DNA of 64,000 nt from Maribacter aquimaris (GTDB lineage Bacteria; Bacteroidota; Bacteroidia; Flavobacteriales; Flavobacteriaceae), in contig NZ_JABTCF010000003.1 in NCBI RefSeq assembly GCF_014596745.1, forward strand, positions 372,001-436,000, in the 5' to 3' direction. Shown here in pieces: positions 1-64,000 of the stretch. The translations under genes and the position numbers were made by a program. Position 1 is the stretch's first letter; the number at the start of each line of letters is the position of its first letter. The notes beneath the pieces are model-generated. The model was not told where the DNA came from and searched no databases. It worked only from the letters and a program-made list of their open reading frames with translations.

Positions 1-347
1 CAATGTTTTCGGAAAAAGGGCAACTGTGCCTTCGATTTATCCGATAGTTGCAACAACTGCCTTCGGGAATCGTTGTCATCGGTCTTCGTTAGGACGTACC
101 CCTTCTTCTTCATCTTCTTGATGATCTTGACACAGGCCGGGTGCGACATCCGCAATTCCAGGGAAATATCCGTTATGGTCATGGATTCATTACGCTCTAG
201 AAGGTAAAATACCAAATGCCAATTAGGTTCTATGTCGAGTCCGACGGTTGTATAATAATCCCTTGTACTGTACAAAATCTCATCACTCAATCGCTTTATC
301 CTACTTATTAATCCTGCATATTCAATTTCCGATAAAAAGTCGTTCAT
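1..347 (-). CDS. MarR-family transcriptional regulator, C-terminus cut by window edge
   Basis: The reverse strand from an ATG at 347 reads without a stop to base 1, giving about 115 residues. The part from about residue 55 to 105 is a winged helix-turn-helix of MarR type: MTITDISLELRMSHPACVK forms the helix pair, KKMKKKGYV follows, and the wing contains DDNDSRRQLL, the usual D-x-R wing. The dimerisation C-terminus lies outside the window. MarR proteins bind palindromes as dimers and are usually released by a small ligand. Two near-identical palindromes lie directly upstream of this start (357-402), so autoregulation is likely. The DUF2238 gene lies 155 bases upstream on the same strand and may share control. 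The ligand cannot be inferred. Confidence 0.88.
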   Translation of the reverse strand, partial: MNDFLSEIEYAGLISRIKRLSDEILYSTRDYYTTVGLDIEPNWHLVFYLLERNESMTITDISLELRMSHPACVKIIKKMKKKGYVLTKTDDNDSRRQLLQLSDKSKAQLPFFRKH

Positions 348-356
348 ATTTTATTA

Positions 357-402
357 CGTAACTAGTTACGCAAATATATAATTTTTTACGTAACTGGTTA
401 CT
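357..402. promoter_or_regulatory. Paired palindromic operator, probably MarR autoregulatory site
   Basis: GTAACTAGTTAC at 358-369 is a perfect 12-bp palindrome, 14 bp when the flanking C and G are included. GTAACTGGTTAC at 390-401 is a second copy with a changed centre. Start-to-start spacing is 32 bp, about three helical turns. The first copy begins 10 bases before the MarR start codon. Assignment to this MarR protein is inference from position and symmetry. Confidence 0.7.
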
Positions 403-502
403 TACTTCAATAAAATTGTAAAAAAATTCATGCGGTTACCGCCTAAAGTGTATGTTCGGGTTTTCCTGTAGGTTGTGTTTGTAGCTTCAGGTCCTTAAGA
501 CT

Positions 503-1108
503 TTATCCAAAAAGTCCATAAACCTTCAATTGCCGATTATGTACCTTACGCAAAGTGAGTAACGCCAATACGGCCCCCACTAGGGCAAGCGCCATATCCG
601 ATTGGGTATCCCAAATATAGCCTTGTGTGCCCAAAAAGGCCTCTGCCGATTCCCCCGACACCAGTGCCACCACCCATTCAATCAATTCGTAGAACGCACT
701 AAACCCCAAACAAAAGGTGATAATCAAAAAATTCTCCCAAGCTTTGGAATTGATCAATTGCTTTCGAATGAAGAGTTCCCTAGCAATCATCGCAGGAACA
801 AATCCCTGTGCAAAATGTCCGATTTTGTCATAGTTGTTTCTCGAGAATCCAAACAGCTCCTTTAGGGTATTGAATAAGGGGACCTCTGCATAGGTATAGT
901 GTCCGCCGATCATTAAGATGATCATATGGATCAAGATCAAGGTATACACCAAAGGCGTCAACGGAAATGATTTTTCGGTTTTCCATAAGACCATGAGCCC
1001 AATCAACGCAGGGAGAACCTCCAAGAACCATGTAAAATAATCGTGGGGATGTATTCCTGACCAAATCAGGGTACTACAGCATACTAAAATCCATATTTTT
1101 CGAAGCAT
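503..1108 (-). CDS. DUF2238 (YjdF-like) inner-membrane protein
   Basis: A 201-residue protein with about five to six hydrophobic segments. It carries the conserved family blocks GGHYTYAEVP (near residue 69), YDKIGHFAQGF (near 94), ELIEW (near 141) and FLGTQGYIWDTQSDM (near 158). These mark the DUF2238 / YjdF family of integral membrane proteins, whose biochemical role is unknown. Length is normal for the family. It lies upstream of, and on the same strand as, the MarR-type gene, separated from it by 155 bases that hold the paired operator, so the regulator may have its own promoter. Confidence 0.85.
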   Translation of the reverse strand: MLRKIWILVCCSTLIWSGIHPHDYFTWFLEVLPALIGLMVLWKTEKSFPLTPLVYTLILIHMIILMIGGHYTYAEVPLFNTLKELFGFSRNNYDKIGHFAQGFVPAMIARELFIRKQLINSKAWENFLIITFCLGFSAFYELIEWVVALVSGESAEAFLGTQGYIWDTQSDMALALVGAVLALLTLRKVHNRQLKVYGLFG

Positions 1109-1409
1109 GGGATCATAATTTATTCCTTTGCGGGGTTACCTATAGCTATACAACGGAAGGTATGCCGATTTATTAAAACCCCCTCGAATTATTTCCACCT
1201 TGGAACGGACCGATCGGACCTCCCTAAAAGGTAGGAAACCAACCTAAGATTCCTTCCTCTTTTAAGCTTTTCATCCCTTGCCCCTATCGTTTTTACACGT
1301 GCATAAAAATGGGACAAAACCGTCTCCCCTGTGCAAAGAGCATCTGAATTTTTAGGATATTTCCAAATATAAACCTCGTAAACCCTGTGTTTTAATACGT
1401 TAGCAACTA

Positions 1410-1432
1410 TTATTTAGAATTAATATAAATAA
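1410..1432. promoter_or_regulatory. Upstream palindrome, candidate iron-box
   Basis: A 23-bp dyad beginning TTATTTAGAAT and ending ATATAAATAA; 9 of 11 base pairs about the centre at 1421 are symmetric. It lies just before the -33 element of the receptor gene. The same half-site pattern (TATTTAnA / TnTAAATA) recurs at 1477-1497. A siderophore receptor downstream makes a metal-responsive repressor (Fur or DtxR type) the natural candidate; this is inference. Confidence 0.55.
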
Positions 1433-1433
1433 T

Positions 1434-1464
1434 TTGGAAAAACTAAAAGGAGCGTTTATTTTTG
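1434..1464 (+). promoter_or_regulatory. Bacteroidetes-type promoter of the TonB receptor gene
   Basis: TTG at 1434-1436, a 20-base spacer, and TATTTTTG at 1457-1464, which fits TAnnTTTG exactly. Transcription should begin near 1470, about 35 bases before the ATG at 1505. Confidence 0.65.
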
Positions 1465-1476
1465 CAGCCATCAATC

Positions 1477-1497
1477 TATTTATAATCAATCTAAATA
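1477..1497. promoter_or_regulatory. Downstream palindrome, candidate iron-box
   Basis: A 21-bp dyad, TATTTATAAT-C-AATCTAAATA, with 8 of 10 symmetric pairs. Its outer half-sites match those of the dyad at 1410-1432. It would lie just after the transcription start, where a bound repressor would block the polymerase. Confidence 0.55.
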
Positions 1498-1504
1498 AAA
1501 ATAA

Positions 1505-3889
1505 ATGAAACCAACTTTGCTTTTATTCATGCTGGGCCTATTTCTTGGATATGCCCAACAGGAACAACAGTACGTTATAAAAGGAAGTGTAACTTCGGCC
1601 TATGGTGAACCTGCATCCTATGCCCATATCTCCATACTAAAACATAAAAAAGGGGTTGCGGCCGACGAAAACGGCGCATATAGCATCACCGACGTTGCCC
1701 CAGGTGATTATGAACTAAAAGTCAGTGCCGTGGGCTTTAAGTCCATCACCAAACACGTAACGGTTTCCGACAGTGATGTTATCGTCAATTTTGAAATAAA
1801 GATCGATACCGCCTTGGACGAGGTCGAGGTATTTGGTTCGCGCTTTGAACACCCCGATAAAATTGAAGCCCTGACCCGTTTACCCCTGGCCACTTACGAA
1901 CAGATCCAGAGTATTTCGGTCATCTCGGAAAAAGTAATCGAAGATCAAGGCACCCTGACCATTGCCGATGCCACCAAAAACGTACCCGGGGTATACTCCT
2001 TTGCCACCTACGGAAACCGAAGTGAGAGTATGTCCTCCCGAGGCTTTAGGGGAATCCCCATTCTGAAGAACGGTGTCCGTGTACATTCCGATTTTAGGGG
2101 TACCGGTATCCTGACCGATATGCAGGGAGTAGATAACATCCAGGTGTTGAAGGGTGCCGCCTCTATCACACAAGGGGTCGCTACCGATTTGGGTAGTCCG
2201 GGCGGCGTGATCAATATCGTTACCAAAACCCCAAAATACCAATATGGTGGACAAGCCTCTTTGCGGGCAGGTAGTTTTGGTCAAGTTAGGCCTACTTTTG
2301 ATGTGTACGGACCTATGAACGACAAAAAGAATACCGCTTTTCGTGTCAATGGAGCTATCGAACGGGCCGATAGTTACCGTGCCGGTGTATCTTCCCAACG
2401 TTTTTACATTAACCCTTCCTACGAATGGCGTATGGATGAGGGAACTACATTGACTTTTGAAATGGACTATTTCGATGACAGTAGAACCCCTGACCCAGGC
2501 ACTGTGAATTTGGCCGAAAACGACACCAATGCCATTTACGACCTGCCCCACAGCCAGTTTTTAGGATATAAGAATGATAAGGCACTTACCCAAAACCTAA
2601 ACTACTCCGCCCGTTTTAAAAAGACACTTACCGATAAATTGAGTTTGAATGCCGCCTATTTTGCCTCAAGTTTGGACCTGGATGTAAAGAATGCCAGTTT
2701 AGGGGATGCCATTAGCGATATTGAGGGCAACACCGTATACAATCTAAGGACTAGGGGATATTCTACCGCTACACGGGAAGATAAAAACAGTGTGTTGCAA
2801 ATAGACCTTATTGGTGATGATTTACAGACCGGCACCATCAGCCACACCTTCCAGATCGGTATGGATTACCGTACCTCTACCTATAACACCTCCAGCCGAA
2901 GTGTTTCGGTACTCGATACGCTCGATGTTTTTGGTACGATATCGAACCAATTGCCCGATGATCTAGATTTGAGCGACCCCAGTGAGGCGGGATCGGAGTC
3001 TCGATCTATCGGATTCGTGGCACAGGATGTCATTACCTTCAATACATGGTTAAAATCGTTCTTAGGTTTTCGTTACAGTACTACCGAGACCAGTACCGAA
3101 ACCGAGACCAATAGCAGTGATGCCTTTAACCCGCTAGCCGGTATTATCATTTCCCCCTTGGAAAACCTAAATGTCTTTGCTTCATACACCAATAGTTCGT
3201 ACCCTAGGACAGGTACCCGTTTAAGTGAAGACGGAAAGGAATTGGGCAACGAACGTTTTGACCAACTCGAAGCCGGTATAAAGACCAATTGGCTCGATAG
3301 TCGCCTGCGTTTTAACCTTACCTATTTCAAAATAAACAATAAGGACATTAACCTACCGGTTTACGACGAGAACTGGATCGCCACAGGATTCTATCAAAAA
3401 GGAGGGAACGACCAACGCCAAGGCATAGAGGTTGAACTTACGGGCCGTGTGCTCGATAATTTTGAGGTGATTACGGGATATTCCTATATCGATGCCCAAT
3501 ACAAGGAACACACCTCCTACGTTTACGGATCCGCTCCCCTGAACACCCCTAAACACACCTTTAACGTATATGGAAACTATGCGTTTAAAAACAAGCTAAA
3601 AGGCTTGTCATTAGGGGCCGGAGCCTACTATACCGGCGACCGTCCGATCAATGATTGGAGTGCGGGTCCCGTTACCCATGAAGGTATCGTTCCCAACCAA
3701 AAACCATTTAATGTTGAGGCCTATACCTTGGTGAACGCCCAGGTGGGATACCGCTTTAACCAAAATTGGGGCGTACGGTTCTTACTGAACAATATTTTTG
3801 ATGAAATCGGTTACAACGCCTACCGTACCCGATATATCAATCAGACCGATCCCCGAAGTTTTTATGGTGTACTTACGTACAGCTTCTAA
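1505..3889 (+). CDS. TonB-dependent siderophore receptor
   Basis: A 794-residue outer-membrane receptor. Residues 1-17 are a signal peptide ending in YAQ. Residues about 24-98 form a carboxypeptidase-regulatory-like domain, common in Bacteroidetes receptors. The plug follows (about 120-240), with the typical TIADATKNVPGVY, MSSRGFRG and VEVLKG-like (IQVLKGAAS) blocks and GGVINIVTK. The remainder is a beta-barrel that ends in the aromatic residue of an outer-membrane protein (VLTYSF). The plug pattern is that of ferric-siderophore receptors. The next gene, 42 bases downstream, is a PepSY membrane protein, the usual inner-membrane partner for releasing iron from siderophores. Two matching palindromes flank the promoter, which suggests iron control. 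The siderophore is not predictable. Confidence 0.9.
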   Translation: MKPTLLLFMLGLFLGYAQQEQQYVIKGSVTSAYGEPASYAHISILKHKKGVAADENGAYSITDVAPGDYELKVSAVGFKSITKHVTVSDSDVIVNFEIKIDTALDEVEVFGSRFEHPDKIEALTRLPLATYEQIQSISVISEKVIEDQGTLTIADATKNVPGVYSFATYGNRSESMSSRGFRGIPILKNGVRVHSDFRGTGILTDMQGVDNIQVLKGAASITQGVATDLGSPGGVINIVTKTPKYQYGGQASLRAGSFGQVRPTFDVYGPMNDKKNTAFRVNGAIERADSYRAGVSSQRFYINPSYEWRMDEGTTLTFEMDYFDDSRTPDPGTVNLAENDTNAIYDLPHSQFLGYKNDKALTQNLNYSARFKKTLTDKLSLNAAYFASSLDLDVKNASLGDAISDIEGNTVYNLRTRGYSTATREDKNSVLQIDLIGDDLQTGTISHTFQIGMDYRTSTYNTSSRSVSVLDTLDVFGTISNQLPDDLDLSDPSEAGSESRSIGFVAQDVITFNTWLKSFLGFRYSTTETSTETETNSSDAFNPLAGIIISPLENLNVFASYTNSSYPRTGTRLSEDGKELGNERFDQLEAGIKTNWLDSRLRFNLTYFKINNKDINLPVYDENWIATGFYQKGGNDQRQGIEVELTGRVLDNFEVITGYSYIDAQYKEHTSYVYGSAPLNTPKHTFNVYGNYAFKNKLKGLSLGAGAYYTGDRPINDWSAGPVTHEGIVPNQKPFNVEAYTLVNAQVGYRFNQNWGVRFLLNNIFDEIGYNAYRTRYINQTDPRSFYGVLTYSF

Positions 3890-3931
3890 TATCAAATTGG
3901 GCAGGGTGTTTAACAAAACAAAGAAGAAACA

Positions 3932-5056
3932 ATGAAAAAATACAGCTTTAGAAAATTCATCAATGATATACACCTTTGGTTGGGGCTAGGCAGTGGTATC
4001 ATTTTATTTTTTGTTTGTTTAAGTGGCACCCTGCTTGTTTTTGAGGAGGAAACCAAGGCCCTATTTACCGAAGAGTTCCTTGTTGATACTACTGCGGGAG
4101 AGAAAATGCCGATGGAAGTACTTTCCGAAAAACTGAAACGTGAAGGGGAAATCAATTCCATTACCCTTCCCGCCAAGGCGGATGAGCCCTATCTGTTTTC
4201 GATAAAGACCAACCCCAAACAACGTAGGGGCAGTACCTTTTTTGTCGACCCCTATACCGGAAACTACCAAAAGGAAATGAAATCGTCCCTCGATGGTTTC
4301 TTTATGACGATGTTCCGATTGCACCGTTGGATGTTGCTCGATATGGAAATAGGAAGACCCATTGTTGGTATCGCTACCTTGATATTCCTTATGCTCTCGA
4401 TTAGTGGACTTATCCTATGGTTTCCCAAACGGATAAAATGGAAAAACCTGAAACCGGGTTTTAAGATCAAATTTTCGGCCAATTGGAAGCGCATTAACCA
4501 CGACCTACACAACACCTTGGGTTTTTATGCCTGTATTTTTTTGGTGATCATGACCTTGACAGGGCTTTGTTGGTCCTTTCAATGGTACCGCGATGCCGGT
4601 AGTGCCGTTTTAGGCACAAAGATTTTCGGCAACCGTGGTAGTGGCCCCAAGGTTAACTCCGCCCTCACAGCAGACACCAAAGTACTGTCCATCGCGGAAA
4701 TATTGGATGTTGCCAACAGTGAACTGCCCTATAACGGCCAAATTAGGCTTTCCGTTCCCAAGACCCATAAGGAAGTCTATACCCTGACAAAAAATGATGC
4801 TTCAGGCTTTTCCCCAGTAACGACCGATAAGTTGGTATTGGATCAGGATGGTACCGTTTTAAAGAAGGAGCTCTTTAGTGAAAAGCCCTTAAACGTAAGA
4901 ATCGCAGCCTTGATCAAGCCTTTGCACTTAGGTACTATCTATGGGACATTCTCTAAGATCATCTATTTTATAGCCTGTTTGATTGCAACCAGTCTGCCCA
5001 TTACCGGCACCCTTATCTGGTGGAACAAACTAAAAAAGAAACCCCAAAAAGCCTAA
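3932..5056 (+). CDS. PepSY-associated membrane protein, probable siderophore-iron reductase
   Basis: A 374-residue inner-membrane protein with four hydrophobic segments, near residues 17-38, 141-165, 192-217 and 343-366. Histidines sit at the membrane ends: DIHLWLG (first segment), RLHRWM, HDLHNTLG (third) and KPLHLGTIYG (before the last). This arrangement is that of the PepSY_TM family. Characterised members such as FoxB and FpvG reduce ferric siderophores in the periplasm; the histidines are thought to bind haem. Its place directly behind the siderophore receptor and before a terminator makes a two-gene uptake operon likely. The reductase role is inferred from family and context. Confidence 0.82.
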   Translation: MKKYSFRKFINDIHLWLGLGSGIILFFVCLSGTLLVFEEETKALFTEEFLVDTTAGEKMPMEVLSEKLKREGEINSITLPAKADEPYLFSIKTNPKQRRGSTFFVDPYTGNYQKEMKSSLDGFFMTMFRLHRWMLLDMEIGRPIVGIATLIFLMLSISGLILWFPKRIKWKNLKPGFKIKFSANWKRINHDLHNTLGFYACIFLVIMTLTGLCWSFQWYRDAGSAVLGTKIFGNRGSGPKVNSALTADTKVLSIAEILDVANSELPYNGQIRLSVPKTHKEVYTLTKNDASGFSPVTTDKLVLDQDGTVLKKELFSEKPLNVRIAALIKPLHLGTIYGTFSKIIYFIACLIATSLPITGTLIWWNKLKKKPQKA

Positions 5057-5078
5057 AACAAATAGATTTCGTTTGTTC

Positions 5079-5123
5079 AAAACAAGGGTGACCCACGATA
5101 TCGTAGGCACCCTTGTTTTTTTG
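5079..5123 (+). terminator. Rho-independent terminator of the receptor-PepSY operon
   Basis: AACAAGGGTG (5081-5090) pairs with CACCCTTGTT (5108-5117) around a 17-base loop, followed by a run of seven T (5116-5122). Confidence 0.85.
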
Positions 5124-5328
5124 GTCTTTACTATGTGGTAGATCATCCCAATACAAGGTTCTTTTGGGAATAGGCATACAACGTATCCATTTCCAAAATC
5201 CAACGTACTTCCCGTACCTAACAAATGGGTAAAACTTAAAATGGGTGTTGCATGTCGCTACTGCCCTATAGATTCCCGACACCTATCCATCATTCCCTTA
5301 AAAAAGTAGGCAACACGCCGCATAGGGA

Positions 5329-5556
5329 TCAGATGCCATCACTGGGTCTACCTTTCAGCCGTACATCGATTTTTTTCTTTTTGGCCGTCAACCGTTTCAT
5401 AAGATCCATCAGTTCTGGATCTTTGTTTTCCTTATATATTTCGTTTATCGCCAGAATAAGTCTTTTCGCTTCTCGTGAAGCAACGACACGATCGCTTGTA
5501 GACATATTGCTCATTTTTGCATTCTCAAAATTCGCGGCTTCCTCTAAAATGTCCAT
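5329..5556 (-). CDS. Small hypothetical protein (75 residues)
   Basis: The frame encodes 75 residues, acidic at the N-terminus and strongly basic at the C-terminus (MKRLTAKKKK). It is helix-forming throughout, with no cysteine, signal peptide or membrane segment. The ATG at 5556 is preceded closely by AAGGAA, a plausible ribosome site, and the long open frame on the opposite strand has no coding character. I do not recognise a family. It stands alone: the operon before it ends with a terminator, and 450 bases of apparently non-coding DNA follow on its upstream side. It could be a small DNA- or RNA-binding protein, but nothing shows this. Confidence 0.55.
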   Translation of the reverse strand: MDILEEAANFENAKMSNMSTSDRVVASREAKRLILAINEIYKENKDPELMDLMKRLTAKKKKIDVRLKGRPSDGI

Positions 5557-6006
5557 TTCCTTACTTTTAATATGCCAATATACCTATAGGCTTCATTTAT
5601 CCCAAAAAAATCGTAGTTCAAATATATTTTTTATAAATCAAATTTGTGATATTTCGCAGAAAAAAAATCAAATTCGGAGAATATTTAATACAATTTTCAC
5701 TTTTTGGCAGCTTTTTTCCCCAATCCCGAACGGCGCCTTCAACAACCATTTCATACATAAAACCAGATATCATACAATTCCTATCTAAAACAATACCCCG
5801 CAGAAGAAAATGGGATGGAAAGTCCACACTTCAGAAACCCCAATAAATACTATTCCATATTTCCCATGATCTTTTATCGATTATAGGCTCCCACACCCTA
5901 AAAGATAGCGGTCTGTAGCGGACTAAAAACAGATTATCTTCATTTTTCGAATTCTTTTACAACCTTTGAACACGGGCCAAAGTGGTAATTTCATTACATT
6001 GCGCCC
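5557..6006. other. Non-coding stretch upstream of the glycosyltransferase gene
   Basis: About 450 very AT-rich bases. Open frames here are short and have no protein-like composition. I see no clear terminator or perfect promoter; it presumably holds promoters for the two divergent genes. Confidence 0.5.
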
Positions 6007-7014
6007 ATGCAAAATCCCCTTGTAAGCATCTTGATACCCTTTAAGGACACCGAGGCGTATCTACCGGAATGTATGGAATCGATACTGCGACAAGAGTACC
6101 AAAATTGGGAGCTTTTGATTGTGGACGATGCTTCCGTCGATGACAGCTACCACATTGTACAGGCCTTTGCATTAAAGGATTCACGGATCAAATTGCTCAA
6201 AAACCAAGGTTCGGGAATCATCCCCGCCTTAAGGACCGCATTTGACCATTGCCAGGGCGACCTCATCACGCGCATGGATTCGGATGATATAATGACCCCG
6301 GATAAAATCGGCACCATGGCCAATCTCTTGGTTGAACATGGTCAGGGCTATGTAGCCATCGGTCAGGTAAAATACTTTTCCCATCGAGGCATCAGTAATG
6401 GCTATGAACGCTATGAAACATGGTTGAACGAACTCACCGTAAAGGGTGACAATTTCAACGGCCTATATAAAGAATGTGCCATCCCCTCCCCTTGTTGGAT
6501 GGTGTACAAAACCGATCTGGAACGTTGTGGGGCCTTTGAACCCGACAGATATCCCGAAGATTATGATCTTGCCTTTCGTTTTTATGAAAACGGGTTACAA
6601 GGTATACCCTGTGATAAGGTACTGCACCTTTGGCGTGATTATGATACCCGAACATCCCGTACAAGTGAGCACTATGCCGCCAATTATTTCCTGGATATCA
6701 AGTTGCATTACTTTCTAAAACTGGAGCACGACCCCCAAAAGCAACTGGTGGTCTGGGGAGCAGGAAATAAAGGGAAGACCATAGCCAAAAGCCTATTGGA
6801 TCGGAAAATCGATTTCAGATGGGTGTGCGACAACCCCAAAAAAATCGATAAGGATATCTATGGAAAAAGAATGGAACACTTCCATATTTTAAACCAAATC
6901 AATAATTTCCAAGGTATTATTACCGTCGCCAACGAAAACGAGCAGGAAACGATAAAATCATTCCTAACGGGATTGGACAAAAAACCTATGATGGACTATT
7001 TTTTCTTTTGTTGA
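6007..7014 (+). CDS. Family 2 glycosyltransferase with C-terminal Rossmann-like domain
   Basis: A 335-residue protein. The N-terminal 230 residues are a GT-A fold: VSILIPFKDTEAY at the start, LLIVDDASVDDS (near 37), the metal/nucleotide DxD motif in RMDSDD (near 92), and the acidic PEDYDLAFR (near 186). GT2 enzymes move sugar from a nucleotide sugar to an acceptor. From about residue 240 a second part starts with LVVWGAGNKGKTIA, a GxGxxG loop like that of a nucleotide-binding Rossmann fold, followed by WVCDNP. This resembles the small sugar- or NAD-binding domain fused to some polysaccharide enzymes. No membrane segment is present. Donor and acceptor are unknown. The BatA-type gene follows 66 bases later. 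Confidence 0.85.
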   Translation: MQNPLVSILIPFKDTEAYLPECMESILRQEYQNWELLIVDDASVDDSYHIVQAFALKDSRIKLLKNQGSGIIPALRTAFDHCQGDLITRMDSDDIMTPDKIGTMANLLVEHGQGYVAIGQVKYFSHRGISNGYERYETWLNELTVKGDNFNGLYKECAIPSPCWMVYKTDLERCGAFEPDRYPEDYDLAFRFYENGLQGIPCDKVLHLWRDYDTRTSRTSEHYAANYFLDIKLHYFLKLEHDPQKQLVVWGAGNKGKTIAKSLLDRKIDFRWVCDNPKKIDKDIYGKRMEHFHILNQINNFQGIITVANENEQETIKSFLTGLDKKPMMDYFFFC

Positions 7015-7080
7015 ATTTATATAAAATTATGTACAGACAGTTTCTGAATACTTCTTATATTTACCAAATCAAAATCGGGA

Positions 7081-9000
7081 ATGCAGTTTAAATATCCAGA
7101 ACTTCTTTGGGCCTTATTTCTACTACTGATTCCTATATTCATCCATCTTTTTCGATTACGAAGGTTCAAGAAGACCCCTTTTACCAATGTAAAACTATTG
7201 CAAAAGGTCGTTTCGGAATCGCGCAAGAGCAATACCCTGAAAAAATGGTTGCTCTTAATGACCCGCCTTCTACTGTTTTCCGCACTGATATTGGCTTTTG
7301 CCCAACCTTTCTTGGCGAATACAAAAGCGTTGGCCGTAAAGGAAACTGTAATCTATTTGGACAACTCGTTCAGTATGTGGGCTAAACAGGTTGATGAAAC
7401 CCTGATCAACAATGCCGTTCAGGAACTGTTGAAGTCCATCCCAGAGAACAGCACCTTTAGTCTCTTCACCAATACCGATGAACACAAGGATGTTGAATTG
7501 ATCGATATTCGGAACACCCTATTGAATATTGCCCCTACCGCCAAACAATTGAATTTGGAGGAAATCGAATTGAAGGCCCGTACTTTCTTTAGCGGCAATA
7601 AAAACACCGTTAAAAATCTGATCGTAATCTCCGATTTTCAAAACCACATGTCACCGAAAGCATATACCGTTGACAGTACCATACAGAAACACTATGTGAA
7701 CTTATCGGGCTCGGATTTGGAGAACATCGCTATCGACAGTTGCTACATCAGTAAACCAGGCATCGAGAATATTGAACTTACGACTGTTCTATCGGCCACT
7801 CCCAATATTGAAAGAGCCCCAGTGTCCTTATACAATAAGGATAGGTTGATCGCCAAAACCGCTGCACTTTTTGAAAATGGAAAAAGTGAGGTGACCTTTA
7901 CGATTACGGCCAACGACTTGATCCTGGGAAAACTGGAAATCATCGATAAGGGATTGCCCTATGACAATCATCTTTATTTCAACATCGACCAGAAAGAGAA
8001 GCCCAAAGTATTGGCCATTGGAAATTCCCCCTCGAATTTCCTAAAGCGTATCTATACCGATGGGGAATTTGAATTCTCCTCCTTTTCCCTGAAAAACCTG
8101 AATTATAGGGACCTCGAAAATCAAAATTTGATCCTCCTGAATGGCTTGGATAGTTTTCCCAACTCCCTTATCGCCAGTATATCGTCCTTTGTTGGAAATG
8201 GGGGTAGTTTGGTCATCATTCCCTCGGGCAATGCCAATATAGATTCATACAACCAATTGCTAACCAGTACCTCCCTGGGGGCCCTCCTTGAAGGTTTGAA
8301 CTCGGAAAACGCCATTACCAAGATAGCATTTTCACATCCGCTCTATGAACAGGTATTCGAAAAGAGCATCCGTAATTTCCAATACCCAAAAGTGAATCGG
8401 TTTTATAAATTGAAATCCAACGCCCCTCCGGTATTAAGTTATCAAAACGGCGATGCCTTCCTTGTTGGGAACAATGGTCTTTATCTTTTTACTGCTGCCC
8501 TGGACAATGAAAACTCAAACTTCCAACAATCGCCATTGATTGTCCCCACCTTCCTGAAAATGGGAATGAACAGCCTAAAACGTTCTGATATTTATTACGT
8601 GCTAGACGGCCCAACAACCATCGATATTTCAAGGAAAATGGCCAAGGACCATATTCTAAAGGTCACCAAAGGGGAACAGGAATTCATCCCCCAACAAAAA
8701 AACCATGCCAATAAAGTTTCACTCCATTTTAATGGGAACCCTACCGAGGACGGTATTTTCACTATTTCCGAAAACGGGATGGCTTTAAGGCATATCAGTT
8801 TCAATTATCCAAGACAGGAAAGTGAACTGGTCTTTATGGATCTTGACAATGCCCAAATTACGAGTAAACAAAATTCGATAACGACCCTATTCAAAGCACT
8901 AGAAAACGACAATCGTATAACTGAGCTTTGGAAATGGTTTGTTATTTTAGCACTATTTTTTCTTTTGATCGAAGTGCTTGTAATCAAATTTTTAAAATGA
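7081..9000 (+). CDS. BatA-domain membrane protein (aerotolerance-operon-like)
   Basis: A 639-residue protein. Residues 1-77 are the BatA N-terminal domain: a first membrane helix (9-25), the charged stretch FRLRRFKKTPFTNV, and a second helix (57-76). Next comes a von Willebrand A-like domain with DNSFS at 94-98, which resembles the DxSxS metal-site motif. A long extracytoplasmic part follows, and one membrane helix near 617-635 closes the protein, leaving a short tail. In Bacteroidetes such proteins relate to the Bat/MoxR complex but often stand apart from it, as here; no moxR or batB is nearby. The next gene begins 30 bases later, so the two are likely cotranscribed. The molecular role is unknown. 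Confidence 0.82.
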   Translation: MQFKYPELLWALFLLLIPIFIHLFRLRRFKKTPFTNVKLLQKVVSESRKSNTLKKWLLLMTRLLLFSALILAFAQPFLANTKALAVKETVIYLDNSFSMWAKQVDETLINNAVQELLKSIPENSTFSLFTNTDEHKDVELIDIRNTLLNIAPTAKQLNLEEIELKARTFFSGNKNTVKNLIVISDFQNHMSPKAYTVDSTIQKHYVNLSGSDLENIAIDSCYISKPGIENIELTTVLSATPNIERAPVSLYNKDRLIAKTAALFENGKSEVTFTITANDLILGKLEIIDKGLPYDNHLYFNIDQKEKPKVLAIGNSPSNFLKRIYTDGEFEFSSFSLKNLNYRDLENQNLILLNGLDSFPNSLIASISSFVGNGGSLVIIPSGNANIDSYNQLLTSTSLGALLEGLNSENAITKIAFSHPLYEQVFEKSIRNFQYPKVNRFYKLKSNAPPVLSYQNGDAFLVGNNGLYLFTAALDNENSNFQQSPLIVPTFLKMGMNSLKRSDIYYVLDGPTTIDISRKMAKDHILKVTKGEQEFIPQQKNHANKVSLHFNGNPTEDGIFTISENGMALRHISFNYPRQESELVFMDLDNAQITSKQNSITTLFKALENDNRITELWKWFVILALFFLLIEVLVIKFLK

Positions 9001-9030
9001 TCTATAAAACCATAGATAAATCCTGAGGAA

Positions 9031-10287
9031 ATGAACATACTCCTAAAATCGGCCAAAATCATTAATGCACAGAACAAAGAGCTGCATTTAAAGAAAAGGG
9101 ATATTTTAATCAAAGATGGCACTATTGACAAAATAGCGGCTAAAATAGAAGCCCCCAAGGATACCCAAGTCGTAGACTTAAAGAATCTGCACGTATCCTT
9201 AGGTTGGTTAGACAGCAGTGTATGTTTTGGGGAACCGGGTTATGAAGAACGGGAAACCATCTCTAACGGACTGAGGAGCGCGGCTTTGAGTGGATTTACG
9301 GACGTTGTACTGAATCCCAATACGCATCCTATTGCCGATAGCAGTTCCGATATCGTATTCCTGACCAATGCGGCCCGGGATTCCGCGACCAACCTACATC
9401 CGTTAGGTACAATGACCATGGGCGGGGAAGGCATCGACCTTGCCGAGTTATACGATATGCACAACTCAGGGGCTGTGGGCTTTTACGATTTTAAGTCCCC
9501 CATATCCAATTCAAACCTGTTGAAAATTGCCTTGCAATATGTGCAAAACTTTGACGGATTGGTTTATTCGCAACCTTTGGATGTAAAAATAGCCGGGAAA
9601 GGGTTGGTACATGAAGGCCCCACTTCGACCAAATTAGGACTAAAGGGGATTCCCTCATTAGCCGAGGAAATCCAAATTGTCCGCGATCTTTTTATCCTGG
9701 AATACACCGAAGGTAAATTACATATACCCACGGTCTCCACGGCAAATGCCGTAAAACTCATCGCTGATGCCAAGAAAAAAGGATTGAACGTCACCTGTAG
9801 CGTTGCCATCCATAATTTATATTTCACCGATGAAGTCCTCGAGGAATTCGATACTGCGTATAAGGTGTACCCTCCCCTAAGAACCAAAAAGGATACCAAG
9901 GCATTGATCAAGGGAGTAAAGGATGGCACCATCGATTTTGTAACCGCGGACCACATTCCCTTGAATATTGAATTAAAGGCCGTGGAATTCGATAACGCCA
10001 CCTATGGCGCCGTAGGCTTGGAAAGTGCCTTTGGCCTATTACATACGATTTTCGATACCGAAACATGCATTACCTTGCTCACAAAGGGCAAAGAACGATA
10101 TAACATTGCGGAAAACGACTTGGCCGAAGGGGGCAAGGCCTGCTTAACGCTTTTTAATCCCGATGTGGATTATACATTCGAAAAATCGCATATACTGTCA
10201 CAATCCAAAAACAGTATGACCCTAGGGGAATCCTTAAAAGGTAAAGTCTATGGCATTTTCAATAACAATCAACTGATCCTGAATTAG
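9031..10287 (+). CDS. Dihydroorotase-like protein, probably without catalysis
   Basis: A 418-residue protein of the dihydroorotase/amidohydrolase fold. Family landmarks are clear: KDGTIDKI, PNTHP near 96, EGPTSTKLGL, AEEIQIVRD, and YGAVGLESAF. The metal-binding residues are not. The usual DLHVHLREPG reads DSSVCFGEPG (residues 61-70), so both histidines and the arginine are gone. The usual HICHVST reads HIPTVST, and DHAPH reads DHIPL. Active enzymes close the dihydroorotate ring in pyrimidine synthesis. This copy is therefore more likely a non-catalytic partner, as known for the PyrC-prime proteins that hold aspartate transcarbamoylase in some bacteria. Similar degenerate copies are common in Flavobacteriia as I recall. 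Databases will probably name it dihydroorotase. Confidence 0.8.
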   Translation: MNILLKSAKIINAQNKELHLKKRDILIKDGTIDKIAAKIEAPKDTQVVDLKNLHVSLGWLDSSVCFGEPGYEERETISNGLRSAALSGFTDVVLNPNTHPIADSSSDIVFLTNAARDSATNLHPLGTMTMGGEGIDLAELYDMHNSGAVGFYDFKSPISNSNLLKIALQYVQNFDGLVYSQPLDVKIAGKGLVHEGPTSTKLGLKGIPSLAEEIQIVRDLFILEYTEGKLHIPTVSTANAVKLIADAKKKGLNVTCSVAIHNLYFTDEVLEEFDTAYKVYPPLRTKKDTKALIKGVKDGTIDFVTADHIPLNIELKAVEFDNATYGAVGLESAFGLLHTIFDTETCITLLTKGKERYNIAENDLAEGGKACLTLFNPDVDYTFEKSHILSQSKNSMTLGESLKGKVYGIFNNNQLILN

Positions 10288-10314
10288 TATCACATAATAA
10301 CGTCGCACTTTAAA

Positions 10315-10656
10315 ATGACATCCGACCCAACAGAAGAAACCATTCAAAAAGGAAAAACGACGGCCATCGTCGCTTACCTTACCATAATAGGGGCCATCAT
10401 AGCCATTTCAATGAACATGGAACCCAAGAATCCGTTTGCCCGTTTTCATACGCGACAAGCCTTCGGATTACACCTAATGTTTCATGGTTTTGCCCTATTT
10501 TCCAGTGTATGGTACAATCAATATGCACTTTACGGACTCTATCTTTGCTATTTTATCCTATGGATTTATGGCTTTTTAGGTGCGTTAAGCAACAAAAAAC
10601 AATTGGTTCCGGCCATCGGCACCTATTTCCAAAAATGGTTTACATTTATTTCTTGA
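10315..10656 (+). CDS. Small membrane protein, DUF4870/Tic20-like
   Basis: A 113-residue protein with three hydrophobic segments (about 18-34, 52-68 and 74-95). The block NPFARFHTRQAFGLHL between the first two resembles the F-x-R-x-H-x-x-Q-A motif of DUF4870-type proteins. Function is unknown. It sits between the dihydroorotase-like gene (27 bases upstream) and the esterase gene, which starts two bases after its stop, so all are probably one transcript. Confidence 0.7.
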   Translation: MTSDPTEETIQKGKTTAIVAYLTIIGAIIAISMNMEPKNPFARFHTRQAFGLHLMFHGFALFSSVWYNQYALYGLYLCYFILWIYGFLGALSNKKQLVPAIGTYFQKWFTFIS

Positions 10657-10657
10657 T

Positions 10658-11317
10658 ATGACAACAGCCCAACTTTCTTTGACCCATTTGATTAGGCCTT
10701 CCGTACTAAAAGAAGGAAAGCCACCCGTTTTATTTATGTTCCATGGTTATGGCAGCAATGAGGAAGATCTATTCTCCTTTGCCCCCGAACTACCAGAGGA
10801 ATTGTGCATAATTTCGGTTCGTGCCCCATACCCATTGGAACCTTATGGCTATGCGTGGTACGCCATAAATTTTGATGCCGACAAGGGCAAATGGAGTGAC
10901 GACGAACAAGCCAAGGAATCCAGGGAAAAAATTGTTTGCTTTATTGATGAGGCCTGTGATACTTATGGGTTGGACTGCCAGCGAATAACCCTTTTGGGTT
11001 TTAGCCAAGGTACGATCTTGAGTTATGCCGTAGCACTATCCTATCCTGAAAAAATAAAGAATGTGGTTGCCCTTAGTGGTTATATCAATGAAAATATCAT
11101 TTCCGGGGATCCTTCAAAAAAGGACTTTGGCAGTTTAAGGATTTATGCTTCCCACGGACAGGTAGACCAAGTCATTCCACCGGCATGGGCGCAAAAAATA
11201 CCGGAGACCCTATCCGCATTGGGTGTTGAACACGTTTACGAGGAATTTCCTGTAGGACATGGTGTTGCCCCACAAAACTTTTATTCCTTCAACAAGTGGT
11301 TACAGGATAAAATCTAG
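10658..11317 (+). CDS. Phospholipase/carboxylesterase-family alpha/beta hydrolase
   Basis: A 219-residue cytoplasmic hydrolase of the Abhydrolase_2 family. It shows FMFHGYGSNEEDL (oxyanion region, residues 27-38), the nucleophile elbow GFSQG with Ser116, Asp170 in GQVDQVIP, and His201 in VGHGV, which form the catalytic triad. Length and order are normal for the family, which hydrolyses short-chain acyl esters. It begins two bases after the previous stop, so translation is likely coupled. Its last codon overlaps the stop of the convergent gene: the four bases CTAG at 11314-11317 hold both stop codons. Confidence 0.85.
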   Translation: MTTAQLSLTHLIRPSVLKEGKPPVLFMFHGYGSNEEDLFSFAPELPEELCIISVRAPYPLEPYGYAWYAINFDADKGKWSDDEQAKESREKIVCFIDEACDTYGLDCQRITLLGFSQGTILSYAVALSYPEKIKNVVALSGYINENIISGDPSKKDFGSLRIYASHGQVDQVIPPAWAQKIPETLSALGVEHVYEEFPVGHGVAPQNFYSFNKWLQDKI

Positions 11318-11808
11318 TTCGTACGGGTATATAAAAGATGGTCTATCAAGGTGAAATCGACCCCCATATCGTCTTTCAACTCATACTTTATCAATAGCTC
11401 TCCCCAGTATTTGCCATCTGAAAAGTCGGCTACGATCCACTTGTGGTTTAGGATCTTGATTTTGTTCAATTTAAAATCACTTTCCATGCCCTCATAGGGA
11501 ATCAATGGATTATCCCCTTTGGATTCATTGGTTTCCAACAATTTATCGGCAATATAGCGACTGGGATCTTCCAATTCCAGATGATCGTAATACGCCAAGG
11601 CATCATCGTTGTTCTCAAGTGAGAAATACTGCATATCCAAAACCTTCAACTGGGAATCTTGAAGGGAATCTTCCAAGGCGGTGACCGTATTTTCCAATTT
11701 AACGAGCTTTGCATCCTTTGCCTTCTGCATATTACCGTTGCTCACGAATAAAAAAAGACAGATTAAAGCAGTGAACACAAAAAGGTATAAGAATAATTTA
11801 TTTTTCAT
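11314..11808 (-). CDS. Membrane-anchored hypothetical protein
   Basis: A 164-residue protein: one N-terminal membrane helix (about 5-23), then a short coiled-coil-like stretch (AKLVKLENTVTALEDSLQDSQLK region, residues 32-55), then an exported globular part ending in DFTLIDHLLYTRTN. Conserved tryptophans (HKWIVADF, KYWGELL) suggest a small beta fold. I do not recognise a named family. It lies 10 bases downstream of the PhnP-like gene on the same strand, so the two form an operon. Its stop overlaps that of the convergent esterase gene. Confidence 0.65.
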   Translation of the reverse strand: MKNKLFLYLFVFTALICLFLFVSNGNMQKAKDAKLVKLENTVTALEDSLQDSQLKVLDMQYFSLENNDDALAYYDHLELEDPSRYIADKLLETNESKGDNPLIPYEGMESDFKLNKIKILNHKWIVADFSDGKYWGELLIKYELKDDMGVDFTLIDHLLYTRTN

Positions 11809-11818
11809 GGTACGATAC

Positions 11819-12583
11819 CTAAAGGGTTATTTGAAGATTATCATAGGCCAAATGTACATCTTTTGGCAATTTTTTTTCCACTTCCTGATGAAATCCCAAT
11901 AAATGACTGATATGGGTCAGGTAAGCCTTCTCGGGTTTTACCTTATCAATAAGGGCCAAGGCATCCTGAAGGTTAAAATGGGAATGGTGCGGCTCCTGCC
12001 TTAAAGCATTTACGACCAAGACCTTACTCCCCTTTATTTTTTCGATCTCCGAGTCCTCAATCGTCTTTACATCGGTCAGATAGGTGAAATCCTTGATCCG
12101 GAACCCAAATACCTGTATGCGATCATGGCGTGCATTAATGGGGATTACTTGCTGCCCCCCTATTGTAAAAGGGAAATCATTCTCAATGATATTGATTGCA
12201 ACCCCCGGTGCACCGGGATAACGGTCTACATCGGTAAAGATATAATCAAATCGGATTTTTAGGGATTCCACAACACGTTTATGGGCATAAATTGGAATAT
12301 CGCCCTGCCGAAAGAAAAAAGGCCGGATATCATCAATGCCTGCTGTATGGTCAGAATGTTCATGGGTAAAAAGTATCCCATGGAGCTTGTCCACTTTCTG
12401 TGTCAACATCTGTTGCCTAAAATCGGGCCCACAATCTATAACGAAATTATAATCCTCCCAGGAAAGTAGCACGGAGACACGTAGTCGTTTGTCTTTCGGG
12501 TCCTTACTCAAACAAACTGGATGGTTACTCCCTATTACAGGGATTCCCTGTGATGTTCCCGTGCCCAAAAATGTAATTTTCAA
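11819..12583 (-). CDS. PhnP-like metallo-beta-lactamase-fold hydrolase
   Basis: A 254-residue protein that opens with MKITFLGTGTSQGIP, the signature of the PhnP/RNase Z-like branch. The metal motif HEHSDH lies at 74-79 (His74, His76, Asp78, His79). Further ligands are likely in NARHDR, LTDVKT and LTHISH. A cysteine near residue 24 (HPVCLS) matches the region that holds structural zinc in PhnP. PhnP itself cleaves cyclic phosphodiesters; here no phosphonate genes are near, so the substrate is open. It is read divergently from the 12672 gene, with 88 bases between. Confidence 0.82.
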   Translation of the reverse strand: MKITFLGTGTSQGIPVIGSNHPVCLSKDPKDKRLRVSVLLSWEDYNFVIDCGPDFRQQMLTQKVDKLHGILFTHEHSDHTAGIDDIRPFFFRQGDIPIYAHKRVVESLKIRFDYIFTDVDRYPGAPGVAINIIENDFPFTIGGQQVIPINARHDRIQVFGFRIKDFTYLTDVKTIEDSEIEKIKGSKVLVVNALRQEPHHSHFNLQDALALIDKVKPEKAYLTHISHLLGFHQEVEKKLPKDVHLAYDNLQITL

Positions 12584-12671
12584 CCCTTCATCTGTTTATT
12601 TCAAATTTATAACATATTTATTTAATAGCTAAGTCAATCTTATTAACTTTACCACAAACAAAAACCAATAT

Positions 12672-14123
12672 ATGTCTTCATTTCTAAAAAGAGACACTGC
12701 ATTTGAGAACATACCTTCCATCAAGGCCAAGACCTTGAGGATAAACTTAAATCCAGACATTTACGGTACTTTTGCGGAAATTGGGGCCGGACAAGAAACT
12801 GCCCGACATTTTTTTAGGGCTGGTGGAGCTTCTGGCACCATAGCCAAGGCCATGAGCGCCTATGACAAGGAATTCAGTGACGCCATTTATGGTGTGGAGG
12901 CGGATGGCAGATATGTATCACAACCTCGTCTCAAAACCATGCTTTCCCATGAAATGCGTTTGATGGAGGAACGGATCACTAGGGACAAGCATCCTGACCG
13001 ATTGTTCTTTTCATACGCCAACACGGTAGCAACCATTGATTTTTCAAAACGATATAAAGGTCACGGTTGGCTCGGCATCCGCTTTCAATTGGAGCCCGAC
13101 CAAAAGGAATTTGACGAAATTATATTACACGTTCGCTTTAAACAAAATGAAGCGCGCTTGCAGCAGGAGACCTTGGGGATTTTAGGTGTCAACTTGATCT
13201 ATGGTGCATTCTATAAATATCACAAACCCAGAAAATTACTAAAATACCTTTACGATCATATCGACAAGGACACCATAGAGATTGATATGGTCAACTTCTC
13301 AGGACCCAATTTCAAGGGTGTCGATAACAGGTTGATGAGTCTACAGTTGATTCGTAACGACATGACCGATGCCGTAATGTTCGGTCCAGATGGCAACAAC
13401 CTATTGCCCGCAGCCAAACTGTACAAGAAAAACATATTGGCCTTAAGGGGTAGTTTTAGACCCGTTACCAAGGTAAATATGGATATGCTTCAAAAATCAT
13501 ACGATATTTTCATTCGGGACCGGGCCGTTGATGAAAGTAAGACCATCGTTATTTTTGAAATCACATTATCGAACCTGAAAGCATCCGGGGAGATTGATGA
13601 GCGTGATTTTATGGATAGGGCCGAGTTACTCTGTTCCATGGGACATACAGTAATGATATCCAATTTTCAGGAGTATTATAAATTGGTCGAATATTTCAAC
13701 AACTACACCAAAGCCAAGATTGGACTTACCATGGGGGTAAACAACCTGGTCGATATCTTTGATGAAAAATATTATCGTCATTTGAGCGGTGGTATATTGG
13801 AAGCCTTCGGTAAATTGTTCTTTAAGGAACTTCAGGTTTACCTTTATCCGATGAAAAATCCGGAAACCGGACAGATCATGACCAGTAACAACATCAAGGT
13901 TCACCCTAGAATGAAGGAACTTTACAAGTTCTTCAAATATAATGGCAAGGTCATGGACATCATCGACTACGACCCGGAGATCATGGATATTTTCTCAAGG
14001 GATGTCTTCAAGAAAATCGTCAACAACGAAAAAGGTTGGGAAGATTCACTGCCTGAAGGGATTGCCGAAATCATTAAGGAGAAAAAATTATTTAACCGAA
14101 AAGTCGAAATCAAGAACGAGTAA
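12672..14123 (+). CDS. Conserved cytoplasmic protein of unknown function
   Basis: A 483-residue soluble protein without signal peptide or membrane segment. It contains strongly patterned blocks such as GTFAEIGAGQETARHFF (near 33), AGGASGTIAKAMSAYD (near 51), FFSYANTVATIDF (near 115), IRNDMTDAVMFGP (near 231) and LTMGVNNLVDIF (near 356). This is a family I recognise as conserved across Bacteroidetes, but with no established role; I recall unreliable database names for it (TonB receptor, nucleotide adenylyltransferase). A TonB receptor is excluded, since there is no signal peptide, plug or barrel. A strong terminator follows. Confidence 0.8.
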   Translation: MSSFLKRDTAFENIPSIKAKTLRINLNPDIYGTFAEIGAGQETARHFFRAGGASGTIAKAMSAYDKEFSDAIYGVEADGRYVSQPRLKTMLSHEMRLMEERITRDKHPDRLFFSYANTVATIDFSKRYKGHGWLGIRFQLEPDQKEFDEIILHVRFKQNEARLQQETLGILGVNLIYGAFYKYHKPRKLLKYLYDHIDKDTIEIDMVNFSGPNFKGVDNRLMSLQLIRNDMTDAVMFGPDGNNLLPAAKLYKKNILALRGSFRPVTKVNMDMLQKSYDIFIRDRAVDESKTIVIFEITLSNLKASGEIDERDFMDRAELLCSMGHTVMISNFQEYYKLVEYFNNYTKAKIGLTMGVNNLVDIFDEKYYRHLSGGILEAFGKLFFKELQVYLYPMKNPETGQIMTSNNIKVHPRMKELYKFFKYNGKVMDIIDYDPEIMDIFSRDVFKKIVNNEKGWEDSLPEGIAEIIKEKKLFNRKVEIKNE

Positions 14124-14150
14124 ATCCCTAAGGATTTCAAATTCGATATA

Positions 14151-14185
14151 AAAAACGTCCCAACGAAAAGGTTGGGACGTTTTTG
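14151..14185. terminator. Bidirectional terminator between the 12672 gene and bcp
   Basis: AAAACGTCCCAAC pairs with GTTGGGACGTTTT around GAAAAG, with T runs on both strands. It lies 28 bases after the plus-strand stop and 25 before the minus-strand bcp stop. Confidence 0.88.
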
Positions 14186-14209
14186 TATGCCATAATACCG
14201 AAAGAACAA

Positions 14210-14662
14210 TCAGTCAAGCAGCTGGGCGGCATGGTCCTTTGTCTTCACCTTATCGATCACCTTGGTGACCACACCTTCCTCATTGATCACAAAGGTTTTT
14301 CTGTGGATACCGTCATATTCCCGTCCCATGAATTTCTTTGGCCCCCAAACCCCGAAGGTATTGATTACGGTATGGTCCTCATCGGCCAAAAGTGGAAATG
14401 GAAAATCGTATTTATTCCTGAAATTGGTCTGTCTTTTTTCCGAATCGGCACTAACCCCCAGCAATTCGTATCCTTGTGATTGCAGTACGCTGTAATTATC
14501 CCTTAGATTACAAGCCTCAGCAGTACATCCGGGTGTGCTGGCCTTGGGATAGAAAAAAACGATCAACTTTTTTCCTTGGTAATCGGAAAGTCGTATCGTA
14601 TTACCGTCTTGATCCTTTGAAATGAACTCTGGGACTTTATCACCCACTTGTAGTGTTTTCAT
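14210..14662 (-). CDS. bcp: Thioredoxin-dependent peroxiredoxin, BCP type
   Basis: A 150-residue cytoplasmic peroxiredoxin. The active-site block ASTPGCTAEAC places the peroxidatic cysteine at Cys46 and the resolving cysteine at Cys51, the atypical 2-Cys layout of the BCP/PrxQ class. Other family marks are FFYPK before the active site and GVSADSEKRQTNF near 85. The enzyme reduces hydrogen peroxide and organic peroxides using thioredoxin. Length is normal. It is divergent from nth, with 53 bases between the two starts. Confidence 0.93.
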   Translation of the reverse strand: MKTLQVGDKVPEFISKDQDGNTIRLSDYQGKKLIVFFYPKASTPGCTAEACNLRDNYSVLQSQGYELLGVSADSEKRQTNFRNKYDFPFPLLADEDHTVINTFGVWGPKKFMGREYDGIHRKTFVINEEGVVTKVIDKVKTKDHAAQLLD

Positions 14663-14715
14663 AGTCGATTTTTCTAAATTAGCAATTCTTTATCAATAGC
14701 TAAAGTAAGCTTAAA

Positions 14716-15378
14716 ATGACAAAAAAAGAAAAGGTCGATTATGTTATAAGGACATTGCGGGAACTCTATCCTACCATACCCGTTCCCTTAGACCATAAAG
14801 ATCCCTATACCCTTTTGATCGCCGTATTGTTATCGGCCCAAAGTACCGATGTTAGGGTAAATCAAATTACGCCTTTACTTTTTGAAAGAGCCGACAACCC
14901 CTATGATATGATTAAAATGTCTGTCGATGAGATCCGGGAAATCATTAAACCCGTAGGACTATCCCCCATGAAATCAAAAGGTATACATGGTCTTTCCCAT
15001 ATCTTGATCGATAAATACGACGGGGTGGTCCCTAAGGACCTCGCACAATTGGAGGAATTTCCTTCGGTTGGACATAAGACCGCCAGTGTTGTGGTTTCCC
15101 AAGCCTTCGGCATACCGGCATTTCCCGTGGATACGCATATCCATCGATTAATGTATCGATGGGGATTCTCAAATGGTAAGAATGTGGTACAGACAGAGAA
15201 GGATGCCAAACGCATATTTCCCAAGGAATTATGGAATGACCTTCATTTACAGATTATTTGGTATGGCCGGGAGTATTCACCGGCAAGGGGATGGAATCTT
15301 GACAAGGATATAATTACCAAGACTATAGGTAGAAAATCAGTACTGAACGATTATCTTAAACACAAAAAAACCCGCTAA
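14716..15378 (+). CDS. nth: Endonuclease III lacking the iron-sulfur cluster
   Basis: A 220-residue DNA glycosylase/AP lyase of base-excision repair. The helix-hairpin-helix LEEFPSVGHKTA carries the catalytic lysine, Lys121, and PVDTHIHR carries Asp139; both match the E. coli enzyme. The N-terminal LLSAQSTDVRVN is also typical. Endonuclease III normally ends in four cysteines that hold a [4Fe-4S] cluster. Here the C-terminal part (HLQIIWYGREYSPARGW to the end) has no cysteine, and the whole protein has none. Fold and catalytic residues are intact, so activity is expected. The end of the gene overlaps the hairpin that terminates the convergent sigma module. Confidence 0.92.
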   Translation: MTKKEKVDYVIRTLRELYPTIPVPLDHKDPYTLLIAVLLSAQSTDVRVNQITPLLFERADNPYDMIKMSVDEIREIIKPVGLSPMKSKGIHGLSHILIDKYDGVVPKDLAQLEEFPSVGHKTASVVVSQAFGIPAFPVDTHIHRLMYRWGFSNGKNVVQTEKDAKRIFPKELWNDLHLQIIWYGREYSPARGWNLDKDIITKTIGRKSVLNDYLKHKKTR

Positions 15379-15388
15379 AAACGGGTTT
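15364..15388 (-). terminator. Terminator of sigma module 1, inside the end of nth
   Basis: AAACCCG (15368-15374) pairs with CGGGTTT (15382-15388) around CTAAAAA. On the minus strand the hairpin is followed by a run of seven T. The nth stop codon lies in the loop. Confidence 0.75.
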
Positions 15389-15393
15389 CCTTA

Positions 15394-15537
15394 TCAGTTC
15401 AAGTTCAATTCGAACTGCATTTTGTTTTGATTGACAATACAGAGTGACTTAGAAAAATTGGTCAAAAACTGGATTGTTTCTTTACAGGCCATTACTGGAC
15501 TATTTTTTTGGGGGTTCTCAAAGTAAATTTTTTCCAT
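15394..15537 (-). CDS. 47-residue protein of sigma module 1
   Basis: A 47-residue protein starting MEKIYFENP at an ATG at 15537; an upstream in-frame extension to 15582 exists but is less likely. Reason for the start: a paralogue of exactly the same length lies at 16570-16713, and the two align without a gap, 23 of 47 residues identical. The shared core is VMA-x-x-ETI-x-FL-x-N-x-SKSL-x-I, and the ends E-x-N-x-N also match. Each copy lies directly downstream of one of two paralogous sigma genes. It has no signal peptide or membrane helix. The function is unknown; a modulator of its sigma factor, or a short effector expressed with it, are guesses. Confidence 0.72.
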   Translation of the reverse strand: MEKIYFENPQKNSPVMACKETIQFLTNFSKSLCIVNQNKMQFELNLN

Positions 15538-15607
15538 ATTGATAATAGTCTTGTTATGATAAGATAACGCAACTAATATCAAAATATTGTTATAACTATA
15601 CTTCCCC

Positions 15608-16192
15608 CTAAGAATTTGTAAGTACGATGTTGTTTTTATCTATGATTTTTCGAAGGTTGATAAGTGCATAACGCATTCTCCCTAGAGCCGTATTGATACT
15701 TACTCCCGTATTCTCTGAAATTTCCTTGAAGCTCATGTCTTTGTAGATGCGCATCACAAGTACTTCACGTTGATCGTCTGGCAACTCATCTACCAAATAT
15801 CTTAAATCCGTATTTATCTGGTCTTTGATCAATTGCTTTTCGGCATTCAATTTATCGTCCCCTATTACAGAAAAAATATTGAAATCATCACTACCCTCGA
15901 ACATCGGCATTCTTTTGTTCTTCCTAAAATGATCGATTATAAGGTTGTGGGCAATTCGCATCACCCATGGCAAAAATTTACCTTCCTCACTATACGTACC
16001 CTTCTTTAAGGTCTTGATCACTTTAATAAAGGTATCCTGAAAGATATCCTCAGTGATATCCCTATCCAATACTTTGGAATAAATAAAACTTGAAACACGT
16101 TGATTGTGTCGGTTGATAAGAATTTCAAGGGCTTTTTCGTCTCCGCTGATGTAATCCCTTACTAGTATTGAATCTTCAATTTGTAGTTCCAT
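15608..16192 (-). CDS. ECF-type RNA polymerase sigma factor (copy 1)
   Basis: A 194-residue sigma-70-family protein of ECF length. Region 2 covers about residues 22-90: RHNQRVSSFIYSKV, then DITEDIFQDTFIKVIKTLKKG and PWVMRIAHNLIIDHFRKN, the region that binds the -10 element. Region 4 covers about 130-185: LPDDQREVLVMRIYKD, then FKEISENTGVSINTALGRM, the helix-turn-helix for the -35 element. A paralogue at 16829-17410 is nearly colinear, and a 36-residue stretch of region 4 is identical between the two. No anti-sigma gene of normal type is adjacent; instead a 47-residue gene follows 70 bases downstream. The two probably recognise overlapping promoters. Confidence 0.93.
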   Translation of the reverse strand: MELQIEDSILVRDYISGDEKALEILINRHNQRVSSFIYSKVLDRDITEDIFQDTFIKVIKTLKKGTYSEEGKFLPWVMRIAHNLIIDHFRKNKRMPMFEGSDDFNIFSVIGDDKLNAEKQLIKDQINTDLRYLVDELPDDQREVLVMRIYKDMSFKEISENTGVSINTALGRMRYALINLRKIIDKNNIVLTNS

Positions 16193-16569
16193 ACAAAGTG
16201 TTTTTTTAAGTTTAGAGCTTCGTTTCCTAAAGCTTGATTTATAGTTATTCGGTCTTTACTTTGAGTCTGACACTTTTCTTTCGAAATATGTGCTATTCTT
16301 TAATTATGACCTAAAACTAGATAAATAGAGGGGTGTGGAAAAAACTATGTTGTCAAATGCACCTATTATGATGTGAAACAATCATTTTTGATTTTTAATA
16401 CAATAATCCAAGGAAATCCTAGTTACCTCGACCAATGACTATATTGTCCCTCTTTTTGACATACGATGGGACATAATCGTAAAGCGCAAGTACCGTCCTT
16501 AACATCCTGAAAATCAAAAAGCCCTTATTACAGCAGTAATAAGGGCTTTCCTAATGTATCAATAAAACT
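16193..16569. other. Spacer between the two sigma modules
   Basis: It holds the terminator of module 2 (16516-16550) and, to its left, about 320 bases that must contain the promoter of sigma copy 1. I found no exact TAnnTTTG box on the minus strand and no other coding frame. Confidence 0.5.
16516..16550 (-). terminator. Terminator of sigma module 2
   Basis: A 14-bp perfect stem, AAAGCCCTTATTAC (16518-16531) with GTAATAAGGGCTTT (16536-16549), loop AGCA, and a T run on the minus strand. It stands 20 bases beyond the stop of the second 47-residue gene, which shows that this gene ends a transcript. Confidence 0.9.
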
Positions 16570-16713
16570 TCAATTCATGTTGCTTTCGAACTTGACTCCT
16601 TTAATATCATTTATTTTCAATGACTTGGAATAGTTTAATAAAAAATCAATGGTTTCTGGTTTAGCCATCACCTTTTCATACTTCTTCTTTTTCTCGACGT
16701 AAAATTTCCCCAT
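16570..16713 (-). CDS. 47-residue protein of sigma module 2
   Basis: The ATG at 16713 opens a 47-codon frame, MGKFYVEKKKKYEKVMAKP at the N-terminus and KGVKFESNMN at the end. It aligns without gaps to the 47-residue protein of module 1 with 23 identities, which is strong evidence that both are translated genes and not chance frames. It is rich in lysine at the N-terminus; the middle (ETIDFLLNYSKSL) is probably an amphipathic helix. It starts 115 bases after the stop of sigma copy 2 and ends at a strong terminator. Function is unknown. Confidence 0.75.
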   Translation of the reverse strand: MGKFYVEKKKKYEKVMAKPETIDFLLNYSKSLKINDIKGVKFESNMN

Positions 16714-16828
16714 ATCTATTTAAGTATTGATTCACTATGAAAACGCTACAAGGTTCAATATAATAAATACGTTCGACCTAAGACCTTAATATTCGTCGAA
16801 ATAATAGGTTTGTCGACACAGGTAATGA

Positions 16829-17410
16829 TTAATTCGTTAAAACGATATTGTGTTCGTCTATAATTTTCCTCAGATTGATCAATGCATAGCGCATACGTCC
16901 CAAGGCAGTATTGATACTGACCCCCGTATTTTCGGAAATTTCCTTAAAACTCATATCCTTATACATGCGCATGACCAAAACATTCCGTTGATCTACGGGC
17001 AATTCCTCAATAAGTAAAACCAAATCCTCATCAATCTGGTCTTTGATGATTTGTTTTTCAATATTCAATTTCTCATCATGGACCACGGAAAATATATCGA
17101 ACGTATTGGAAGCCTCGAAATAGGGCATTCTACGGTTCTTTCTAAAATGGTCTATAATAAGGTTGTGGGCAATACGCATGACCCAGGGCAGGAATTTACC
17201 CTCTTCATTATACTTCCCTTTTTTTAAGGTGCGTATTACCTTAATAAAGGTATCCTGAAAAATATCCTCGGTTATCTCACGATCATTGACCTTTGAGTAG
17301 ATAAAACTACTAAGTCTTTGATTATGCCTTTTTATAAGGGTTTCTAGAGCGCGTTCGTCTCCATTGATGTAATTCTGTATAAGTAGGGAGTCTGCTATTT
17401 GAAGTTCCAT
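16829..17410 (-). CDS. ECF-type RNA polymerase sigma factor (copy 2)
   Basis: A 193-residue paralogue of the sigma factor at 15608-16192, with the same order: MELQIADSLLIQNYING, region 2 (SSFIYSKVNDREITEDIF, WVMRIAHNLIIDHFRKN) and region 4 (FKEISENTGVSINTALGRM). Differences are concentrated in the linker between regions 2 and 4 (near residues 95-125), which often carries regulation. Like copy 1 it is followed by a 47-residue gene and a terminator. A minus-strand box CAAATATA (17532-17539), complement of a TAnnTTTG element, lies about 120 bases before the ATG and may be its promoter, but no matching -33 element is visible. Confidence 0.93.
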   Translation of the reverse strand: MELQIADSLLIQNYINGDERALETLIKRHNQRLSSFIYSKVNDREITEDIFQDTFIKVIRTLKKGKYNEEGKFLPWVMRIAHNLIIDHFRKNRRMPYFEASNTFDIFSVVHDEKLNIEKQIIKDQIDEDLVLLIEELPVDQRNVLVMRMYKDMSFKEISENTGVSINTALGRMRYALINLRKIIDEHNIVLTN

Positions 17411-17632
17411 GTCAATTACTTTTTAAAGTTAAAACTAGGGGCTAGTCCTTTTAGGAAAAGCCTTTTTGGGGTTACACTAATTTTAAAAAAGTAATTGTCT
17501 TGCTATAGGCGTCTTAACATTTTATTATGTTCAAATATAGATAAAATAATAGGTTATAAAAAAATAGTCGTGTAATTATCAATAAATTAGAGGCAAGCAC
17601 ATGCTTTACTGGCAAATGCATCCCACATATTG

Positions 17633-17640
17633 TATCTTTG
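17633..17640 (+). promoter_or_regulatory. -7 promoter element of uvrA
   Basis: TATCTTTG fits TAnnTTTG exactly and is followed by C. A clear TTG 17-20 bases upstream is missing. The element decides the start: it lies within the longer frame that begins at a TTG at 17630, so translation should begin at the ATG at 17657. Confidence 0.55.
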
Positions 17641-17656
17641 CCGCCTAATCAAGAAT

Positions 17657-20434
17657 ATGCCCAAATTACAAGACATAAATCCCAAGAATAATATTATCAT
17701 AAAGGGTGCGAAACTGCACAATTTAAAAAATATTGATGTTGTCATACCCAGGAACAAATTGGTTGTGATTACAGGACTTTCGGGTTCCGGGAAATCGAGT
17801 TTGGCGTTTGATACCTTATATGCCGAAGGACAACGTAGATATGTAGAAAGCCTTTCTTCCTATGCCCGTCAGTTTTTAGGTAAATTGAACAAACCCAAGG
17901 TAGATTATATTAAAGGTATAGCCCCTGCCATTGCCATTGAACAAAAGGTCAACTCCACCAACCCGCGTTCAACAGTAGGTACCACGACCGAGATTTACGA
18001 TTACCTTAAATTGTTATTTGCCCGTATCGGCAGAACGATTTCCCCGATATCCGGGGAAGAGGTAAAAAAACATACGGTCAGTGATGTTGTTGATTACGTT
18101 CAACAGTATGCTGAAGGGGAAAAACTCCTGCTCTTGGCACCTATAGTCATCAAAGAAGACCGGGACCCCATAAAATCATTGCAATTATTTTCGAAGCAAG
18201 GGTATGCCCGAATAAAACATAATGATAAGGTTATTCGTATCGATGCCGCTCCCGAAGATATTGGCCGTGAATTCAATCTGGTCATCGACAGGATCATTAC
18301 CAAGGATGACGAGGATTTTTACAATCGCTTGGCGAATGCTGTCGATACCGCTTTCTTTGAAGGGAAAGGGGAATGCGCCATTGAAGAACTTAAAACAGGG
18401 AAGCAAACCGTTTTCAATAATAAATTCGAAAAAGACGGGATGTCTTTTCTAGAACCCAATGTACACCTTTTCAGCTTCAACAACCCCTATGGTGCCTGCC
18501 CTAAATGTGAAGGGTATGGCGACGTCATTGGTATCGATGAGGATTTGGTCATACCCAATACGGCACTTTCCGTCTATGAAAATGCCATATTCCCTTGGAG
18601 GGGTGAAAGTATGGGTTGGTATCGCGATGAATTGGTGAACCATGCCTATAAATTTGATTTCCCCATCCACAAGCCCTGGTTTGAGCTAACCGAAGAGCAA
18701 AAACAATTGGTATGGAATGGTAATTCCCATTTTACCGGGTTGCATAAGTTCTTTAGCCTCTTGGAGGATAAAAGTTATAAAATACAGAATCGGGTCATGC
18801 TATCCCGGTATCGCGGAAAGACGAAATGTACCGAATGTCGCGGAAAACGTTTACGAAAGGAAACCGAATATGTGAAAATCAGCGGTAAGTCGATTACGGA
18901 TTTGGTGGAATTACCCATTGATAAATTAACCGCTTTTTTCAAACAACTATCCCTCAATGACCATGATGCCCAAATTGCGAACAGGTTATTGAAGGAAATA
19001 CATACCCGATTGGGATTCCTGGAAAAGGTCGGACTCAATTACCTAACCCTGAACCGAAAATCGAATACACTTTCCGGCGGTGAAAGCCAACGTATTAATT
19101 TGGCGACTTCGTTGGGCAGTAGTCTTGTCGGTTCCATGTATATCCTTGATGAACCCAGTATCGGTTTGCACCCAAAGGATACCGAGAACCTAATAGACGT
19201 CTTAAAATCACTTCGGGATCTCGGCAACACCGTTATTGTGGTTGAACATGATGAGGATATTATGAATGCCGCCGATGAGGTTATCGATATTGGGCCTGAA
19301 GCAGGAACCCACGGTGGCGAAGTGGTCGCTCACGGCACGTTGACCGAAATCCTTAAGTCTTCTTCCCTTACCGCCAAATATTTGAACGGTACCCTTAAAA
19401 TTGAAGTCCCTAAAAAAAGAAGGGTCTCCAAAAACTATATTGAAATCAAAGGCGCTAGGGAAAACAACCTAAAAAATATCGATGTCACCTTTCCCCTGAA
19501 CATGTTGACGGTCATAACCGGCGTTTCCGGTAGTGGAAAAAGTACGTTGGTAAAAAAATTACTCTATCCGATAATCCTGAAGAATGTTGGCGGTTACGGT
19601 CAGAAAGCCGGACAGTTTACTTCCGTAGAGGGCAAATACGATTCCATCAAGCATGTCGAATTTGTTGACCAGAACCCCATAGGAAGGTCCTCACGATCAA
19701 ACCCGGTGACCTATATCAAGGCCTATGACGACATCAGGGCCTTGTTTGCGGGACAAAAGTTAAGTAAGATCAGGGCTTACCAAGCCAAACATTTTTCTTT
19801 TAATGTCGATGGTGGCCGCTGTGAAAAATGCAAGGGGGAAGGTGAAATAACCGTAGAGATGCAGTTTATGGCCGATGTACATTTGGAATGTGATACCTGC
19901 AATGGCAAACGGTTCAAAAAAGAAGTCTTGGAGGTTACTTTCGAAGGAGCCAATATTGCCGATGTCCTGAATATGACAATTGATGATGCCATTGATTTTT
20001 TCGAAAAACATGGTCAGCATAAAATTGTAGGCAAGTTAAGCCCCTTACGGGAAGTGGGTCTTGGGTATGTAACATTAGGGCAATCCTCCTCTACCCTTTC
20101 CGGTGGTGAGGCCCAACGGATCAAACTGGCATCATTCCTGGTAAAAGGGACCACAAAAGACAAAGCCTTGTTCATTTTTGATGAACCAACGACCGGATTG
20201 CACTTCCACGACATTAAAAAATTGTTGAAATCCTTTGATGCCTTACTATCAAAAGGGCACTCGGTCGTAGTCATCGAACACAATATCGAACTTATCAAAT
20301 GTGCCGACCATATTATCGACCTTGGTCCCGAAGGTGGGGAAAATGGCGGACAGCTATTGGCACAAGGCACCCCTGAGGAAATCATTAAAAACAAATCCTC
20401 CTTTACCGCGAATTATTTAAAGGAAAAACTATAA
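17657..20434 (+). CDS. uvrA: Excinuclease ABC subunit A
   Basis: A 925-residue ATPase of nucleotide-excision repair that finds damaged DNA and loads UvrB. It shows two ABC cassettes: Walker A GLSGSGKSS near residue 38 with signature LSGGESQRINLA, and GVSGSGKSTL near 620 with LSGGEAQRIKLA. Zinc-binding cysteine pairs are visible: CPKCEGYG, CTECRGKR, and CEKCKGEG with CDTCNGKR. Length is normal. The frame is open nine codons further to a TTG at 17630, but the promoter -7 element lies there, so I take the ATG at 17657 (MPKLQDI). The gene stands alone, with its own terminator. Confidence 0.96.
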   Translation: MPKLQDINPKNNIIIKGAKLHNLKNIDVVIPRNKLVVITGLSGSGKSSLAFDTLYAEGQRRYVESLSSYARQFLGKLNKPKVDYIKGIAPAIAIEQKVNSTNPRSTVGTTTEIYDYLKLLFARIGRTISPISGEEVKKHTVSDVVDYVQQYAEGEKLLLLAPIVIKEDRDPIKSLQLFSKQGYARIKHNDKVIRIDAAPEDIGREFNLVIDRIITKDDEDFYNRLANAVDTAFFEGKGECAIEELKTGKQTVFNNKFEKDGMSFLEPNVHLFSFNNPYGACPKCEGYGDVIGIDEDLVIPNTALSVYENAIFPWRGESMGWYRDELVNHAYKFDFPIHKPWFELTEEQKQLVWNGNSHFTGLHKFFSLLEDKSYKIQNRVMLSRYRGKTKCTECRGKRLRKETEYVKISGKSITDLVELPIDKLTAFFKQLSLNDHDAQIANRLLKEIHTRLGFLEKVGLNYLTLNRKSNTLSGGESQRINLATSLGSSLVGSMYILDEPSIGLHPKDTENLIDVLKSLRDLGNTVIVVEHDEDIMNAADEVIDIGPEAGTHGGEVVAHGTLTEILKSSSLTAKYLNGTLKIEVPKKRRVSKNYIEIKGARENNLKNIDVTFPLNMLTVITGVSGSGKSTLVKKLLYPIILKNVGGYGQKAGQFTSVEGKYDSIKHVEFVDQNPIGRSSRSNPVTYIKAYDDIRALFAGQKLSKIRAYQAKHFSFNVDGGRCEKCKGEGEITVEMQFMADVHLECDTCNGKRFKKEVLEVTFEGANIADVLNMTIDDAIDFFEKHGQHKIVGKLSPLREVGLGYVTLGQSSSTLSGGEAQRIKLASFLVKGTTKDKALFIFDEPTTGLHFHDIKKLLKSFDALLSKGHSVVVIEHNIELIKCADHIIDLGPEGGENGGQLLAQGTPEEIIKNKSSFTANYLKEKL

Positions 20435-20463
20435 CCGGACCACTCGCCTATTTATATAAATCA

Positions 20464-20510
20464 GAACAGTCCTATTGGTAGTAATACCTTTATGATAGGC
20501 TGTTGTTTTT
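20464..20510 (+). terminator. Terminator of uvrA
   Basis: AACAGTCCTAT (20464-20474) pairs with ATAGGCTGTT (20495-20504) with one bulge; an inner GGTA/TACC stem lies in the loop; GTTTTT follows. Confidence 0.7.
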
Positions 20511-20600
20511 CCCTTAAAAAAGGAAAGCAACGCGGTTCCCCCTATTTACACATAGCTTTATTTATCTGTTTATCAACTGATTATAGTTGTTAACTATTCT

Positions 20601-20617
20601 TTGGCACGCTGTTTGGT
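20601..20617 (+). promoter_or_regulatory. Sigma-54-like promoter
   Basis: TTGGCACGCTGTTTGGT matches the sigma-54 consensus TTGGCACG-N4-TTGCT apart from one base (the C of the -12 GC is G); the GG and -12 elements are exactly 10 bases apart. The ATG of the exported basic protein is 52 bases downstream. No rpoN gene or enhancer-binding protein is in the window. Confidence 0.5.
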
Positions 20618-20668
20618 ATATACTAATCGAATGTAAATAGTTGCATTCGGGAATTTAAACCTTATATC

Positions 20669-21880
20669 ATGAGAAATATAGTACTTCTTTTAACAGCCCT
20701 TGTATTCAGTACCTCTGGAACCATGGCTAGTACCGTTGAAGATAAGGTTGCAACAAGCAATGCTTATACCAATAACAACTCGTTCATTTTTATTGAGCAA
20801 GGCATTACGTTTTCAGTATTTCCCGATGGTGAATTCGATTTTTATATTGAGAATTATGTATCCGGCCGTAATAATGGGGTAACCATGAATTCCGGTTATG
20901 ATTATAGTCCTTATGCACAATATGATGATTATGGTGCGGTCGTTCAGGTAGAGAACGTACCTATCTATTATGACAACTATGGTCGTGTGACCCAAATTGG
21001 TGATGTTAATATCAATTACAGGAACAATAGGGTTTTCAGAATGGGTGGTATGTATGTGTATTACAACCATAATGGATTCTATGACCACCATACAGGATAC
21101 ATCAATGTTTACAACAGACACTATGTATACAGACCTTTCCACAGGTTCTTTTTAAGACCCGCAATCGGATTTTCGTTAGTATACCAGAGACCTTACAGAA
21201 GGTATTATGCACCTTACCGATATACCTATTATAGACCATATAATTATAATACACGAAGGGCTTATGCCAAAATCGGAAGGGAACATAGATATAACCAAGT
21301 ACGTCGCGAAAGAGCCACTATTTACAGAAACGATAAAAGAGTTGCCCAACGCAGAGTGAACCATACACGCAGGAATGATGTGGCCCGTACAAATAGAACG
21401 GTGAACAGGAATAATGTGATAAACAAGAACTATAGATCAAATACCCAAAGAGCTAAGGTTTCCAAAAATGTGGGTACCCGTTCAAATCGGTCCAATGCCA
21501 AAGTTGCCAATAGGTCAACAGTCAATAGGCTCAAGAGCGTTAATACAAAATCCTTGAATAACCGTAGTGTAGCCCAACGATCAACATCGGTAAGGACTCC
21601 ACAACGAAATACGATTACCAAAAAGACAGTAACAAAAACGCCTCGAAGAACCACGGTAACAAGAAGTAGCACCACGTACAAGAAACCGGTAAGTAGAACC
21701 ACGAACAGAAACGTACGTAGCAGTATCGCTACAAGAACCCAAAGGTCCGTTGCCCAAAGGCCATCAAGTCGAAGTACTAGTAAAAGTACCGTACGAAAAG
21801 CCGCTTCCAAAAGTAGAAGTGTTGCAACAAGGAGTAGTAGCTCTAGAAGCTCTAAAGGAAGAAGCTCTAGTAGACAGTAA
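20669..21880 (+). CDS. Exported protein with Tyr-rich centre and Arg/Ser/Thr-rich tail
   Basis: A 403-residue protein. Residues 1-20 are a signal peptide (cleavage near TMAS). Residues 35-150 form an acidic/aromatic region with repeated GxxNxxY-type strands, such as YDNYGRVTQIGDV and YYNHNGFYDHHTGYI. Residues about 150-195 are very rich in Tyr and Arg (YRRYYAPYRYTYYRPYNY). From 200 to the end the sequence is low-complexity and strongly basic: R, S, T, N and K in short repeats such as RSTSKSTVRKA and a final SSSRSSKGRSSSRQ. The N-terminal part recalls flavobacterial DUF-type surface proteins, but I recognise no named family. The tail suggests binding to nucleic acid, phosphate-rich polymers or the envelope; this is inference. 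Confidence 0.75.
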   Translation: MRNIVLLLTALVFSTSGTMASTVEDKVATSNAYTNNNSFIFIEQGITFSVFPDGEFDFYIENYVSGRNNGVTMNSGYDYSPYAQYDDYGAVVQVENVPIYYDNYGRVTQIGDVNINYRNNRVFRMGGMYVYYNHNGFYDHHTGYINVYNRHYVYRPFHRFFLRPAIGFSLVYQRPYRRYYAPYRYTYYRPYNYNTRRAYAKIGREHRYNQVRRERATIYRNDKRVAQRRVNHTRRNDVARTNRTVNRNNVINKNYRSNTQRAKVSKNVGTRSNRSNAKVANRSTVNRLKSVNTKSLNNRSVAQRSTSVRTPQRNTITKKTVTKTPRRTTVTRSSTTYKKPVSRTTNRNVRSSIATRTQRSVAQRPSSRSTSKSTVRKAASKSRSVATRSSSSRSSKGRSSSRQ

Positions 21881-22000
21881 ATAATAGAAGAACAATGATC
21901 CCGGCCGAAGTGTCGGGGTTAGTTCGACCAACGTAATTCAATAAGCTTGCGGCTTTTGAAATTCGGGTCCCATAAAGATAGTTTTTAGGTTGGTTGGTTG

Positions 22001-22043
22001 TTTAAACCCTGATGCGGAATATTCCCGTCAGGGTTTATCTTTT
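22001..22043 (+). terminator. Terminator of the Arg/Ser-rich protein gene
   Basis: TAAACCCTGA (22003-22012) pairs with TCAGGGTTTA (22028-22037), followed by CTTTTT. The right arm includes the stop codon of the convergent flippase gene. Confidence 0.75.
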
Positions 22044-23489
22044 TAAATACTTTGAAAGCATCCGATAAACATCCTCTGAAATCTTAAACCGGTATAGGAC
22101 CCCTAGATATAGCACGGTGGTGATGGTACCCTTGATCACAATATTCACTAGCGAATGAAATGGCAAGTTGACCATATAAAACACACCACCTAAAACAAGT
22201 AAAAGTCCACCTACTTTTAGGGTCTCCATGGTGAAGGGCATTATATTGAATTTGGCACGGACAAAGAATAATTTTATGGTATTGTAGATTGATATTGCAA
22301 TGAAGGTAGCCAATGCAGCCCCATAAAGTCCATATTTCGGAATAAAAAGTATGTTAAGCAGTATGACAAGTACCGCCAACAAAACCCCCATACCCAATAA
22401 GGTTTTATAATAATCGGAATTGTAAAGGATCGCATTGTTGATCCCTAACACCGAATCGTACACCTTGGCCAGGCCTATTAGAAACACAATAGCAAAGCCG
22501 CCCCGGTATTCTTCGGGAAGTACCAGGAACAGATCGTTCAAATTGGTTATGATCAACACGAACAATAACCCCGATGCAATAAACAGTGTCAAAGAGGATT
22601 TTTTATACAAGGACCCCAATCCTTCATGATCGTTATTGTTCAACAATTCCGCCGTCAGTGGATAGGTGATTTGATGCATGGCCCTAGAAGGTACGATAAT
22701 GGTTGTGGCAATATAAATGGCCACCCCATAATAGGCCACATTTTCAATAAGTTTATATTGGTTGATCATTACTTTGTCTATCTCTAGGATAATCACCGCA
22801 GCCGACCCCCCAAGGATAATCAAGGCACTATAACTTAAGATCGCACGTGTATTGGCCGGAAAATCGAAATTCAATTTGGGCATTTTTAAACCATAGGCAT
22901 AGATCTTCATAATCAGGGTGCGCAAAAGATATAAGCCGACGAGGGCCTTCAGGAAGAAATCTACCGTAATACTATCGAAATAAACCAAAATCAAAAGGAT
23001 CATTACCCCTATCCTATTAAAAACCTCTTTCATAAAATTGCCAAAAACAGATTTCATCTGAACCTTGGCCCATGCGTAGAACACCTCAAAATAGGCCATG
23101 GCGAATCCAATCAGAAAGATGTACCATACATAATTCCTGACAATACCATTTTCCTTGGATATAAAACTCCCTATGGCATCCGTAAAAACAAAAGTTACCA
23201 AGGCCATGGGAACAATAAGTAGCAAGGGCAACAATAGCATAAGGGTCTCAAAGGCCTCGGTGTTTCCCGTTTTTTTGAAACTACTATAGAACTTGACCAA
23301 AGTATTGGGCACACCAAATGCCAAGAGGGGCATTAAAACGGCGGAAGTGGATAATATGACCGTTACCAATCCGTAATATGCATCCGTTAAAAAATTAGTA
23401 TAAAGAAAAAGCGTATTTACGGCAGCAACCCCAAACCCCAAATAGGTGATTATGGTGTTGTTCAATGCTTGTTTACTGACTATTCCCAT
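22035..23489 (-). CDS. Polysaccharide flippase (Wzx/MATE-like)
   Basis: A 484-residue inner-membrane protein with 12 to 14 hydrophobic segments, of the oligosaccharide flippase superfamily (polysaccharide biosynthesis protein, Wzx/RfbX type). It begins GIVSKQALNNTIITYLGFGVAAVNTLFL-like, the usual first helix, and has the central EIDKVMINQY block seen in these carriers. Such proteins move lipid-linked oligosaccharides across the membrane. Its start overlaps the stop of the GT4 gene by one base (TAATG), so translation is coupled. It is the last gene of the operon that begins at 27493. The glycan it carries is unknown. Confidence 0.88.
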   Translation of the reverse strand: MGIVSKQALNNTIITYLGFGVAAVNTLFLYTNFLTDAYYGLVTVILSTSAVLMPLLAFGVPNTLVKFYSSFKKTGNTEAFETLMLLLPLLLIVPMALVTFVFTDAIGSFISKENGIVRNYVWYIFLIGFAMAYFEVFYAWAKVQMKSVFGNFMKEVFNRIGVMILLILVYFDSITVDFFLKALVGLYLLRTLIMKIYAYGLKMPKLNFDFPANTRAILSYSALIILGGSAAVIILEIDKVMINQYKLIENVAYYGVAIYIATTIIVPSRAMHQITYPLTAELLNNNDHEGLGSLYKKSSLTLFIASGLLFVLIITNLNDLFLVLPEEYRGGFAIVFLIGLAKVYDSVLGINNAILYNSDYYKTLLGMGVLLAVLVILLNILFIPKYGLYGAALATFIAISIYNTIKLFFVRAKFNIMPFTMETLKVGGLLLVLGGVFYMVNLPFHSLVNIVIKGTITTVLYLGVLYRFKISEDVYRMLSKYLKR

Positions 23490-24760
23490 TAAATAAGTTT
23501 GGCTAATTCCCTGGTAAGCGCCCTGCGACTATATTTTTCAATGCCTTGTGCATCCATCATCAGCCCATCATTGCTATAGGCCTCGAACCACTTTAAAAGT
23601 ACATCTTTTAATTTATTCTCATCATCATATCCAAAGCTGATCCCCGAATGGGTATCCGCAATGATCCGAGCGGCATCCCAACCTTCCGGACCTATACCCA
23701 ATATAGGTCGCCCAGCAGCCATATACTCATATAACTTGCCTGGCAATATGCCCTTGGTCTCGTGGGAATCTATCTCTACCAATAAAAGGACTTGGGATTC
23801 CTGTTGCAAGCTTACAGCTTCTTCATGGGACACATAACCCAATAATTCAGTGTGATCCCTTAACCCGGCATCATAGATACTTTGCAGTACATCCTCGCTA
23901 ACCACGCCTGCCAAACGCAATTTAAAACAAGAATCAAATTCGTCATTCTCGAGTACCATCGTACCCAATACCCGCCATAAAATCGCCGGATTCCTACCGG
24001 AAAGCAAGGAACCTATATGCGAAATCGTAAACCCCTTGGACAATACCTTTGGGACCGAAATATCGGTATCATACCCATTGGTGATAACTGAAATGGGTTT
24101 CTGGGTAATCCCTTTAAACTCCTCTTTGGTGGTGTTGCTGGTCACGATGACCCTATCGGCATTGTTCAGTACAAGATGCTCCAACCGTTTATGCTCTTGC
24201 TGTGATTTAGGGGTAAGCTTTAATTTTTTATGATAGCCTATCGAGGTCCATGGATCCCTAAAATCGGCCAACCATTTCACCTTTGTAATTTCTTTCAATT
24301 GGTTTCCAATCAAATGAAGACTATGGGGAGGTCCTGTGGTAACAAGGCAATCGATATTTTCCTTTTCGATAATGGTCTGTAAAAAACGCACTGATGGCCT
24401 TACCCAATTCTTACGTGCATCCGGAATGAAAAAATTACCCCGTACCCATAACATCACCTTTTCCAAAAAAGATTGGTTCTTGGTGGTTATAATACCCGAA
24501 CTTATACGTTTTGCGTCCTTTTTAGAGAAAAACCCCGCTACTTTATAGGGTTCACGAATGGGATGCCTATAAATGACCAATCCCTTCGGTACCTCGTTCC
24601 CTATGGAATCATCGACAATGGGATAATTCGGGTTTTCAGGAATATAAACGATTGGGGTTATCCCGAATTCCGGTAGGTATTTAACGAATTTCAACCATCG
24701 TTGTACCCCAGGCCCACCCGCTGGGGGCCAATAGTACGTAACGATCAATACCTTTTTCAT
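23489..24760 (-). CDS. Family 4-type glycosyltransferase
   Basis: A 423-residue GT-B enzyme. The start KVLIVTYYWPPAGGPGVQRW is the glycine-rich N-terminal loop of GT4 transferases (WPPAGGPGVQ). The middle has FRDPWTSIGYH and ITNGYDTDI, and the C-terminal domain has GILPGKLYEYMAAGRPILGIG, the donor-binding E-x7-E-like region. It should add a sugar during glycan assembly on the cytoplasmic face. Its start overlaps the stop of the yfhO-type gene (ATGA) and its stop overlaps the flippase start. Donor and acceptor are unknown. Confidence 0.88.
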   Translation of the reverse strand: MKKVLIVTYYWPPAGGPGVQRWLKFVKYLPEFGITPIVYIPENPNYPIVDDSIGNEVPKGLVIYRHPIREPYKVAGFFSKKDAKRISSGIITTKNQSFLEKVMLWVRGNFFIPDARKNWVRPSVRFLQTIIEKENIDCLVTTGPPHSLHLIGNQLKEITKVKWLADFRDPWTSIGYHKKLKLTPKSQQEHKRLEHLVLNNADRVIVTSNTTKEEFKGITQKPISVITNGYDTDISVPKVLSKGFTISHIGSLLSGRNPAILWRVLGTMVLENDEFDSCFKLRLAGVVSEDVLQSIYDAGLRDHTELLGYVSHEEAVSLQQESQVLLLVEIDSHETKGILPGKLYEYMAAGRPILGIGPEGWDAARIIADTHSGISFGYDDENKLKDVLLKWFEAYSNDGLMMDAQGIEKYSRRALTRELAKLI

Positions 24761-27195
24761 TGGTCTTCCTCCTTTTTAGAAGAACGTTTTACGGAATAAA
24801 AAATACCACCAAGAATGATCAGCACCAACAAAATCGAACTTACCAAGGATATTTGACTGCCTTTTTCAATAATCGGGGGTTCAAATTTAAACGCTATGGT
24901 ATGGTCGCCTTCAGGCACTTTCAAGGCCCTTAAAACATAATTAACCCTAAAATGGTCTTTGCGTTGACCATCGATATAGGCATTCCAACCGTTTTCATAA
25001 AACATTTCGGAAAACACCAATACACCGGCATTGGGATTCGATGATTTATAGACCAAATGGTTGGGTTCGTAATCCGTTAAAGTAACTGTAGCCAATGAAT
25101 CCACTTGGAAATCAAACCGATTTATATTTGAAAACTCGGTAGTGTTCACAACAGCTTCGTGTTTTAGGTCAATACTTCCCAAGGCTGTTATTTCCTCGTT
25201 GGCCGAATTCACACCTATCAAGGAATCTATAAACCATGCATTCCCATTGGCTTTGGCATTCAAGGTTGGCGCATTCTTACCCTCCTCATTTTGTTGGACC
25301 ACATATTTTACATTCAGCATATTCAGGATTTCGATCTTTCCCTGATAGATATAAAAATCGAATAGATCCTGCAATCTAGCAGGTTTGGCCGCATGGTAAC
25401 CACCAATGGATTTATGGTAGAATGAAGTCCGTGCCCCGTTTAAGCCTTCTTGGGGGTCGTATACCCTATAAATACTTTTGTCCTGTAATATTTTCTGATC
25501 TGTGGGTGTTATAGGAAAAGGTGCTGCCATTTTTCGTTTTGACACAAAATCATCCTTGTTAACATAGCGGAGATCCACACCGACCAAATCGACTACGATC
25601 AGCACCCCCATGGCCAGGATAAGCATATTGCCCTTTAATTTCCCCTTTAAAAACAACCAGATCGCCGCGGCCGCCAGAATAACAAAAACCAACGTCCGTA
25701 AAAGATCACTGCTGTACACCGCTTCCCGGTCCAACCGAATCAGCGAGAGGATCTCATCGCCATAATAGCGTTTGAGTGTTTCGTCGGAGGCACCTTCAAA
25801 ACTGAACGTGTTCTTAACCAAAAACAGGGCTACGCCAAGCCCCAACATCGTGAAAAAGGAAATCTTCAATGCTTTTAACTTCCTGCTATTATCCACTGTG
25901 GGATCTATAAGTTCCTTCAAGGCCAATATGCCCAATACGGGAGCACAAAGTTCAACAATCACCTGTATTGATGATACGGCCCTGAACTTATTGTAAAATG
26001 GGAAGTAATCGATCATAAAATCCGTCAAGAAACCAAAATTCTTTCCCCATGACAAAAGAAGGGACAGGACTACCCCGCCCAAGAGCCACCATTTGGCCCT
26101 ACCCTTGACCAAGAGCAATCCCAATAAAAACAAAAAGAGAATCACGGCACCAATATAGGCCGGTGCGGCAACGATCGGCTGATCTCCCCAATAAAGTGGT
26201 AAATGTCTTGAGAAATCCAGTGCCTGACTTCTTGAAATCCCTTGGTCGATCAAAAAGTCGTATGTTTTGGAATCACTGCCCAAATCCTCGGAATTGGACC
26301 CTCCGAATAAACGGGGAACGAACAAATTCAACGACTCCGCGATACCATAACTGTATTGTGTAATATAATTTTTATCAAGTCCCTTGGTCGTTGTCTTTGT
26401 AGAACCATCGGGATTAATGGTCAGTTCGGAGGTGCCCCTGGTACTCCAATCGGCATATTCCTTTGTAGCCATCAAACCTGTTGCATTGGCCGCTATACCA
26501 AGAACAACCGCAACCAACAGCAACCCTACTGAAGTAAAGAAATTTCGCAATTCATTCTTACGGATTGCAAAAAATAAATAGACCAGTCCCAAAATCAATA
26601 CCAAAAGCATAAAGTAATAGGTCATTTGATAATGATTGGCACCCACTTCAAGGGCCATGGCGATGGCGGTCAGCACAAATCCCCACAGGTATTTCTTTCG
26701 GAAGGTAAGTACGATGCCTCCCAAGAGCATGGGCATATACGCCAATGCATGGGCTTTTGCATTATGGCCAACCCCGAGTATTATGATCAAATAGGTTGAA
26801 AATCCAAAGGCCAACGCTCCCATCGCTGCCAGTCTATAATCCACCTTGAGGCAACACAGCAAAATATAGAATCCTAAAAAGTAAATAAAAAGATAGTCGG
26901 CAGGTCGCGGCAGAAAACGAATCAATCGATCCAGTTTCTTTACATAATCATGGGGATAATAGGCCCCTAATTGATACGTGGGCATACCGCCAAAAGCACT
27001 GTTTGTCCAATAAGGTTCCTCCCCTGTTTTCTTTCGAAAATCGTTCTGTTCCTTAGCCATTCCGGTATACTGACGAATATCGGATTGTTCAATGACCTTG
27101 CCTTGTAGAACAGGGCTGAAATATGCCAAGGCGACGATTACAAAAAAAACAAAAACAAAAAAATGGATAAAAAAAGCTTTTAAACCTAACTTCAT
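24757..27195 (-). CDS. YfhO-family membrane glycosyltransferase-like protein
   Basis: An 812-residue protein with about 12 to 13 membrane helices in the N-terminal 550 residues and an exported C-terminal domain of about 220 residues, then a last membrane helix (LVSSILLVLIILGGIFYS) and a charged tail. The C-terminal part ends with the family hallmark: EMFYENGWNAYIDGQ followed by LRALKVPEGDHTI. YfhO proteins resemble GT-C transferases that use lipid-linked sugars; in Firmicutes one is needed for teichoic acid glycosylation. The gene stands between a DUF4834 gene and a GT4/flippase pair in one transcript, which supports work in glycan modification. Confidence 0.88.
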   Translation of the reverse strand: MKLGLKAFFIHFFVFVFFVIVALAYFSPVLQGKVIEQSDIRQYTGMAKEQNDFRKKTGEEPYWTNSAFGGMPTYQLGAYYPHDYVKKLDRLIRFLPRPADYLFIYFLGFYILLCCLKVDYRLAAMGALAFGFSTYLIIILGVGHNAKAHALAYMPMLLGGIVLTFRKKYLWGFVLTAIAMALEVGANHYQMTYYFMLLVLILGLVYLFFAIRKNELRNFFTSVGLLLVAVVLGIAANATGLMATKEYADWSTRGTSELTINPDGSTKTTTKGLDKNYITQYSYGIAESLNLFVPRLFGGSNSEDLGSDSKTYDFLIDQGISRSQALDFSRHLPLYWGDQPIVAAPAYIGAVILFLFLLGLLLVKGRAKWWLLGGVVLSLLLSWGKNFGFLTDFMIDYFPFYNKFRAVSSIQVIVELCAPVLGILALKELIDPTVDNSRKLKALKISFFTMLGLGVALFLVKNTFSFEGASDETLKRYYGDEILSLIRLDREAVYSSDLLRTLVFVILAAAAIWLFLKGKLKGNMLILAMGVLIVVDLVGVDLRYVNKDDFVSKRKMAAPFPITPTDQKILQDKSIYRVYDPQEGLNGARTSFYHKSIGGYHAAKPARLQDLFDFYIYQGKIEILNMLNVKYVVQQNEEGKNAPTLNAKANGNAWFIDSLIGVNSANEEITALGSIDLKHEAVVNTTEFSNINRFDFQVDSLATVTLTDYEPNHLVYKSSNPNAGVLVFSEMFYENGWNAYIDGQRKDHFRVNYVLRALKVPEGDHTIAFKFEPPIIEKGSQISLVSSILLVLIILGGIFYSVKRSSKKEEDQ

Positions 27196-27229
27196 TGGTT
27201 TATGGATGTGGTTGGTTTCGCTAAAATAA

Positions 27230-27493
27230 TCAATCTAGTTCCTCAAACTCGATGTATTCACCAACTTTTTTAGAGGATGAAGGTCTTTTTGATGGTTTTT
27301 TGTCGATTATGACATCACCAACTTTTTCCTCATGGGTTTTCCCTTGTTCGGGAAAACCACCGAAGTTCTCACGAAATCGTTCTTCGGTCTTTCTTGCTGC
27401 ATAGCTGAAAATCTTTGGGGCAAACCACCTGGCCAAAATTTTTAGCAGATAATACACCAAGAGAATTATTAAAATCGTTTTCAGAAAAGCCAT
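27230..27493 (-). CDS. DUF4834 family membrane protein
   Basis: An 87-residue protein with one N-terminal membrane helix (ILIILLVYYLLKILARWF, residues 7-24) and a charged cytoplasmic or periplasmic tail that ends in EYIEFEELD. Length, the RWFAPKIFSYAARK block and the acidic end fit DUF4834, a family found almost only in Flavobacteriia, often next to yfhO genes. The role is unknown. It is the first gene of the operon; the yfhO-type gene starts 34 bases after its stop. Confidence 0.8.
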   Translation of the reverse strand: MAFLKTILIILLVYYLLKILARWFAPKIFSYAARKTEERFRENFGGFPEQGKTHEEKVGDVIIDKKPSKRPSSSKKVGEYIEFEELD

Positions 27494-27580
27494 ATTAATT
27501 TACTGTAATTTATATCAAAAGTACAATTCTAACGTTGTAATAATAACGTAAAAGTCTTAAAATAATAATAAAATCAAACT

Positions 27581-28645
27581 ATGGGCGGTTGTTTTGAGTT
27601 GAAAAAATCAACGTTTTATATCCTTTTTATAAGTCTGGTCATCCCTTTCCTCGGAAGATCCCAATATACAGATGTCATTAATTCCAATAGACCTGGCTTA
27701 TCTGTTAGTGCCTATGCCGTAGGTAAAAATGTGATTCAGTTGGAATCCGGTCTGTTCTACGAACAACAGGACCATAATTTATTGAATACACAAAGTGATA
27801 TTATCGGCACTGACATTTCCTTACGATATGGTTTGTTGTTCGAGCAATTGGAACTGAATTGGGAAGGTACGTTTCAAAACCAAAATATTACGTTTGCAAA
27901 TTTCGATATTAGTGATTCCAGAACTGATTTTTATAGAAATAGGATCGGATTGAAATATTTGATCTACGATCGTTACAAGGATGACAAACCCAATCTATAT
28001 AGCTGGAAGGCGAACAATCTTTTTCAGTTGAAGAATTTGATTCCGTCCATATCCATTTATGCCGGTGCCAATTTTGTTTTGGGGGACAATCCTTTCTATG
28101 TCGGCGACCCGACCATATCCCCGCGGGTAATGGTAGCCACCCAGAGTCGATTATCGCCTAGGTTCGTCCTTATCTCCAACCTTGCATACGACCGTATAGG
28201 AACCGATTTCCCTGAAATGAGTTATATCATCTCGCTCTCCCACGCTTTTAGAAACCCTAAATGGAGTGTCTTCGTGGAAAACCAAGGAATTGACAGTGAT
28301 CGTTACTCCGATGTTCTGCTACGTGGCGGGGTGGCCCATTTGTTCACTGAAGAGTTACAGGCCGATTTAAATCTTGGTGCCAGTTTCAAGAATACGCCTT
28401 CCCGCATTTTTATAAGTGCCGGTGTGTCGTACCGCTTTGATTTCCATAAAGACCAACCCAAGGCCATCGAGGATCAAAATGCAGATGAGAATGGTGGGGA
28501 GATCAAGAAAAACTCCATGAAGAAGAAAAAGAAAGTGAAAAAGAAAAAGAATAATGGAAGGGGTGCAGAGGACATCGATCTGGGTCCGACCAAAAAGCAA
28601 CTTCGGAAACTTAAAAAGGAGCAAAAAAAAGATAATGGACGATAA
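27581..28645 (+). CDS. Outer-membrane transporter-like protein (MetA-pathway/PF13557-like) with basic tail
   Basis: A 354-residue protein. A hydrophobic signal (FYILFISLVIPFLGRSQ) ends near residue 28. Then follows a 250-residue set of amphipathic beta-strands with the start NSNRPGLSVSAYAVGKNVIQLE, the pattern of the putative phenol-degradation MetA (PF13557) transporter family, which are small outer-membrane barrels. The last 60 residues are very rich in lysine (MKKKKKVKKKKNNG), unlike the barrel and probably exposed to the periplasm. The start is uncertain: a TTG at codon 7 would give MKKSTFYILF, a more usual signal peptide. No cargo can be inferred. Confidence 0.7.
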   Translation: MGGCFELKKSTFYILFISLVIPFLGRSQYTDVINSNRPGLSVSAYAVGKNVIQLESGLFYEQQDHNLLNTQSDIIGTDISLRYGLLFEQLELNWEGTFQNQNITFANFDISDSRTDFYRNRIGLKYLIYDRYKDDKPNLYSWKANNLFQLKNLIPSISIYAGANFVLGDNPFYVGDPTISPRVMVATQSRLSPRFVLISNLAYDRIGTDFPEMSYIISLSHAFRNPKWSVFVENQGIDSDRYSDVLLRGGVAHLFTEELQADLNLGASFKNTPSRIFISAGVSYRFDFHKDQPKAIEDQNADENGGEIKKNSMKKKKKVKKKKNNGRGAEDIDLGPTKKQLRKLKKEQKKDNGR

Positions 28646-28749
28646 TGGCTAATGTTCGGTAAAAACCTTTACCCATACCATGAAAAATTGGCGGGTTAAT
28701 TTTCTGATCTTGATTAATATTGCTAATATTGACCTTACAAAAAATTCGT

Positions 28750-29868
28750 ATGGTCACCCTAAAAGAAGCCACCTCCAAAGCCGATTTAAAAAAATTCGTC
28801 AAGTTTCCTTTTTCATTGTACAAAGACTCCCCGTATTGGGTCCCGCCCATTATCAATGAAGAACTTGATTCCTTTGACAAATCAAAAAACCCAGTCTTTA
28901 AAAATGCAGAGGCCCGTTTTTTTCTGGCATACAAGAACGACATTCCTGTAGGTAGGGTCGCAGCTATTGTCAACTGGATAGAGATCAACCAACAAAAGGT
29001 AAGCAAAATGCGTTTTGGATGGTTCGACTTTATCGATGATTTTGAGGTTTCGGAAACCTTGCTAAGGAAAGTTGCCGATATAGGTCATCAACACAACCTG
29101 AAATATATGGAAGGCCCGGTCGGGTTCTCCAATATGGATAAGGTGGGGGTGCTCGTCGAGGGCTTTGAGGAAATAGGCACCATGATTACCTGGTACAATC
29201 ATCCGTATTACCAAAAGCACTATGAACGATTGGGTTTTGTAAAGGAAAAAGAATATGAGGAAAATAGATTCCCCTTTGCCAATGCCCATCCTAAATTTTA
29301 CGATAAGGCCGGTGAATTGGTCAAAAGAAGGTATGGTGTAAAACCCCTAAGTTATACAAAAACAAAAGATGTAATGGCCATGGCAGATTCCATGTTCGAT
29401 CTTTTCAATGAAACCTATGCCTCCTTATCCTCATTTGTTCCGATAACAGAGGTGCAAAAGGCGTATTTCAAAAAGAAATACATCAGTTTTATCAACCCGG
29501 AATACATCAAATACATCCTTGATAAGGATGATAACCTTATTGCCTTTGGTATTGTAATGCCTTCATTTTCCAAAGCCCTTCAAAAATCGAAGGGCAAATT
29601 GTTCCCATTCGGTCTCTTTCATATGTTAATGGCCAAAAAATATAGTAAAGAAGTTATCTTTTACTTGATCGGGGTACACCCCGAATATCAAAATAAAGGG
29701 GTTACAGCCGTCATGTTCCAAGAGTTCTACAAGACGTTTACGGCAAAAAACATACAGCACTGTGTCCGAACCCCTGAATTGGCAGACAATATTGCCATAA
29801 AGCAATTATGGAAGCATTTCGACCCGGAAATATATAAACGCAGGAGAACGTATCGCAAAGAGTTATAA
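28750..29868 (+). CDS. Large GNAT-fold acyltransferase-like protein
   Basis: A 372-residue cytoplasmic protein. The frame opens at a TTG at 28720, but the ATG at 28750 (MVTLKEATS) is chosen because it is the first ATG and the upstream sequence looks like a leader. The N-terminal half has the block FVKFPFSLYKDSPYWVPP, seen in a Bacteroidetes family of long GNAT-like proteins. The second half ends with VHPEYQNKGVTAVMFQE, the Q/R-x-x-G-x-G/A acetyl-CoA loop. The family is conserved but has no known substrate. A terminator follows 5 bases after the stop. Confidence 0.75.
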   Translation: MVTLKEATSKADLKKFVKFPFSLYKDSPYWVPPIINEELDSFDKSKNPVFKNAEARFFLAYKNDIPVGRVAAIVNWIEINQQKVSKMRFGWFDFIDDFEVSETLLRKVADIGHQHNLKYMEGPVGFSNMDKVGVLVEGFEEIGTMITWYNHPYYQKHYERLGFVKEKEYEENRFPFANAHPKFYDKAGELVKRRYGVKPLSYTKTKDVMAMADSMFDLFNETYASLSSFVPITEVQKAYFKKKYISFINPEYIKYILDKDDNLIAFGIVMPSFSKALQKSKGKLFPFGLFHMLMAKKYSKEVIFYLIGVHPEYQNKGVTAVMFQEFYKTFTAKNIQHCVRTPELADNIAIKQLWKHFDPEIYKRRRTYRKEL

Positions 29869-29872
29869 TAAC

Positions 29873-29909
29873 AAAACCCCCAGCATTCCATGAATTCTGG
29901 GGGTTTTTT
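29873..29909. terminator. Bidirectional terminator between GNAT gene and alpha-oxoamine synthase gene
   Basis: AAAACCCCCAG pairs with CTGGGGGTTTT around a 13-base loop, with T-rich tails on both strands; it serves two convergent genes. Confidence 0.88.
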
Positions 29910-29927
29910 ATGATATAATAAGTACGC

Positions 29928-31187
29928 TTACTCTCCCATGGCGGCAGCAACTGCAGCCGACAATCTTTTATACGTACCATTTTCAAGACGCTCGCGTATT
30001 GCGGAAAACGCCTCCAAAGTTTCTTCAATATCTGCCATCGTATGTGTAGCTGTAGGAATCAAACGCAATAAGATCATCCCTTTAGGAATTACAGGATACA
30101 CTACAATAGAGCAGAATATTCCATAATTTTCACGAAGGTCCTTAACCAAAGCCATTGCCTCAGGAATACTTCCGCTTAAATAAACAGGTGTCACACAACT
30201 TGTAGTGCTACCGATATCAAAACCTCGCTTCTTAAGACCATTTTGCAATGCATTTACGTTCTCCCAAAGTTTGGCCTTTAATTGTGGCATGGTGCGTAAC
30301 ATATCCAAACGTTTCAAAGCACCTTTCACATAAATCATAGGCAGTGACTTGGCGAACATTTGTGAACGAAGATTATATTTTAGATAATCTATAATTTCCT
30401 TATCCGCAGCCAAAAAAGCACCTATACCGGCCATTGATTTTGCAAAAGTCGCAAAATACACATCAATATCATCCTGGACACCTTGTTCCTGCCCCGTTCC
30501 AGCACCCGTTTTACCGAGGGTACCAAATCCGTGTGCATCATCCACGAACAGTCTAAAATTATATTTTTTCTTTAGGGCAATTATTTCCTTTAACCTGCCT
30601 TGTTCCCCACGCATACCAAATACACCTTCCGAAATAACCAATATACCTCCACCGGTCTGTTCGGCCATTCTTTTGGCTCGCTCCAGGTTTTTCTCAAGAC
30701 TCTCCATATCGTTATGCTTGAAGGTAAAGCGTTTACCCATATGCAAACGTACACCATCGATAATACAAGCGTGTGCGTCTACGTCATAAACAATAATATC
30801 GTCCTTCGCGACTAAGGCATCTATGGCCGAAACCATTCCCTGATAGCCAAAATTCAATAAATATGCAGATTCTTTGGAAACAAAAGCTGCCAACTCCTGC
30901 TGGAGTTGCTCATGGAAATCAGTATGCCCACTCATCATCCTTGCCCCCATAGGGTAAGCAGCACCATATTCTGCAGCGGCCTCCGCATCAACTTTCTTAA
31001 TCTCCGGTAAATTGGATAGTCCCAAATAATCATTTATACTCCAAGTAATCACCTCTTTACCTTGGAACTTCATTCTATTGGAAATAGGTCCTTCTAATTT
31101 TGGAAAAACAAAATATCCTTCTGCCTGAGAAGCCCATTTTCCCAACGGACCTTTATTCTCAATAATTCTTTCAAATATATCTCTCAT
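29928..31187 (-). CDS. Alpha-oxoamine synthase, candidate cysteate or serine fatty-acyltransferase
   Basis: A 419-residue PLP enzyme of fold type I. Key positions from the chosen start: SINDYLGLSNLP (50-61), HTDFHEQL (88-95), DxAHG with Asp217 and His219, and the PLP-binding lysine Lys250 in FATFAKSMAG. This is the family of 8-amino-7-oxononanoate synthase, serine palmitoyltransferase and cysteate fatty-acyltransferase, which condense an amino acid with an acyl-CoA or acyl-ACP. The gene is not in a biotin cluster. The neighbour, on the same strand, is a cysteine-synthase-fold enzyme, the pair expected for capnine sulfonolipid bases in flavobacteria. A longer frame opens at 31238; I prefer the ATG at 31187 because a promoter -7 box lies in the extension. 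The choice between serine and cysteate cannot be made from sequence alone. Confidence 0.8.
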   Translation of the reverse strand: MRDIFERIIENKGPLGKWASQAEGYFVFPKLEGPISNRMKFQGKEVITWSINDYLGLSNLPEIKKVDAEAAAEYGAAYPMGARMMSGHTDFHEQLQQELAAFVSKESAYLLNFGYQGMVSAIDALVAKDDIIVYDVDAHACIIDGVRLHMGKRFTFKHNDMESLEKNLERAKRMAEQTGGGILVISEGVFGMRGEQGRLKEIIALKKKYNFRLFVDDAHGFGTLGKTGAGTGQEQGVQDDIDVYFATFAKSMAGIGAFLAADKEIIDYLKYNLRSQMFAKSLPMIYVKGALKRLDMLRTMPQLKAKLWENVNALQNGLKKRGFDIGSTTSCVTPVYLSGSIPEAMALVKDLRENYGIFCSIVVYPVIPKGMILLRLIPTATHTMADIEETLEAFSAIRERLENGTYKRLSAAVAAAMGE

Positions 31188-31208
31188 TTTACCTAACTGG
31201 TTTGTCTG

Positions 31209-31216
31209 CAAAAGTA
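31209..31216 (-). promoter_or_regulatory. -7 promoter element before the alpha-oxoamine synthase gene
   Basis: On the minus strand this reads TACTTTTG followed by C, an exact TAnnTTTG box. It lies between the two possible starts and supports the ATG at 31187. The -33 element is imperfect (ATG for TTG). Confidence 0.5.
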
Positions 31217-31257
31217 GAGATTTTTCATCAGCATTCATAACATATTGGTACGCAAAA

Positions 31258-31290
31258 AAAAAGCAATGATGTTTAAATCATTGCTTTTTA
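31258..31290 (-). terminator. Terminator after the cysteine-synthase-like gene
   Basis: AAAGCAATGAT (31260-31270) pairs with ATCATTGCTTT (31277-31287); a long A run gives a T tail on the minus strand. It separates the transcript of the 31313 gene from that of the synthase gene, at least in part. Confidence 0.82.
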
Positions 31291-31312
31291 TTGGTTTAGA
31301 TAATTTTAAACC

Positions 31313-32353
31313 CTATTTTATAAACTGTACACTGTGGGTTTCTTGTTCTACCCCAACCCCCATAAATCCTTGGTCTTCCATCCATTTGTCGCTGTAGACC
31401 TTGCTCATATATCGAGACCCATGGTCAGGGAACACCACAACGATATTACTATCCTTGTCAAATTTCCCAAGGGCATCCAATTGTTTGATGGCCTGCATGG
31501 CCGCCCCACTGGTATAACCGGCAAAAATACCTTCGGTACGGGCCAATTCCCGTGCAGAATGGGCACTTTCCTCATCGGTAACCTTAATAAATTCATCGAT
31601 AACACTAAAATCGGTCGAAGTAGGAATCAAATTTTTTCCAAGTCCTTCTATACGATAAGGGTAAATCTCCTTATTGTCGAATTCACCGGTTTCGTGGTAT
31701 TTTTTTAGCACGGAACCAAAAGCGTCAACCCCAATGATCCTAACATCGGAATTCTGTTCCTTTAAATATCTTCCTATGCCGGAGATGGTTCCCCCGGTAC
31801 CACTACACGCGACCAAATGGGTAATCTTTCCATTGGTCTGATTCCATATCTCAGGACCTGTTGATGCATAATGGGCATCAATATTCAATTCATTGAAATA
31901 CTGGTTGATATACACGGAACCTTCTGTTTCCTTATGCAATCTTTTTGCCACCTCATAATAAGACCGGGGATCATCAGCACTAACATGGGCAGGGCACACA
32001 TAAACCTTGGCACCCATTGAACGCAGCATATCAATTTTATCGGCAGAGGATTTAGAACTGACCGCAAGAATACAATCGTACCCTTTAATAATGCTCACCA
32101 TGGCAAGGCTGAAGCCTGTATTGCCCGAGGTGGTCTCGATTATGGTGTTCCCTTCCTTTAATATACCCTTCTTTTCTGCTTGATCTATAATATAGGATGC
32201 TATTCTGTCCTTAGTGGAATGTCCGGGGTTAAAGGCCTCTACCTTGGCATAATAATTACCGTGAAGGTTGGCCGTTAATTTATTTAGTTTGATTAGGGGA
32301 GTGTTTCCTATTAAGTCTAGGACACTATTGTAGGCATTTATCTTATGTTCCAT
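31313..32353 (-). CDS. PLP-dependent cysteine-synthase/CBS-fold enzyme, candidate cysteate synthase
   Basis: A 346-residue fold-type II PLP enzyme. It shows [10 protein letters not shown] (14-23), the PLP lysine Lys48 in [17 protein letters not shown] for substrate and phosphate binding, and [15 protein letters not shown] for the phosphate loop. These are marks of O-acetylserine sulfhydrylase, cystathionine beta-synthase and their relatives. In flavobacteria, a member of this family makes cysteate from phosphoserine and sulfite for capnine lipids. Its neighbour on the same strand is an alpha-oxoamine synthase that could use the cysteate. Ordinary cysteine synthesis remains possible. No sulfate assimilation gene lies near, which weakly favours a special role. 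Length is normal; there is no regulatory CBS domain. Confidence 0.82.
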
Positions 32354-32431
32354 AAAGGCAATCTAAGTTTTGATCCTAGAAAATTATCAAATTGATCAAA
32401 TTCCTCGACAAAACTACTATTTTTTTTATTA

Positions 32432-34489
32432 TCATTCGATTTTCCCCTCCAAATCCAATAAAAATGCATATTCCTTGGTAACTTCCCTCAAGGATTCGAA
32501 ACGTCCGGAAGCTCCTCCATGGCCAGCTTCCATATTGATATTGAACAACAATAGATGGTCATCGGTTTTCAATTCCCTTAATTTTGCCACCCATTTTGCT
32601 GGTTCAAAATACTGTACCTGTGAATCATGTAAACCAGTCGTGACCAACATATTGGGATAATCATGGGCGGTTACATTATCATATGGGGAATAGGATTTCA
32701 TGTAATCGTAGTATTTTTTATCATTGGGATTCCCCCATTCGTCATATTCCCCTGTCGTTAGCGGAATGGAATCATCCAACATGGTTGTTACCACATCCAC
32801 AAAAGGCACAGCGGCAATAACCCCATTATAGAGTTCAGGTGCCATATTCACCACCGCCCCGATCAAAAGTCCACCCGCAGATCCCCCCATCGCATAGAGA
32901 TGGTCAGGACTTGTGAAATTGTTTTTGATCAGATGCTTGGAACAATCTACAAAGTCAGTGAACGTGTTCATCTTTTTTAGGAGTTTACCATCATCATACC
33001 ATTGCCTACCCAAATATTGTCCGCCCCTTATATGGGAAATGGCATAAACAAAACCACGATCCAAAAGACTTAAACGGACCGTAGAGAAATACGGATCAAT
33101 GGTCGACCCATAAGAACCATAAGCATACTGTAATACGGGTGTGTCCTTATTGATCTCTGTATCTTTATGAAACACGATAGACATCGGGACCTTAGCCCCA
33201 TCACGGGCCGTGGCCCATATGCGTTCTGACCTATAATCCTCCTTTTTGAACTTACCGCCCAGGACTTCCTGTTCCTTTTTGACCACCTTGTCCTTGGTGC
33301 GCATATTAAAATCTATCACCGAGCTGGGTGTTGTCATTCCGTTATAGCCGTAGCGTAGGATCTCTGTGTCGAACTCGGGGTTCGCACCCACATAGGCCGT
33401 ATAGGTTTCGCTTTCGAAGGGCAAATAATAACTATCCTTTTTATCCCAACGGGTGATCTTTAGTTTATTCAGTCCATTCTCCCGTTCGGAAAGCACATAA
33501 TAATCCTTGAAAATATCAATATCCTCTAGCAAGACCTCCTCCCTATGGGGGATGAACTCTTCCCAAGATTCCGAAGAAGTCTGCGCTTCCCCAACCTTCA
33601 TCAATTTAAAGTTCCTTGCTTTATCCTTATTGGTTAAAATATAAAATGAATCGCCATAGTGTGCTATGGAATACTCCAATCCCCTTTTCCGTGGGGAGAA
33701 TATCCTGAAATCATCCATGGGGGTATCTGCATTCAATATCCTAAATTCGGAAGTCAATGTACTGTAACTCCCTATGACCAAATATTTATGTGACTTGGTT
33801 TTATAGACAAAGGTTCCGAAAGTTTCATCCTCTTCGTGATAAACCATGTGATCATCCGAAGTATCGGTACCGAAAGTATGCCTGTAAATCTTATCAGCAC
33901 GAAGTGTAACTGGGTCTTTTTTACTGTAGAACATGGTTTTGGTATCATTGGCCCACACAGAGCCACCCGTGGTGTTTTCTATTTTATCACTGTAGATTTC
34001 ACCCGTTTCAAGATTCTTGATCTGAATGGTATACTGTCTTCGCGAAACCGTATCAATACCAAATGCCGCCAATTTATTGTCTGGACTGATCGCAATCCCC
34101 CCTAAATTGAAGAATTCGTGCCCTTCGGCCATTTCATTGCAATCGAACATGATTTCCTCCGGGGCGTCCAACGTGTCTTTGTGACGGCTATAAATGGGGT
34201 ATTCCTTGCCTTTCTCATAGCGGGTAACATACCAATATCCGTTTTTCTTATAAGGTACCGAGGAATCATCCTCCTTGATCCTTCCCTTCATTTCCTCGAA
34301 CAAAGCGTTTTGGAAATCCTTGGTATGCGCGGTCAATTTTTCATAATAGGCATTTTCCTTCTCGAGATGGGCTATGACCTCCGGGTCTTCCCTATCGTTC
34401 ATCCAATAGTAATCATCTACCCTAGTATCGTTATGTTTTACTAATTCCTTTTTTACTTTTTTGGCAACGGGGGCAACATTTTTTGTCAT
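32432..34489 (-). CDS. ptrB: Oligopeptidase B / prolyl oligopeptidase-family serine peptidase
   Basis: A 685-residue cytoplasmic peptidase of family S9A. The N-terminal 400 residues are the seven-bladed propeller. The C-terminal alpha/beta hydrolase domain has the nucleophile in AMGGSAGGLLIGA, the acidic pair in DDSIPLTTGEYDEWGNPND (which also forms the Arg-binding site typical of oligopeptidase B), and the catalytic histidine in EAGHGGASGR. The N-terminal VDDYYWMNDREDPEV is also characteristic. The enzyme cleaves short peptides after basic residues. It stands alone; a -7 box lies upstream (34519-34526). The assignment to oligopeptidase B rather than prolyl oligopeptidase rests on these motifs. 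Confidence 0.9.
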   Translation of the reverse strand: MTKNVAPVAKKVKKELVKHNDTRVDDYYWMNDREDPEVIAHLEKENAYYEKLTAHTKDFQNALFEEMKGRIKEDDSSVPYKKNGYWYVTRYEKGKEYPIYSRHKDTLDAPEEIMFDCNEMAEGHEFFNLGGIAISPDNKLAAFGIDTVSRRQYTIQIKNLETGEIYSDKIENTTGGSVWANDTKTMFYSKKDPVTLRADKIYRHTFGTDTSDDHMVYHEEDETFGTFVYKTKSHKYLVIGSYSTLTSEFRILNADTPMDDFRIFSPRKRGLEYSIAHYGDSFYILTNKDKARNFKLMKVGEAQTSSESWEEFIPHREEVLLEDIDIFKDYYVLSERENGLNKLKITRWDKKDSYYLPFESETYTAYVGANPEFDTEILRYGYNGMTTPSSVIDFNMRTKDKVVKKEQEVLGGKFKKEDYRSERIWATARDGAKVPMSIVFHKDTEINKDTPVLQYAYGSYGSTIDPYFSTVRLSLLDRGFVYAISHIRGGQYLGRQWYDDGKLLKKMNTFTDFVDCSKHLIKNNFTSPDHLYAMGGSAGGLLIGAVVNMAPELYNGVIAAVPFVDVVTTMLDDSIPLTTGEYDEWGNPNDKKYYDYMKSYSPYDNVTAHDYPNMLVTTGLHDSQVQYFEPAKWVAKLRELKTDDHLLLFNINMEAGHGGASGRFESLREVTKEYAFLLDLEGKIE

Positions 34490-34518
34490 GGTAATCTATT
34501 CATTATGGAAAGAAGATG

Positions 34519-34526
34519 CAAAAGTA
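34519..34526 (-). promoter_or_regulatory. -7 promoter element of the oligopeptidase gene
   Basis: The minus strand reads TACTTTTG then C, an exact TAnnTTTG box, 30 bases before the ATG. No exact TTG lies at the -33 distance. Confidence 0.45.
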
Positions 34527-34574
34527 ATACTTACCATAGAAACTAGCATTCTTTTTACCCTGCGGATCATATAA

Positions 34575-34604
34575 TTGGGGTATCGGTACAATTTAGTAAT
34601 TTTG
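34575..34604 (+). promoter_or_regulatory. Promoter of the ybaB-like gene
   Basis: TTG at 34575-34577, a 19-base spacer and TAATTTTG at 34597-34604; both elements match the Bacteroidetes consensus. The start codon is 26 bases further on. Confidence 0.68.
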
Positions 34605-34630
34605 GCTCCGTAACATATAAAATAGAAAAC

Positions 34631-34957
34631 ATGTTTGGAGATATGATGGGAATGATGGGGAAACTCAAAGAAGCCCAAGAAAAAGTAGAAGCCACAAAAA
34701 AAAGATTGGATACCGTTTACCTTCAGGAAGAATCATCCGATGGCTTATTATCCGTTTCGATTTCTGCCAATAGGGTCATAAAGGAAATCAAATTGGATGA
34801 AAGTTTATTACAGGATAAGGAGCAGCTTGAGGATTACCTTATCCTAACATTGAACAAGGCCATAGAAAAGGCCACAAAAGTCAACGAAACCGAACTTGCA
34901 GCAGTTGCCAAGGAAGGTATGCCCAATATTCCAGGAATGGATTCGTTATTCAAATAG
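34631..34957 (+). CDS. YbaB/EbfC-family nucleoid-associated protein
   Basis: A 108-residue protein, the usual size of the family. It opens with [20 protein letters not shown], the N-terminal helix of YbaB, and has [19 protein letters not shown] (the beta-sheet) and a C-terminal helix that ends in IPGMDSLFK. These small dimers bind DNA like tweezers and affect gene expression broadly. In many bacteria it lies next to dnaX-recR; here it is instead beside a thioredoxin gene, 42 bases downstream, with which it may share the promoter at 34575-34604. Confidence 0.9.
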
Positions 34958-34999
34958 ACCCTTGGCAGGGTTTTTGAAAAGCTCTTAAAAAACGATATC

Positions 35000-35452
35000 A
35001 TGAAAAGTTTGTTATTCCTATTCCTAGTCCCATTATTCCTTACCACCGAGATGCATACGGACATGGATAAGGATACGAAATGGTTGACTGATTTTGAAAA
35101 GGCGCTAAAAGTGGCAAAAAAAGACCATAAGAATGTCTTGGTCTATTTTACGGGTAGCGACTGGTGCCCACCATGCAAAATGCTAAAGACCGATTTATTC
35201 GATTCAGCGGAATTCAAGGCACTTTCCAAGGACTATGTCCTATTATATGTTGATATGCCGAGAAATAGGGATTTGCTTTCCCCGGAGCAGAGGGAACACA
35301 ACAAGGATCTTTTAAAGAAGTACAACAAAAAGGGAGTATTCCCCCTTCTAAAAATAGTCAATGCAAAAGGGAATGCGTTGGATGAATATTCTGGTTATAG
35401 CATGAATGGCGAGATCCGCTATCATCTAGACTTATTGAACAGGTATAAATAA
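35000..35452 (+). CDS. Exported thioredoxin-fold protein
   Basis: A 150-residue protein with an N-terminal signal peptide (about residues 1-15, KSLLFLFLVPLFLTT) and a thioredoxin fold of the Thioredoxin_7/DUF255 type. The active site YFTGSDWCPPCKM has redox cysteines Cys56 and Cys59 with Pro-Pro between them. VFPLLKIVNAKG gives the cis-proline region. Such proteins keep disulfides reduced or rearrange them in the periplasm. It lies downstream of the ybaB-like gene and is followed by a terminator. The partner is unknown. Confidence 0.85.
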   Translation: MKSLLFLFLVPLFLTTEMHTDMDKDTKWLTDFEKALKVAKKDHKNVLVYFTGSDWCPPCKMLKTDLFDSAEFKALSKDYVLLYVDMPRNRDLLSPEQREHNKDLLKKYNKKGVFPLLKIVNAKGNALDEYSGYSMNGEIRYHLDLLNRYK

Positions 35453-35473
35453 TACATCGATTACCATTATAAC

Positions 35474-35507
35474 AAAAAAGGCTTCCCATTCAGGAAGCCC
35501 TTTTTGT
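35474..35507 (+). terminator. Terminator of the ybaB-thioredoxin unit
   Basis: GGCTTCC (35480-35486) pairs with GGAAGCC (35493-35499), flanked by A6 and T5 runs; it works in both directions in principle. Confidence 0.82.
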
Positions 35508-35680
35508 TTGTGGACCAACCCTGTGCTGGCATATAAAATAATAGGCCGCAGCAAGGCGTATTAGTCCTTTACTAGCAACAGGGGCCCTATAATGTATTGT
35601 TTTAAAGCTTTTACAATCAATAGCTGCCGAATAAGTCATTTTACCTATTGAAGCCTATAGATCCTGAAATACGGTACAAT

Positions 35681-35713
35681 AAAAAAGGACTCCCGATATG
35701 GAAGTCCTTTTTA
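35681..35713 (-). terminator. Terminator of the OmpA-family gene
   Basis: AAAAAGGACT pairs with AGTCCTTTTT around a 12-base region that extends the stem by CC/GG. It lies 22 bases beyond the minus-strand stop codon. Confidence 0.82.
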
Positions 35714-35734
35714 TAGGTTAGTGTTTTACCCGTA

Positions 35735-36835
35735 TTAGTTGTTGATCAACCTGAATTCAGTTCTTCGGTTAACCGCGTGCTCTCTTTCAGTACAGGTAAC
35801 ACCTTCTGCACATCTGTTCTTAACTTTATTCTCTCCGTAACCATTGGCTACCAATAAGCTAGAGTTAATTCCTTTGGTGATCAAATAATCAGCGACCGCC
35901 TTAGCCCTTCTTTCGGAAAGATCTTGGTTAGAAGAAGCATTACCCCTTACATCGGTATGGGAAGCAATCTCCAATTTAACACCTGGATTTTGTTGCAAAA
36001 CAGGCATTAAACGTGTATCGATGATTCTTTTGGCCTCAGCAGTCAAAGTAGCACTACCCAAGTTCCAATTGATTGGCAAAGCTTGGTATTCCACTAAAGA
36101 ACATTCAACTTCTGTCCATGTAGTCAATCCACCTTTTTGCTTCATCACTTCCTTAGTAACAGTTTTTGTTACGGCAGGTACGGTTTCTTCAACAGTATAA
36201 GCATCTTTGTCCAATACCGTTTTAGTAATCTCGTCGTATTGGGCAGGAATTACCTCTTCGATAACTTTTGCTGGCTCTAACAATACCCTTTTGGTATAGG
36301 AAGCGTTTTTAGAACCTATTGCTGTTTTGGCAACAGAAGCATCCGTTCCCAATACTTCAGTTGAAATAGTAGTGAACTCAGCAGGATATCCTTTGTAACA
36401 CCAGTATCTACAATCATCAGGATTACCAGAGGCACAATCAGGTGCTGCAGCTCCCAATTCCCATTGTGCATAAGCGGGCTTAATTTCAATGGTTTCTGAA
36501 CTTGGTCTAAAGGATGCAGTACTAACACGCAAGGTGTTTCCTCCTTCTTTGGATACATATGTAATGGTCTCTGTCCCCCATTTCTCTGGAACAACGGTCA
36601 ATTTTTTACCAGCAGCCTTTATCTCAACCCTTTCAGTAATTGTCTTAAAAGTGGCAGGAACAGTTTTTAAAACCTTGTAAGCTGGCTTTACCGTTAAAGT
36701 CACGGTTTCATTAACGTATACATCCGGTGTGGTACAACGAACATAACATTTTCCCGGCTCAGGATTGGCTGGCAAGTCTTGTGCCATTGTAATAGACGCA
36801 GTCATAACTGCAAAAAGGAATAGAATTTTTCTCAT
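35735..36835 (-). CDS. OmpA-family outer-membrane protein with N-terminal repeats
   Basis: A 366-residue protein. A signal peptide covers residues 1-18 (ends ITMAQ). Residues about 35-240 have a four-fold degenerate repeat: VPATFKTITERV, YPAEFTTISTEV, IPAQYDEITKTV and VPAVTKTVTKEV, each spaced by 20 to 90 residues. A cysteine cluster (APDCASGNPDDCRYWCYKG) lies between the first two. The C-terminal 110 residues are an OmpA peptidoglycan-binding domain with IASHTDVRGNASSNQDLSERRA and NRRTEFRLI. The protein should anchor to peptidoglycan from the outer membrane. A cysteine pair in the last loop (NRCAEGVTC) may form a disulfide. Confidence 0.87.
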   Translation of the reverse strand: MRKILFLFAVMTASITMAQDLPANPEPGKCYVRCTTPDVYVNETVTLTVKPAYKVLKTVPATFKTITERVEIKAAGKKLTVVPEKWGTETITYVSKEGGNTLRVSTASFRPSSETIEIKPAYAQWELGAAAPDCASGNPDDCRYWCYKGYPAEFTTISTEVLGTDASVAKTAIGSKNASYTKRVLLEPAKVIEEVIPAQYDEITKTVLDKDAYTVEETVPAVTKTVTKEVMKQKGGLTTWTEVECSLVEYQALPINWNLGSATLTAEAKRIIDTRLMPVLQQNPGVKLEIASHTDVRGNASSNQDLSERRAKAVADYLITKGINSSLLVANGYGENKVKNRCAEGVTCTEREHAVNRRTEFRLINN

Positions 36836-37056
36836 AATAAAAATTTAGTGTTTGTTATTGTATTGTTACTTGCTGCGAAAGTAGATGAACACAAAACCTT
36901 TATGGAGAAACTAAAAAATGACCGATTTGAGCATCGATAAAAAACATATTTCTTCGATGAAATACATTTGCGTAGGATATTTACTACCTTTTAGAAAAAA
37001 GAATTGAAAATTATTTGATCAAAATGTGTTACTTTTAAGTATTACAGGGTTTCGCT

Positions 37057-37380
37057 ATGATAGAAATAAAGAAAAAAGGCACGAACAAATATAGTTTCAA
37101 ACTTAAATCTCAAAGTGGGCATACCCTTTTGAGAAGTGTTGAATATTTCGATAAGGCAGAAGTGCAGCATACCGTACAAAACCTCAATCCCACCAATATT
37201 AAAAGTATACGGTTTGAACGAAAAACCAGTAACGACGGATTATTCTTGTTCGACATCAAAAATCCGAATGGCCAACTGATTGGTCACAGCCAGTATTATA
37301 CTTCTGAGGCCGGAATGGAAAATGGCATCAAAACCTTGATGAAAAGAATCGACACCTTATCCCATTTAGGTAAATTATAG
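37057..37380 (+). CDS. DUF1508 (YegP-like) protein
   Basis: A 107-residue protein with two DUF1508 units. Each has the pattern IxxxxxxxxxFxLK/DIKxxxGxxLxxSxxYxxxxxxxxxI: first FKLKSQSGHTLLRSVEYF, then FDIKNPNGQLIGHSQYYTS. The tandem arrangement is the usual one of YegP. The function is unknown. Its end overlaps the end of the convergent threonine aldolase gene by six bases. Confidence 0.82.
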   Translation: MIEIKKKGTNKYSFKLKSQSGHTLLRSVEYFDKAEVQHTVQNLNPTNIKSIRFERKTSNDGLFLFDIKNPNGQLIGHSQYYTSEAGMENGIKTLMKRIDTLSHLGKL

Positions 37381-38397
37381 TTTTTTCAGGATGTTGAGGA
37401 ATCTCACATGCATTCCATCGGTATAATCCAAATGGGTGACGATGCGCAATTTCCCTTGTCCCATACCTATAATCGATATTCCTTGTTCGCTCAATTTTTT
37501 TAAAAAACCCGCTTCGGACAACGTATTTTCATCGATCTCGAAAATGATAATATTGGTTTCAATCGGTTCTACCTTTTTTATAAAGGACAATCCTTTCAAG
37601 ACCTCTCCGATTTCAATAGCCCTTCTGTGATCGTCTGCCAATCGGTTGATGTTGTGATCCAAGGCATAGGATGCCGCTGCCGTCAAATAACCCGCTTGTC
37701 GCATGCCCCCTCCAAAGATCTTCCGGATCCTCAACGCCTTGTCCATCATTGCCTTACTACCCATCAGCACGGACCCTACGGGACAACCCAGCCCCTTGCT
37801 GAAACAAACACTGATCGTATCGAACAATTGTCCGAACTGTTCCGGGGTCTCATTTTTGGCCACCATGGCATTCCATATTCGCGCACCATCCAAGTGATAG
37901 GCCAGGTTATGCTTTTTACAAACGTTCTTGATCTTCTTTAACTCCTCAATATCCCAACAAGCACCACCACCCTTATTGGTGGTATTCTCAATACACACTA
38001 AGGTAGTCAATGGACTGTGGTAAAAATCGGGTGGATTTATAGCTGCCTCCACTTGTCCCGCGGTCATCATTCCCCGATGGCCATCGATCAATCTACAGGA
38101 AACACCACTGTTGAAACTTACGCCCCCTCCCTCATAATTATATACATGGGCATATTTATCACATATCAGTTGCTCCCCAGGTTGGGTATGCAGTTTTATG
38201 GCCGTCTGGTTCGCCATGGTGCCGCTGGGGAAAAATAAAGCGGCTTCCTTACCAAATAGCTCCGCTGTCTTGGCCTCCAAGGCATTGACCGAGGGGTCGG
38301 TTTTAAATACATCATCGCCCACTGGGGCATTCATCATGGCCTCCAACATTCCCTTGGAAGGTTGGGTCACCGTATCACTGATCAAATTGATATTCAC
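37375..38397 (-). CDS. ltaE: Low-specificity L-threonine aldolase
   Basis: A 340-residue PLP enzyme of the beta-eliminating lyase/GntG aldolase family. It opens INLISDTVTQPSKGMLEAM, typical for threonine aldolases. It shows HLDGARIWNA (PLP-ring Asp) and CFSKGLGCPVGSVL with the PLP lysine. FFPSGTMANQTAIK is the phosphate-binding loop. It cleaves threonine and allo-threonine to glycine and acetaldehyde. The gene stands between a DUF1508 gene (convergent, overlapping) and the HEIGH metalloprotease gene on the same strand, 53 bases downstream of that gene's stop, so it may be the second gene of a transcript. Confidence 0.9.
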   Translation of the reverse strand: MNINLISDTVTQPSKGMLEAMMNAPVGDDVFKTDPSVNALEAKTAELFGKEAALFFPSGTMANQTAIKLHTQPGEQLICDKYAHVYNYEGGGVSFNSGVSCRLIDGHRGMMTAGQVEAAINPPDFYHSPLTTLVCIENTTNKGGGACWDIEELKKIKNVCKKHNLAYHLDGARIWNAMVAKNETPEQFGQLFDTISVCFSKGLGCPVGSVLMGSKAMMDKALRIRKIFGGGMRQAGYLTAAASYALDHNINRLADDHRRAIEIGEVLKGLSFIKKVEPIETNIIIFEIDENTLSEAGFLKKLSEQGISIIGMGQGKLRIVTHLDYTDGMHVRFLNILKKL

Positions 38398-38450
38398 TTT
38401 GTAATTTATTTATTTGGATACTCCTTTATCTGTAAGTTCTACGACTCGTT

Positions 38451-40850
38451 TTAGTGCATACAATCCATTCCTATTGGGGAACCATCAGGAATCTTTGGCA
38501 CAACTATCAATTGGAATTTCTCCGGGGCCTTCAAAAAACCATCGATCCGTCTTATCATTTCCTGTGGATAGGGGTCATTTTCGGCCAATAGTTGCTGTCT
38601 TAGTCTTTTTAATTTTTGAAAGGCAATAGCATTTACCTGGGGATGGACTTTATCATTTGCCGCAAGATTCATTATATGGTACAACACCCGAAAGTTGATG
38701 TTCCATTGGACTTCAGAAAAATAGGTGTCCTTATGCTGTTTGTTGATGGTATTTCCAATTACGGCGTCGAGTACATCGGCCAATCCCAAATTCTTGGGCT
38801 GTAACGCCTTTTGCTGAATTAACCTGGAAGCCCTTTCCGGGTGCAATAAAAAGGTCAAGGTCATATCCGCGGAAGTTTCCGGTGCCGATAACGCATCAAA
38901 ACCAACCCCGGTTTTACCCTTTAAGGATTCCCTGTTCTTTGGATACCCAAAAGCCCTCGGAGGAAACAGTTCCAACTTTTCCTTGGGAATGGCCATCCAT
39001 TGGGCATCCAAAGTTTTTAGGAGAGTCGACAGGGCCTCTTGCTGCATTTTTTTGTCCGCAATGGAGACGACAGCCTGTCCATCCCCTTTTACCGTATAGT
39101 TATAATCCATACCGCCCACAACCTTGGCCACCGCTTCCGTTTGGTAACGATGAAAGAAATAAAGGGGTACGAAAACATCCTCCAAAACGGTATTGGGCTC
39201 TCCTTTTCGGATATTATCGATGGAAAAATTAGCAATGGCAAGAGCCCGCAAATCCAACATCGCACCCAATTCCTTTGTTATATTTTTTCCATTGTCCCAC
39301 AAATGTGCCAAAACATGGGCACTTCCCCCTAGGCGGGCATCCTGATCGGTGATATATCGCAGTCCGTGTTCCTTGGCAGCTCCCAAAATAGTCTCCAATC
39401 CATGCTTCTCATCCTTATTTTCAGGAAAATCGGTATAGGAGTAGGCAACGGTAACCTTATCCCATGCCCCAATACCTGTGGCATAGGCTTTGGAAAAATC
39501 AATTTTCCCATTTTTTATGGTAAACTGTGGATGCGGATAATCCATCACCGAGGCCCTGTCATTGGTCGAAGCGGCATAATTATGGGCAAAACCAAGGGTA
39601 TGCCCTATCTCATGTGCCGAAAGCTGCCGAATACGGGCCAAGGCCAAATCCAACATGGGTTGGTCATTATCGTCCCGCTCCGCAAAGGGTTTGTCCATTA
39701 ATGCCTGGGCGATCAGAAAATCCTGTCGAATACGCAGACTGCCAAGACTTACGTGCCCTTTAATGATCTCGCCTGTCCTAGGGTCTGTGATGCTGCCACC
39801 ATAACTCCATCCCCTGGTCGATCGATGCACCCATTGAATCACATTGTAACGTACATCCAAGGGATCGGCATCATCGGGAAGCATGATCAACTGGAAAGCA
39901 TCTTTATATCCGATGGCCTCAAAAGCTTGGTTCCACCATCTCCCTCCTTCCAAAAGTGCGGAGCGTATGGGTTCGGGTGTACCATTGTCCAAATAATAAA
40001 TAATGGGCTCAATGGCCTCGCTAATTGGGGCATTCGGGTCTTTTTTCCGCAACCGATGTCGGGTAATGAACCTTTTGACAATTGGGTCCTGTACCGGCGT
40101 GGAATAGTCGTAATAACTCATAGGATACGATCCAGAGCGGGTATCAAAAACCCGCTTTTTGTAGTTTTCATCGGGCAAGGCGATCAACGAATGGTGTTGG
40201 GCCACGGTGACCAAATTAGGGTTCGGGGTAACGGATTTGATATATTGCCCCTTGGCCTCTCCTTTAAAAGTCAAGGTCACATCAAATTCAACATTCTTTG
40301 GAAAGGCTTTTGTCCTTTCCATGGCAAAGGCACTTTTAGTTTTGTCCAAGCTATAAACACCCTGTTCGGATTGTTTTAACCTTGAGGCGACACCATGGGT
40401 ATCCTGCAATAGGAAATCCGTGATGTCTATAATATATTTTCCGTCTTTTTCCTCCTCGATAGTAAAACCGAACAGGACGGATTTCGCAAATGCCTGCTCC
40501 ACCGATTTCCGCTCCAAGGCATTATCGGTCAAAGCCCTAAATTTTAAATTGGGTTGCACCAACAATAATTTACCCCCTGCTTTTTTAAAATATACGACCT
40601 GCTCGTTACCAAGCTGCCCGCGATCCAATCCGATATCGTTGCTACCAATGCCGCTACTTAGGGCGTAAACGTAGAGAAACTCCTTTTCCAAGTCTTCGAC
40701 CTCTAAATATATTCTATCGTTTTTATCGTCCAGATAAAAGTTGAACAAGCCGTCGTACTTTTTATAATCTTCACGATTCGCCTTGAACTGGGCATTGCAT
40801 ATTGATAGACCGATACATAAAAAGAAAATTAGGACAGGGTTAATCTTCAT
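38451..40850 (-). CDS. Exported zinc-dependent metalloprotease (DUF5117/DUF4953 type)
   Basis: A 799-residue protein from the ATG at 40850. The frame is open 20 codons further upstream, but MKINPVLIFFLCIGLSICNAQ is an ordinary signal peptide, so the shorter start is taken. The zinc motif HEIGHTLGFAHN lies near residue 421, an extended HExxHxxGxxH of the metzincin type. The N-terminal part has the DUF5117 blocks (LFNFYLDDKNDRIYLE) and the C-terminal half DUF4953-type sequence. This family is abundant in Bacteroidetes, placed in the periplasm or at the surface, with unknown substrates. Its promoter region is shared with the divergent prfB. Confidence 0.88.
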   Translation of the reverse strand: MKINPVLIFFLCIGLSICNAQFKANREDYKKYDGLFNFYLDDKNDRIYLEVEDLEKEFLYVYALSSGIGSNDIGLDRGQLGNEQVVYFKKAGGKLLLVQPNLKFRALTDNALERKSVEQAFAKSVLFGFTIEEEKDGKYIIDITDFLLQDTHGVASRLKQSEQGVYSLDKTKSAFAMERTKAFPKNVEFDVTLTFKGEAKGQYIKSVTPNPNLVTVAQHHSLIALPDENYKKRVFDTRSGSYPMSYYDYSTPVQDPIVKRFITRHRLRKKDPNAPISEAIEPIIYYLDNGTPEPIRSALLEGGRWWNQAFEAIGYKDAFQLIMLPDDADPLDVRYNVIQWVHRSTRGWSYGGSITDPRTGEIIKGHVSLGSLRIRQDFLIAQALMDKPFAERDDNDQPMLDLALARIRQLSAHEIGHTLGFAHNYAASTNDRASVMDYPHPQFTIKNGKIDFSKAYATGIGAWDKVTVAYSYTDFPENKDEKHGLETILGAAKEHGLRYITDQDARLGGSAHVLAHLWDNGKNITKELGAMLDLRALAIANFSIDNIRKGEPNTVLEDVFVPLYFFHRYQTEAVAKVVGGMDYNYTVKGDGQAVVSIADKKMQQEALSTLLKTLDAQWMAIPKEKLELFPPRAFGYPKNRESLKGKTGVGFDALSAPETSADMTLTFLLHPERASRLIQQKALQPKNLGLADVLDAVIGNTINKQHKDTYFSEVQWNINFRVLYHIMNLAANDKVHPQVNAIAFQKLKRLRQQLLAENDPYPQEMIRRIDGFLKAPEKFQLIVVPKIPDGSPIGMDCMH

Positions 40851-40879
40851 AATGGTTTTCCGCTTGGATTGATAAGCAC

Positions 40880-40906
40880 TAAATTTATATAAAATAGATT
40901 GCACAA
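40880..40906 (-). promoter_or_regulatory. Probable promoter of the metalloprotease gene
   Basis: On the minus strand TTG (40904-40906), 16 bases, then TAAATTTA (40880-40887), one base off TAnnTTTG. It interleaves with the divergent prfB promoter. Confidence 0.35.
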
Positions 40907-40928
40907 CCATAGTTAAATCCTATTTTTG
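40899..40928 (+). promoter_or_regulatory. Promoter of prfB
   Basis: TTG at 40899-40901, a 19-base spacer and TATTTTTG at 40921-40928, followed by C; an exact consensus fit. The prfB ATG follows at 40946. Confidence 0.7.
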
Positions 40929-40945
40929 CTAAAAATGACAACACA

Positions 40946-42044
40946 ATGATAACCGTAGATCAATCCAAAGATCTTATAGAGCGCCTTGGTGCGTTAAGGA
41001 GGTATCTTTGACATAGATGCCAAGCTTATAGAGATAGAGAACGAAGAGGAAAAAACACTTGCCCCTGATTTTTGGGATGACCCCAAGAAAGCGCAGGAGC
41101 AAATGAAATTCATCCAATCGAAAAAGCATTGGGTCGATGATTATAATGCCGCCAAGACCATGGTCGGGGACCTCGAGGTTTTAATCGAGTTCCAAAAAGA
41201 AGGCGAAGTACCCGAGTCCGAGGTTACCGCCCACTATGAAAAGGCCACCGATCTCATTGAAAAATTAGAGTTCAAGAACATGCTTTCCGAAGAAGGTGAT
41301 GAACTCACCGCCGTTTTACAGATTACCGCAGGGGCCGGGGGAACCGAAAGTTGTGACTGGGCCGCTATGTTGATGCGTATGTATATGATGTGGAGCGAAA
41401 AAAACGGGTACAAGGTCAAGGAACTCAATTATCAGGAAGGTGATGTTGCCGGTATCAAGACGGTGACCCTTGAGATTGAGGGTGAATATTCCTTTGGATG
41501 GTTGAAAGGCGAAAATGGCGTACATCGTTTGGTGCGCATCTCCCCTTTTGACAGTAATGCCAAGAGGCATACCTCTTTCGCTTCGGTTTATGTATATCCT
41601 TTGGTCGACGATAGTATCGAGATCGATGTCAACCCTGCCGATATCGAAATCACCACGGCAAGGTCGAGTGGTGCCGGTGGTCAGAATGTGAACAAGGTTG
41701 AAACCAAGGTCCAATTGGTCCACAAGCCTACAGGCATACAGATCCAATGCTCGGATTCACGTTCCCAACACGATAATAGGGCTACAGCCATGAAAATGTT
41801 GAAATCCCAATTGTATGAGATTGAATTGCGCAAGAAGATGGAAGCCCGGGAGGAAATCGAATCCTCCAAAATGAAGATTGAATGGGGATCACAAATCCGA
41901 AATTATGTAATGCACCCCTACAAATTGGTCAAGGATGTAAGGACTGGTGAGGAAACCGGGAATGTAGATGCCGTTATGGATGGCAATATCGATCAATTCC
42001 TAAAAGCCTTTCTCATGATGATGGGACAAAAAGAAGAAGAATAA
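40946..42044 (+). CDS. prfB: Peptide chain release factor 2, with programmed +1 frameshift
   Basis: The gene is read in two frames: 40946-41008 and then 41010-42044, 365 residues in all. The first frame runs from ATG ATA ACC to CTT TGA, where the TGA (41009-41011) is an in-frame stop. Ribosomes slip one base forward on CTT-T, as in E. coli, so low RF2 increases its own synthesis. AGGAGG (40997-41002) three bases before CTT acts as the internal Shine-Dalgarno-like stimulator. RF2 marks are clear: [14 protein letters not shown] with the SPF tripeptide that reads UGA, and [14 protein letters not shown] with the GGQ loop. A plain open-frame search would start at the internal ATG at 41103 and lose the first 53 residues. 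An earlier ATG at 40935 stops after four codons. HAD and arsC genes follow closely. Confidence 0.95.
40997..41011 (+). other. RF2 programmed frameshift site
   Basis: AGGAGG TAT CTT TGA C: stimulator, slippery CTT-T and the UGA stop, in the classical order and spacing. See the prfB entry. Confidence 0.95.
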
Positions 42045-42061
42045 TCCTGTAAAAAAATCAC

Positions 42062-42679
42062 ATGGGCGCATTCGATACGATTATATTTGATTTGGGTGGG
42101 GTTCTGATTGATTGGAATCCGAAATATCTTTATCGCACAGTATTTGATGGCGATGAAGAAAAAGTGGATTGGTTTCTTAACACCATTTGCACCTACAGTT
42201 GGAATATGGAACACGACGCCGGAAGGCCTTTGAAGGAAGGTACGGAACAACTGATAAAGGCGTTTCCTGAATATGAATCTTGGATCAGGCTGTATTATGA
42301 CGAATGGCCTAAGATGTTGGGAGGTCCTATTTCTGGAACTGTCGATATCCTAAAACGGCTTAAACAAAAGGAAACGTTTAATCTGTTGGCCTTAACCAAT
42401 TGGAGCAATGAAACCTTCCCAATTGCCCAAAAGCGCTTTGATTTTTTAAATGATTTCGAGGGCATTGTCGTTTCCGGTGATGAAAAAACAAGAAAACCGT
42501 TTAAAAAAATTTATGAAATAACCTTGGATAGGTACCAAGTTACTCCCGAAAAAGCGGTTTTCATTGATGACAATATCGATAATATCGAAGCAGCAAACGA
42601 AATGGGCATCAAGGGTATCCTTTTTAAGGATCCCGGCCAATTACAAAAAGAATTAAATGCCTTGGGCATTAAAATATAA
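42062..42679 (+). CDS. HAD-family hydrolase (YihX-like)
   Basis: A 205-residue cytoplasmic phosphatase-like protein. Motif I is IIFDLGGVLID (nucleophile Asp10), motif II is LLALTNWSNE, motif III is RKPFKKIYE and motif IV is VFIDDNIDNI. The FDLGGV form, with Gly in place of the second Asp of motif I, is found in the YihX branch, whose E. coli member acts on glucose-1-phosphate. A small helical cap lies between motifs I and II. It starts 17 bases after prfB and is followed 13 bases later by arsC, so it is in the prfB operon. The substrate is not known. Confidence 0.87.
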   Translation: MGAFDTIIFDLGGVLIDWNPKYLYRTVFDGDEEKVDWFLNTICTYSWNMEHDAGRPLKEGTEQLIKAFPEYESWIRLYYDEWPKMLGGPISGTVDILKRLKQKETFNLLALTNWSNETFPIAQKRFDFLNDFEGIVVSGDEKTRKPFKKIYEITLDRYQVTPEKAVFIDDNIDNIEAANEMGIKGILFKDPGQLQKELNALGIKI

Positions 42680-42692
42680 TAAGAAAAACATT

Positions 42693-43040
42693 ATGATCAA
42701 AATTTACCATAATCCAAGATGCTCCAAATCGCGCCTAGGCTTAGGTGCTTTGGAAGCTTCGGGAGAACCGTTTACGATTGTCAAGTACCTGGAGGACATT
42801 CCCTCTAAAAAGGAATTGAAAGAGCTTTTGGGGTATTTGAACCTGCCTGCAGGGGAATTGGTACGCAAGAATGAGGCCATTTGGAAAGAACAGTACCGGG
42901 GAAAGGACCTCACCGAGGATGAAATCATCACGGCCATGGTGCAACACCCCAAGCTTATAGAACGCCCTATTGTTGTAAAGGGAGACAAAGCCGTTATCGG
43001 AAGACCCACCGAAAACATACTCCAGTTATTAAAAGAGTAA
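42693..43040 (+). CDS. arsC: ArsC-family reductase
   Basis: A 115-residue protein starting at the ATG at 42693 (MIKIYHNPRCSKSR); an upstream start at 42657 would overlap the HAD gene. The redox cysteine is Cys10 in NPRCSKSR, and the arginine pair region LIERPIVV and GRPTENI matches glutaredoxin-dependent arsenate reductase. The fold is shared with Spx and YffB. No arsenite pump or ArsR regulator is near, so a role in arsenic resistance is not supported by context. It is the last gene of the prfB operon. Confidence 0.82.
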   Translation: MIKIYHNPRCSKSRLGLGALEASGEPFTIVKYLEDIPSKKELKELLGYLNLPAGELVRKNEAIWKEQYRGKDLTEDEIITAMVQHPKLIERPIVVKGDKAVIGRPTENILQLLKE

Positions 43041-43087
43041 GAAACCACTTGATTTTTTTTTAGTGGTTTAGAACCAAACACCCTATT

Positions 43088-43104
43088 TTGGCACCTTTCT
43101 TGTT
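43088..43104 (+). promoter_or_regulatory. Weak sigma-54-like motif
   Basis: TTGGCACC-TTTC-TTGTT resembles TTGGCACG-N4-TTGCT, with two mismatches; the GG-to-GC spacing is right. It is 92 bases before the ATG of the Gly/Tyr-rich gene. Confidence 0.3.
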
Positions 43105-43140
43105 TGTATTGGGAATACACAACATTTGAATTAACAAAGT

Positions 43141-43176
43141 TTTAACCTTTAAGGGTTAAACCTTCAACTATTTTTG
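43141..43176 (+). promoter_or_regulatory. Dyad and -7 element before the Gly/Tyr-rich protein gene
   Basis: TATTTTTG (43169-43176) is an exact TAnnTTTG box. Just upstream lies a dyad, TTTAACC (43141-43147) with GGTTAAA (43154-43160), in the place of the -33 region, where no TTG is found. A bound protein there could activate or block the promoter. Confidence 0.45.
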
Positions 43177-43195
43177 AAATCTAATATACCACATA

Positions 43196-43708
43196 ATGAA
43201 AATCAATAAATCGTTTTTGATGGTACTTTTTACCCTGTTAATGGCAGGAGTGGAAGTACAGGCACAATATGGTTATGGCAATGGCTATGGCGGTTATGGT
43301 AGTAGGGGCGGATATGGCTATGGTAGGTCACGAAATTCCATACCACAGGCCACAGCGCCACAAAAAGAACCGGAACCCATGACCGCTGATCAAATTGTGG
43401 ATAATGAAATGCCGGAAATTGCCTCGGCTCTGGAATTGAATGAATTTGAAACCGCTGTTCTAAGTAGCATTTTAAAGAAGTACGTACAAGAACGTATCGA
43501 AATGCAAATACTTAAGCTGACTCCAGAGCAAATGCGAGAGCAGATGGACAAAATTACCGTGAGGCAGACCGAGGAACTCAAAGCTGGATTACCCTTGGAA
43601 AAATACGAGGCATTCGTAGAATTACAGAAAAAAGGGGTTTCAAAGACCAAAAAGGAGCGAAAGAAGAAACAAAAAAGGGAAAAGAAAAAAAAGCAGGACC
43701 AAGGTTAA
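43196..43708 (+). CDS. Small exported protein, Gly/Tyr-rich with basic tail
   Basis: A 170-residue protein. The signal peptide covers residues 1-23 (ends VEVQAQ). A Gly/Tyr-rich stretch follows (residues 24-46, YGYGNGYGGYGSRGGYGYG). Then comes a helical part (residues 60-150) with EMPEIASALELNEFETAVL and LTPEQMREQMDKI, and a tail of lysine and arginine (KKERKKKQKREKKKK). The helical part resembles periplasmic proteins of the Spy/CpxP kind in general pattern only; I do not recognise a family. The gene lies 13 bases before a TonB-type receptor, so the two are surely cotranscribed. A role at the cell surface is likely. Confidence 0.72.
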   Translation: MKINKSFLMVLFTLLMAGVEVQAQYGYGNGYGGYGSRGGYGYGRSRNSIPQATAPQKEPEPMTADQIVDNEMPEIASALELNEFETAVLSSILKKYVQERIEMQILKLTPEQMREQMDKITVRQTEELKAGLPLEKYEAFVELQKKGVSKTKKERKKKQKREKKKKQDQG

Positions 43709-43721
43709 ATATACCCAATAC

Positions 43722-46235
43722 ATGAAAAAACTATTTCCGTTATTTTTATCATTAACAACACTCATTGCTACAGCACAAAGACCCCAAGGGCAATCCCCTG
43801 AACCCATTAATATAACAGGAATCGTTTTAGACCAGGATACGGGCGAACCCCTTGAATACGCGACCTTAATCCTACAAAGCCTTCGAAATCCCGATAAAGT
43901 TACCGGTGGGATCACCGATGCATCCGGTAAGTTCGATGTTGAGGTCACGCCCGGAAAATACAATGCGCGGATCGAATACATGTCCTATAAGACCTATAAC
44001 TTCGGCGACCAGACGTTTAGAACACCCACCGATTTAGGAACCGTACGGTTAACACTTGATGTAGAGCAACTGCAGGAAGTGGAAGTAACCGCCGAACGAA
44101 CTACCGTTGAACTTCGTCTCGACAAAAAAATATATAATGTAGGGTCTGATCTTACCGTTAAGGGGGGGTCAGTCACCGACGTTTTGGACAATGTACCATC
44201 GGTTACCGTAGACGTTGAAGGTACCATTAGCCTTCGTGGCAATGAAAGTGTACGGATCCTTATCAATGGTAAGCCCTCTGCCCTATCCGGACTAAGCACT
44301 GACGCTTTACAACAGCTTCCTGCAGAAGCCATTGAGAAAGTAGAAGTCATCACCAACCCTTCCGCTCGTTACGATGCCGAAGGAACCGCAGGTATCCTAA
44401 ATATCATCTTAAAACAGAGCAAGACGGCCGGTGTCAATGGTTCGGTAAGTTTAAACGTGGGTTCCCCCGAAAATTATGGAGCCAATGTGAGCCTCAATCT
44501 AAGAAGGGACAAGTTCAATATATTCACGAATACCTCCTACCGTTACCGCAATAGCCCTGGAAATGCCCTTTTTGAACAGGAAAATTTCAATGAAGATGGC
44601 ACAACTGCCAGTTTCCAGGATGAAATAAGGGATTATCAAAGACAAAGTGATGGTTTTAACACGAACATCGGTTTTGAATATTTTATCGATGAATCCAGTA
44701 GCATCACCAATTCCTTGGTTTATCGAACGTCCGGTGGGGACGATAATACAAATATTGATTTTTTCAATTTCGATGCTTTGGCGAACCCTACGATCCAAAG
44801 AAACCGGTTCTCAACCGAAAGTGATGACGATGAGGATGTGCAGTATTCGGTAAACTATAAGAAAAATTTCGATAAAGACGGACATGAACTCACCATCGAC
44901 TATCAATATTCCTCGGGAAGCGAACTCGAGAATTCCATTATAGAAGAGACCGTTGTTGGTGAAAATGATGAGCTACCCACAGAACAGACCATCAACGATG
45001 AAAGTCAAGTTCAGCAATTGGTACAAATGGATTACGTTTTGCCTTTTGGCAAGGATAGCAAATCCCAGTTTGAAATTGGATATAGAGGAACTTTCAATAA
45101 CTTCAATACCGATTTTAATTACGGTATACTTACCAACGGGGTTCTTGCCAGTGACCCTGATTATAGCAATGAACTTAATTATAAAGAATATGTGAATTCG
45201 GCCTACACCCAATTGGGAACCAAGGCCGGTAAATTCAATATTTTGGGCGGACTTCGTATGGAGGCTTCCGATATAGGCGTCGAATTGGTAAATACGAACG
45301 AGGTAAGCAACAAAACCTATGTCGATTGGTTTCCTTCTTTGTTCCTAGGATATGAGTTTTCCGAAAAGGAACAATTGACCATCAGTTACAGCCGAAGGTT
45401 GCGTAGGCCACGTTCCAGGTTCATTAATCCGTTTCCCTCTAGATCAAGTAACACCAACCTGTTCCAAGGAAATCCTGATTTGGACCCTACCTATACCAAT
45501 GCTTTTGATTTGGGCTATTTAAGGAGATGGGACAAGTTTACCTTTAACACCTCTGCCTATTACAATCACTCTACTGGAGTATTCCAGTTTATCACCCAAG
45601 AAACCGGGGATTTTGTTGAGATAGAAAATCCGGATGACCTTTCCAATCCGGTAATTGTTCCCGTTCAAATACGTACACCTATCAATTTGGCGGACGAAAG
45701 TCGCTATGGTATGGAATTTACGACATCTTTCGTTCCGAAACGAAATTGGAGGCTCAGTTGGAATTTGAACCTATTCCAACGGAATATAAGTGGGGATTAT
45801 GAATACACCAATTTCCAGAACGAAGTAGTCACACAAAATTTTGACGTTGACAATTTTACCTATTTTACAAGGTTCAGTGCTAAATTACCTTTGCCGGCAG
45901 CCATAGATTTCCAATCCAACCTTTTTTATATGGGACCCTCGGAAAGTGCACAATCCAAATACAAGAGCATGTTGAGTACGAACTTAGCCTTTAGTAAGGA
46001 TGTTGTTAAGGATAAGGCCACGGTTTCATTGAATGTGAGCGATGTGTTCAATACCCGTAAGCGTAGGAGTGAAACAAGAACCGACAACGTATTTACGTAT
46101 AGTGAATTTCAGCGTAGGGAAAGGCAAGTGACCCTATCTTTCCTATATAGGTTCAACCAACCCCAAAATCAGAAAGGTGAAAGAAACGGCCAAAGAAATG
46201 GTGGTGGGGACGATGATATGGATTTTGAAGGATAA
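43722..46235 (+). CDS. TonB-dependent receptor, outer-membrane beta-barrel family (OMP_b-brl_3 type)
   Basis: An 837-residue outer-membrane protein. Residues 1-18 form a signal peptide ending TAQ. A carboxypeptidase-regulatory-like domain covers about 27-105 (ITGIVLDQDTGEPLEYATL), followed by a plug (about 120-220, DVLDNVPSVTVDVEGTISL-like and GNESVRILINGKPSALS) and a barrel to the end. The last 20 residues are Gly/Asp-rich (NGGGDDDMDFEG), so the protein does not end in the usual aromatic residue; the barrel appears to end in SFLYRFNQP and carries a short extension. The family is widespread in Bacteroidetes; the substrate is unknown. The Gly/Tyr-rich gene directly upstream is its likely partner. 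Confidence 0.88.
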   Translation: MKKLFPLFLSLTTLIATAQRPQGQSPEPINITGIVLDQDTGEPLEYATLILQSLRNPDKVTGGITDASGKFDVEVTPGKYNARIEYMSYKTYNFGDQTFRTPTDLGTVRLTLDVEQLQEVEVTAERTTVELRLDKKIYNVGSDLTVKGGSVTDVLDNVPSVTVDVEGTISLRGNESVRILINGKPSALSGLSTDALQQLPAEAIEKVEVITNPSARYDAEGTAGILNIILKQSKTAGVNGSVSLNVGSPENYGANVSLNLRRDKFNIFTNTSYRYRNSPGNALFEQENFNEDGTTASFQDEIRDYQRQSDGFNTNIGFEYFIDESSSITNSLVYRTSGGDDNTNIDFFNFDALANPTIQRNRFSTESDDDEDVQYSVNYKKNFDKDGHELTIDYQYSSGSELENSIIEETVVGENDELPTEQTINDESQVQQLVQMDYVLPFGKDSKSQFEIGYRGTFNNFNTDFNYGILTNGVLASDPDYSNELNYKEYVNSAYTQLGTKAGKFNILGGLRMEASDIGVELVNTNEVSNKTYVDWFPSLFLGYEFSEKEQLTISYSRRLRRPRSRFINPFPSRSSNTNLFQGNPDLDPTYTNAFDLGYLRRWDKFTFNTSAYYNHSTGVFQFITQETGDFVEIENPDDLSNPVIVPVQIRTPINLADESRYGMEFTTSFVPKRNWRLSWNLNLFQRNISGDYEYTNFQNEVVTQNFDVDNFTYFTRFSAKLPLPAAIDFQSNLFYMGPSESAQSKYKSMLSTNLAFSKDVVKDKATVSLNVSDVFNTRKRRSETRTDNVFTYSEFQRRERQVTLSFLYRFNQPQNQKGERNGQRNGGGDDDMDFEG

Positions 46236-46260
46236 ATAAAAGAATGAATATGTATAAAAC

Positions 46261-46290
46261 AAAAAAGAAGCCAAATGGCTTCTTTTTTTT
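46261..46290. terminator. Bidirectional terminator
   Basis: AAAGAAGCC pairs with GGCTTCTTT around AAAT; A6 and T8 runs flank it. It serves the receptor gene and the small convergent gene at 46289-46465. Confidence 0.88.
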
Positions 46291-46465
46291 ATTCCTGTAA
46301 TCGCGCAGCCGCTTTGGCCTTGCGCTTTTCTTTTATCAGTTCACGAATATTACCGAATAACCAATAAGGTACAACAAAGGTCAATAAGAAAATCATCAAC
46401 CAGAAACCAATGGTCAATATGGTTAAAAAAGCTAAAAATCCTAAATATTGGTCAAAATCGAACAT
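46289..46465 (-). CDS. Small membrane protein (58 residues)
   Basis: The frame continues further upstream, but MFDFDQYLGFLAFL at 46465 is the sensible start: the sequence before it has no protein-like character. The protein has one long hydrophobic stretch (about residues 9-38, enough for one or two helices) and a basic, lysine/alanine-rich tail (ELIKEKRKAKAAARLQE). It is a small inner-membrane protein of unknown role, with the pattern of many conserved short flavobacterial membrane proteins. It is divergent from fumC. Confidence 0.6.
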   Translation of the reverse strand: MFDFDQYLGFLAFLTILTIGFWLMIFLLTFVVPYWLFGNIRELIKEKRKAKAAARLQE

Positions 46466-46590
46466 CTGTACTTGTTTATTAAAAACAAATATACTTTGAA
46501 AAGATTCAAAAGAACAAATCAAATTCAAAAAAAATGTTGATTTTTCTAAAATTAAGGTTTCCCTGCCTCTCTTAAAATCTCGTAATGGAG

Positions 46591-46598
46591 TACCTTTG
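46591..46598 (+). promoter_or_regulatory. -7 promoter element of fumC
   Basis: TACCTTTG fits TAnnTTTG exactly, 25 bases before the ATG; no TTG is present at the -33 distance. Confidence 0.5.
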
Positions 46599-46622
46599 TA
46601 GGAAATAAAAAACACCTTACAT

Positions 46623-48020
46623 ATGAGTTTCAGAATCGAAAAAGACACGATGGGAAAAGTCGAGGTGCCCTCCGATAAATACTGGGGTGCACAGACTGAG
46701 CGTTCTCGAAATAATTTTAAAATCGGACCTTCGGCATCAATGCCCTTGGACATCGTTTACGGCTTTGCGTATTTAAAAAAAGCAGCTGCATACGCTAATC
46801 ACGAATTGGGCGTACTTGATGAGAAAAAAAGGGATTTAATCGCTTCTGTTTGTGATGAAATCCTGGATAGTAAGCACGATGACCAGTTTCCTTTGGTTAT
46901 TTGGCAAACAGGATCCGGTACCCAAAGCAATATGAACGTTAACGAGGTCATCGCGAACCGTGCACACGAAATTGCAGGTAATGTCATCGGTGAAGGGGAA
47001 AAGACCATTCAACCCAACGATGATGTGAATAAATCACAATCCTCTAACGATACGTTCCCTACCGGTATGCATATTGCCGCGTACAAGAAAATTATTGAGG
47101 TAACCATTCCCGGAGTCACCAAACTTAAGGAGACTTTGGAGAAAAAATCCAAGGAATTCAAAAATGTGGTTAAAATAGGACGCACCCATTTAATGGATGC
47201 CACTCCCCTAACCCTTGGCCAAGAATTTTCCGGTTACGCTTCACAATTGGAACATGGCTTAAAAGCATTGAACAATACGTTGGACCACCTAAGTGAGCTT
47301 GCCCTTGGGGGAACAGCTGTAGGCACCGGTATGAACACTCCTAAAGGATACGATGTACTCGTAGCCCAATATATTGCCAAATTCACTGGATTACCTTTTA
47401 AAACGGCTGAAAATAAATTTGAGGCCCTAGCTGCCCATGATGCCATTGTCGAAAGTCACGGGGCATTAAAACAGTTGGCGGTTTCATTGAATAAGATTGC
47501 CAATGATGTACGTATGATGGCATCCGGTCCACGTTCAGGAATCGGGGAAATCATTATTCCTGCCAACGAACCAGGAAGTTCCATCATGCCCGGAAAAGTA
47601 AACCCTACCCAATGTGAGGCATTGACCATGGTCTGTGCACAGGTAATGGGTAACGACGTTGCTATTTCTGTAGGTGGCACACAAGGTCATTACGAGTTAA
47701 ATGTCTTTAAACCCGTTATGGCGGCGAACTTTTTGCAATCTGCCGAATTATTGGGTGATGCCTGCTTAAGTTTTGAAACCAATTGTGTAGTCGGCATTGA
47801 ACCCAACCATGAAGTGATCAAACAATTATTGAACAACTCCTTAATGTTGGTTACTGCCCTTAATCCTAAAATAGGATATTATAAATCTGCTGAAATTGCA
47901 AATACGGCCCATAAGAACGGTACAACCTTAAAAGAGGAAGCCGTTAATCTTGGTTATGTTACCGCTGAGGAATATGACGAATGGGTAAAACCTGAGGATA
48001 TGGTAGGTAGTTTAAAATAG
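46623..48020 (+). CDS. fumC: Class II fumarate hydratase
   Basis: A 465-residue enzyme of the citric acid cycle that interconverts fumarate and malate. Clear marks are [14 protein letters not shown] (near 19), [17 protein letters not shown] (near 98), [16 protein letters not shown] (near 185) with the catalytic His, and the family signature [15 protein letters not shown] (near 318) with the catalytic Ser loop. Being of class II, it needs no iron-sulfur cluster and is stable to oxygen. Length is normal. It is a single-gene unit with its own promoter box and terminator. Confidence 0.96.
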
Positions 48021-48045
48021 TGAACCCATGCTATATTTGGAATAT

Positions 48046-48080
48046 TAAAAAGGGGCAATCAATTAAGATTGCCCCTTTTC
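48046..48080 (+). terminator. Terminator of fumC
   Basis: AAAAGGGGCAATC (48048-48060) pairs with GATTGCCCCTTTT (48067-48079) around AATTAA. Confidence 0.9.
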
Positions 48081-48104
48081 GTTTAAATGGATAGTGTGTA
48101 TTGT

Positions 48105-48992
48105 CTATTTTAGAGTGAACTTGGAAGTTCCCAATAATTTTAGGTTGTCATCATAAACGTTTACCATGTAATTCCCCTTTTGGAAATCACCCGCTGGCTT
48201 ACCTATGTAATCACAAACATCCAAAGACTTGTTTTCGAAATAGAAATTTGTGCCTTTACTGTAAGTTACGGAAGCACCACTTTCATTGGTTTTTGAAAAA
48301 CTCTCTCCAAGAACATTTCCTTGTGGGTCTAAAACCTCTACATAAAATTCCCTGTCACCTGCTTCGGCTATAATGTTATCCGCTACGGTAAAGCAGATTT
48401 TAAACTTATCGGTTCTTCCTGCCCTTGAAGTAGAAACCAATTTGCCACTGCTACGTTCCTTAACGGCATCAACGTTGAATTTGGAAAGATTCAAGGCAGA
48501 ACCTTTTTCAACCACATCGGCCAATTGGGTGTTTTGCACAACCAAAGAATCATTGAATACAGTTTGTTTTTCCAATTCAACATACGTACTGTCACGTTGC
48601 ATGGCAATCATCGTATTTGAACGAGTCAACGAATCTACTTGTTTAAGCAATTGCTCCCTTTCAGCTTTCAGAACACTGACTTGTCTTCTATATCTTGATA
48701 AAGAAGCAATATCAGCTTTCATTGTTTGTACTGAATCCAAGTATTTTGCGATGTTATCCCTAGCTGTTACCAATTCCTCATTGGTCGCATTGCTTTCCAA
48801 AATAGCTTTGTCGTATTCAGACTTAAGACTATTAAGGTCTTCAACAACCAATTCTTTTTCTTTTGTAAGTACAGACTCGGTCTCCTTCTTGTCTTGGTAA
48901 AGACTCACAGTGTAGATGATCACACCTAAAAGTATAACCCCTAGCAAACCTGCCAATACTTTTAATCCATTGTTATTCTTTGTTTCAGTCAT
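48105..48992 (-). CDS. Membrane-anchored coiled-coil protein
   Basis: A 295-residue protein. One membrane helix (residues about 10-30, LKVLAGLLGVILLGVIIYTV) follows a short cytoplasmic start. Residues about 35-160 are a long coiled coil rich in E, K, S and Q (KKETESVLTKEKELVVEDL). The C-terminal 125 residues form a globular exported domain with FKICFTVADNIIAEAGDREFY and CDYIGKPAGDFQKGNYMVNVYDD. I do not recognise a named family, though related proteins are common in Flavobacteriia. The architecture suggests an envelope scaffold. It is the only gene of its transcript as far as can be seen. Confidence 0.72.
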   Translation of the reverse strand: MTETKNNNGLKVLAGLLGVILLGVIIYTVSLYQDKKETESVLTKEKELVVEDLNSLKSEYDKAILESNATNEELVTARDNIAKYLDSVQTMKADIASLSRYRRQVSVLKAEREQLLKQVDSLTRSNTMIAMQRDSTYVELEKQTVFNDSLVVQNTQLADVVEKGSALNLSKFNVDAVKERSSGKLVSTSRAGRTDKFKICFTVADNIIAEAGDREFYVEVLDPQGNVLGESFSKTNESGASVTYSKGTNFYFENKSLDVCDYIGKPAGDFQKGNYMVNVYDDNLKLLGTSKFTLK

Positions 48993-49577
48993 AATCTAAA
49001 AATTAATTAACTTTTACTTTATAAAAGTGTTTGTTCGTGTTTTATATACGGTTCAATTTTCCGATTGGATTTTTTTGGATTAAAAAAAATTAACATCCAT
49101 AAGATAATAGACCTCCCCGATCCCTGACTTTTAAAGATGTTTTGGGCTTCCAATCATTTTAAAAACCAAAACAACACCTTTTAACAGTAAGATTATCAAT
49201 AACTTCCGTATTTTGGAATTAACCTCGGCAGAAGATTGTTTTACAACAAAGTAAAGAATACCTGAATTTTGGAGTCTACTAAAAAATCGATAAATGACAA
49301 GGCTGTTCCTTTTCTTTAGTGGAGCAAATGGGATGGATTGTAGGTGGTTTCCCCTGCATTACTGTAAACCATAACGTTCAAGCCGGTGAAAAAATGACCG
49401 TCTGACAAAATTCCACAAACAAAAACGGGAGAGAAACTTTTAAAAACCATTATTGATTATGTAAAAAAGAACCCATAGCACAAAAATGTATTATATTGAA
49501 GTTAAAAATCAGATATGGCAATACCCATATCGCAAGTTCTTATGTAAGGACGGAATAGCATCATTAAACCTGGAAAA
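48993..49577. other. Long non-coding stretch
   Basis: About 585 bases. Open frames are short and unlike proteins. There is no terminator or strong promoter box that I can see. It lies upstream of both divergent genes, the coiled-coil protein and the lipoprotein hydrolase, and so should carry their promoters. It is longer than needed for that. Confidence 0.5.
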
Positions 49578-50390
49578 ATGAAAAAACTTATACTTATCAC
49601 ATTCGTCGTTACCCTTTGTAGTATTTCCTGTAAGGATAAAAAGAATATTAGTCACACACTCGACCCAGAACCCCAGCTCGAAGCAGATGGTGCACCCTCC
49701 CAAAGTCCATCCGTTAGCCCAACGGTTAAAATCATTCCCATAGAACACGCCACAGCAGTTTTGGAATGGAACGACATTACCATATACATTGATCCAATAG
49801 GTGGTATTGAGGCTTTTAAAGGCCAAAAACAACCTGATTTGATTTTGATCACCGACATTCATGGGGACCATTTAAGTATTGAAACCTTAGCGGCCCTAGA
49901 TACCGAAAAAGCCAAGATAATCGCCCCACAGGCTGTGGCAGACAAGTTGCCCAAAGAATTCACGCCCCAAATCGATGTGCTTCACAATGGGGAAAGCAAA
50001 GAACGATACGGCATAAATATAGAGGCCATTCCGATGTACAACCTTAGGGAAGAAGCGAAAAAATTCCATGAAGCCGGCCGTGGCAATGGCTATGTACTGA
50101 ATATCGGTAGAGAACGTATCTATTTTTCAGGGGATACCGAGGACATTCCTGAAATGAGGGCACTACAGCATATCGATAAGGCTTTTATCTGTATGAACCT
50201 GCCGTATACCATGACGGTTGAAAGTGCTGCCGATGCGGTGTTGGAATTTAAGCCTAAACAAGTATACCCCTATCATTACAGAGGAAAGCCAGATGTTAGT
50301 GATGTTGCTAAATTCAAGGAATTGGTTGAAAAGGGAGACCCACACATTGAGGTTGTCCAATTGGATTGGTACCCGAACGACGAATATTAG
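49578..50390 (+). CDS. Metallo-beta-lactamase-fold hydrolase, lipoprotein
   Basis: A 270-residue protein with a lipoprotein signal peptide: MKKLILITFVVTLCSISC, lipobox SISC with Cys18, so it is probably anchored to a membrane outside the cytoplasm. The fold is that of the metal-dependent MBL hydrolases (UPF0173-like): DITIYIDPIGGIEAF, then the metal motif DIHGDHLS (HxDH), and later ERIYFSGDTED and VYPYHYRGKPD. A Pro-rich linker follows the lipid cysteine (SQSPSVSPTV). The substrate is unknown. Exported MBL proteins of this type are frequent in Bacteroidetes. A terminator follows. Confidence 0.85.
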   Translation: MKKLILITFVVTLCSISCKDKKNISHTLDPEPQLEADGAPSQSPSVSPTVKIIPIEHATAVLEWNDITIYIDPIGGIEAFKGQKQPDLILITDIHGDHLSIETLAALDTEKAKIIAPQAVADKLPKEFTPQIDVLHNGESKERYGINIEAIPMYNLREEAKKFHEAGRGNGYVLNIGRERIYFSGDTEDIPEMRALQHIDKAFICMNLPYTMTVESAADAVLEFKPKQVYPYHYRGKPDVSDVAKFKELVEKGDPHIEVVQLDWYPNDEY

Positions 50391-50406
50391 CGGAAGTAAT
50401 TGGAAA

Positions 50407-50448
50407 AGAAAAGACCCTTCAGAAAATCTAGAAGGGTCTTTTTTTTTA
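50407..50448. terminator. Terminator between the lipoprotein gene and ettA
   Basis: AAAGACCCTTC pairs with GAAGGGTCTTT around AGAAAATCTA; nine T follow on the plus strand and an A-rich flank gives the minus-strand tail for ettA. Confidence 0.9.
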
Positions 50449-52140
50449 TTATCGTATCAGTTTTTTATACTTGATCCGTTTCGGTATCAGGTCACCACCC
50501 AAACGTTTTTTCTTGTTCTCCTCATAATCAGAGAATGAACCTTCAAAGAAATATACTTGGGAATCCCCCTCAAAAGCCAAAATATGGGTACATATACGAT
50601 CGAGGAACCATCTATCGTGGGAAATGACCACTGCACAACCCGCAAAGTTTTCCAAACCTTCTTCCAAGGCCCGCAGGGTATTCACATCCAAATCGTTCGT
50701 AGGCTCATCCAAAAGCAGTACGTTCCCCTCTTCCTTTAAGGTCATGGCCAAATGCAAGCGGTTACGCTCCCCACCGGAAAGCATACTTACCTTTTTGTTC
50801 TGCTCACTACCCGAAAAATTGAATCGACTTAAATAGGCCCTTGAATTTACTTGCCTTCCGCCCATCATGATCAACTCTTGCTCATCACTGAAATTTTGCC
50901 AGATCGTTTTTTCTGGATCGATATTGGAATGACTTTGATCCACATAGGCTATTTTCGCGGTATCCCCTACAATGAATTCACCTTTGTCCGGGGTTTCCTC
51001 TCCCATGATCATTCTAAAAATAGTCGTCTTACCGGCACCATTGGGTCCGATAACACCAACGATACCTGCCTGGGGTAATTTAAAGTTCAGGTCCTCGTAC
51101 AATAATTTGTCGCCATATCCCTTACTTACACCTTTGGCCTCAATGACATTGGTCCCTAAACGTGGCCCATTGGGTATATAGATTTCCAATTTCTCATCGA
51201 GCTGCTTTTGATCCTGGCTCATGAGCTTGTCATAATTCTTTAAACGCGCCTTTTGCTTGGTCTGTCTACCTTTAGCCCCTTGACGCACCCATTCCAACTC
51301 CCGTTCCAGGGTCTTTTGGTGTTTTGATGCGGTTTTGCTCTCCTGGGCCATTCGTTTCGATTTTTGATCTAACCAACTGGAATAGTTTCCTTTCCACGGT
51401 ATACCCTCACCTCGATCGAGTTCCAAGATCCAACCTGCAACATTATCCAAGAAATAACGGTCGTGGGTCACAGCAATAACCGTTCCCTTATATTGTGCCA
51501 AATGATGTTCCAACCAATGCACGGATTCAGCATCCAAGTGGTTGGTAGGTTCATCCAAAAGAAGTATCTCCGGTTCTTGCAATAACAGTCTACAAAGGGC
51601 TACCCTTCTTCTTTCCCCTCCAGAAAGTACCCCGATCTTTTTATCCGGTTCCGGGGTTCGAAGTGCATCCATGGCAATTTCCAACTTTGTATCCAACTCC
51701 CAAGCATTGGAAGCATCGATTTGATCTTGCAGCACTGCCTGTCGATCCATGAGTTTTTGCATCTTATCCGCATCCTCATAAACTTCAGGCAAGGCGAACA
51801 TATCATTGATCTTGTTGTATTCGTCTAAAATCGCTACCGTTTCGGCAGCGCCTTCCCGCACTACCTCAAGGACCGTCTTATCCTCATCCAATTGAGGTTC
51901 CTGTTCCAAATACCCGACATTGTAGCCTGGCGAAAACACCACATCGCCTTGGTAATTCTTATCGAGATCGGCTATGATGCGCAATAAGGTGGATTTACCG
52001 GAACCGTTTAATCCTAAAATACCGATTTTGGCACCATAGAAAAAACTTAGATAAATGTTTTTGAGTACCGGGGTATTCGCATTTTTATACGTTTTGGTAA
52101 CCCCGGACATTGAGAAAATGACTTTCTTATCGTCGGACAT
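50449..52140 (-). CDS. ettA: Energy-dependent translational throttle protein EttA (ABC-F)
   Basis: A 563-residue ABC-F ATPase with two ATP-binding cassettes and no membrane part. Cassette 1 has GLNGSGKSTLLRI and LSGGERRRVAL; cassette 2 has GPNGAGKTTIFRM and LSGGERNRLHLAM. Between them is the long PtIM interaction motif (about 240-310, with LEWVRQGAKGRQTKQKAR). The protein binds the ribosomal E site and gates translation in response to the ATP:ADP ratio. Length and order match EttA better than Uup or YheS; I place the name on this basis. Confidence 0.92.
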   Translation of the reverse strand: MSDDKKVIFSMSGVTKTYKNANTPVLKNIYLSFFYGAKIGILGLNGSGKSTLLRIIADLDKNYQGDVVFSPGYNVGYLEQEPQLDEDKTVLEVVREGAAETVAILDEYNKINDMFALPEVYEDADKMQKLMDRQAVLQDQIDASNAWELDTKLEIAMDALRTPEPDKKIGVLSGGERRRVALCRLLLQEPEILLLDEPTNHLDAESVHWLEHHLAQYKGTVIAVTHDRYFLDNVAGWILELDRGEGIPWKGNYSSWLDQKSKRMAQESKTASKHQKTLERELEWVRQGAKGRQTKQKARLKNYDKLMSQDQKQLDEKLEIYIPNGPRLGTNVIEAKGVSKGYGDKLLYEDLNFKLPQAGIVGVIGPNGAGKTTIFRMIMGEETPDKGEFIVGDTAKIAYVDQSHSNIDPEKTIWQNFSDEQELIMMGGRQVNSRAYLSRFNFSGSEQNKKVSMLSGGERNRLHLAMTLKEEGNVLLLDEPTNDLDVNTLRALEEGLENFAGCAVVISHDRWFLDRICTHILAFEGDSQVYFFEGSFSDYEENKKKRLGGDLIPKRIKYKKLIR

Positions 52141-52177
52141 TTGATATTGGGTATTAAATTATTGGAAAATGTAGTGG

Positions 52178-52360
52178 TTAAACGCGTCCCTTAAGGGCAT
52201 TGAAAACCCAGGCAATGGCAAAAAAACCAATACCAACCGATGCAAATCCCCATCCGGCAACTTCGTCATATCTAAAAGCCCCTAAAGCTATAAGTGCAAG
52301 GCCAACAAATATCATAATAAAGGTAGCCCATGCCAATACAGTATTTTTATTCATTCCCAT
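52178..52360 (-). CDS. Small membrane protein, CAL67264 type
   Basis: A 60-residue protein with two membrane helices (about residues 8-27 and 37-55) and little else. Its pattern, MGMNKNTVLAWATF at the start and GWGFASVGIGFFAIAWVFNALKGRV at the end, is that of a short flavobacterial family known in databases by the locus name CAL67264. The role is unknown. It lies upstream of ettA on the same strand, 37 bases before its start, so it may be in the same transcript. Confidence 0.75.
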   Translation of the reverse strand: MGMNKNTVLAWATFIMIFVGLALIALGAFRYDEVAGWGFASVGIGFFAIAWVFNALKGRV

Positions 52361-52434
52361 TTTAAGTTCGTTAGGTTTTTGGTAACTCCAAATATCGTAA
52401 TTTTTAGATAAAAAATATCCTAAACACCCCTATT

Positions 52435-53418
52435 TTATTGCTCGAAAGGAAACTTAATCCCATTTTGGAACCTTATGGTTTCCAATAATTCGGCCAAATC
52501 CAAACTGTTTTGATGGGACCATAAACCACTCTGCAACTCCCCTTTTCGCAAACAGGAATTGACTTCCTCTATCTCATACGTATATCCGTTACCTAGTGTG
52601 GGTAGTTCAACAGCATCGATCTGCTTTCCTTTCTTTAGGCCATACCCTTGTGCGATATGCCATTGTCCGTTGAGGAATATAGATCCCGTACTGCCTGAAA
52701 TCTCCGCCTCCATTTTCGATTCGGAGGTCAATCCACTATACAAAATGGCTTGGGCATTGGGATAATCAAAAATCATCGAAGTTTGGATTTCCACCCCTGT
52801 TTTATAAAACTTGGAGGATGATGTAATGGCATCCGGCATCCCTAACAACAAATAGGAAAGAAAAACGGGATATATACCGATATCCAACAAAGACCCCCCT
52901 CCCAGATCGGGATTCAATAATCGACCTTCCTCTGGCCTATCCAAGGCATAAAAAGCGAAATCGGCATGTAAATAACCCAAGGGCCCAATCTCACCTGCAT
53001 CAACCATAGCTTTTGCCTTCTTAATAGATGGATTAAAGCGTGACCACAACGCCTCCATAAGAAAAACCTGGTTCTTCCCTGCAACGGCAATCATTGTTTC
53101 AATATCCGAACGGTCTATTCCCATGGGTTTCTCACAAAGGACATGTTTCCCATGTTCCATAGCCATAATACTCCATTCCTTATGTCCCGTATGCGGTGTG
53201 GCAATGTAAACCACATCCACTTCATCGCATTCAAATAAGTCCTTATAACTCCCAAAGGCATGTTTTGCCTGGAATTCTTTGGCAAATACCGCCGCCTTGT
53301 CCATACTTCTTGAGGCGACAGCAGTAATTTCAGCACCATCTACCAAATTGAGGTCGTTGGCGAATTTATGGGCAATACCTCCCAATCCGATAATTCCCCA
53401 TCGTATCTTTTGTTCCAT
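52435..53418 (-). CDS. Gfo/Idh/MocA-family oxidoreductase
   Basis: A 327-residue NAD(P)-dependent oxidoreductase. The N-terminal Rossmann fold has WGIIGLGGIAHKFA (GxGxxA), and the family-specific block CEKPMGIDRSD (EKP lysine) lies near residue 96. The C-terminal alpha/beta domain has DLGGGSLLDIGIYP, the sugar-binding D-x-G-x-H region, here with Ile-Tyr for the usual His. Members oxidise or reduce sugars, inositols or dihydrodiols. The typical substrate cannot be inferred. It is divergent from the acyl-CoA carboxyltransferase gene, with 77 bases between. Confidence 0.87.
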   Translation of the reverse strand: MEQKIRWGIIGLGGIAHKFANDLNLVDGAEITAVASRSMDKAAVFAKEFQAKHAFGSYKDLFECDEVDVVYIATPHTGHKEWSIMAMEHGKHVLCEKPMGIDRSDIETMIAVAGKNQVFLMEALWSRFNPSIKKAKAMVDAGEIGPLGYLHADFAFYALDRPEEGRLLNPDLGGGSLLDIGIYPVFLSYLLLGMPDAITSSSKFYKTGVEIQTSMIFDYPNAQAILYSGLTSESKMEAEISGSTGSIFLNGQWHIAQGYGLKKGKQIDAVELPTLGNGYTYEIEEVNSCLRKGELQSGLWSHQNSLDLAELLETIRFQNGIKFPFEQ

Positions 53419-53495
53419 GTTGATTTAAATTATACCCAAAAGTAATCAATTTTACTCCTTATCTTTAACCAAATATTTCACAAATCCGATAGTAT

Positions 53496-55124
53496 ATGGA
53501 CATTAAGTTCAACAAAAACGAAGATCAAAACAAGTTGCAATTATCCCAATTACGCAAGCGACTGGCCCAAGTGAAATTGGGTGGGGGCAAATCCCGAATC
53601 GAGAAGCAACACGCACAGGGAAAGCTGACCGCAAGGGAACGTATCGCCTATTTGTTGGATGACGATGGGGAAAGTATCGAAATTGGCGCATTCGCAGGTG
53701 AAGGTATGTACGAGGAACACGGAGGTTGCCCTTCAGGTGGCGTAGTGGTTAAAATCGGCCATGTACAAGGCAAGCAATGTGTCGTAGTGGCCAATGATGC
53801 CACTGTTAAGGCGGGGGCTTGGTTTCCGATTACCGGAAAGAAAAACCTTCGTGCCCAGGAAATTGCCATAGAGAATCGATTGCCTATCATCTACTTGGTC
53901 GATAGCGCGGGCGTATTTCTACCCATGCAGGATGAAATCTTCCCGGACAAGGAACATTTTGGTCGCATCTTTAGGAATAACGCCATTATGAGCAGTATGG
54001 GCATCACCCAAATTGCCGCGGTCATGGGAAGTTGTGTCGCTGGTGGCGCCTACCTGCCCATCATGAGTGATGAAGCCTTGATCGTTGATAAAACAGGTAG
54101 TATTTTCTTGGCCGGAAGTTATCTGGTAAAGGCCGCTATCGGGGAACAGATCGACAACGAAACCTTAGGGGGAGCAACGACCCATAGTGAGATAAGCGGG
54201 GTAACCGATTACAAGGCCAAGGATGACAAGGACGCCTTGGATAAAATTAAAAATATCGTGGATAAAATCGGGGATTTTGACAAAGCCGGCTTTAATCGTA
54301 AACCCGCCCAAAAACCCAAGGAAAATGTTGAAGACATCTACGGAATTCTTCCCGGCTCGAGAACGGATCAGTACGATATGGGGGAAATCATCAGTCGATT
54401 GGTCGATAATTCGGAATTCGAGGAATACAAGGCCGGCTATGGCAAAACCATAGTAACAGGCTATGCCCGTATCGACGGATGGGCCGTGGGCATTGTGGCC
54501 AACCAACGCAAAGTGGTTAAAACAGCTAAAGGGGAAATGCAATTCGGGGGCGTGATCTATTCGGACTCCGCGGACAAAGCCACCCGTTTCATTGCCAATT
54601 GCAACCAGAAGAAAATTCCGTTGGTCTTTTTACAGGATGTTACCGGATTTATGGTAGGCAGTAAAAGTGAGCAAGGGGGCATTATCAAGGACGGGGCAAA
54701 AATGGTGAATGCCGTGAGCAACTCCGTTGTTCCCAAATTCACGATCATTATCGGTAATAGCTATGGGGCGGGCAACTATGCCATGTGTGGTAAGGCCTAC
54801 GACCCTAGATTGATCGTGGCATGGCCCAGTGCAGAATTGGCCGTTATGAGTGGTAATTCGGCCGCTAAGGTTTTATTGCAGATAGAAAAAGCCTCTTTAA
54901 AGAAAAAGGGGGAAACGATCACCAAGGAAAAGGAAGAAGCCCTCTTCAATAAAATAAAGGAACGCTATGACGATCAGGTTTCGCCGTATTACGCAGCTGC
55001 GAGATTATGGACAGATGCCATCATAGATCCCTTGGATACCCGTAAATGGATATCCATGGGCATAGAGGCGGCCAATCATGCGCCCATCGAAAAACAATTC
55101 AATATGGGGGTCTTGCAAGTGTAG
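53496..55124 (+). CDS. Acyl-CoA carboxylase carboxyltransferase (beta) subunit
   Basis: A 542-residue carboxyltransferase of the acetyl/propionyl/methylcrotonyl-CoA carboxylase class. Marks: GGCPSGGVVVKIGHV near 70, YLVDSAGVFLPMQDEIFPD near 130 (methylcrotonyl-like), GSCVAGGAYLP near 180, and VTGFMVGSKSEQGG near 380. It moves CO2 from biotin to the acyl-CoA. The biotin carboxylase (alpha) subunit is not adjacent, so it must be encoded elsewhere. The block YLVDSAGVFLPMQDE and the length favour methylcrotonyl-CoA carboxylase, used in leucine breakdown, but this is uncertain. It stands alone. Confidence 0.88.
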   Translation: MDIKFNKNEDQNKLQLSQLRKRLAQVKLGGGKSRIEKQHAQGKLTARERIAYLLDDDGESIEIGAFAGEGMYEEHGGCPSGGVVVKIGHVQGKQCVVVANDATVKAGAWFPITGKKNLRAQEIAIENRLPIIYLVDSAGVFLPMQDEIFPDKEHFGRIFRNNAIMSSMGITQIAAVMGSCVAGGAYLPIMSDEALIVDKTGSIFLAGSYLVKAAIGEQIDNETLGGATTHSEISGVTDYKAKDDKDALDKIKNIVDKIGDFDKAGFNRKPAQKPKENVEDIYGILPGSRTDQYDMGEIISRLVDNSEFEEYKAGYGKTIVTGYARIDGWAVGIVANQRKVVKTAKGEMQFGGVIYSDSADKATRFIANCNQKKIPLVFLQDVTGFMVGSKSEQGGIIKDGAKMVNAVSNSVVPKFTIIIGNSYGAGNYAMCGKAYDPRLIVAWPSAELAVMSGNSAAKVLLQIEKASLKKKGETITKEKEEALFNKIKERYDDQVSPYYAAARLWTDAIIDPLDTRKWISMGIEAANHAPIEKQFNMGVLQV

Positions 55125-55241
55125 TGGTTAGAGGTCGGAATTCTTTTTGAATATAACATCGAGACGCTTCGTACAGCATACGCATATCACGATGCCATAG
55201 TAAGGCAATAATGATATACAACCTAATCGCTTTTAAATGCT

Positions 55242-56306
55242 TTATATTTTAGCCAAGGTATCCTTTCGTGAAACCTTACCGTTGACCGTTTCAATAAATT
55301 TTTCAACAAATATGATTTCCTTAGGAACCTCATGCTTTTCCAATGTCTGCAAGGTTTTAATCTTTTCCGAAAGATGATCATCCTCCTCTTTTCCTTCAAT
55401 CAAAAGAATCAATTTTTGGCCCAATAGATCGTCCGGTAAACCTGTAACGAAATATCTTTGGTTCAAAACGGAATTAAGTTTACTTTCTATCTGTTCAGGC
55501 AACAACTTAATTCCTCCTGAATTAATCACATTATCATACCTCCCCAACCATTTAAATTCTTTATTGGAAACCAGTTCTACGATATCATTTGTGACAATTC
55601 GTTCATTATTTAAGTTAGGCGCATTTAAAACTAGGCAATTTCTATTGTCTTTTTCAATGGATATATCGGGCAATGTTTCAAAGCAGTCCTTGGCACCATT
55701 GTTGATTTTCTTTACGGCCACATGGGTTATGGTTTCCGTCATACCATAGGTTTCGTATATATCTGTCATTTTATCCAGAATCTTCGCTTTAAGGCCCGAG
55801 GACACTGGAGCACCACCGACGATCAAGGTTTTGATATGGTTGATTTTGTCCAAGGAATTTTCCAATTGCAAGGGAACCATGGCACTGAAGTGATAACAAC
55901 GTTCCGAATCTTTTAAAGGGGTTGAGGAAGGCGGCACCCAGTCCAATTCCAAACCAAGGACCATTGACCTTATGAACATCATTTTCCCGGCAATATAATC
56001 TCCTGGAAGGCAAAGCAAGGCAGACTGCCCAGGCCATAGATCAAAATAAGAACCCGTAATTTTGGCCGAATTGACCATATTTTGTTTTTTTAATAATATC
56101 TCTTTTGGTTCCCCGGTTGAACCTGATGTCTTTACGGGGATATAATCGTTCTTATCGATCCAATCCAATAAAAACTCACCCATAGCCATTTGGTAGGGCT
56201 TGCCCTCCTTGATCAGGCTATAGCTTATTTCCCCTAAATCTTTGTAATCAATGGATACCCCGTTCCATTTGAATTTATAATGAATATCCCTATACATGCG
56301 TTTCAT
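55242..56306 (-). CDS. menE: o-Succinylbenzoate-CoA ligase, short form
   Basis: A 354-residue AMP-forming ligase of menaquinone synthesis. Motif VKTSGSTGEPKEILLKK (near 57) is the phosphate loop, and EQIESKLN with INSGGIKLLPEQ is the C-terminal hinge. VSRKDTLAKI at the end carries the conserved catalytic lysine region. The protein is about 100 residues shorter than the enterobacterial MenE, which is usual for Bacteroidetes. It activates o-succinylbenzoate with CoA. Its start overlaps the CPBP gene by 17 bases (8 if the ATG at 56297 is used), so translation is coupled. Confidence 0.87.
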   Translation of the reverse strand: MKRMYRDIHYKFKWNGVSIDYKDLGEISYSLIKEGKPYQMAMGEFLLDWIDKNDYIPVKTSGSTGEPKEILLKKQNMVNSAKITGSYFDLWPGQSALLCLPGDYIAGKMMFIRSMVLGLELDWVPPSSTPLKDSERCYHFSAMVPLQLENSLDKINHIKTLIVGGAPVSSGLKAKILDKMTDIYETYGMTETITHVAVKKINNGAKDCFETLPDISIEKDNRNCLVLNAPNLNNERIVTNDIVELVSNKEFKWLGRYDNVINSGGIKLLPEQIESKLNSVLNQRYFVTGLPDDLLGQKLILLIEGKEEDDHLSEKIKTLQTLEKHEVPKEIIFVEKFIETVNGKVSRKDTLAKI

Positions 56307-57252
56307 TTGTATTTTGTGCGAGAAAAGTGTCCTTATCCATTACCTTTCCTGTGAGTCTGTCTTTCCAGTTCGTCCAACCATATTTTTTTGAGAAAATCAA
56401 CAAAAGTATCGGATAGATCACCAAGACAGGAATAAAAATATCCCATCCCAAGGTGGGTTGTGATACATCCTTATAAATCGAATTCGTCTGAAAAGCTGTC
56501 CAATCTGCAGTCACCAATAAAGCAGCTGTCAGGTTATTCGCCGCGTGAAAACCAAGGGCCAATTCAAGTCCCTCATCCATCAAGGTCAGAATCCCCAAAA
56601 AGAATCCGGTTCCGATATAGAATACCATGATGCCATATCCTATCTTACCTACTTCGGGGTTGGCAGCATGCATAATCCCAAAAAGAACGGAAGTGACAAT
56701 CAAAGGCACCCATCTATTCTTGGCCATAATGCCTAAACCTTGCATCAAATGCCCCCGAAACATATACTCTTCAAAACTGGTTTGCAGTGGCACCAGGACT
56801 ACGGCCATCACGAACAATATTAAAAAAGGTACGGGTTTAAAGTTAAAGACATAATCATCAGGCGACATCATGATATCGGCCAACATCATTACGGTCGTTA
56901 TACCTCCCCAAAGTAAAAAGGAAAACAAAACACGTTTCCAATCCACCTTTTTTCGGGAAGTCGTCAAGGAGGTGATGGACTGTCCGTGAACCAAGTACAC
57001 CCATCCCAGAATAACAAAGAAACCCGCCACCAAGGGTCCTATAGCCAAGATAAAGAATACGTTAAGCCCGATTCTATCGATGATATCGGCCATCATCACA
57101 TCGACATCCACTGGTGAATTTATGGTCATAATATAATTTATCACCATCATCGCTGAAAACCCTAAAATAGGAACCCAATATTTCCATAATCCCAAATTCC
57201 CTCTGTATCCCTGTTCTATAAACATAATTTCGCTATTAAATTCGGTTGCCAA
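56290..57252 (-). CDS. CPBP-family intramembrane endopeptidase
   Basis: A 320-residue protein with about eight membrane segments. Marks of the CPBP (Rce1-like, formerly Abi) family are EEYMFRGHLMQGL, with the glutamate pair and arginine of motif 1 (near 164), the motif SVLFGIMHAANPE (near 190), and GFHAANNLTAALL (near 240). Such proteins cleave membrane substrates or process peptides; the substrate here is unknown. The start is uncertain: ATG at 57225 (MFIEQGYRG) would shorten the overlap with menC from 37 to 10 bases. Its location between menC and menE suggests a link to the quinone genes, by transcript at least. Confidence 0.83.
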   Translation of the reverse strand: MATEFNSEIMFIEQGYRGNLGLWKYWVPILGFSAMMVINYIMTINSPVDVDVMMADIIDRIGLNVFFILAIGPLVAGFFVILGWVYLVHGQSITSLTTSRKKVDWKRVLFSFLLWGGITTVMMLADIMMSPDDYVFNFKPVPFLILFVMAVVLVPLQTSFEEYMFRGHLMQGLGIMAKNRWVPLIVTSVLFGIMHAANPEVGKIGYGIMVFYIGTGFFLGILTLMDEGLELALGFHAANNLTAALLVTADWTAFQTNSIYKDVSQPTLGWDIFIPVLVIYPILLLIFSKKYGWTNWKDRLTGKVMDKDTFLAQNTNETHV

Positions 57253-58268
57253 CCCTTATCCGATCGGCTATAAATATATCCTTTTTTTACTTCAAGTGGA
57301 CTTTCAAAATTATTGGTATAAAGGCCACCGGTTCCCAACCCCTGAGGCATTGTATTGTTCAAGGTATAAGTCCATTGCGCAATAGCATTCAAACCAATAT
57401 TACTTTCCAGGGCACTGGTTATCCACCATCCAATCCCCATACGTTCGGCAATTTCAATCCACTCCCCACTCCCTTTGTACCCCCCAACCAAAGTAGGTTT
57501 TAGGATAATATATTGGGGGTTTATGGTTTGTAACAACTCTTCCTTTTTTGTTACATCAATAACCCCGATCAATTCTTCATCCAAGGCGATGGGCAACGGC
57601 GTTCTTTTACAGAGGTCTTTCATTTCCAAAATGTCGCCCTGCCTTATGGGCTGTTCTATGGAATGCAATCCGAAATTGGACAATTCCGAAAGTTTACCCA
57701 AGGCTTCTTCCGGTTTAAATGCCCCATTGGCATCGACCCGCAATTCAATCCGGTCTTCGGAATACGCTTTGCGAATAGCCTCTAAAAGGGAAATTTCAGA
57801 TTGAAAGTCAATAGCCCCTATTTTCATTTTAAGACAACGGAACCCTTCCTCCAATTTCTGCTGGATCTGTTCTAACATATACCCCCTATCCCCCATCCAA
57901 ATGAGTCCGTTTATAGGGATTGATGCTTCCTTACTTGTGAATGCCGAGGGAAACAACCTATAGGGATCCCCTGACTCCAAGGATAAAAAGGCCTGCTCGA
58001 GTCCAAACTGGATACTCGGAAATGCCCTCAGTTCTTCCCACAAATGGGATAATCCCTTTTCTATGTGGTCACAAGTCCATTGAAGCTTGGCTTCATATTC
58101 AGGCACATCATCAAAACTGAGGTTTTTGAACATGCCACATTCCCCGATACCAAAACGACCTTCTTTTTCCAAGATCAGGAACCAAGTTTCCTTTTGATTG
58201 AGGATTCCCCGTGAAGTACCACTGGGTCTTTTAAAATCTAATGTGTATTTTTTTACTTTAGCTTGCAT
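57216..58268 (-). CDS. menC: o-Succinylbenzoate synthase
   Basis: A 350-residue enzyme of the enolase superfamily that dehydrates SHCHC to o-succinylbenzoate in the menaquinone pathway. Marks: CLKMKIGAIDF with the catalytic Lys-x-Lys near 150, ELRVDANGAF (first metal Asp), SIEQPIRQ (metal Glu) and ALDEELIG (second Asp/Glu). It is the first gene of the three-gene cluster menC-CPBP-menE. The SDR gene is divergent, with 47 bases between the starts. No menD, menF or menB is present in the window. Confidence 0.87.
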   Translation of the reverse strand: MQAKVKKYTLDFKRPSGTSRGILNQKETWFLILEKEGRFGIGECGMFKNLSFDDVPEYEAKLQWTCDHIEKGLSHLWEELRAFPSIQFGLEQAFLSLESGDPYRLFPSAFTSKEASIPINGLIWMGDRGYMLEQIQQKLEEGFRCLKMKIGAIDFQSEISLLEAIRKAYSEDRIELRVDANGAFKPEEALGKLSELSNFGLHSIEQPIRQGDILEMKDLCKRTPLPIALDEELIGVIDVTKKEELLQTINPQYIILKPTLVGGYKGSGEWIEIAERMGIGWWITSALESNIGLNAIAQWTYTLNNTMPQGLGTGGLYTNNFESPLEVKKGYIYSRSDKGWQPNLIAKLCL

Positions 58269-58315
58269 TCGATGCTGCCAAATTTAATTATATTTTAGGT
58301 CTAAAATCTAAAGAA

Positions 58316-59110
58316 ATGCAAAGTATCGAGGGTAAAGTTATTTGGATCACAGGGGCATCTTCCGGTATTGGCGAAACGTTGGCCTATGAATTGGCCAAAA
58401 AAGATTGCAAACTGATCCTTTCCGCCAGGGATGAAAGTGCCTTACAGAAGGTAAAAAGCCGTTGTGTCCAGACCGATCACATAAGGATTCTACCCTTGGA
58501 TCTAGGGGATTTGGATACAATGGGAGCGCTTGTGACCAAAGCCCTCTCCTTTTTCAACGAAATTGATATCCTGATCAACAATGCGGGTATTAGCCAACGT
58601 TCCTTGATTATCGATACCGAATTGGGGGTGTACAAAAAATTGATTGATATCAACTATTTGGGAACCGTTGCCTTGACCAAGGCCCTACTCCCTTATTTCA
58701 TTAGAAGGAATATAGGTCATTTTGTTACGGTGACCAGCTTAATGGGGAAGTTTGGTTCTCCCTATCGGTCGGGCTATTGTGGTGCAAAACATGCCCTACA
58801 CGGATTCTTTGATGTGCTACGGATGGAACACGAAAGGGATGGGGTCGACGTAACCCTTATATGTCCCGGGTTTGTACAGACCAATATTGCCAAAAATGCC
58901 CTCACCGCAAACGGAAGCCAACAAATAAAGGATGATGTCGCTACCCAAAACGGACTTCCGGTCGAGGTTTTTGCCAAAAGAATGATCCGGGCCATCGAAA
59001 AGAAAAAGTTCGAGGCCTATATTGGCCGAAAAGAGACCATGGGTGTTTATCTCAAACGCTTTTTCCCAAGGTTACTGCACAAGTTTGTCTTAAAGAGCCA
59101 GGTTATATAA
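58316..59110 (+). CDS. Short-chain dehydrogenase/reductase
   Basis: A 264-residue Rossmann-fold enzyme. TGASSGIGETLA (residues 12-23) binds the cofactor; ILINNAGIS (near 85) is the NNAG motif; the catalytic set is Ser in TVTSLMG and Tyr-x3-Lys in YCGAKHA. The C-terminus after CPGFVQT is longer than the core and ends in a hydrophobic stretch (LKRFFPRLLHKFVLKSQVI), as in DHRS7-like and some lipid-acting SDRs. It could reduce a 3-keto-lipid, but this is only a family-level possibility. Its end overlaps the convergent gene by eight bases. Confidence 0.85.
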   Translation: MQSIEGKVIWITGASSGIGETLAYELAKKDCKLILSARDESALQKVKSRCVQTDHIRILPLDLGDLDTMGALVTKALSFFNEIDILINNAGISQRSLIIDTELGVYKKLIDINYLGTVALTKALLPYFIRRNIGHFVTVTSLMGKFGSPYRSGYCGAKHALHGFFDVLRMEHERDGVDVTLICPGFVQTNIAKNALTANGSQQIKDDVATQNGLPVEVFAKRMIRAIEKKKFEAYIGRKETMGVYLKRFFPRLLHKFVLKSQVI

Positions 59111-59783
59111 CGATGTGCTCCCCTATATCCAACAAATGTAATTTCTTGCCGGCACTCTTGAATTTATCGATGGCTACTTTATGGTCGATTTCGATATATC
59201 CAAAAGTATCGAAATGATATCCCAGTATGTTGTTGCATGCTACAAAGTCGGAGGCCAGGATAGCATCATCAATCCCCATGGTGAAGTTGTCCCCAATCGG
59301 AAGAACGGCCAAATCCAATGACGTAGTCATAGGAATGAGTTTCATATCCATGGTCAAGGCCGTATCACCGGCAATATAGATGTGTTTTCCCTCCGTAGAG
59401 AGAATAAATCCCCCTGGTTGCCCTCCATAAGACCCATCGGGGAAAGAAGAGGTGTGAATGGCATACACGTACTTGAGATTCCCAAAATCGAACTTCCAAT
59501 TGCCCCCATGGTTCATAGGATGAACTTTGATACCCATGGATTCATAATGTGTCGCAATCTCAAAATTACTGACCACCACAGCACCGGAAGCCTTGGCAAT
59601 GGCCTCTACATCCAAGATATGGTCTTGGTGTGCATGGGTAACGAGAATATAATCCGGATGTAAATCCTTGATATCGATTTTTCCGGAAGCTTTTTCGTTT
59701 CCAGAAATAAAGGGATCGACTAAGATGCACGAATTTTCAGCTTCAATCATGAGTGAAGCATGACCTAGGAAAGTAATTTTCAT
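59103..59783 (-). CDS. UPF0173 metal-dependent hydrolase
   Basis: A 226-residue cytoplasmic MBL-fold protein. It opens MKITFLGHASLMIEAEN and has the metal motif THAHQDHILD (HxHxDH, near 50), then MGIKVHPMNHGGNW, and IYIAGDTALT (metal Asp), and GYHFDTFGYIEID. It matches the UPF0173 family, which includes proteins of unknown substrate. Length is normal. It lies 34 bases upstream of the histidine kinase stop region on the same strand, and shares its 3-prime end with the convergent SDR gene. Confidence 0.85.
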   Translation of the reverse strand: MKITFLGHASLMIEAENSCILVDPFISGNEKASGKIDIKDLHPDYILVTHAHQDHILDVEAIAKASGAVVVSNFEIATHYESMGIKVHPMNHGGNWKFDFGNLKYVYAIHTSSFPDGSYGGQPGGFILSTEGKHIYIAGDTALTMDMKLIPMTTSLDLAVLPIGDNFTMGIDDAILASDFVACNNILGYHFDTFGYIEIDHKVAIDKFKSAGKKLHLLDIGEHIVI

Positions 59784-59817
59784 TTTTGAAGTTTTAGTAC
59801 TTCAAAGTTACAGAACT

Positions 59818-61785
59818 CTATTTAAAATTAAACCAAAAGTGAACGCCTTCCGAAACTTTATCCACATTTAAACTGGTTTGCAACTGGTTTGCCAAACGAT
59901 TCATTAGTCGGATACCCATAGAGGATTGGGCACGTATGTCGGTATCCTCCGGTAGACCCACCCCATTATCGGTATATTCGAAAAACCCTTCCTGTCCGTT
60001 CACTTTTCGGATATGGATGTAGATCTTACCATTCTCTTCATCATTTGGAAAGGCATATTTAAATGAGTTGGAAACCAATTCGTTCAAAATCAATCCAAAG
60101 GGTATGGCCCGATCGATATCCAATTCGACCCCCTCGGCATCAATGGTAATGTTGATATTGTGTCCACCTTTTTTATAAACGGATTGTACGCTATTGATCA
60201 GACTTTCAATATAGCCTTGCATCTCGATTACCGAAAGGTCGTCATTCTGATACAGTTTTTGATGTATCAACGCCATGGCCTTCACCCTACTCTTACCTTC
60301 TTCCAGGGCTTCTATGGCAGCTTTGCTACGCGTGTTCTTAGTCTGTAGGCTCAATAGACTGGAGACCATCTGGAGATTGTTCTTTACCCTATGGTGAATC
60401 TCCTTCAACAAAGAATCCTTTTCTATCAACGAATTTTCAATAATGTGTTTTTGTTCCGCAATCAAACGTTGGTTCTTAATACTCTTCAAATACGCATATA
60501 CAAGTCCAGCAAAACCTAAAAGTGTGAATACCAATGAAATGAACACCAAGCTGATCTTTTCATCCTGGGCCGTCATTTCCAGGCGTTGTTGCTCTAAACT
60601 CTTTTTCTGTTCTTCGAACATGGCTTGGGTATTGGCAAGATCCCGCCCCATTACGGTAGCCAATTGTTGCGTTCTGAGTTCGGACTCATTAATGTCTATG
60701 GAATCCCTAATACGCATATTCCGTTTTAGGTATGCCGCGGAATTTTGGTAATCCCTTGTTTTGTCATAATAAGACGCCAGCAAACGGTTTCTTTTGAGAA
60801 TATGTTCGGTTTTCGCAAGGTTCACATCAGAACTCAAATATTCCACAGCCTTTTCGTAATCCTCCAATTGCAGGTAACAGTTGGCGATTTCCAAGGTGTT
60901 TTCCACAATATCATCGGAATATTTCCCTTTACTGTTCTCCATGATCTGCTCAATCCCGGATTCAAGAAAAGGAATGGCCACCTCATATTGCCCCAATTGG
61001 GAGTAGCACTTACCGATATTACCATCAATAACGCCCATAAGGCTATTGGCACTGATCAGTTCGTTTTCTGTCTTAACCACGGTAATGTTGTTAAGATATA
61101 CCGTTAAATGGCCTTTGGCCTCTTTATATTTGTTGAGTGCAACCGATGGGGAATTGTCCAATCGCAGATAATTACCGATATTGTTATGGTATTTGGCCTG
61201 GCTGAACTCGTCATCGTCGGGAAAGGTTTTCCGCACCTCGATGATATAATCCTTCATTGCCTTTCGGTGCAAGCCCAAATTGGAATAAATGTCATAAAAG
61301 GCAATATCATCGATAAGGCCGAGATCTTTCTTTTCTTTACGTATATCGATTTGTTCTGCGTAGAGTGCCAGTTGGGAATAATTCCGATCCATCAATCCCA
61401 AGAGCTTCGCCTTAAAGTCAAGGCTTAGTTGATCCTTAAGATCATACAATTCGCTTGATATAGCCAAACTCTTGTCATAATCACCCAGGTCATAATACAC
61501 CTGGGATTGCATCAACATATAATCCCGTATGGCTATGGAATCTTTTTGTTTAATGGCCTCATTCAAATATTGGTTCACGGCATCCAACCAATCATAGGCT
61601 GAATTCTGTTTATATCTGTTGGGAGCCCCAAAAAAATATGAAAACCGTTCGGCGTTTTGATCCTGGTTCTTAAAATTGAGATAAACATCGTCAACCAATG
61701 GAACCGAATCTTGGGATAGCGCCGTAGGAGCTATCAATAAGCTTAGAATGCTAAAAAATAAAAAATTGCCAAGCAGCTTTTTCAT
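59818..61785 (-). CDS. TPR sensor histidine kinase (HisKA_2 type)
   Basis: A 655-residue exported sensor kinase. A signal peptide covers about residues 1-24. An extracytoplasmic region with tetratricopeptide repeats covers about 50-400 (for example LGDYDKSLAISSELYDL, GQYEVAIPFLESGIEQ and LEDYEKAVEYLSSDV). A membrane helix lies near 412-432, followed by a coil and then the HisKA_2 domain with the phosphorylated His in LKEIHHRVKNNLQM (near 466). The HATPase_c domain follows, with NELVSNSFKYAF and DNGVGLPE, and the G2 box SMGIRLM. TPR kinases of this type are frequent in Flavobacteriia. The LytTR regulator to the right, on the same strand, is the likely partner. Confidence 0.92.
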   Translation of the reverse strand: MKKLLGNFLFFSILSLLIAPTALSQDSVPLVDDVYLNFKNQDQNAERFSYFFGAPNRYKQNSAYDWLDAVNQYLNEAIKQKDSIAIRDYMLMQSQVYYDLGDYDKSLAISSELYDLKDQLSLDFKAKLLGLMDRNYSQLALYAEQIDIRKEKKDLGLIDDIAFYDIYSNLGLHRKAMKDYIIEVRKTFPDDDEFSQAKYHNNIGNYLRLDNSPSVALNKYKEAKGHLTVYLNNITVVKTENELISANSLMGVIDGNIGKCYSQLGQYEVAIPFLESGIEQIMENSKGKYSDDIVENTLEIANCYLQLEDYEKAVEYLSSDVNLAKTEHILKRNRLLASYYDKTRDYQNSAAYLKRNMRIRDSIDINESELRTQQLATVMGRDLANTQAMFEEQKKSLEQQRLEMTAQDEKISLVFISLVFTLLGFAGLVYAYLKSIKNQRLIAEQKHIIENSLIEKDSLLKEIHHRVKNNLQMVSSLLSLQTKNTRSKAAIEALEEGKSRVKAMALIHQKLYQNDDLSVIEMQGYIESLINSVQSVYKKGGHNINITIDAEGVELDIDRAIPFGLILNELVSNSFKYAFPNDEENGKIYIHIRKVNGQEGFFEYTDNGVGLPEDTDIRAQSSMGIRLMNRLANQLQTSLNVDKVSEGVHFWFNFK

Positions 61786-61796
61786 ACGTAATAAAA

Positions 61797-61822
61797 AACC
61801 AGATTATTTTAAATAATCGGTT
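61797..61822 (-). promoter_or_regulatory. Palindrome in the kinase gene leader
   Basis: AACC-A-GATTATTT-T-AAATAATC-GGTT is an almost perfect dyad. On the transcript of the kinase gene it forms a hairpin followed by GGTTTTTT, 12 bases before the ATG, so it resembles a terminator or an operator. Either reading would give control of the kinase. Inference only. Confidence 0.5.
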
Positions 61823-62506
61823 TTATAAGTTTTTTGTTGTAATTCAAATCCTTCTATACTCGTATTAATGTATCGTTAGAACGAAATTTTACAACTGTGA
61901 TTGTCCTCGTTTAATAAATCGTACCCTATTTTAACAAAATGCTAGGCATTCCGCCAAAAAGGGATTGGTTCCCCATGGTCGATAAGCAACATCAATACCC
62001 CACAAAAGCGCAGGTTTCATTCCATTATCAAGTAAGTTTGGGGAAACTAATTGAACCATAAAATTATGGCATAGGTCGGCTGACCCCGCAATTATGTTGT
62101 GAAACTGCCTTATTCTGTTGTGAAACGATGAATTGGGACATTCCTATGTATTTCATCGGATTTTTAATGCCTTTCATGGAGTTTTGTAGGAAAATAGGAA
62201 GTCTCGAAGGCATCTTAGGTCAATCCCGAAAGTTGGGTGTGAATTAGAAAAAGAAGGCATAAACTATCCCGAAGATCGTGTTCTGTTCATTTTTTGCATT
62301 GCCTCAAATGCATAGCATTCATGAATACCGTTAAAAAACAATAGACATGCCGATGAATAAAAAACGACCAGGGCCGAAAAACCAAGGTATGGTATACCGT
62401 GGTTTAGAGGAGCCAGCCGTAGCCTGGCCATTATACTGAGATCTATATTGGGAAAAGCAGGTAAACCCCTGGCCACACCGTCCAGGCCGCTTTCACTAAG
62501 GTGAAA

Positions 62507-62750
62507 TGCGCTATGGACGGCTTCCCCCGCCCAATGCGGAAACCACTTGATTTAAAACGAAAACTAAAATAGGCCGGGAAAGTTTACGATTAACTTACTG
62601 AAACCAATGGAAATATTGATTTACAAGGCTGACATTCTTTTTAAAGTCAGCCTGTCATTCCGAATGAGGTACGAAGAGGAATCGCACTAGCATAGGGGTA
62701 TGGGATTTCTCGTTGCTCGTTCCTCGCTCTGTCGAAATGACAAGGTCTTA
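62507..62750. repeat. Tandem repeat, copy 1 (244 bp)
   Basis: Begins TGCGCTATGGACGGC. It is 244 bp and is followed directly by a second copy of the same length. The two copies differ mainly in a short stretch after AATGCGGAAA and in a few single bases. It contains a hairpin GGCTGAC/GTCAGCC (62627-62652) and a REP-like element (62653-62742). Confidence 0.93.
62653..62742. repeat. REP-like palindromic element, copy 1
   Basis: Starts TGTCATTCCGA and ends TCGAAATGACA, which are imperfect inverted copies of one another. The body is rich in short self-complementary pieces. This is the pattern of a dispersed flavobacterial intergenic repeat (short palindromes starting GTCATTCCGA) that I recall from other genomes. 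Confidence 0.75.
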
Positions 62751-62994
62751 TGCGCCATGGACGGCTTCCCCCGCCCAATGCGGAAATTCCTCGATTTACT
62801 ACGAAAACTAAAATAGGCCGGGAAAGTTTACGATTAACTTACTGAAACCAATGGAAATATTGATTTACAAGGCTGACATTCTTTTTAAAGTCAGCCTGTC
62901 ATTCCGAATGAGGTACGAAGAGGAATCGCACTAGCATAGGGGTATGGGATTTCTCGTCGCTCGTTCCTCGCTCTGTCGAAATGACAAGGTCTTA
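62751..62994. repeat. Tandem repeat, copy 2 (244 bp)
   Basis: Begins TGCGCCATGGACGGC, same length as copy 1 and nearly identical to it. Its REP-like element lies at 62897-62986 and its hairpin at 62871-62896. Confidence 0.93.
62897..62986. repeat. REP-like palindromic element, copy 2
   Basis: The same element as at 62653-62742, shifted by exactly 244 bases; GTTGCTCG reads GTCGCTCG here. Confidence 0.75.
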
Positions 62995-63064
62995 TGCGCT
63001 ATGGACGGCTTCCCCCGCCCAATGCGGAAACCACTGGATTTAAAACGAAATCAAAAATAGGCCG
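62995..63064. repeat. Tandem repeat, partial copy 3 (70 bp)
   Basis: Repeats the first part of the unit (TGCGCTATGGACGGC to AATAGGCCG) with scattered changes and then diverges. Copy 3 resembles copy 1 more than copy 2 at the AAACCAC position. Confidence 0.85.
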
Positions 63065-63205
63065 TTCCTTTTTTAGGACCCCGTTCAGGGGGATGAAAAA
63101 TAGAATTCTTCCTTTACAGATTAACCACAATTTTCACATAAACACTACAATTGTTCTTGATCCAGCATCACATTCCACGAAGACCGGAAGAAACTTTTAC
63201 AACTA

Positions 63206-63238
63206 AAAAGAGCCTTGTCTTTAAAACAAGGCTCTTTT
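63206..63238. terminator. Orphan bidirectional terminator
   Basis: AAAAGAGCCTTGT (63206-63218) pairs perfectly with ACAAGGCTCTTTT (63226-63238) around CTTTAAA. No gene ends near it on the plus strand, and the LytTR gene on the minus strand already has its own hairpin 160 bases earlier. Confidence 0.85.
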
Positions 63239-63395
63239 ACGAGAACACTATATGAAAATGAAAAATTTTATACTTTTTTAAGCGGCAATACCTTGTTTCG
63301 TATCACATGGCTAATATAGAAGCATTCGCCACTTTCAAAAACTTAATGTTGTGAACAATGCAATTTCTGTGGTGAACGTTGGCTATACCGTTATC

Positions 63396-63430
63396 ACAAA
63401 AAAAAAGAGGTGCTGATGTGCACCTCTTTA
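63396..63430 (-). terminator. Terminator of the LytTR regulator gene
   Basis: AAAGAGGTGC (63404-63413) pairs with GCACCTCTTT (63420-63429) around TGATGT; the A run on the left gives a T tail on the minus strand. It lies 20 bases beyond the stop codon. Confidence 0.88.
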
Positions 63431-63450
63431 TAGCTATGGTTTCCTTAACC

Positions 63451-64000
63451 CTAGGAATTCATTGCAGAAATAATGAATTCCTTAAAATCCTTACTGATCG
63501 GAATCAAATTGTTGTTGATCATGATATCCTTGGAGTTGATGGCATCAATATGATCCACATTGACGATATAGGATTTGTGTGCCCTATAGAACTTATTCTT
63601 AGGTAATTTTTCGAGATAATCCTTCAATGGTGAACGTACCAGGAACTTTTTGTCAACCGTATTCACTTCCAAGTATACATTGTCCGCTTTTATAAATTGG
63701 ATATCCCCAAATTGGATCCTGTAATACAAATGCTGTTTTTTTACAAAAATAGAATCCTTAAGTACAGAGTTGGACATGGGTACGTCATCCTCATTGACCT
63801 TATCCTCAACGGGAGCCTGCTTATTGGTACCGTATGTAAAGTTGGATAGTGCAATCTCAATGGAGGTATAAAGATCTTGTTGTTCAAAAGGCTTTACCAA
63901 ATACCCATTGGGTTTCACTGTTTTGGCATTTTCCACCGTTGCCCGGTCCGAGTTGGAGGTAACAAAAATGAAAGGAATATCATAATTCTCCCGAATATGT
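63451..64000 (-). CDS. LytTR-family response regulator, N-terminus cut by window edge
   Basis: The frame is open from the stop at 63451 to the right edge; 182 residues are visible. The first part is the end of a receiver domain: IPFIFVTSNSDRATVENA and KPNGYLVKPFEQQDLYTS, with the conserved Thr/Ser and the KPF lysine; the phosphorylated Asp is outside the window. After a linker comes a LytTR DNA-binding domain (about the last 100 residues) with DIQFIKADNVYLEV, FYRAHKSYIVNVDHI and LIPISKDFKE. A GTG at 63936 could be mistaken for the start, but the frame continues. It is the likely partner of the TPR kinase at 59818-61785 on the same strand. Confidence 0.93.
   Translation of the reverse strand, partial: HIRENYDIPFIFVTSNSDRATVENAKTVKPNGYLVKPFEQQDLYTSIEIALSNFTYGTNKQAPVEDKVNEDDVPMSNSVLKDSIFVKKQHLYYRIQFGDIQFIKADNVYLEVNTVDKKFLVRSPLKDYLEKLPKNKFYRAHKSYIVNVDHIDAINSKDIMINNNLIPISKDFKEFIISAMNS

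Follow-up and report, generated by a model that had tools for sequence, protein, structure and literature searches.

The 244-bp tandem repeat between a histidine kinase gene and a response regulator gene of Maribacter aquimaris reads as the interior of a miniature transposable element

The DNA analysed here, referred to as the window, is a stretch of 64,000 nucleotides from Maribacter aquimaris. Close to its end, the ORF list and a domain search place two genes on the minus strand: a TPR-HisKA_2 histidine kinase (59,818–61,785) and, upstream of it, a LytTR response regulator (63,451–64,000, running off the window). The original prediction put a repeat array between the halves of a two-component pair, and the pair is borne out by the adjacency of kinase and regulator in 9 of 9 relatives examined. 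Several small features can be seen in the gap between the two genes. A direct repeat of GTTGTGAAAC with 21-bp spacing lies upstream of the kinase (62,091–62,127) in all ten sequences, the window and nine relatives; it resembles a LytTR-type operator, perhaps serving the adjacent regulator. A similar pair downstream of the regulator gene (63,348–63,378), found in the window by eye, is matched only in two relatives, M. polysiphoniae (G007) and G008. Nearer the repeat array, a near-perfect inverted repeat with 16-nt arms (63,206–63,238) could terminate a short minus-strand transcript; the stretch around it is retained in several relatives.

The array itself is real. TRF reports a tandem repeat at 62,506–63,064 with a period of 244, 2.3 copies, 94% matches, 0% indels and a score of 1041, and a second repeat search of the window finds a 79-bp part three times, at 62,498, 62,742 and 62,986, in agreement with that spacing. 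The period is nevertheless a frame and not the biological unit, which spans 62,217–63,163, and the predicted start of the array cuts through a conserved hairpin (62,478–62,520). The layout, read on the plus strand, is better described as core-U-core-U-core, where plain elements of the same kind have a single core. Core 1 (62,470–62,578) scores 120 bits against a covariance model and is a complete module, the one core of this element in which the hairpin is whole; it is followed by a 165-bp unit, U1 (62,577–62,741), core 2 (62,742–62,820), the second 165-bp unit, U2 (62,821–62,985), and core 3 (62,986–63,064). Stretches related to U occur at other places. The copies had been called nearly identical, which holds for U, where U1 and U2 share 164 of 165 positions and differ at one, but less so for the three 79-bp cores, which agree pairwise at 69, 73 and 70 of 79 positions, i.e., with 6 to 10 differences. 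A hairpin and a REP-like palindrome had been predicted in each full unit, and both are present twice: the hairpin GGCTGAC...GTCAGCC, which also appears in the predicted RNA fold, at 62,627–62,652 and 62,871–62,896, and the imperfect palindrome TGTCATTCCGA...TCGAAATGACA at 62,653–62,742 and 62,897–62,986. One 244-bp unit folded alone as RNA is not stabler than its shuffles (z −0.80), and a search for tRNA and tmRNA genes found none.

Judged from its sequence, the 244-bp repeat forms the inner part of a non-autonomous transposable element, a MITE of 947 bp at 62,217–63,163. The array lies between the two genes as predicted, but as the cargo of an element that had been missed and not as a free-standing array. 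The 5' end of the MITE (AGGTCAATCCC..., 62,217–62,255) can be traced to an ISAon1-type insertion sequence (IS), with MITE positions 4–39 matching IS positions 4–39 at 86%, and the 3' end (...GTTCTTGATCC, 63,071–63,163) corresponds at 82–84% to the final ~95 bp of that IS (1321–1416); in all, IS positions 1–39 and about 1322–1415 are retained. Between the 5' end and core 1 lies a long form of upstream cargo (62,256–62,469) without a match to the IS, and the stretch 62,220–62,576 matches other elements of the same genome (L013, L019 and L024–L027) at 90–93% as well as elements of Arenibacter. Two mechanically called ORFs of 70 amino acids are the only ones that overlap the MITE. The same sharp ends recur in the flanks of the loci fetched from the M. 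aquimaris genome, where elements begin with GGRTCAATCCCAAAAGTTGGGTG and finish with either ...GTTCTTGATCC or ...GGTCATGACCC.

The insertion site can be reconstructed from a relative in which it is empty. In M. polysiphoniae (G007), the site has the form AA-GGCATCCC-ATTCC and reads AAGGCATCCCATTCC, and its counterpart in the window is AAGGCATCTT-[62,217–63,163]-AGCATCACATTCC. The sequences thus point to an 8-bp target duplication on either side of the MITE, GGCATCTT on the left (62,209–62,216) and AGCATCAC on the right (63,164–63,171), each carrying two changes and so agreeing with the empty site at 6 of 8 positions; the two copies share just 5 of their 8 positions and are recognised via the empty site. 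No MITE sequence was matched between kinase and regulator in any of the nine Maribacter relatives (G001, G002, G003, G005 and G007–G011). Since the flanks are 95–96% identical to those of M. polysiphoniae, the insertion should postdate the split from that species, yet it is not fresh. What appeared to be a regulatory tandem repeat can in this way be read as a well-bounded transposon insertion younger than that split.

A selected regulatory insert, tuning expression of the kinase through its hairpins or through the number of its units, could occupy the same position. It would sit in the gap of a conserved regulator-kinase pair, and MITEs can change the transcripts of their neighbours (PMC4133298, PMC3733652). 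However, none of the nine relatives has the insertion, which falls between kept blocks without touching either: on the kinase side a stretch matched at least partly in 9 of 9 relatives (62,089–62,194), and on the other a regulator-side block that starts at 63,165–63,225 in 7 of 9, with the match starting at 63,345 in G002 and at 63,450 in G003. Related elements are moreover scattered over the genome. A terminator-like hairpin does follow the regulator gene (63,404–63,429), but a terminator scan gave 1 site against 2.0 expected by chance; a scan for sigma-70-type promoters gave 5 sites against 5.5 expected. A regulatory insert is for these reasons a very unlikely reading, and at this position the MITE has most likely not been selected for any role.

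The window copy belongs to a large family. Searching the M. aquimaris genome with 62,500–63,070 returned 39 matches and with 61,790–62,510 returned 52, and a BLAST of the intergenic gap against the fetched loci revealed a single longer element, lacking the 244-bp expansion, at many of them. By a hand count in which a place fetched twice was counted once, these loci hold 35 distinct MITE 5' ends, the window copy and 34 others, of which 28 can be paired with a 3' end; the seven unpaired ends (the third copy of L012, L018, L029, two in L052, L053 and L054) were excluded. The size of 27 of the 28 measured copies is 256–671 bp, which leaves the window copy, at 947 bp, long for a MITE. U is carried by three of these elements: the window copy, L017 and L010. 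Duplicated 8-bp flanks agreeing at 7 or more of 8 positions are found at 15 of the 28 elements, 9 of which have all eight, whereas random re-pairing of the flanks, in 10,000 trials, gave on average 0.93 and 0.42 such elements and never more than 5 and 4, respectively. Leaving out L031 and one copy of L011 gives 14 of 26 elements against 0.96 by chance. The 13 elements that fall below 7 of 8 include members of tandem groups (L011, L012 and the second copy of L013). At one of the excluded ends (L018, 1900–2253), inspection by eye suggests that the flanking coding-like sequence comes from different genes, possibly the trace of a rearrangement by recombination between MITE copies.

The genome is a draft assembly of 27 contigs. 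MITE copies are found no more than about 600 bp from where contigs C10, C26 and C4 start (L014, L015 and L016), and the repeat may therefore have limited the assembly. The second unit, or even the whole array, could on this account be a mis-join of repeats. Against such an artefact, the units show differences, with one change in U and 6 to 10 in the cores; the flanks are unique and collinear with those of the nine relatives; and a related element with one U exists on contig C1. An artefact of assembly is accordingly very improbable.

Autonomous relatives of the MITE can be found in other genomes. A scan of their contigs for the IS-type 5' end located 75 stretches, mostly in Arenibacter but also in Tenacibaculum, Flavivirga and others, and 4 of the 22 stretches inspected for ORFs hold a complete IS of 1415–1459 bp with two overlapping ORFs (L085, L086, L136 and L142). 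Perfect 8-bp duplications (8/8) flank two of these copies, L136 and L142, and are absent at L085 and L086. The ORFs of L085, from Arenibacter, are those of an ISAon1 transposase: they match NF049917 (ISAon1_downstr) and NF049916 (ISAon1_upstream) with 522 and 154 bits and PF01610 (DDE_Tnp_ISL3) with 178 bits, all far above cut-off, and match the general ISL3 equivalog NF033550 and the Zn-ribbon Pfam below their own cut-offs. The same Arenibacter genome, ARW7G5Y1, contains elements with the same 5' end and the same core (L077, L079 and others). An intact ISAon1-type transposase was found neither in the M. aquimaris draft nor in M. polysiphoniae. The former has pieces, the longest on contig C13 (residues 182–330, in two overlapping matches), and part of its transposase matches are the MITE 3' ends themselves; the latter has short C-terminal pieces only. 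Because the M. aquimaris genome is a draft, a gap may conceal an intact copy. The shared ends, and the fact that one Arenibacter genome has both the IS and MITE-like elements, suggest that the MITEs are mobilised in trans by an ISAon1-type transposase. An IS of the ISAon1 type can in this way be named as the source of a repeat family of Maribacter and Arenibacter. Five loci (L012, L015, L016, L030 and L033) have elements with two unlike IS-type 3' ends in succession, which look as if two ISAon1-type lineages had contributed.

The cargo appears to carry a record of recombination, signs of which had been predicted and can be seen both in switches of sequence type within cores and in the contrast between U and core identity. 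Sequence of the kind seen in the REP-like arrays of contig C23 ends cores 1 and 2 and opens cores 2 and 3, and the middles are of the MITE type; core 2 is thus a mosaic of both and lacks the 5' arm of the hairpin, and core 3 has an array-type start and a MITE-type remainder. These mosaic cores are best explained by recombination between a MITE and an array via the core that they share. A simple recent duplication as the origin of all cores was considered and ruled out, because U is identical at 164 of 165 positions when the cores share only 69–73 of 79 and are mosaic. The element with one U on C1 (L017, at 311 kb) matches U at 98% and has its own perfect 8/8 duplication, so that a U-bearing MITE has probably moved as a unit; in L010, U lies between minimal ends with a 7/8 duplication. 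In the 75 IS-end stretches of other genomes, U was not matched, and the core gave 30 matches, spread over 28 loci that include two of M. polysiphoniae (L108 and L147).

Instability of unit number, which the original prediction had also raised, is seen at other loci, the relatives being empty at the window locus. For instance, the array that follows an ORF on C23 (L009, 13,857–14,336) has 2 REP units in M. aquimaris and 5 at the orthologous place in M. polysiphoniae, and at one orthologous MITE site (L011/L222) three MITEs stand in tandem in the former, against one element of ~1.05 kb in the latter. Since the numbers of REP units and of MITEs differ at orthologous sites, these loci change in composition from species to species. 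Beside the C23 arrays (L009, about 3034–3250), another tandem repeat, of about 107 bp (GAAAGAAGAAAGCATTCATGAACC...), was noticed by eye.

Taken as a whole, the array is very probably the cargo of a MITE made from both ends of an ISL3-type IS of the ISAon1 family. What the sequences show directly are the ends, with an autonomous IS of relatives to match them, the duplications, the empty site and the mosaic cores; the order of events that we infer is as follows. The IS would have lost nearly all of its transposase gene, leaving 5' and 3' ends of ~39 and ~95 bp, respectively, around a core. An ISAon1-type transposase would then have spread the MITE in trans, with 8-bp target duplications, and one copy would have inserted in the regulator-kinase gap after the split from M. 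polysiphoniae. Recombination with REP-like arrays of the same genome, via the core, could have provided U and the layout core-U-core, and an unequal exchange could have yielded the second unit.

Alternatively, the array could be of the REP/BIME type and owe its origin to the action of a REP-associated tyrosine transposase (RAYT) on the TGTCATTCCGA palindrome, which is arrayed and resembles a REP. REP-type repeats have been reported from Bacteroidetes among other phyla (PMC3733652). A single candidate for the enzyme can be offered: the family models PF01797 and NF047646 each have one match in the genome, and both fall on an ORF that is cut at its 3' side by the end of contig C3 (45–47 bits to NF047646). 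However, this ORF falls below both curated cut-offs, and its motifs, NHYH and YIHLNP, fit subclass 2.1, which one classification table shows with no REP association (PMC6006769). The ORF (L055, 1474–2439) also has a C-terminal tail of repeated blocks (DLQGSGNLAG...) that runs off the contig. A search of the M. aquimaris genome for a REP-flanked RAYT gene found none. The palindrome, for its part, occurs at 14 places in the genome, both window copies included; 12 of these are within core arrays or MITEs, the two in the window inside the MITE described here, and the remaining two match it only partly, over 39 and 55 bases. Recurrence of the array in many unrelated places, which the original prediction had named as a ground against itself, is seen in part: the core has 41 matches in this genome, the palindrome only its 14 places. 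With one sub-threshold transposase match and palindromes tied to cores or MITEs, the REP/RAYT system proposed earlier is unsupported, and a RAYT is quite unlikely to have made this array.

The most unusual part of the element appears to be the core, which in other genomes is also found without MITE ends and has a hairpin that seems to be kept across genera. The hairpin, assigned to the minus strand at 62,478–62,520, consists of a 7-bp outer stem, an internal loop and an 8-bp inner stem. In an alignment of 24 cores, it was predicted by RNAalifold (columns 9–15/45–51 and 20–27/32–40) and supported by a count of pairs: 97.5% of cells are paired and 17 cells have changes on both sides versus 6.0 in shuffles, although pairs with a both-side change were as many in 82 of 500 shuffles. 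A wider set (n = 25) brings in five divergent cores of two other genera (four from G102 and one from G131, scoring 56–81 bits). Here, standard pairs make up 93.0% of the hairpin and a closing stem, against 27–39% when the pairing is slid; 8 pairs are changed on both sides (7 in the hairpin and 1 in the closing stem), a number reached by 1 of 500 shuffles, and 31 cells are so changed versus 7.4 in shuffles. Further standard pair types are in no excess over shuffles in the 24- or the 25-core set (391 and 432 of 500 as high, respectively). The pairs that fail among the 25 rows are the closing pair 2–108 (in 15), 10–50 (in 7) and 12–48 (in 5), and in the wider set RNAalifold retains the inner stem but puts another pairing in place of the outer one. 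Because A-C mismatches outnumber G-U pairs by 21 to 3 in 63 cores, the minus strand would be the better RNA. Window cores 2 and 3, which lack the 5' arm, score 54 and 59 bits against 120 for core 1. Rfam gave no match to the window at the gathering score, and two weak matches within 62,400–63,300 at E values up to 1, neither over the core.

A census of the core gave 41 matches in M. aquimaris, 12 in M. polysiphoniae, 6 in G010, 2 each in G005 and G009 and none in eight other genomes searched. In a draw of 199 genomes, one per genus of the family, 3 matched at 1e-4 with strict filters, M. aquimaris included, and this form of the core is accordingly not widespread. No MITE ends were found at the fetched core-bearing loci of G005, G009, G010, G102 and G131, nor in the 20-kb C23 stretch (L009). 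One of the G009 loci (L069, 1300–2500) has two cores 481 bp apart with REP-like GGGACTCACCGA...AATTCCC around them instead of MITE ends. It is possible, though we hold it only tentatively, that the core is an independent structured element of Flavobacteriaceae, a hairpin of RNA or of single-stranded DNA with a selected fold, that rides on several unrelated repeat families; under the same tentative reading its hosts would be ISAon1-type MITEs in Maribacter and Arenibacter, REP-like arrays and other intergenic repeats of further genera. Cores lie both inside and outside MITEs, the hairpin has 7 pairs changed on two sides, and why its form should be maintained in unrelated repeat families is a question of interest.

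In a literature collection with few subscription papers, searches on MITEs of Flavobacteriaceae, Maribacter and Flavobacterium, on Arenibacter repeats, on ISAon1 and on ISL3 MITEs gave no title or abstract opening that describes the element. It is nonetheless of a familiar kind, a MITE of ISAon1/ISL3 origin, and the recombined repeat cargo is what is mildly surprising. The Cardinium endosymbiont belongs to the Bacteroidota. Its MITE is reported to be widespread in a repeat-rich genome (PMC9769881), and can be likened to the present family in that respect. REP/BIME arrays and RAYT systems share imperfect extragenic palindromes in tandem, but here no REP-flanked RAYT was found and the palindromes are mostly tied to cores and lie inside a MITE of a DDE transposase (PMC3733652, PMC6006769). 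The Tn3-derived TIMEs are likewise miniature and mosaic, lack a transposase and undergo homologous recombination between copies; they differ in belonging to another transposase family and in being usually single copy, whereas dozens are present here and the captured cargo consists of non-coding repeats (PMC4133298). A likeness in structure can also be drawn with the 187-nt ISL3-type MITE of Microcystis, which is described as (nearly) non-coding and multicopy, with 8-nt direct repeats, short inverted ends that start with GG and are common to an ISL3-family transposase gene, and an inferred mobilisation in trans (PMC11448079). Unlike that MITE, the Maribacter elements measure 256–947 bp, have ISAon1-type ends (GGRTCAA), keep a 3' piece of the transposase gene and carry a repeat module.
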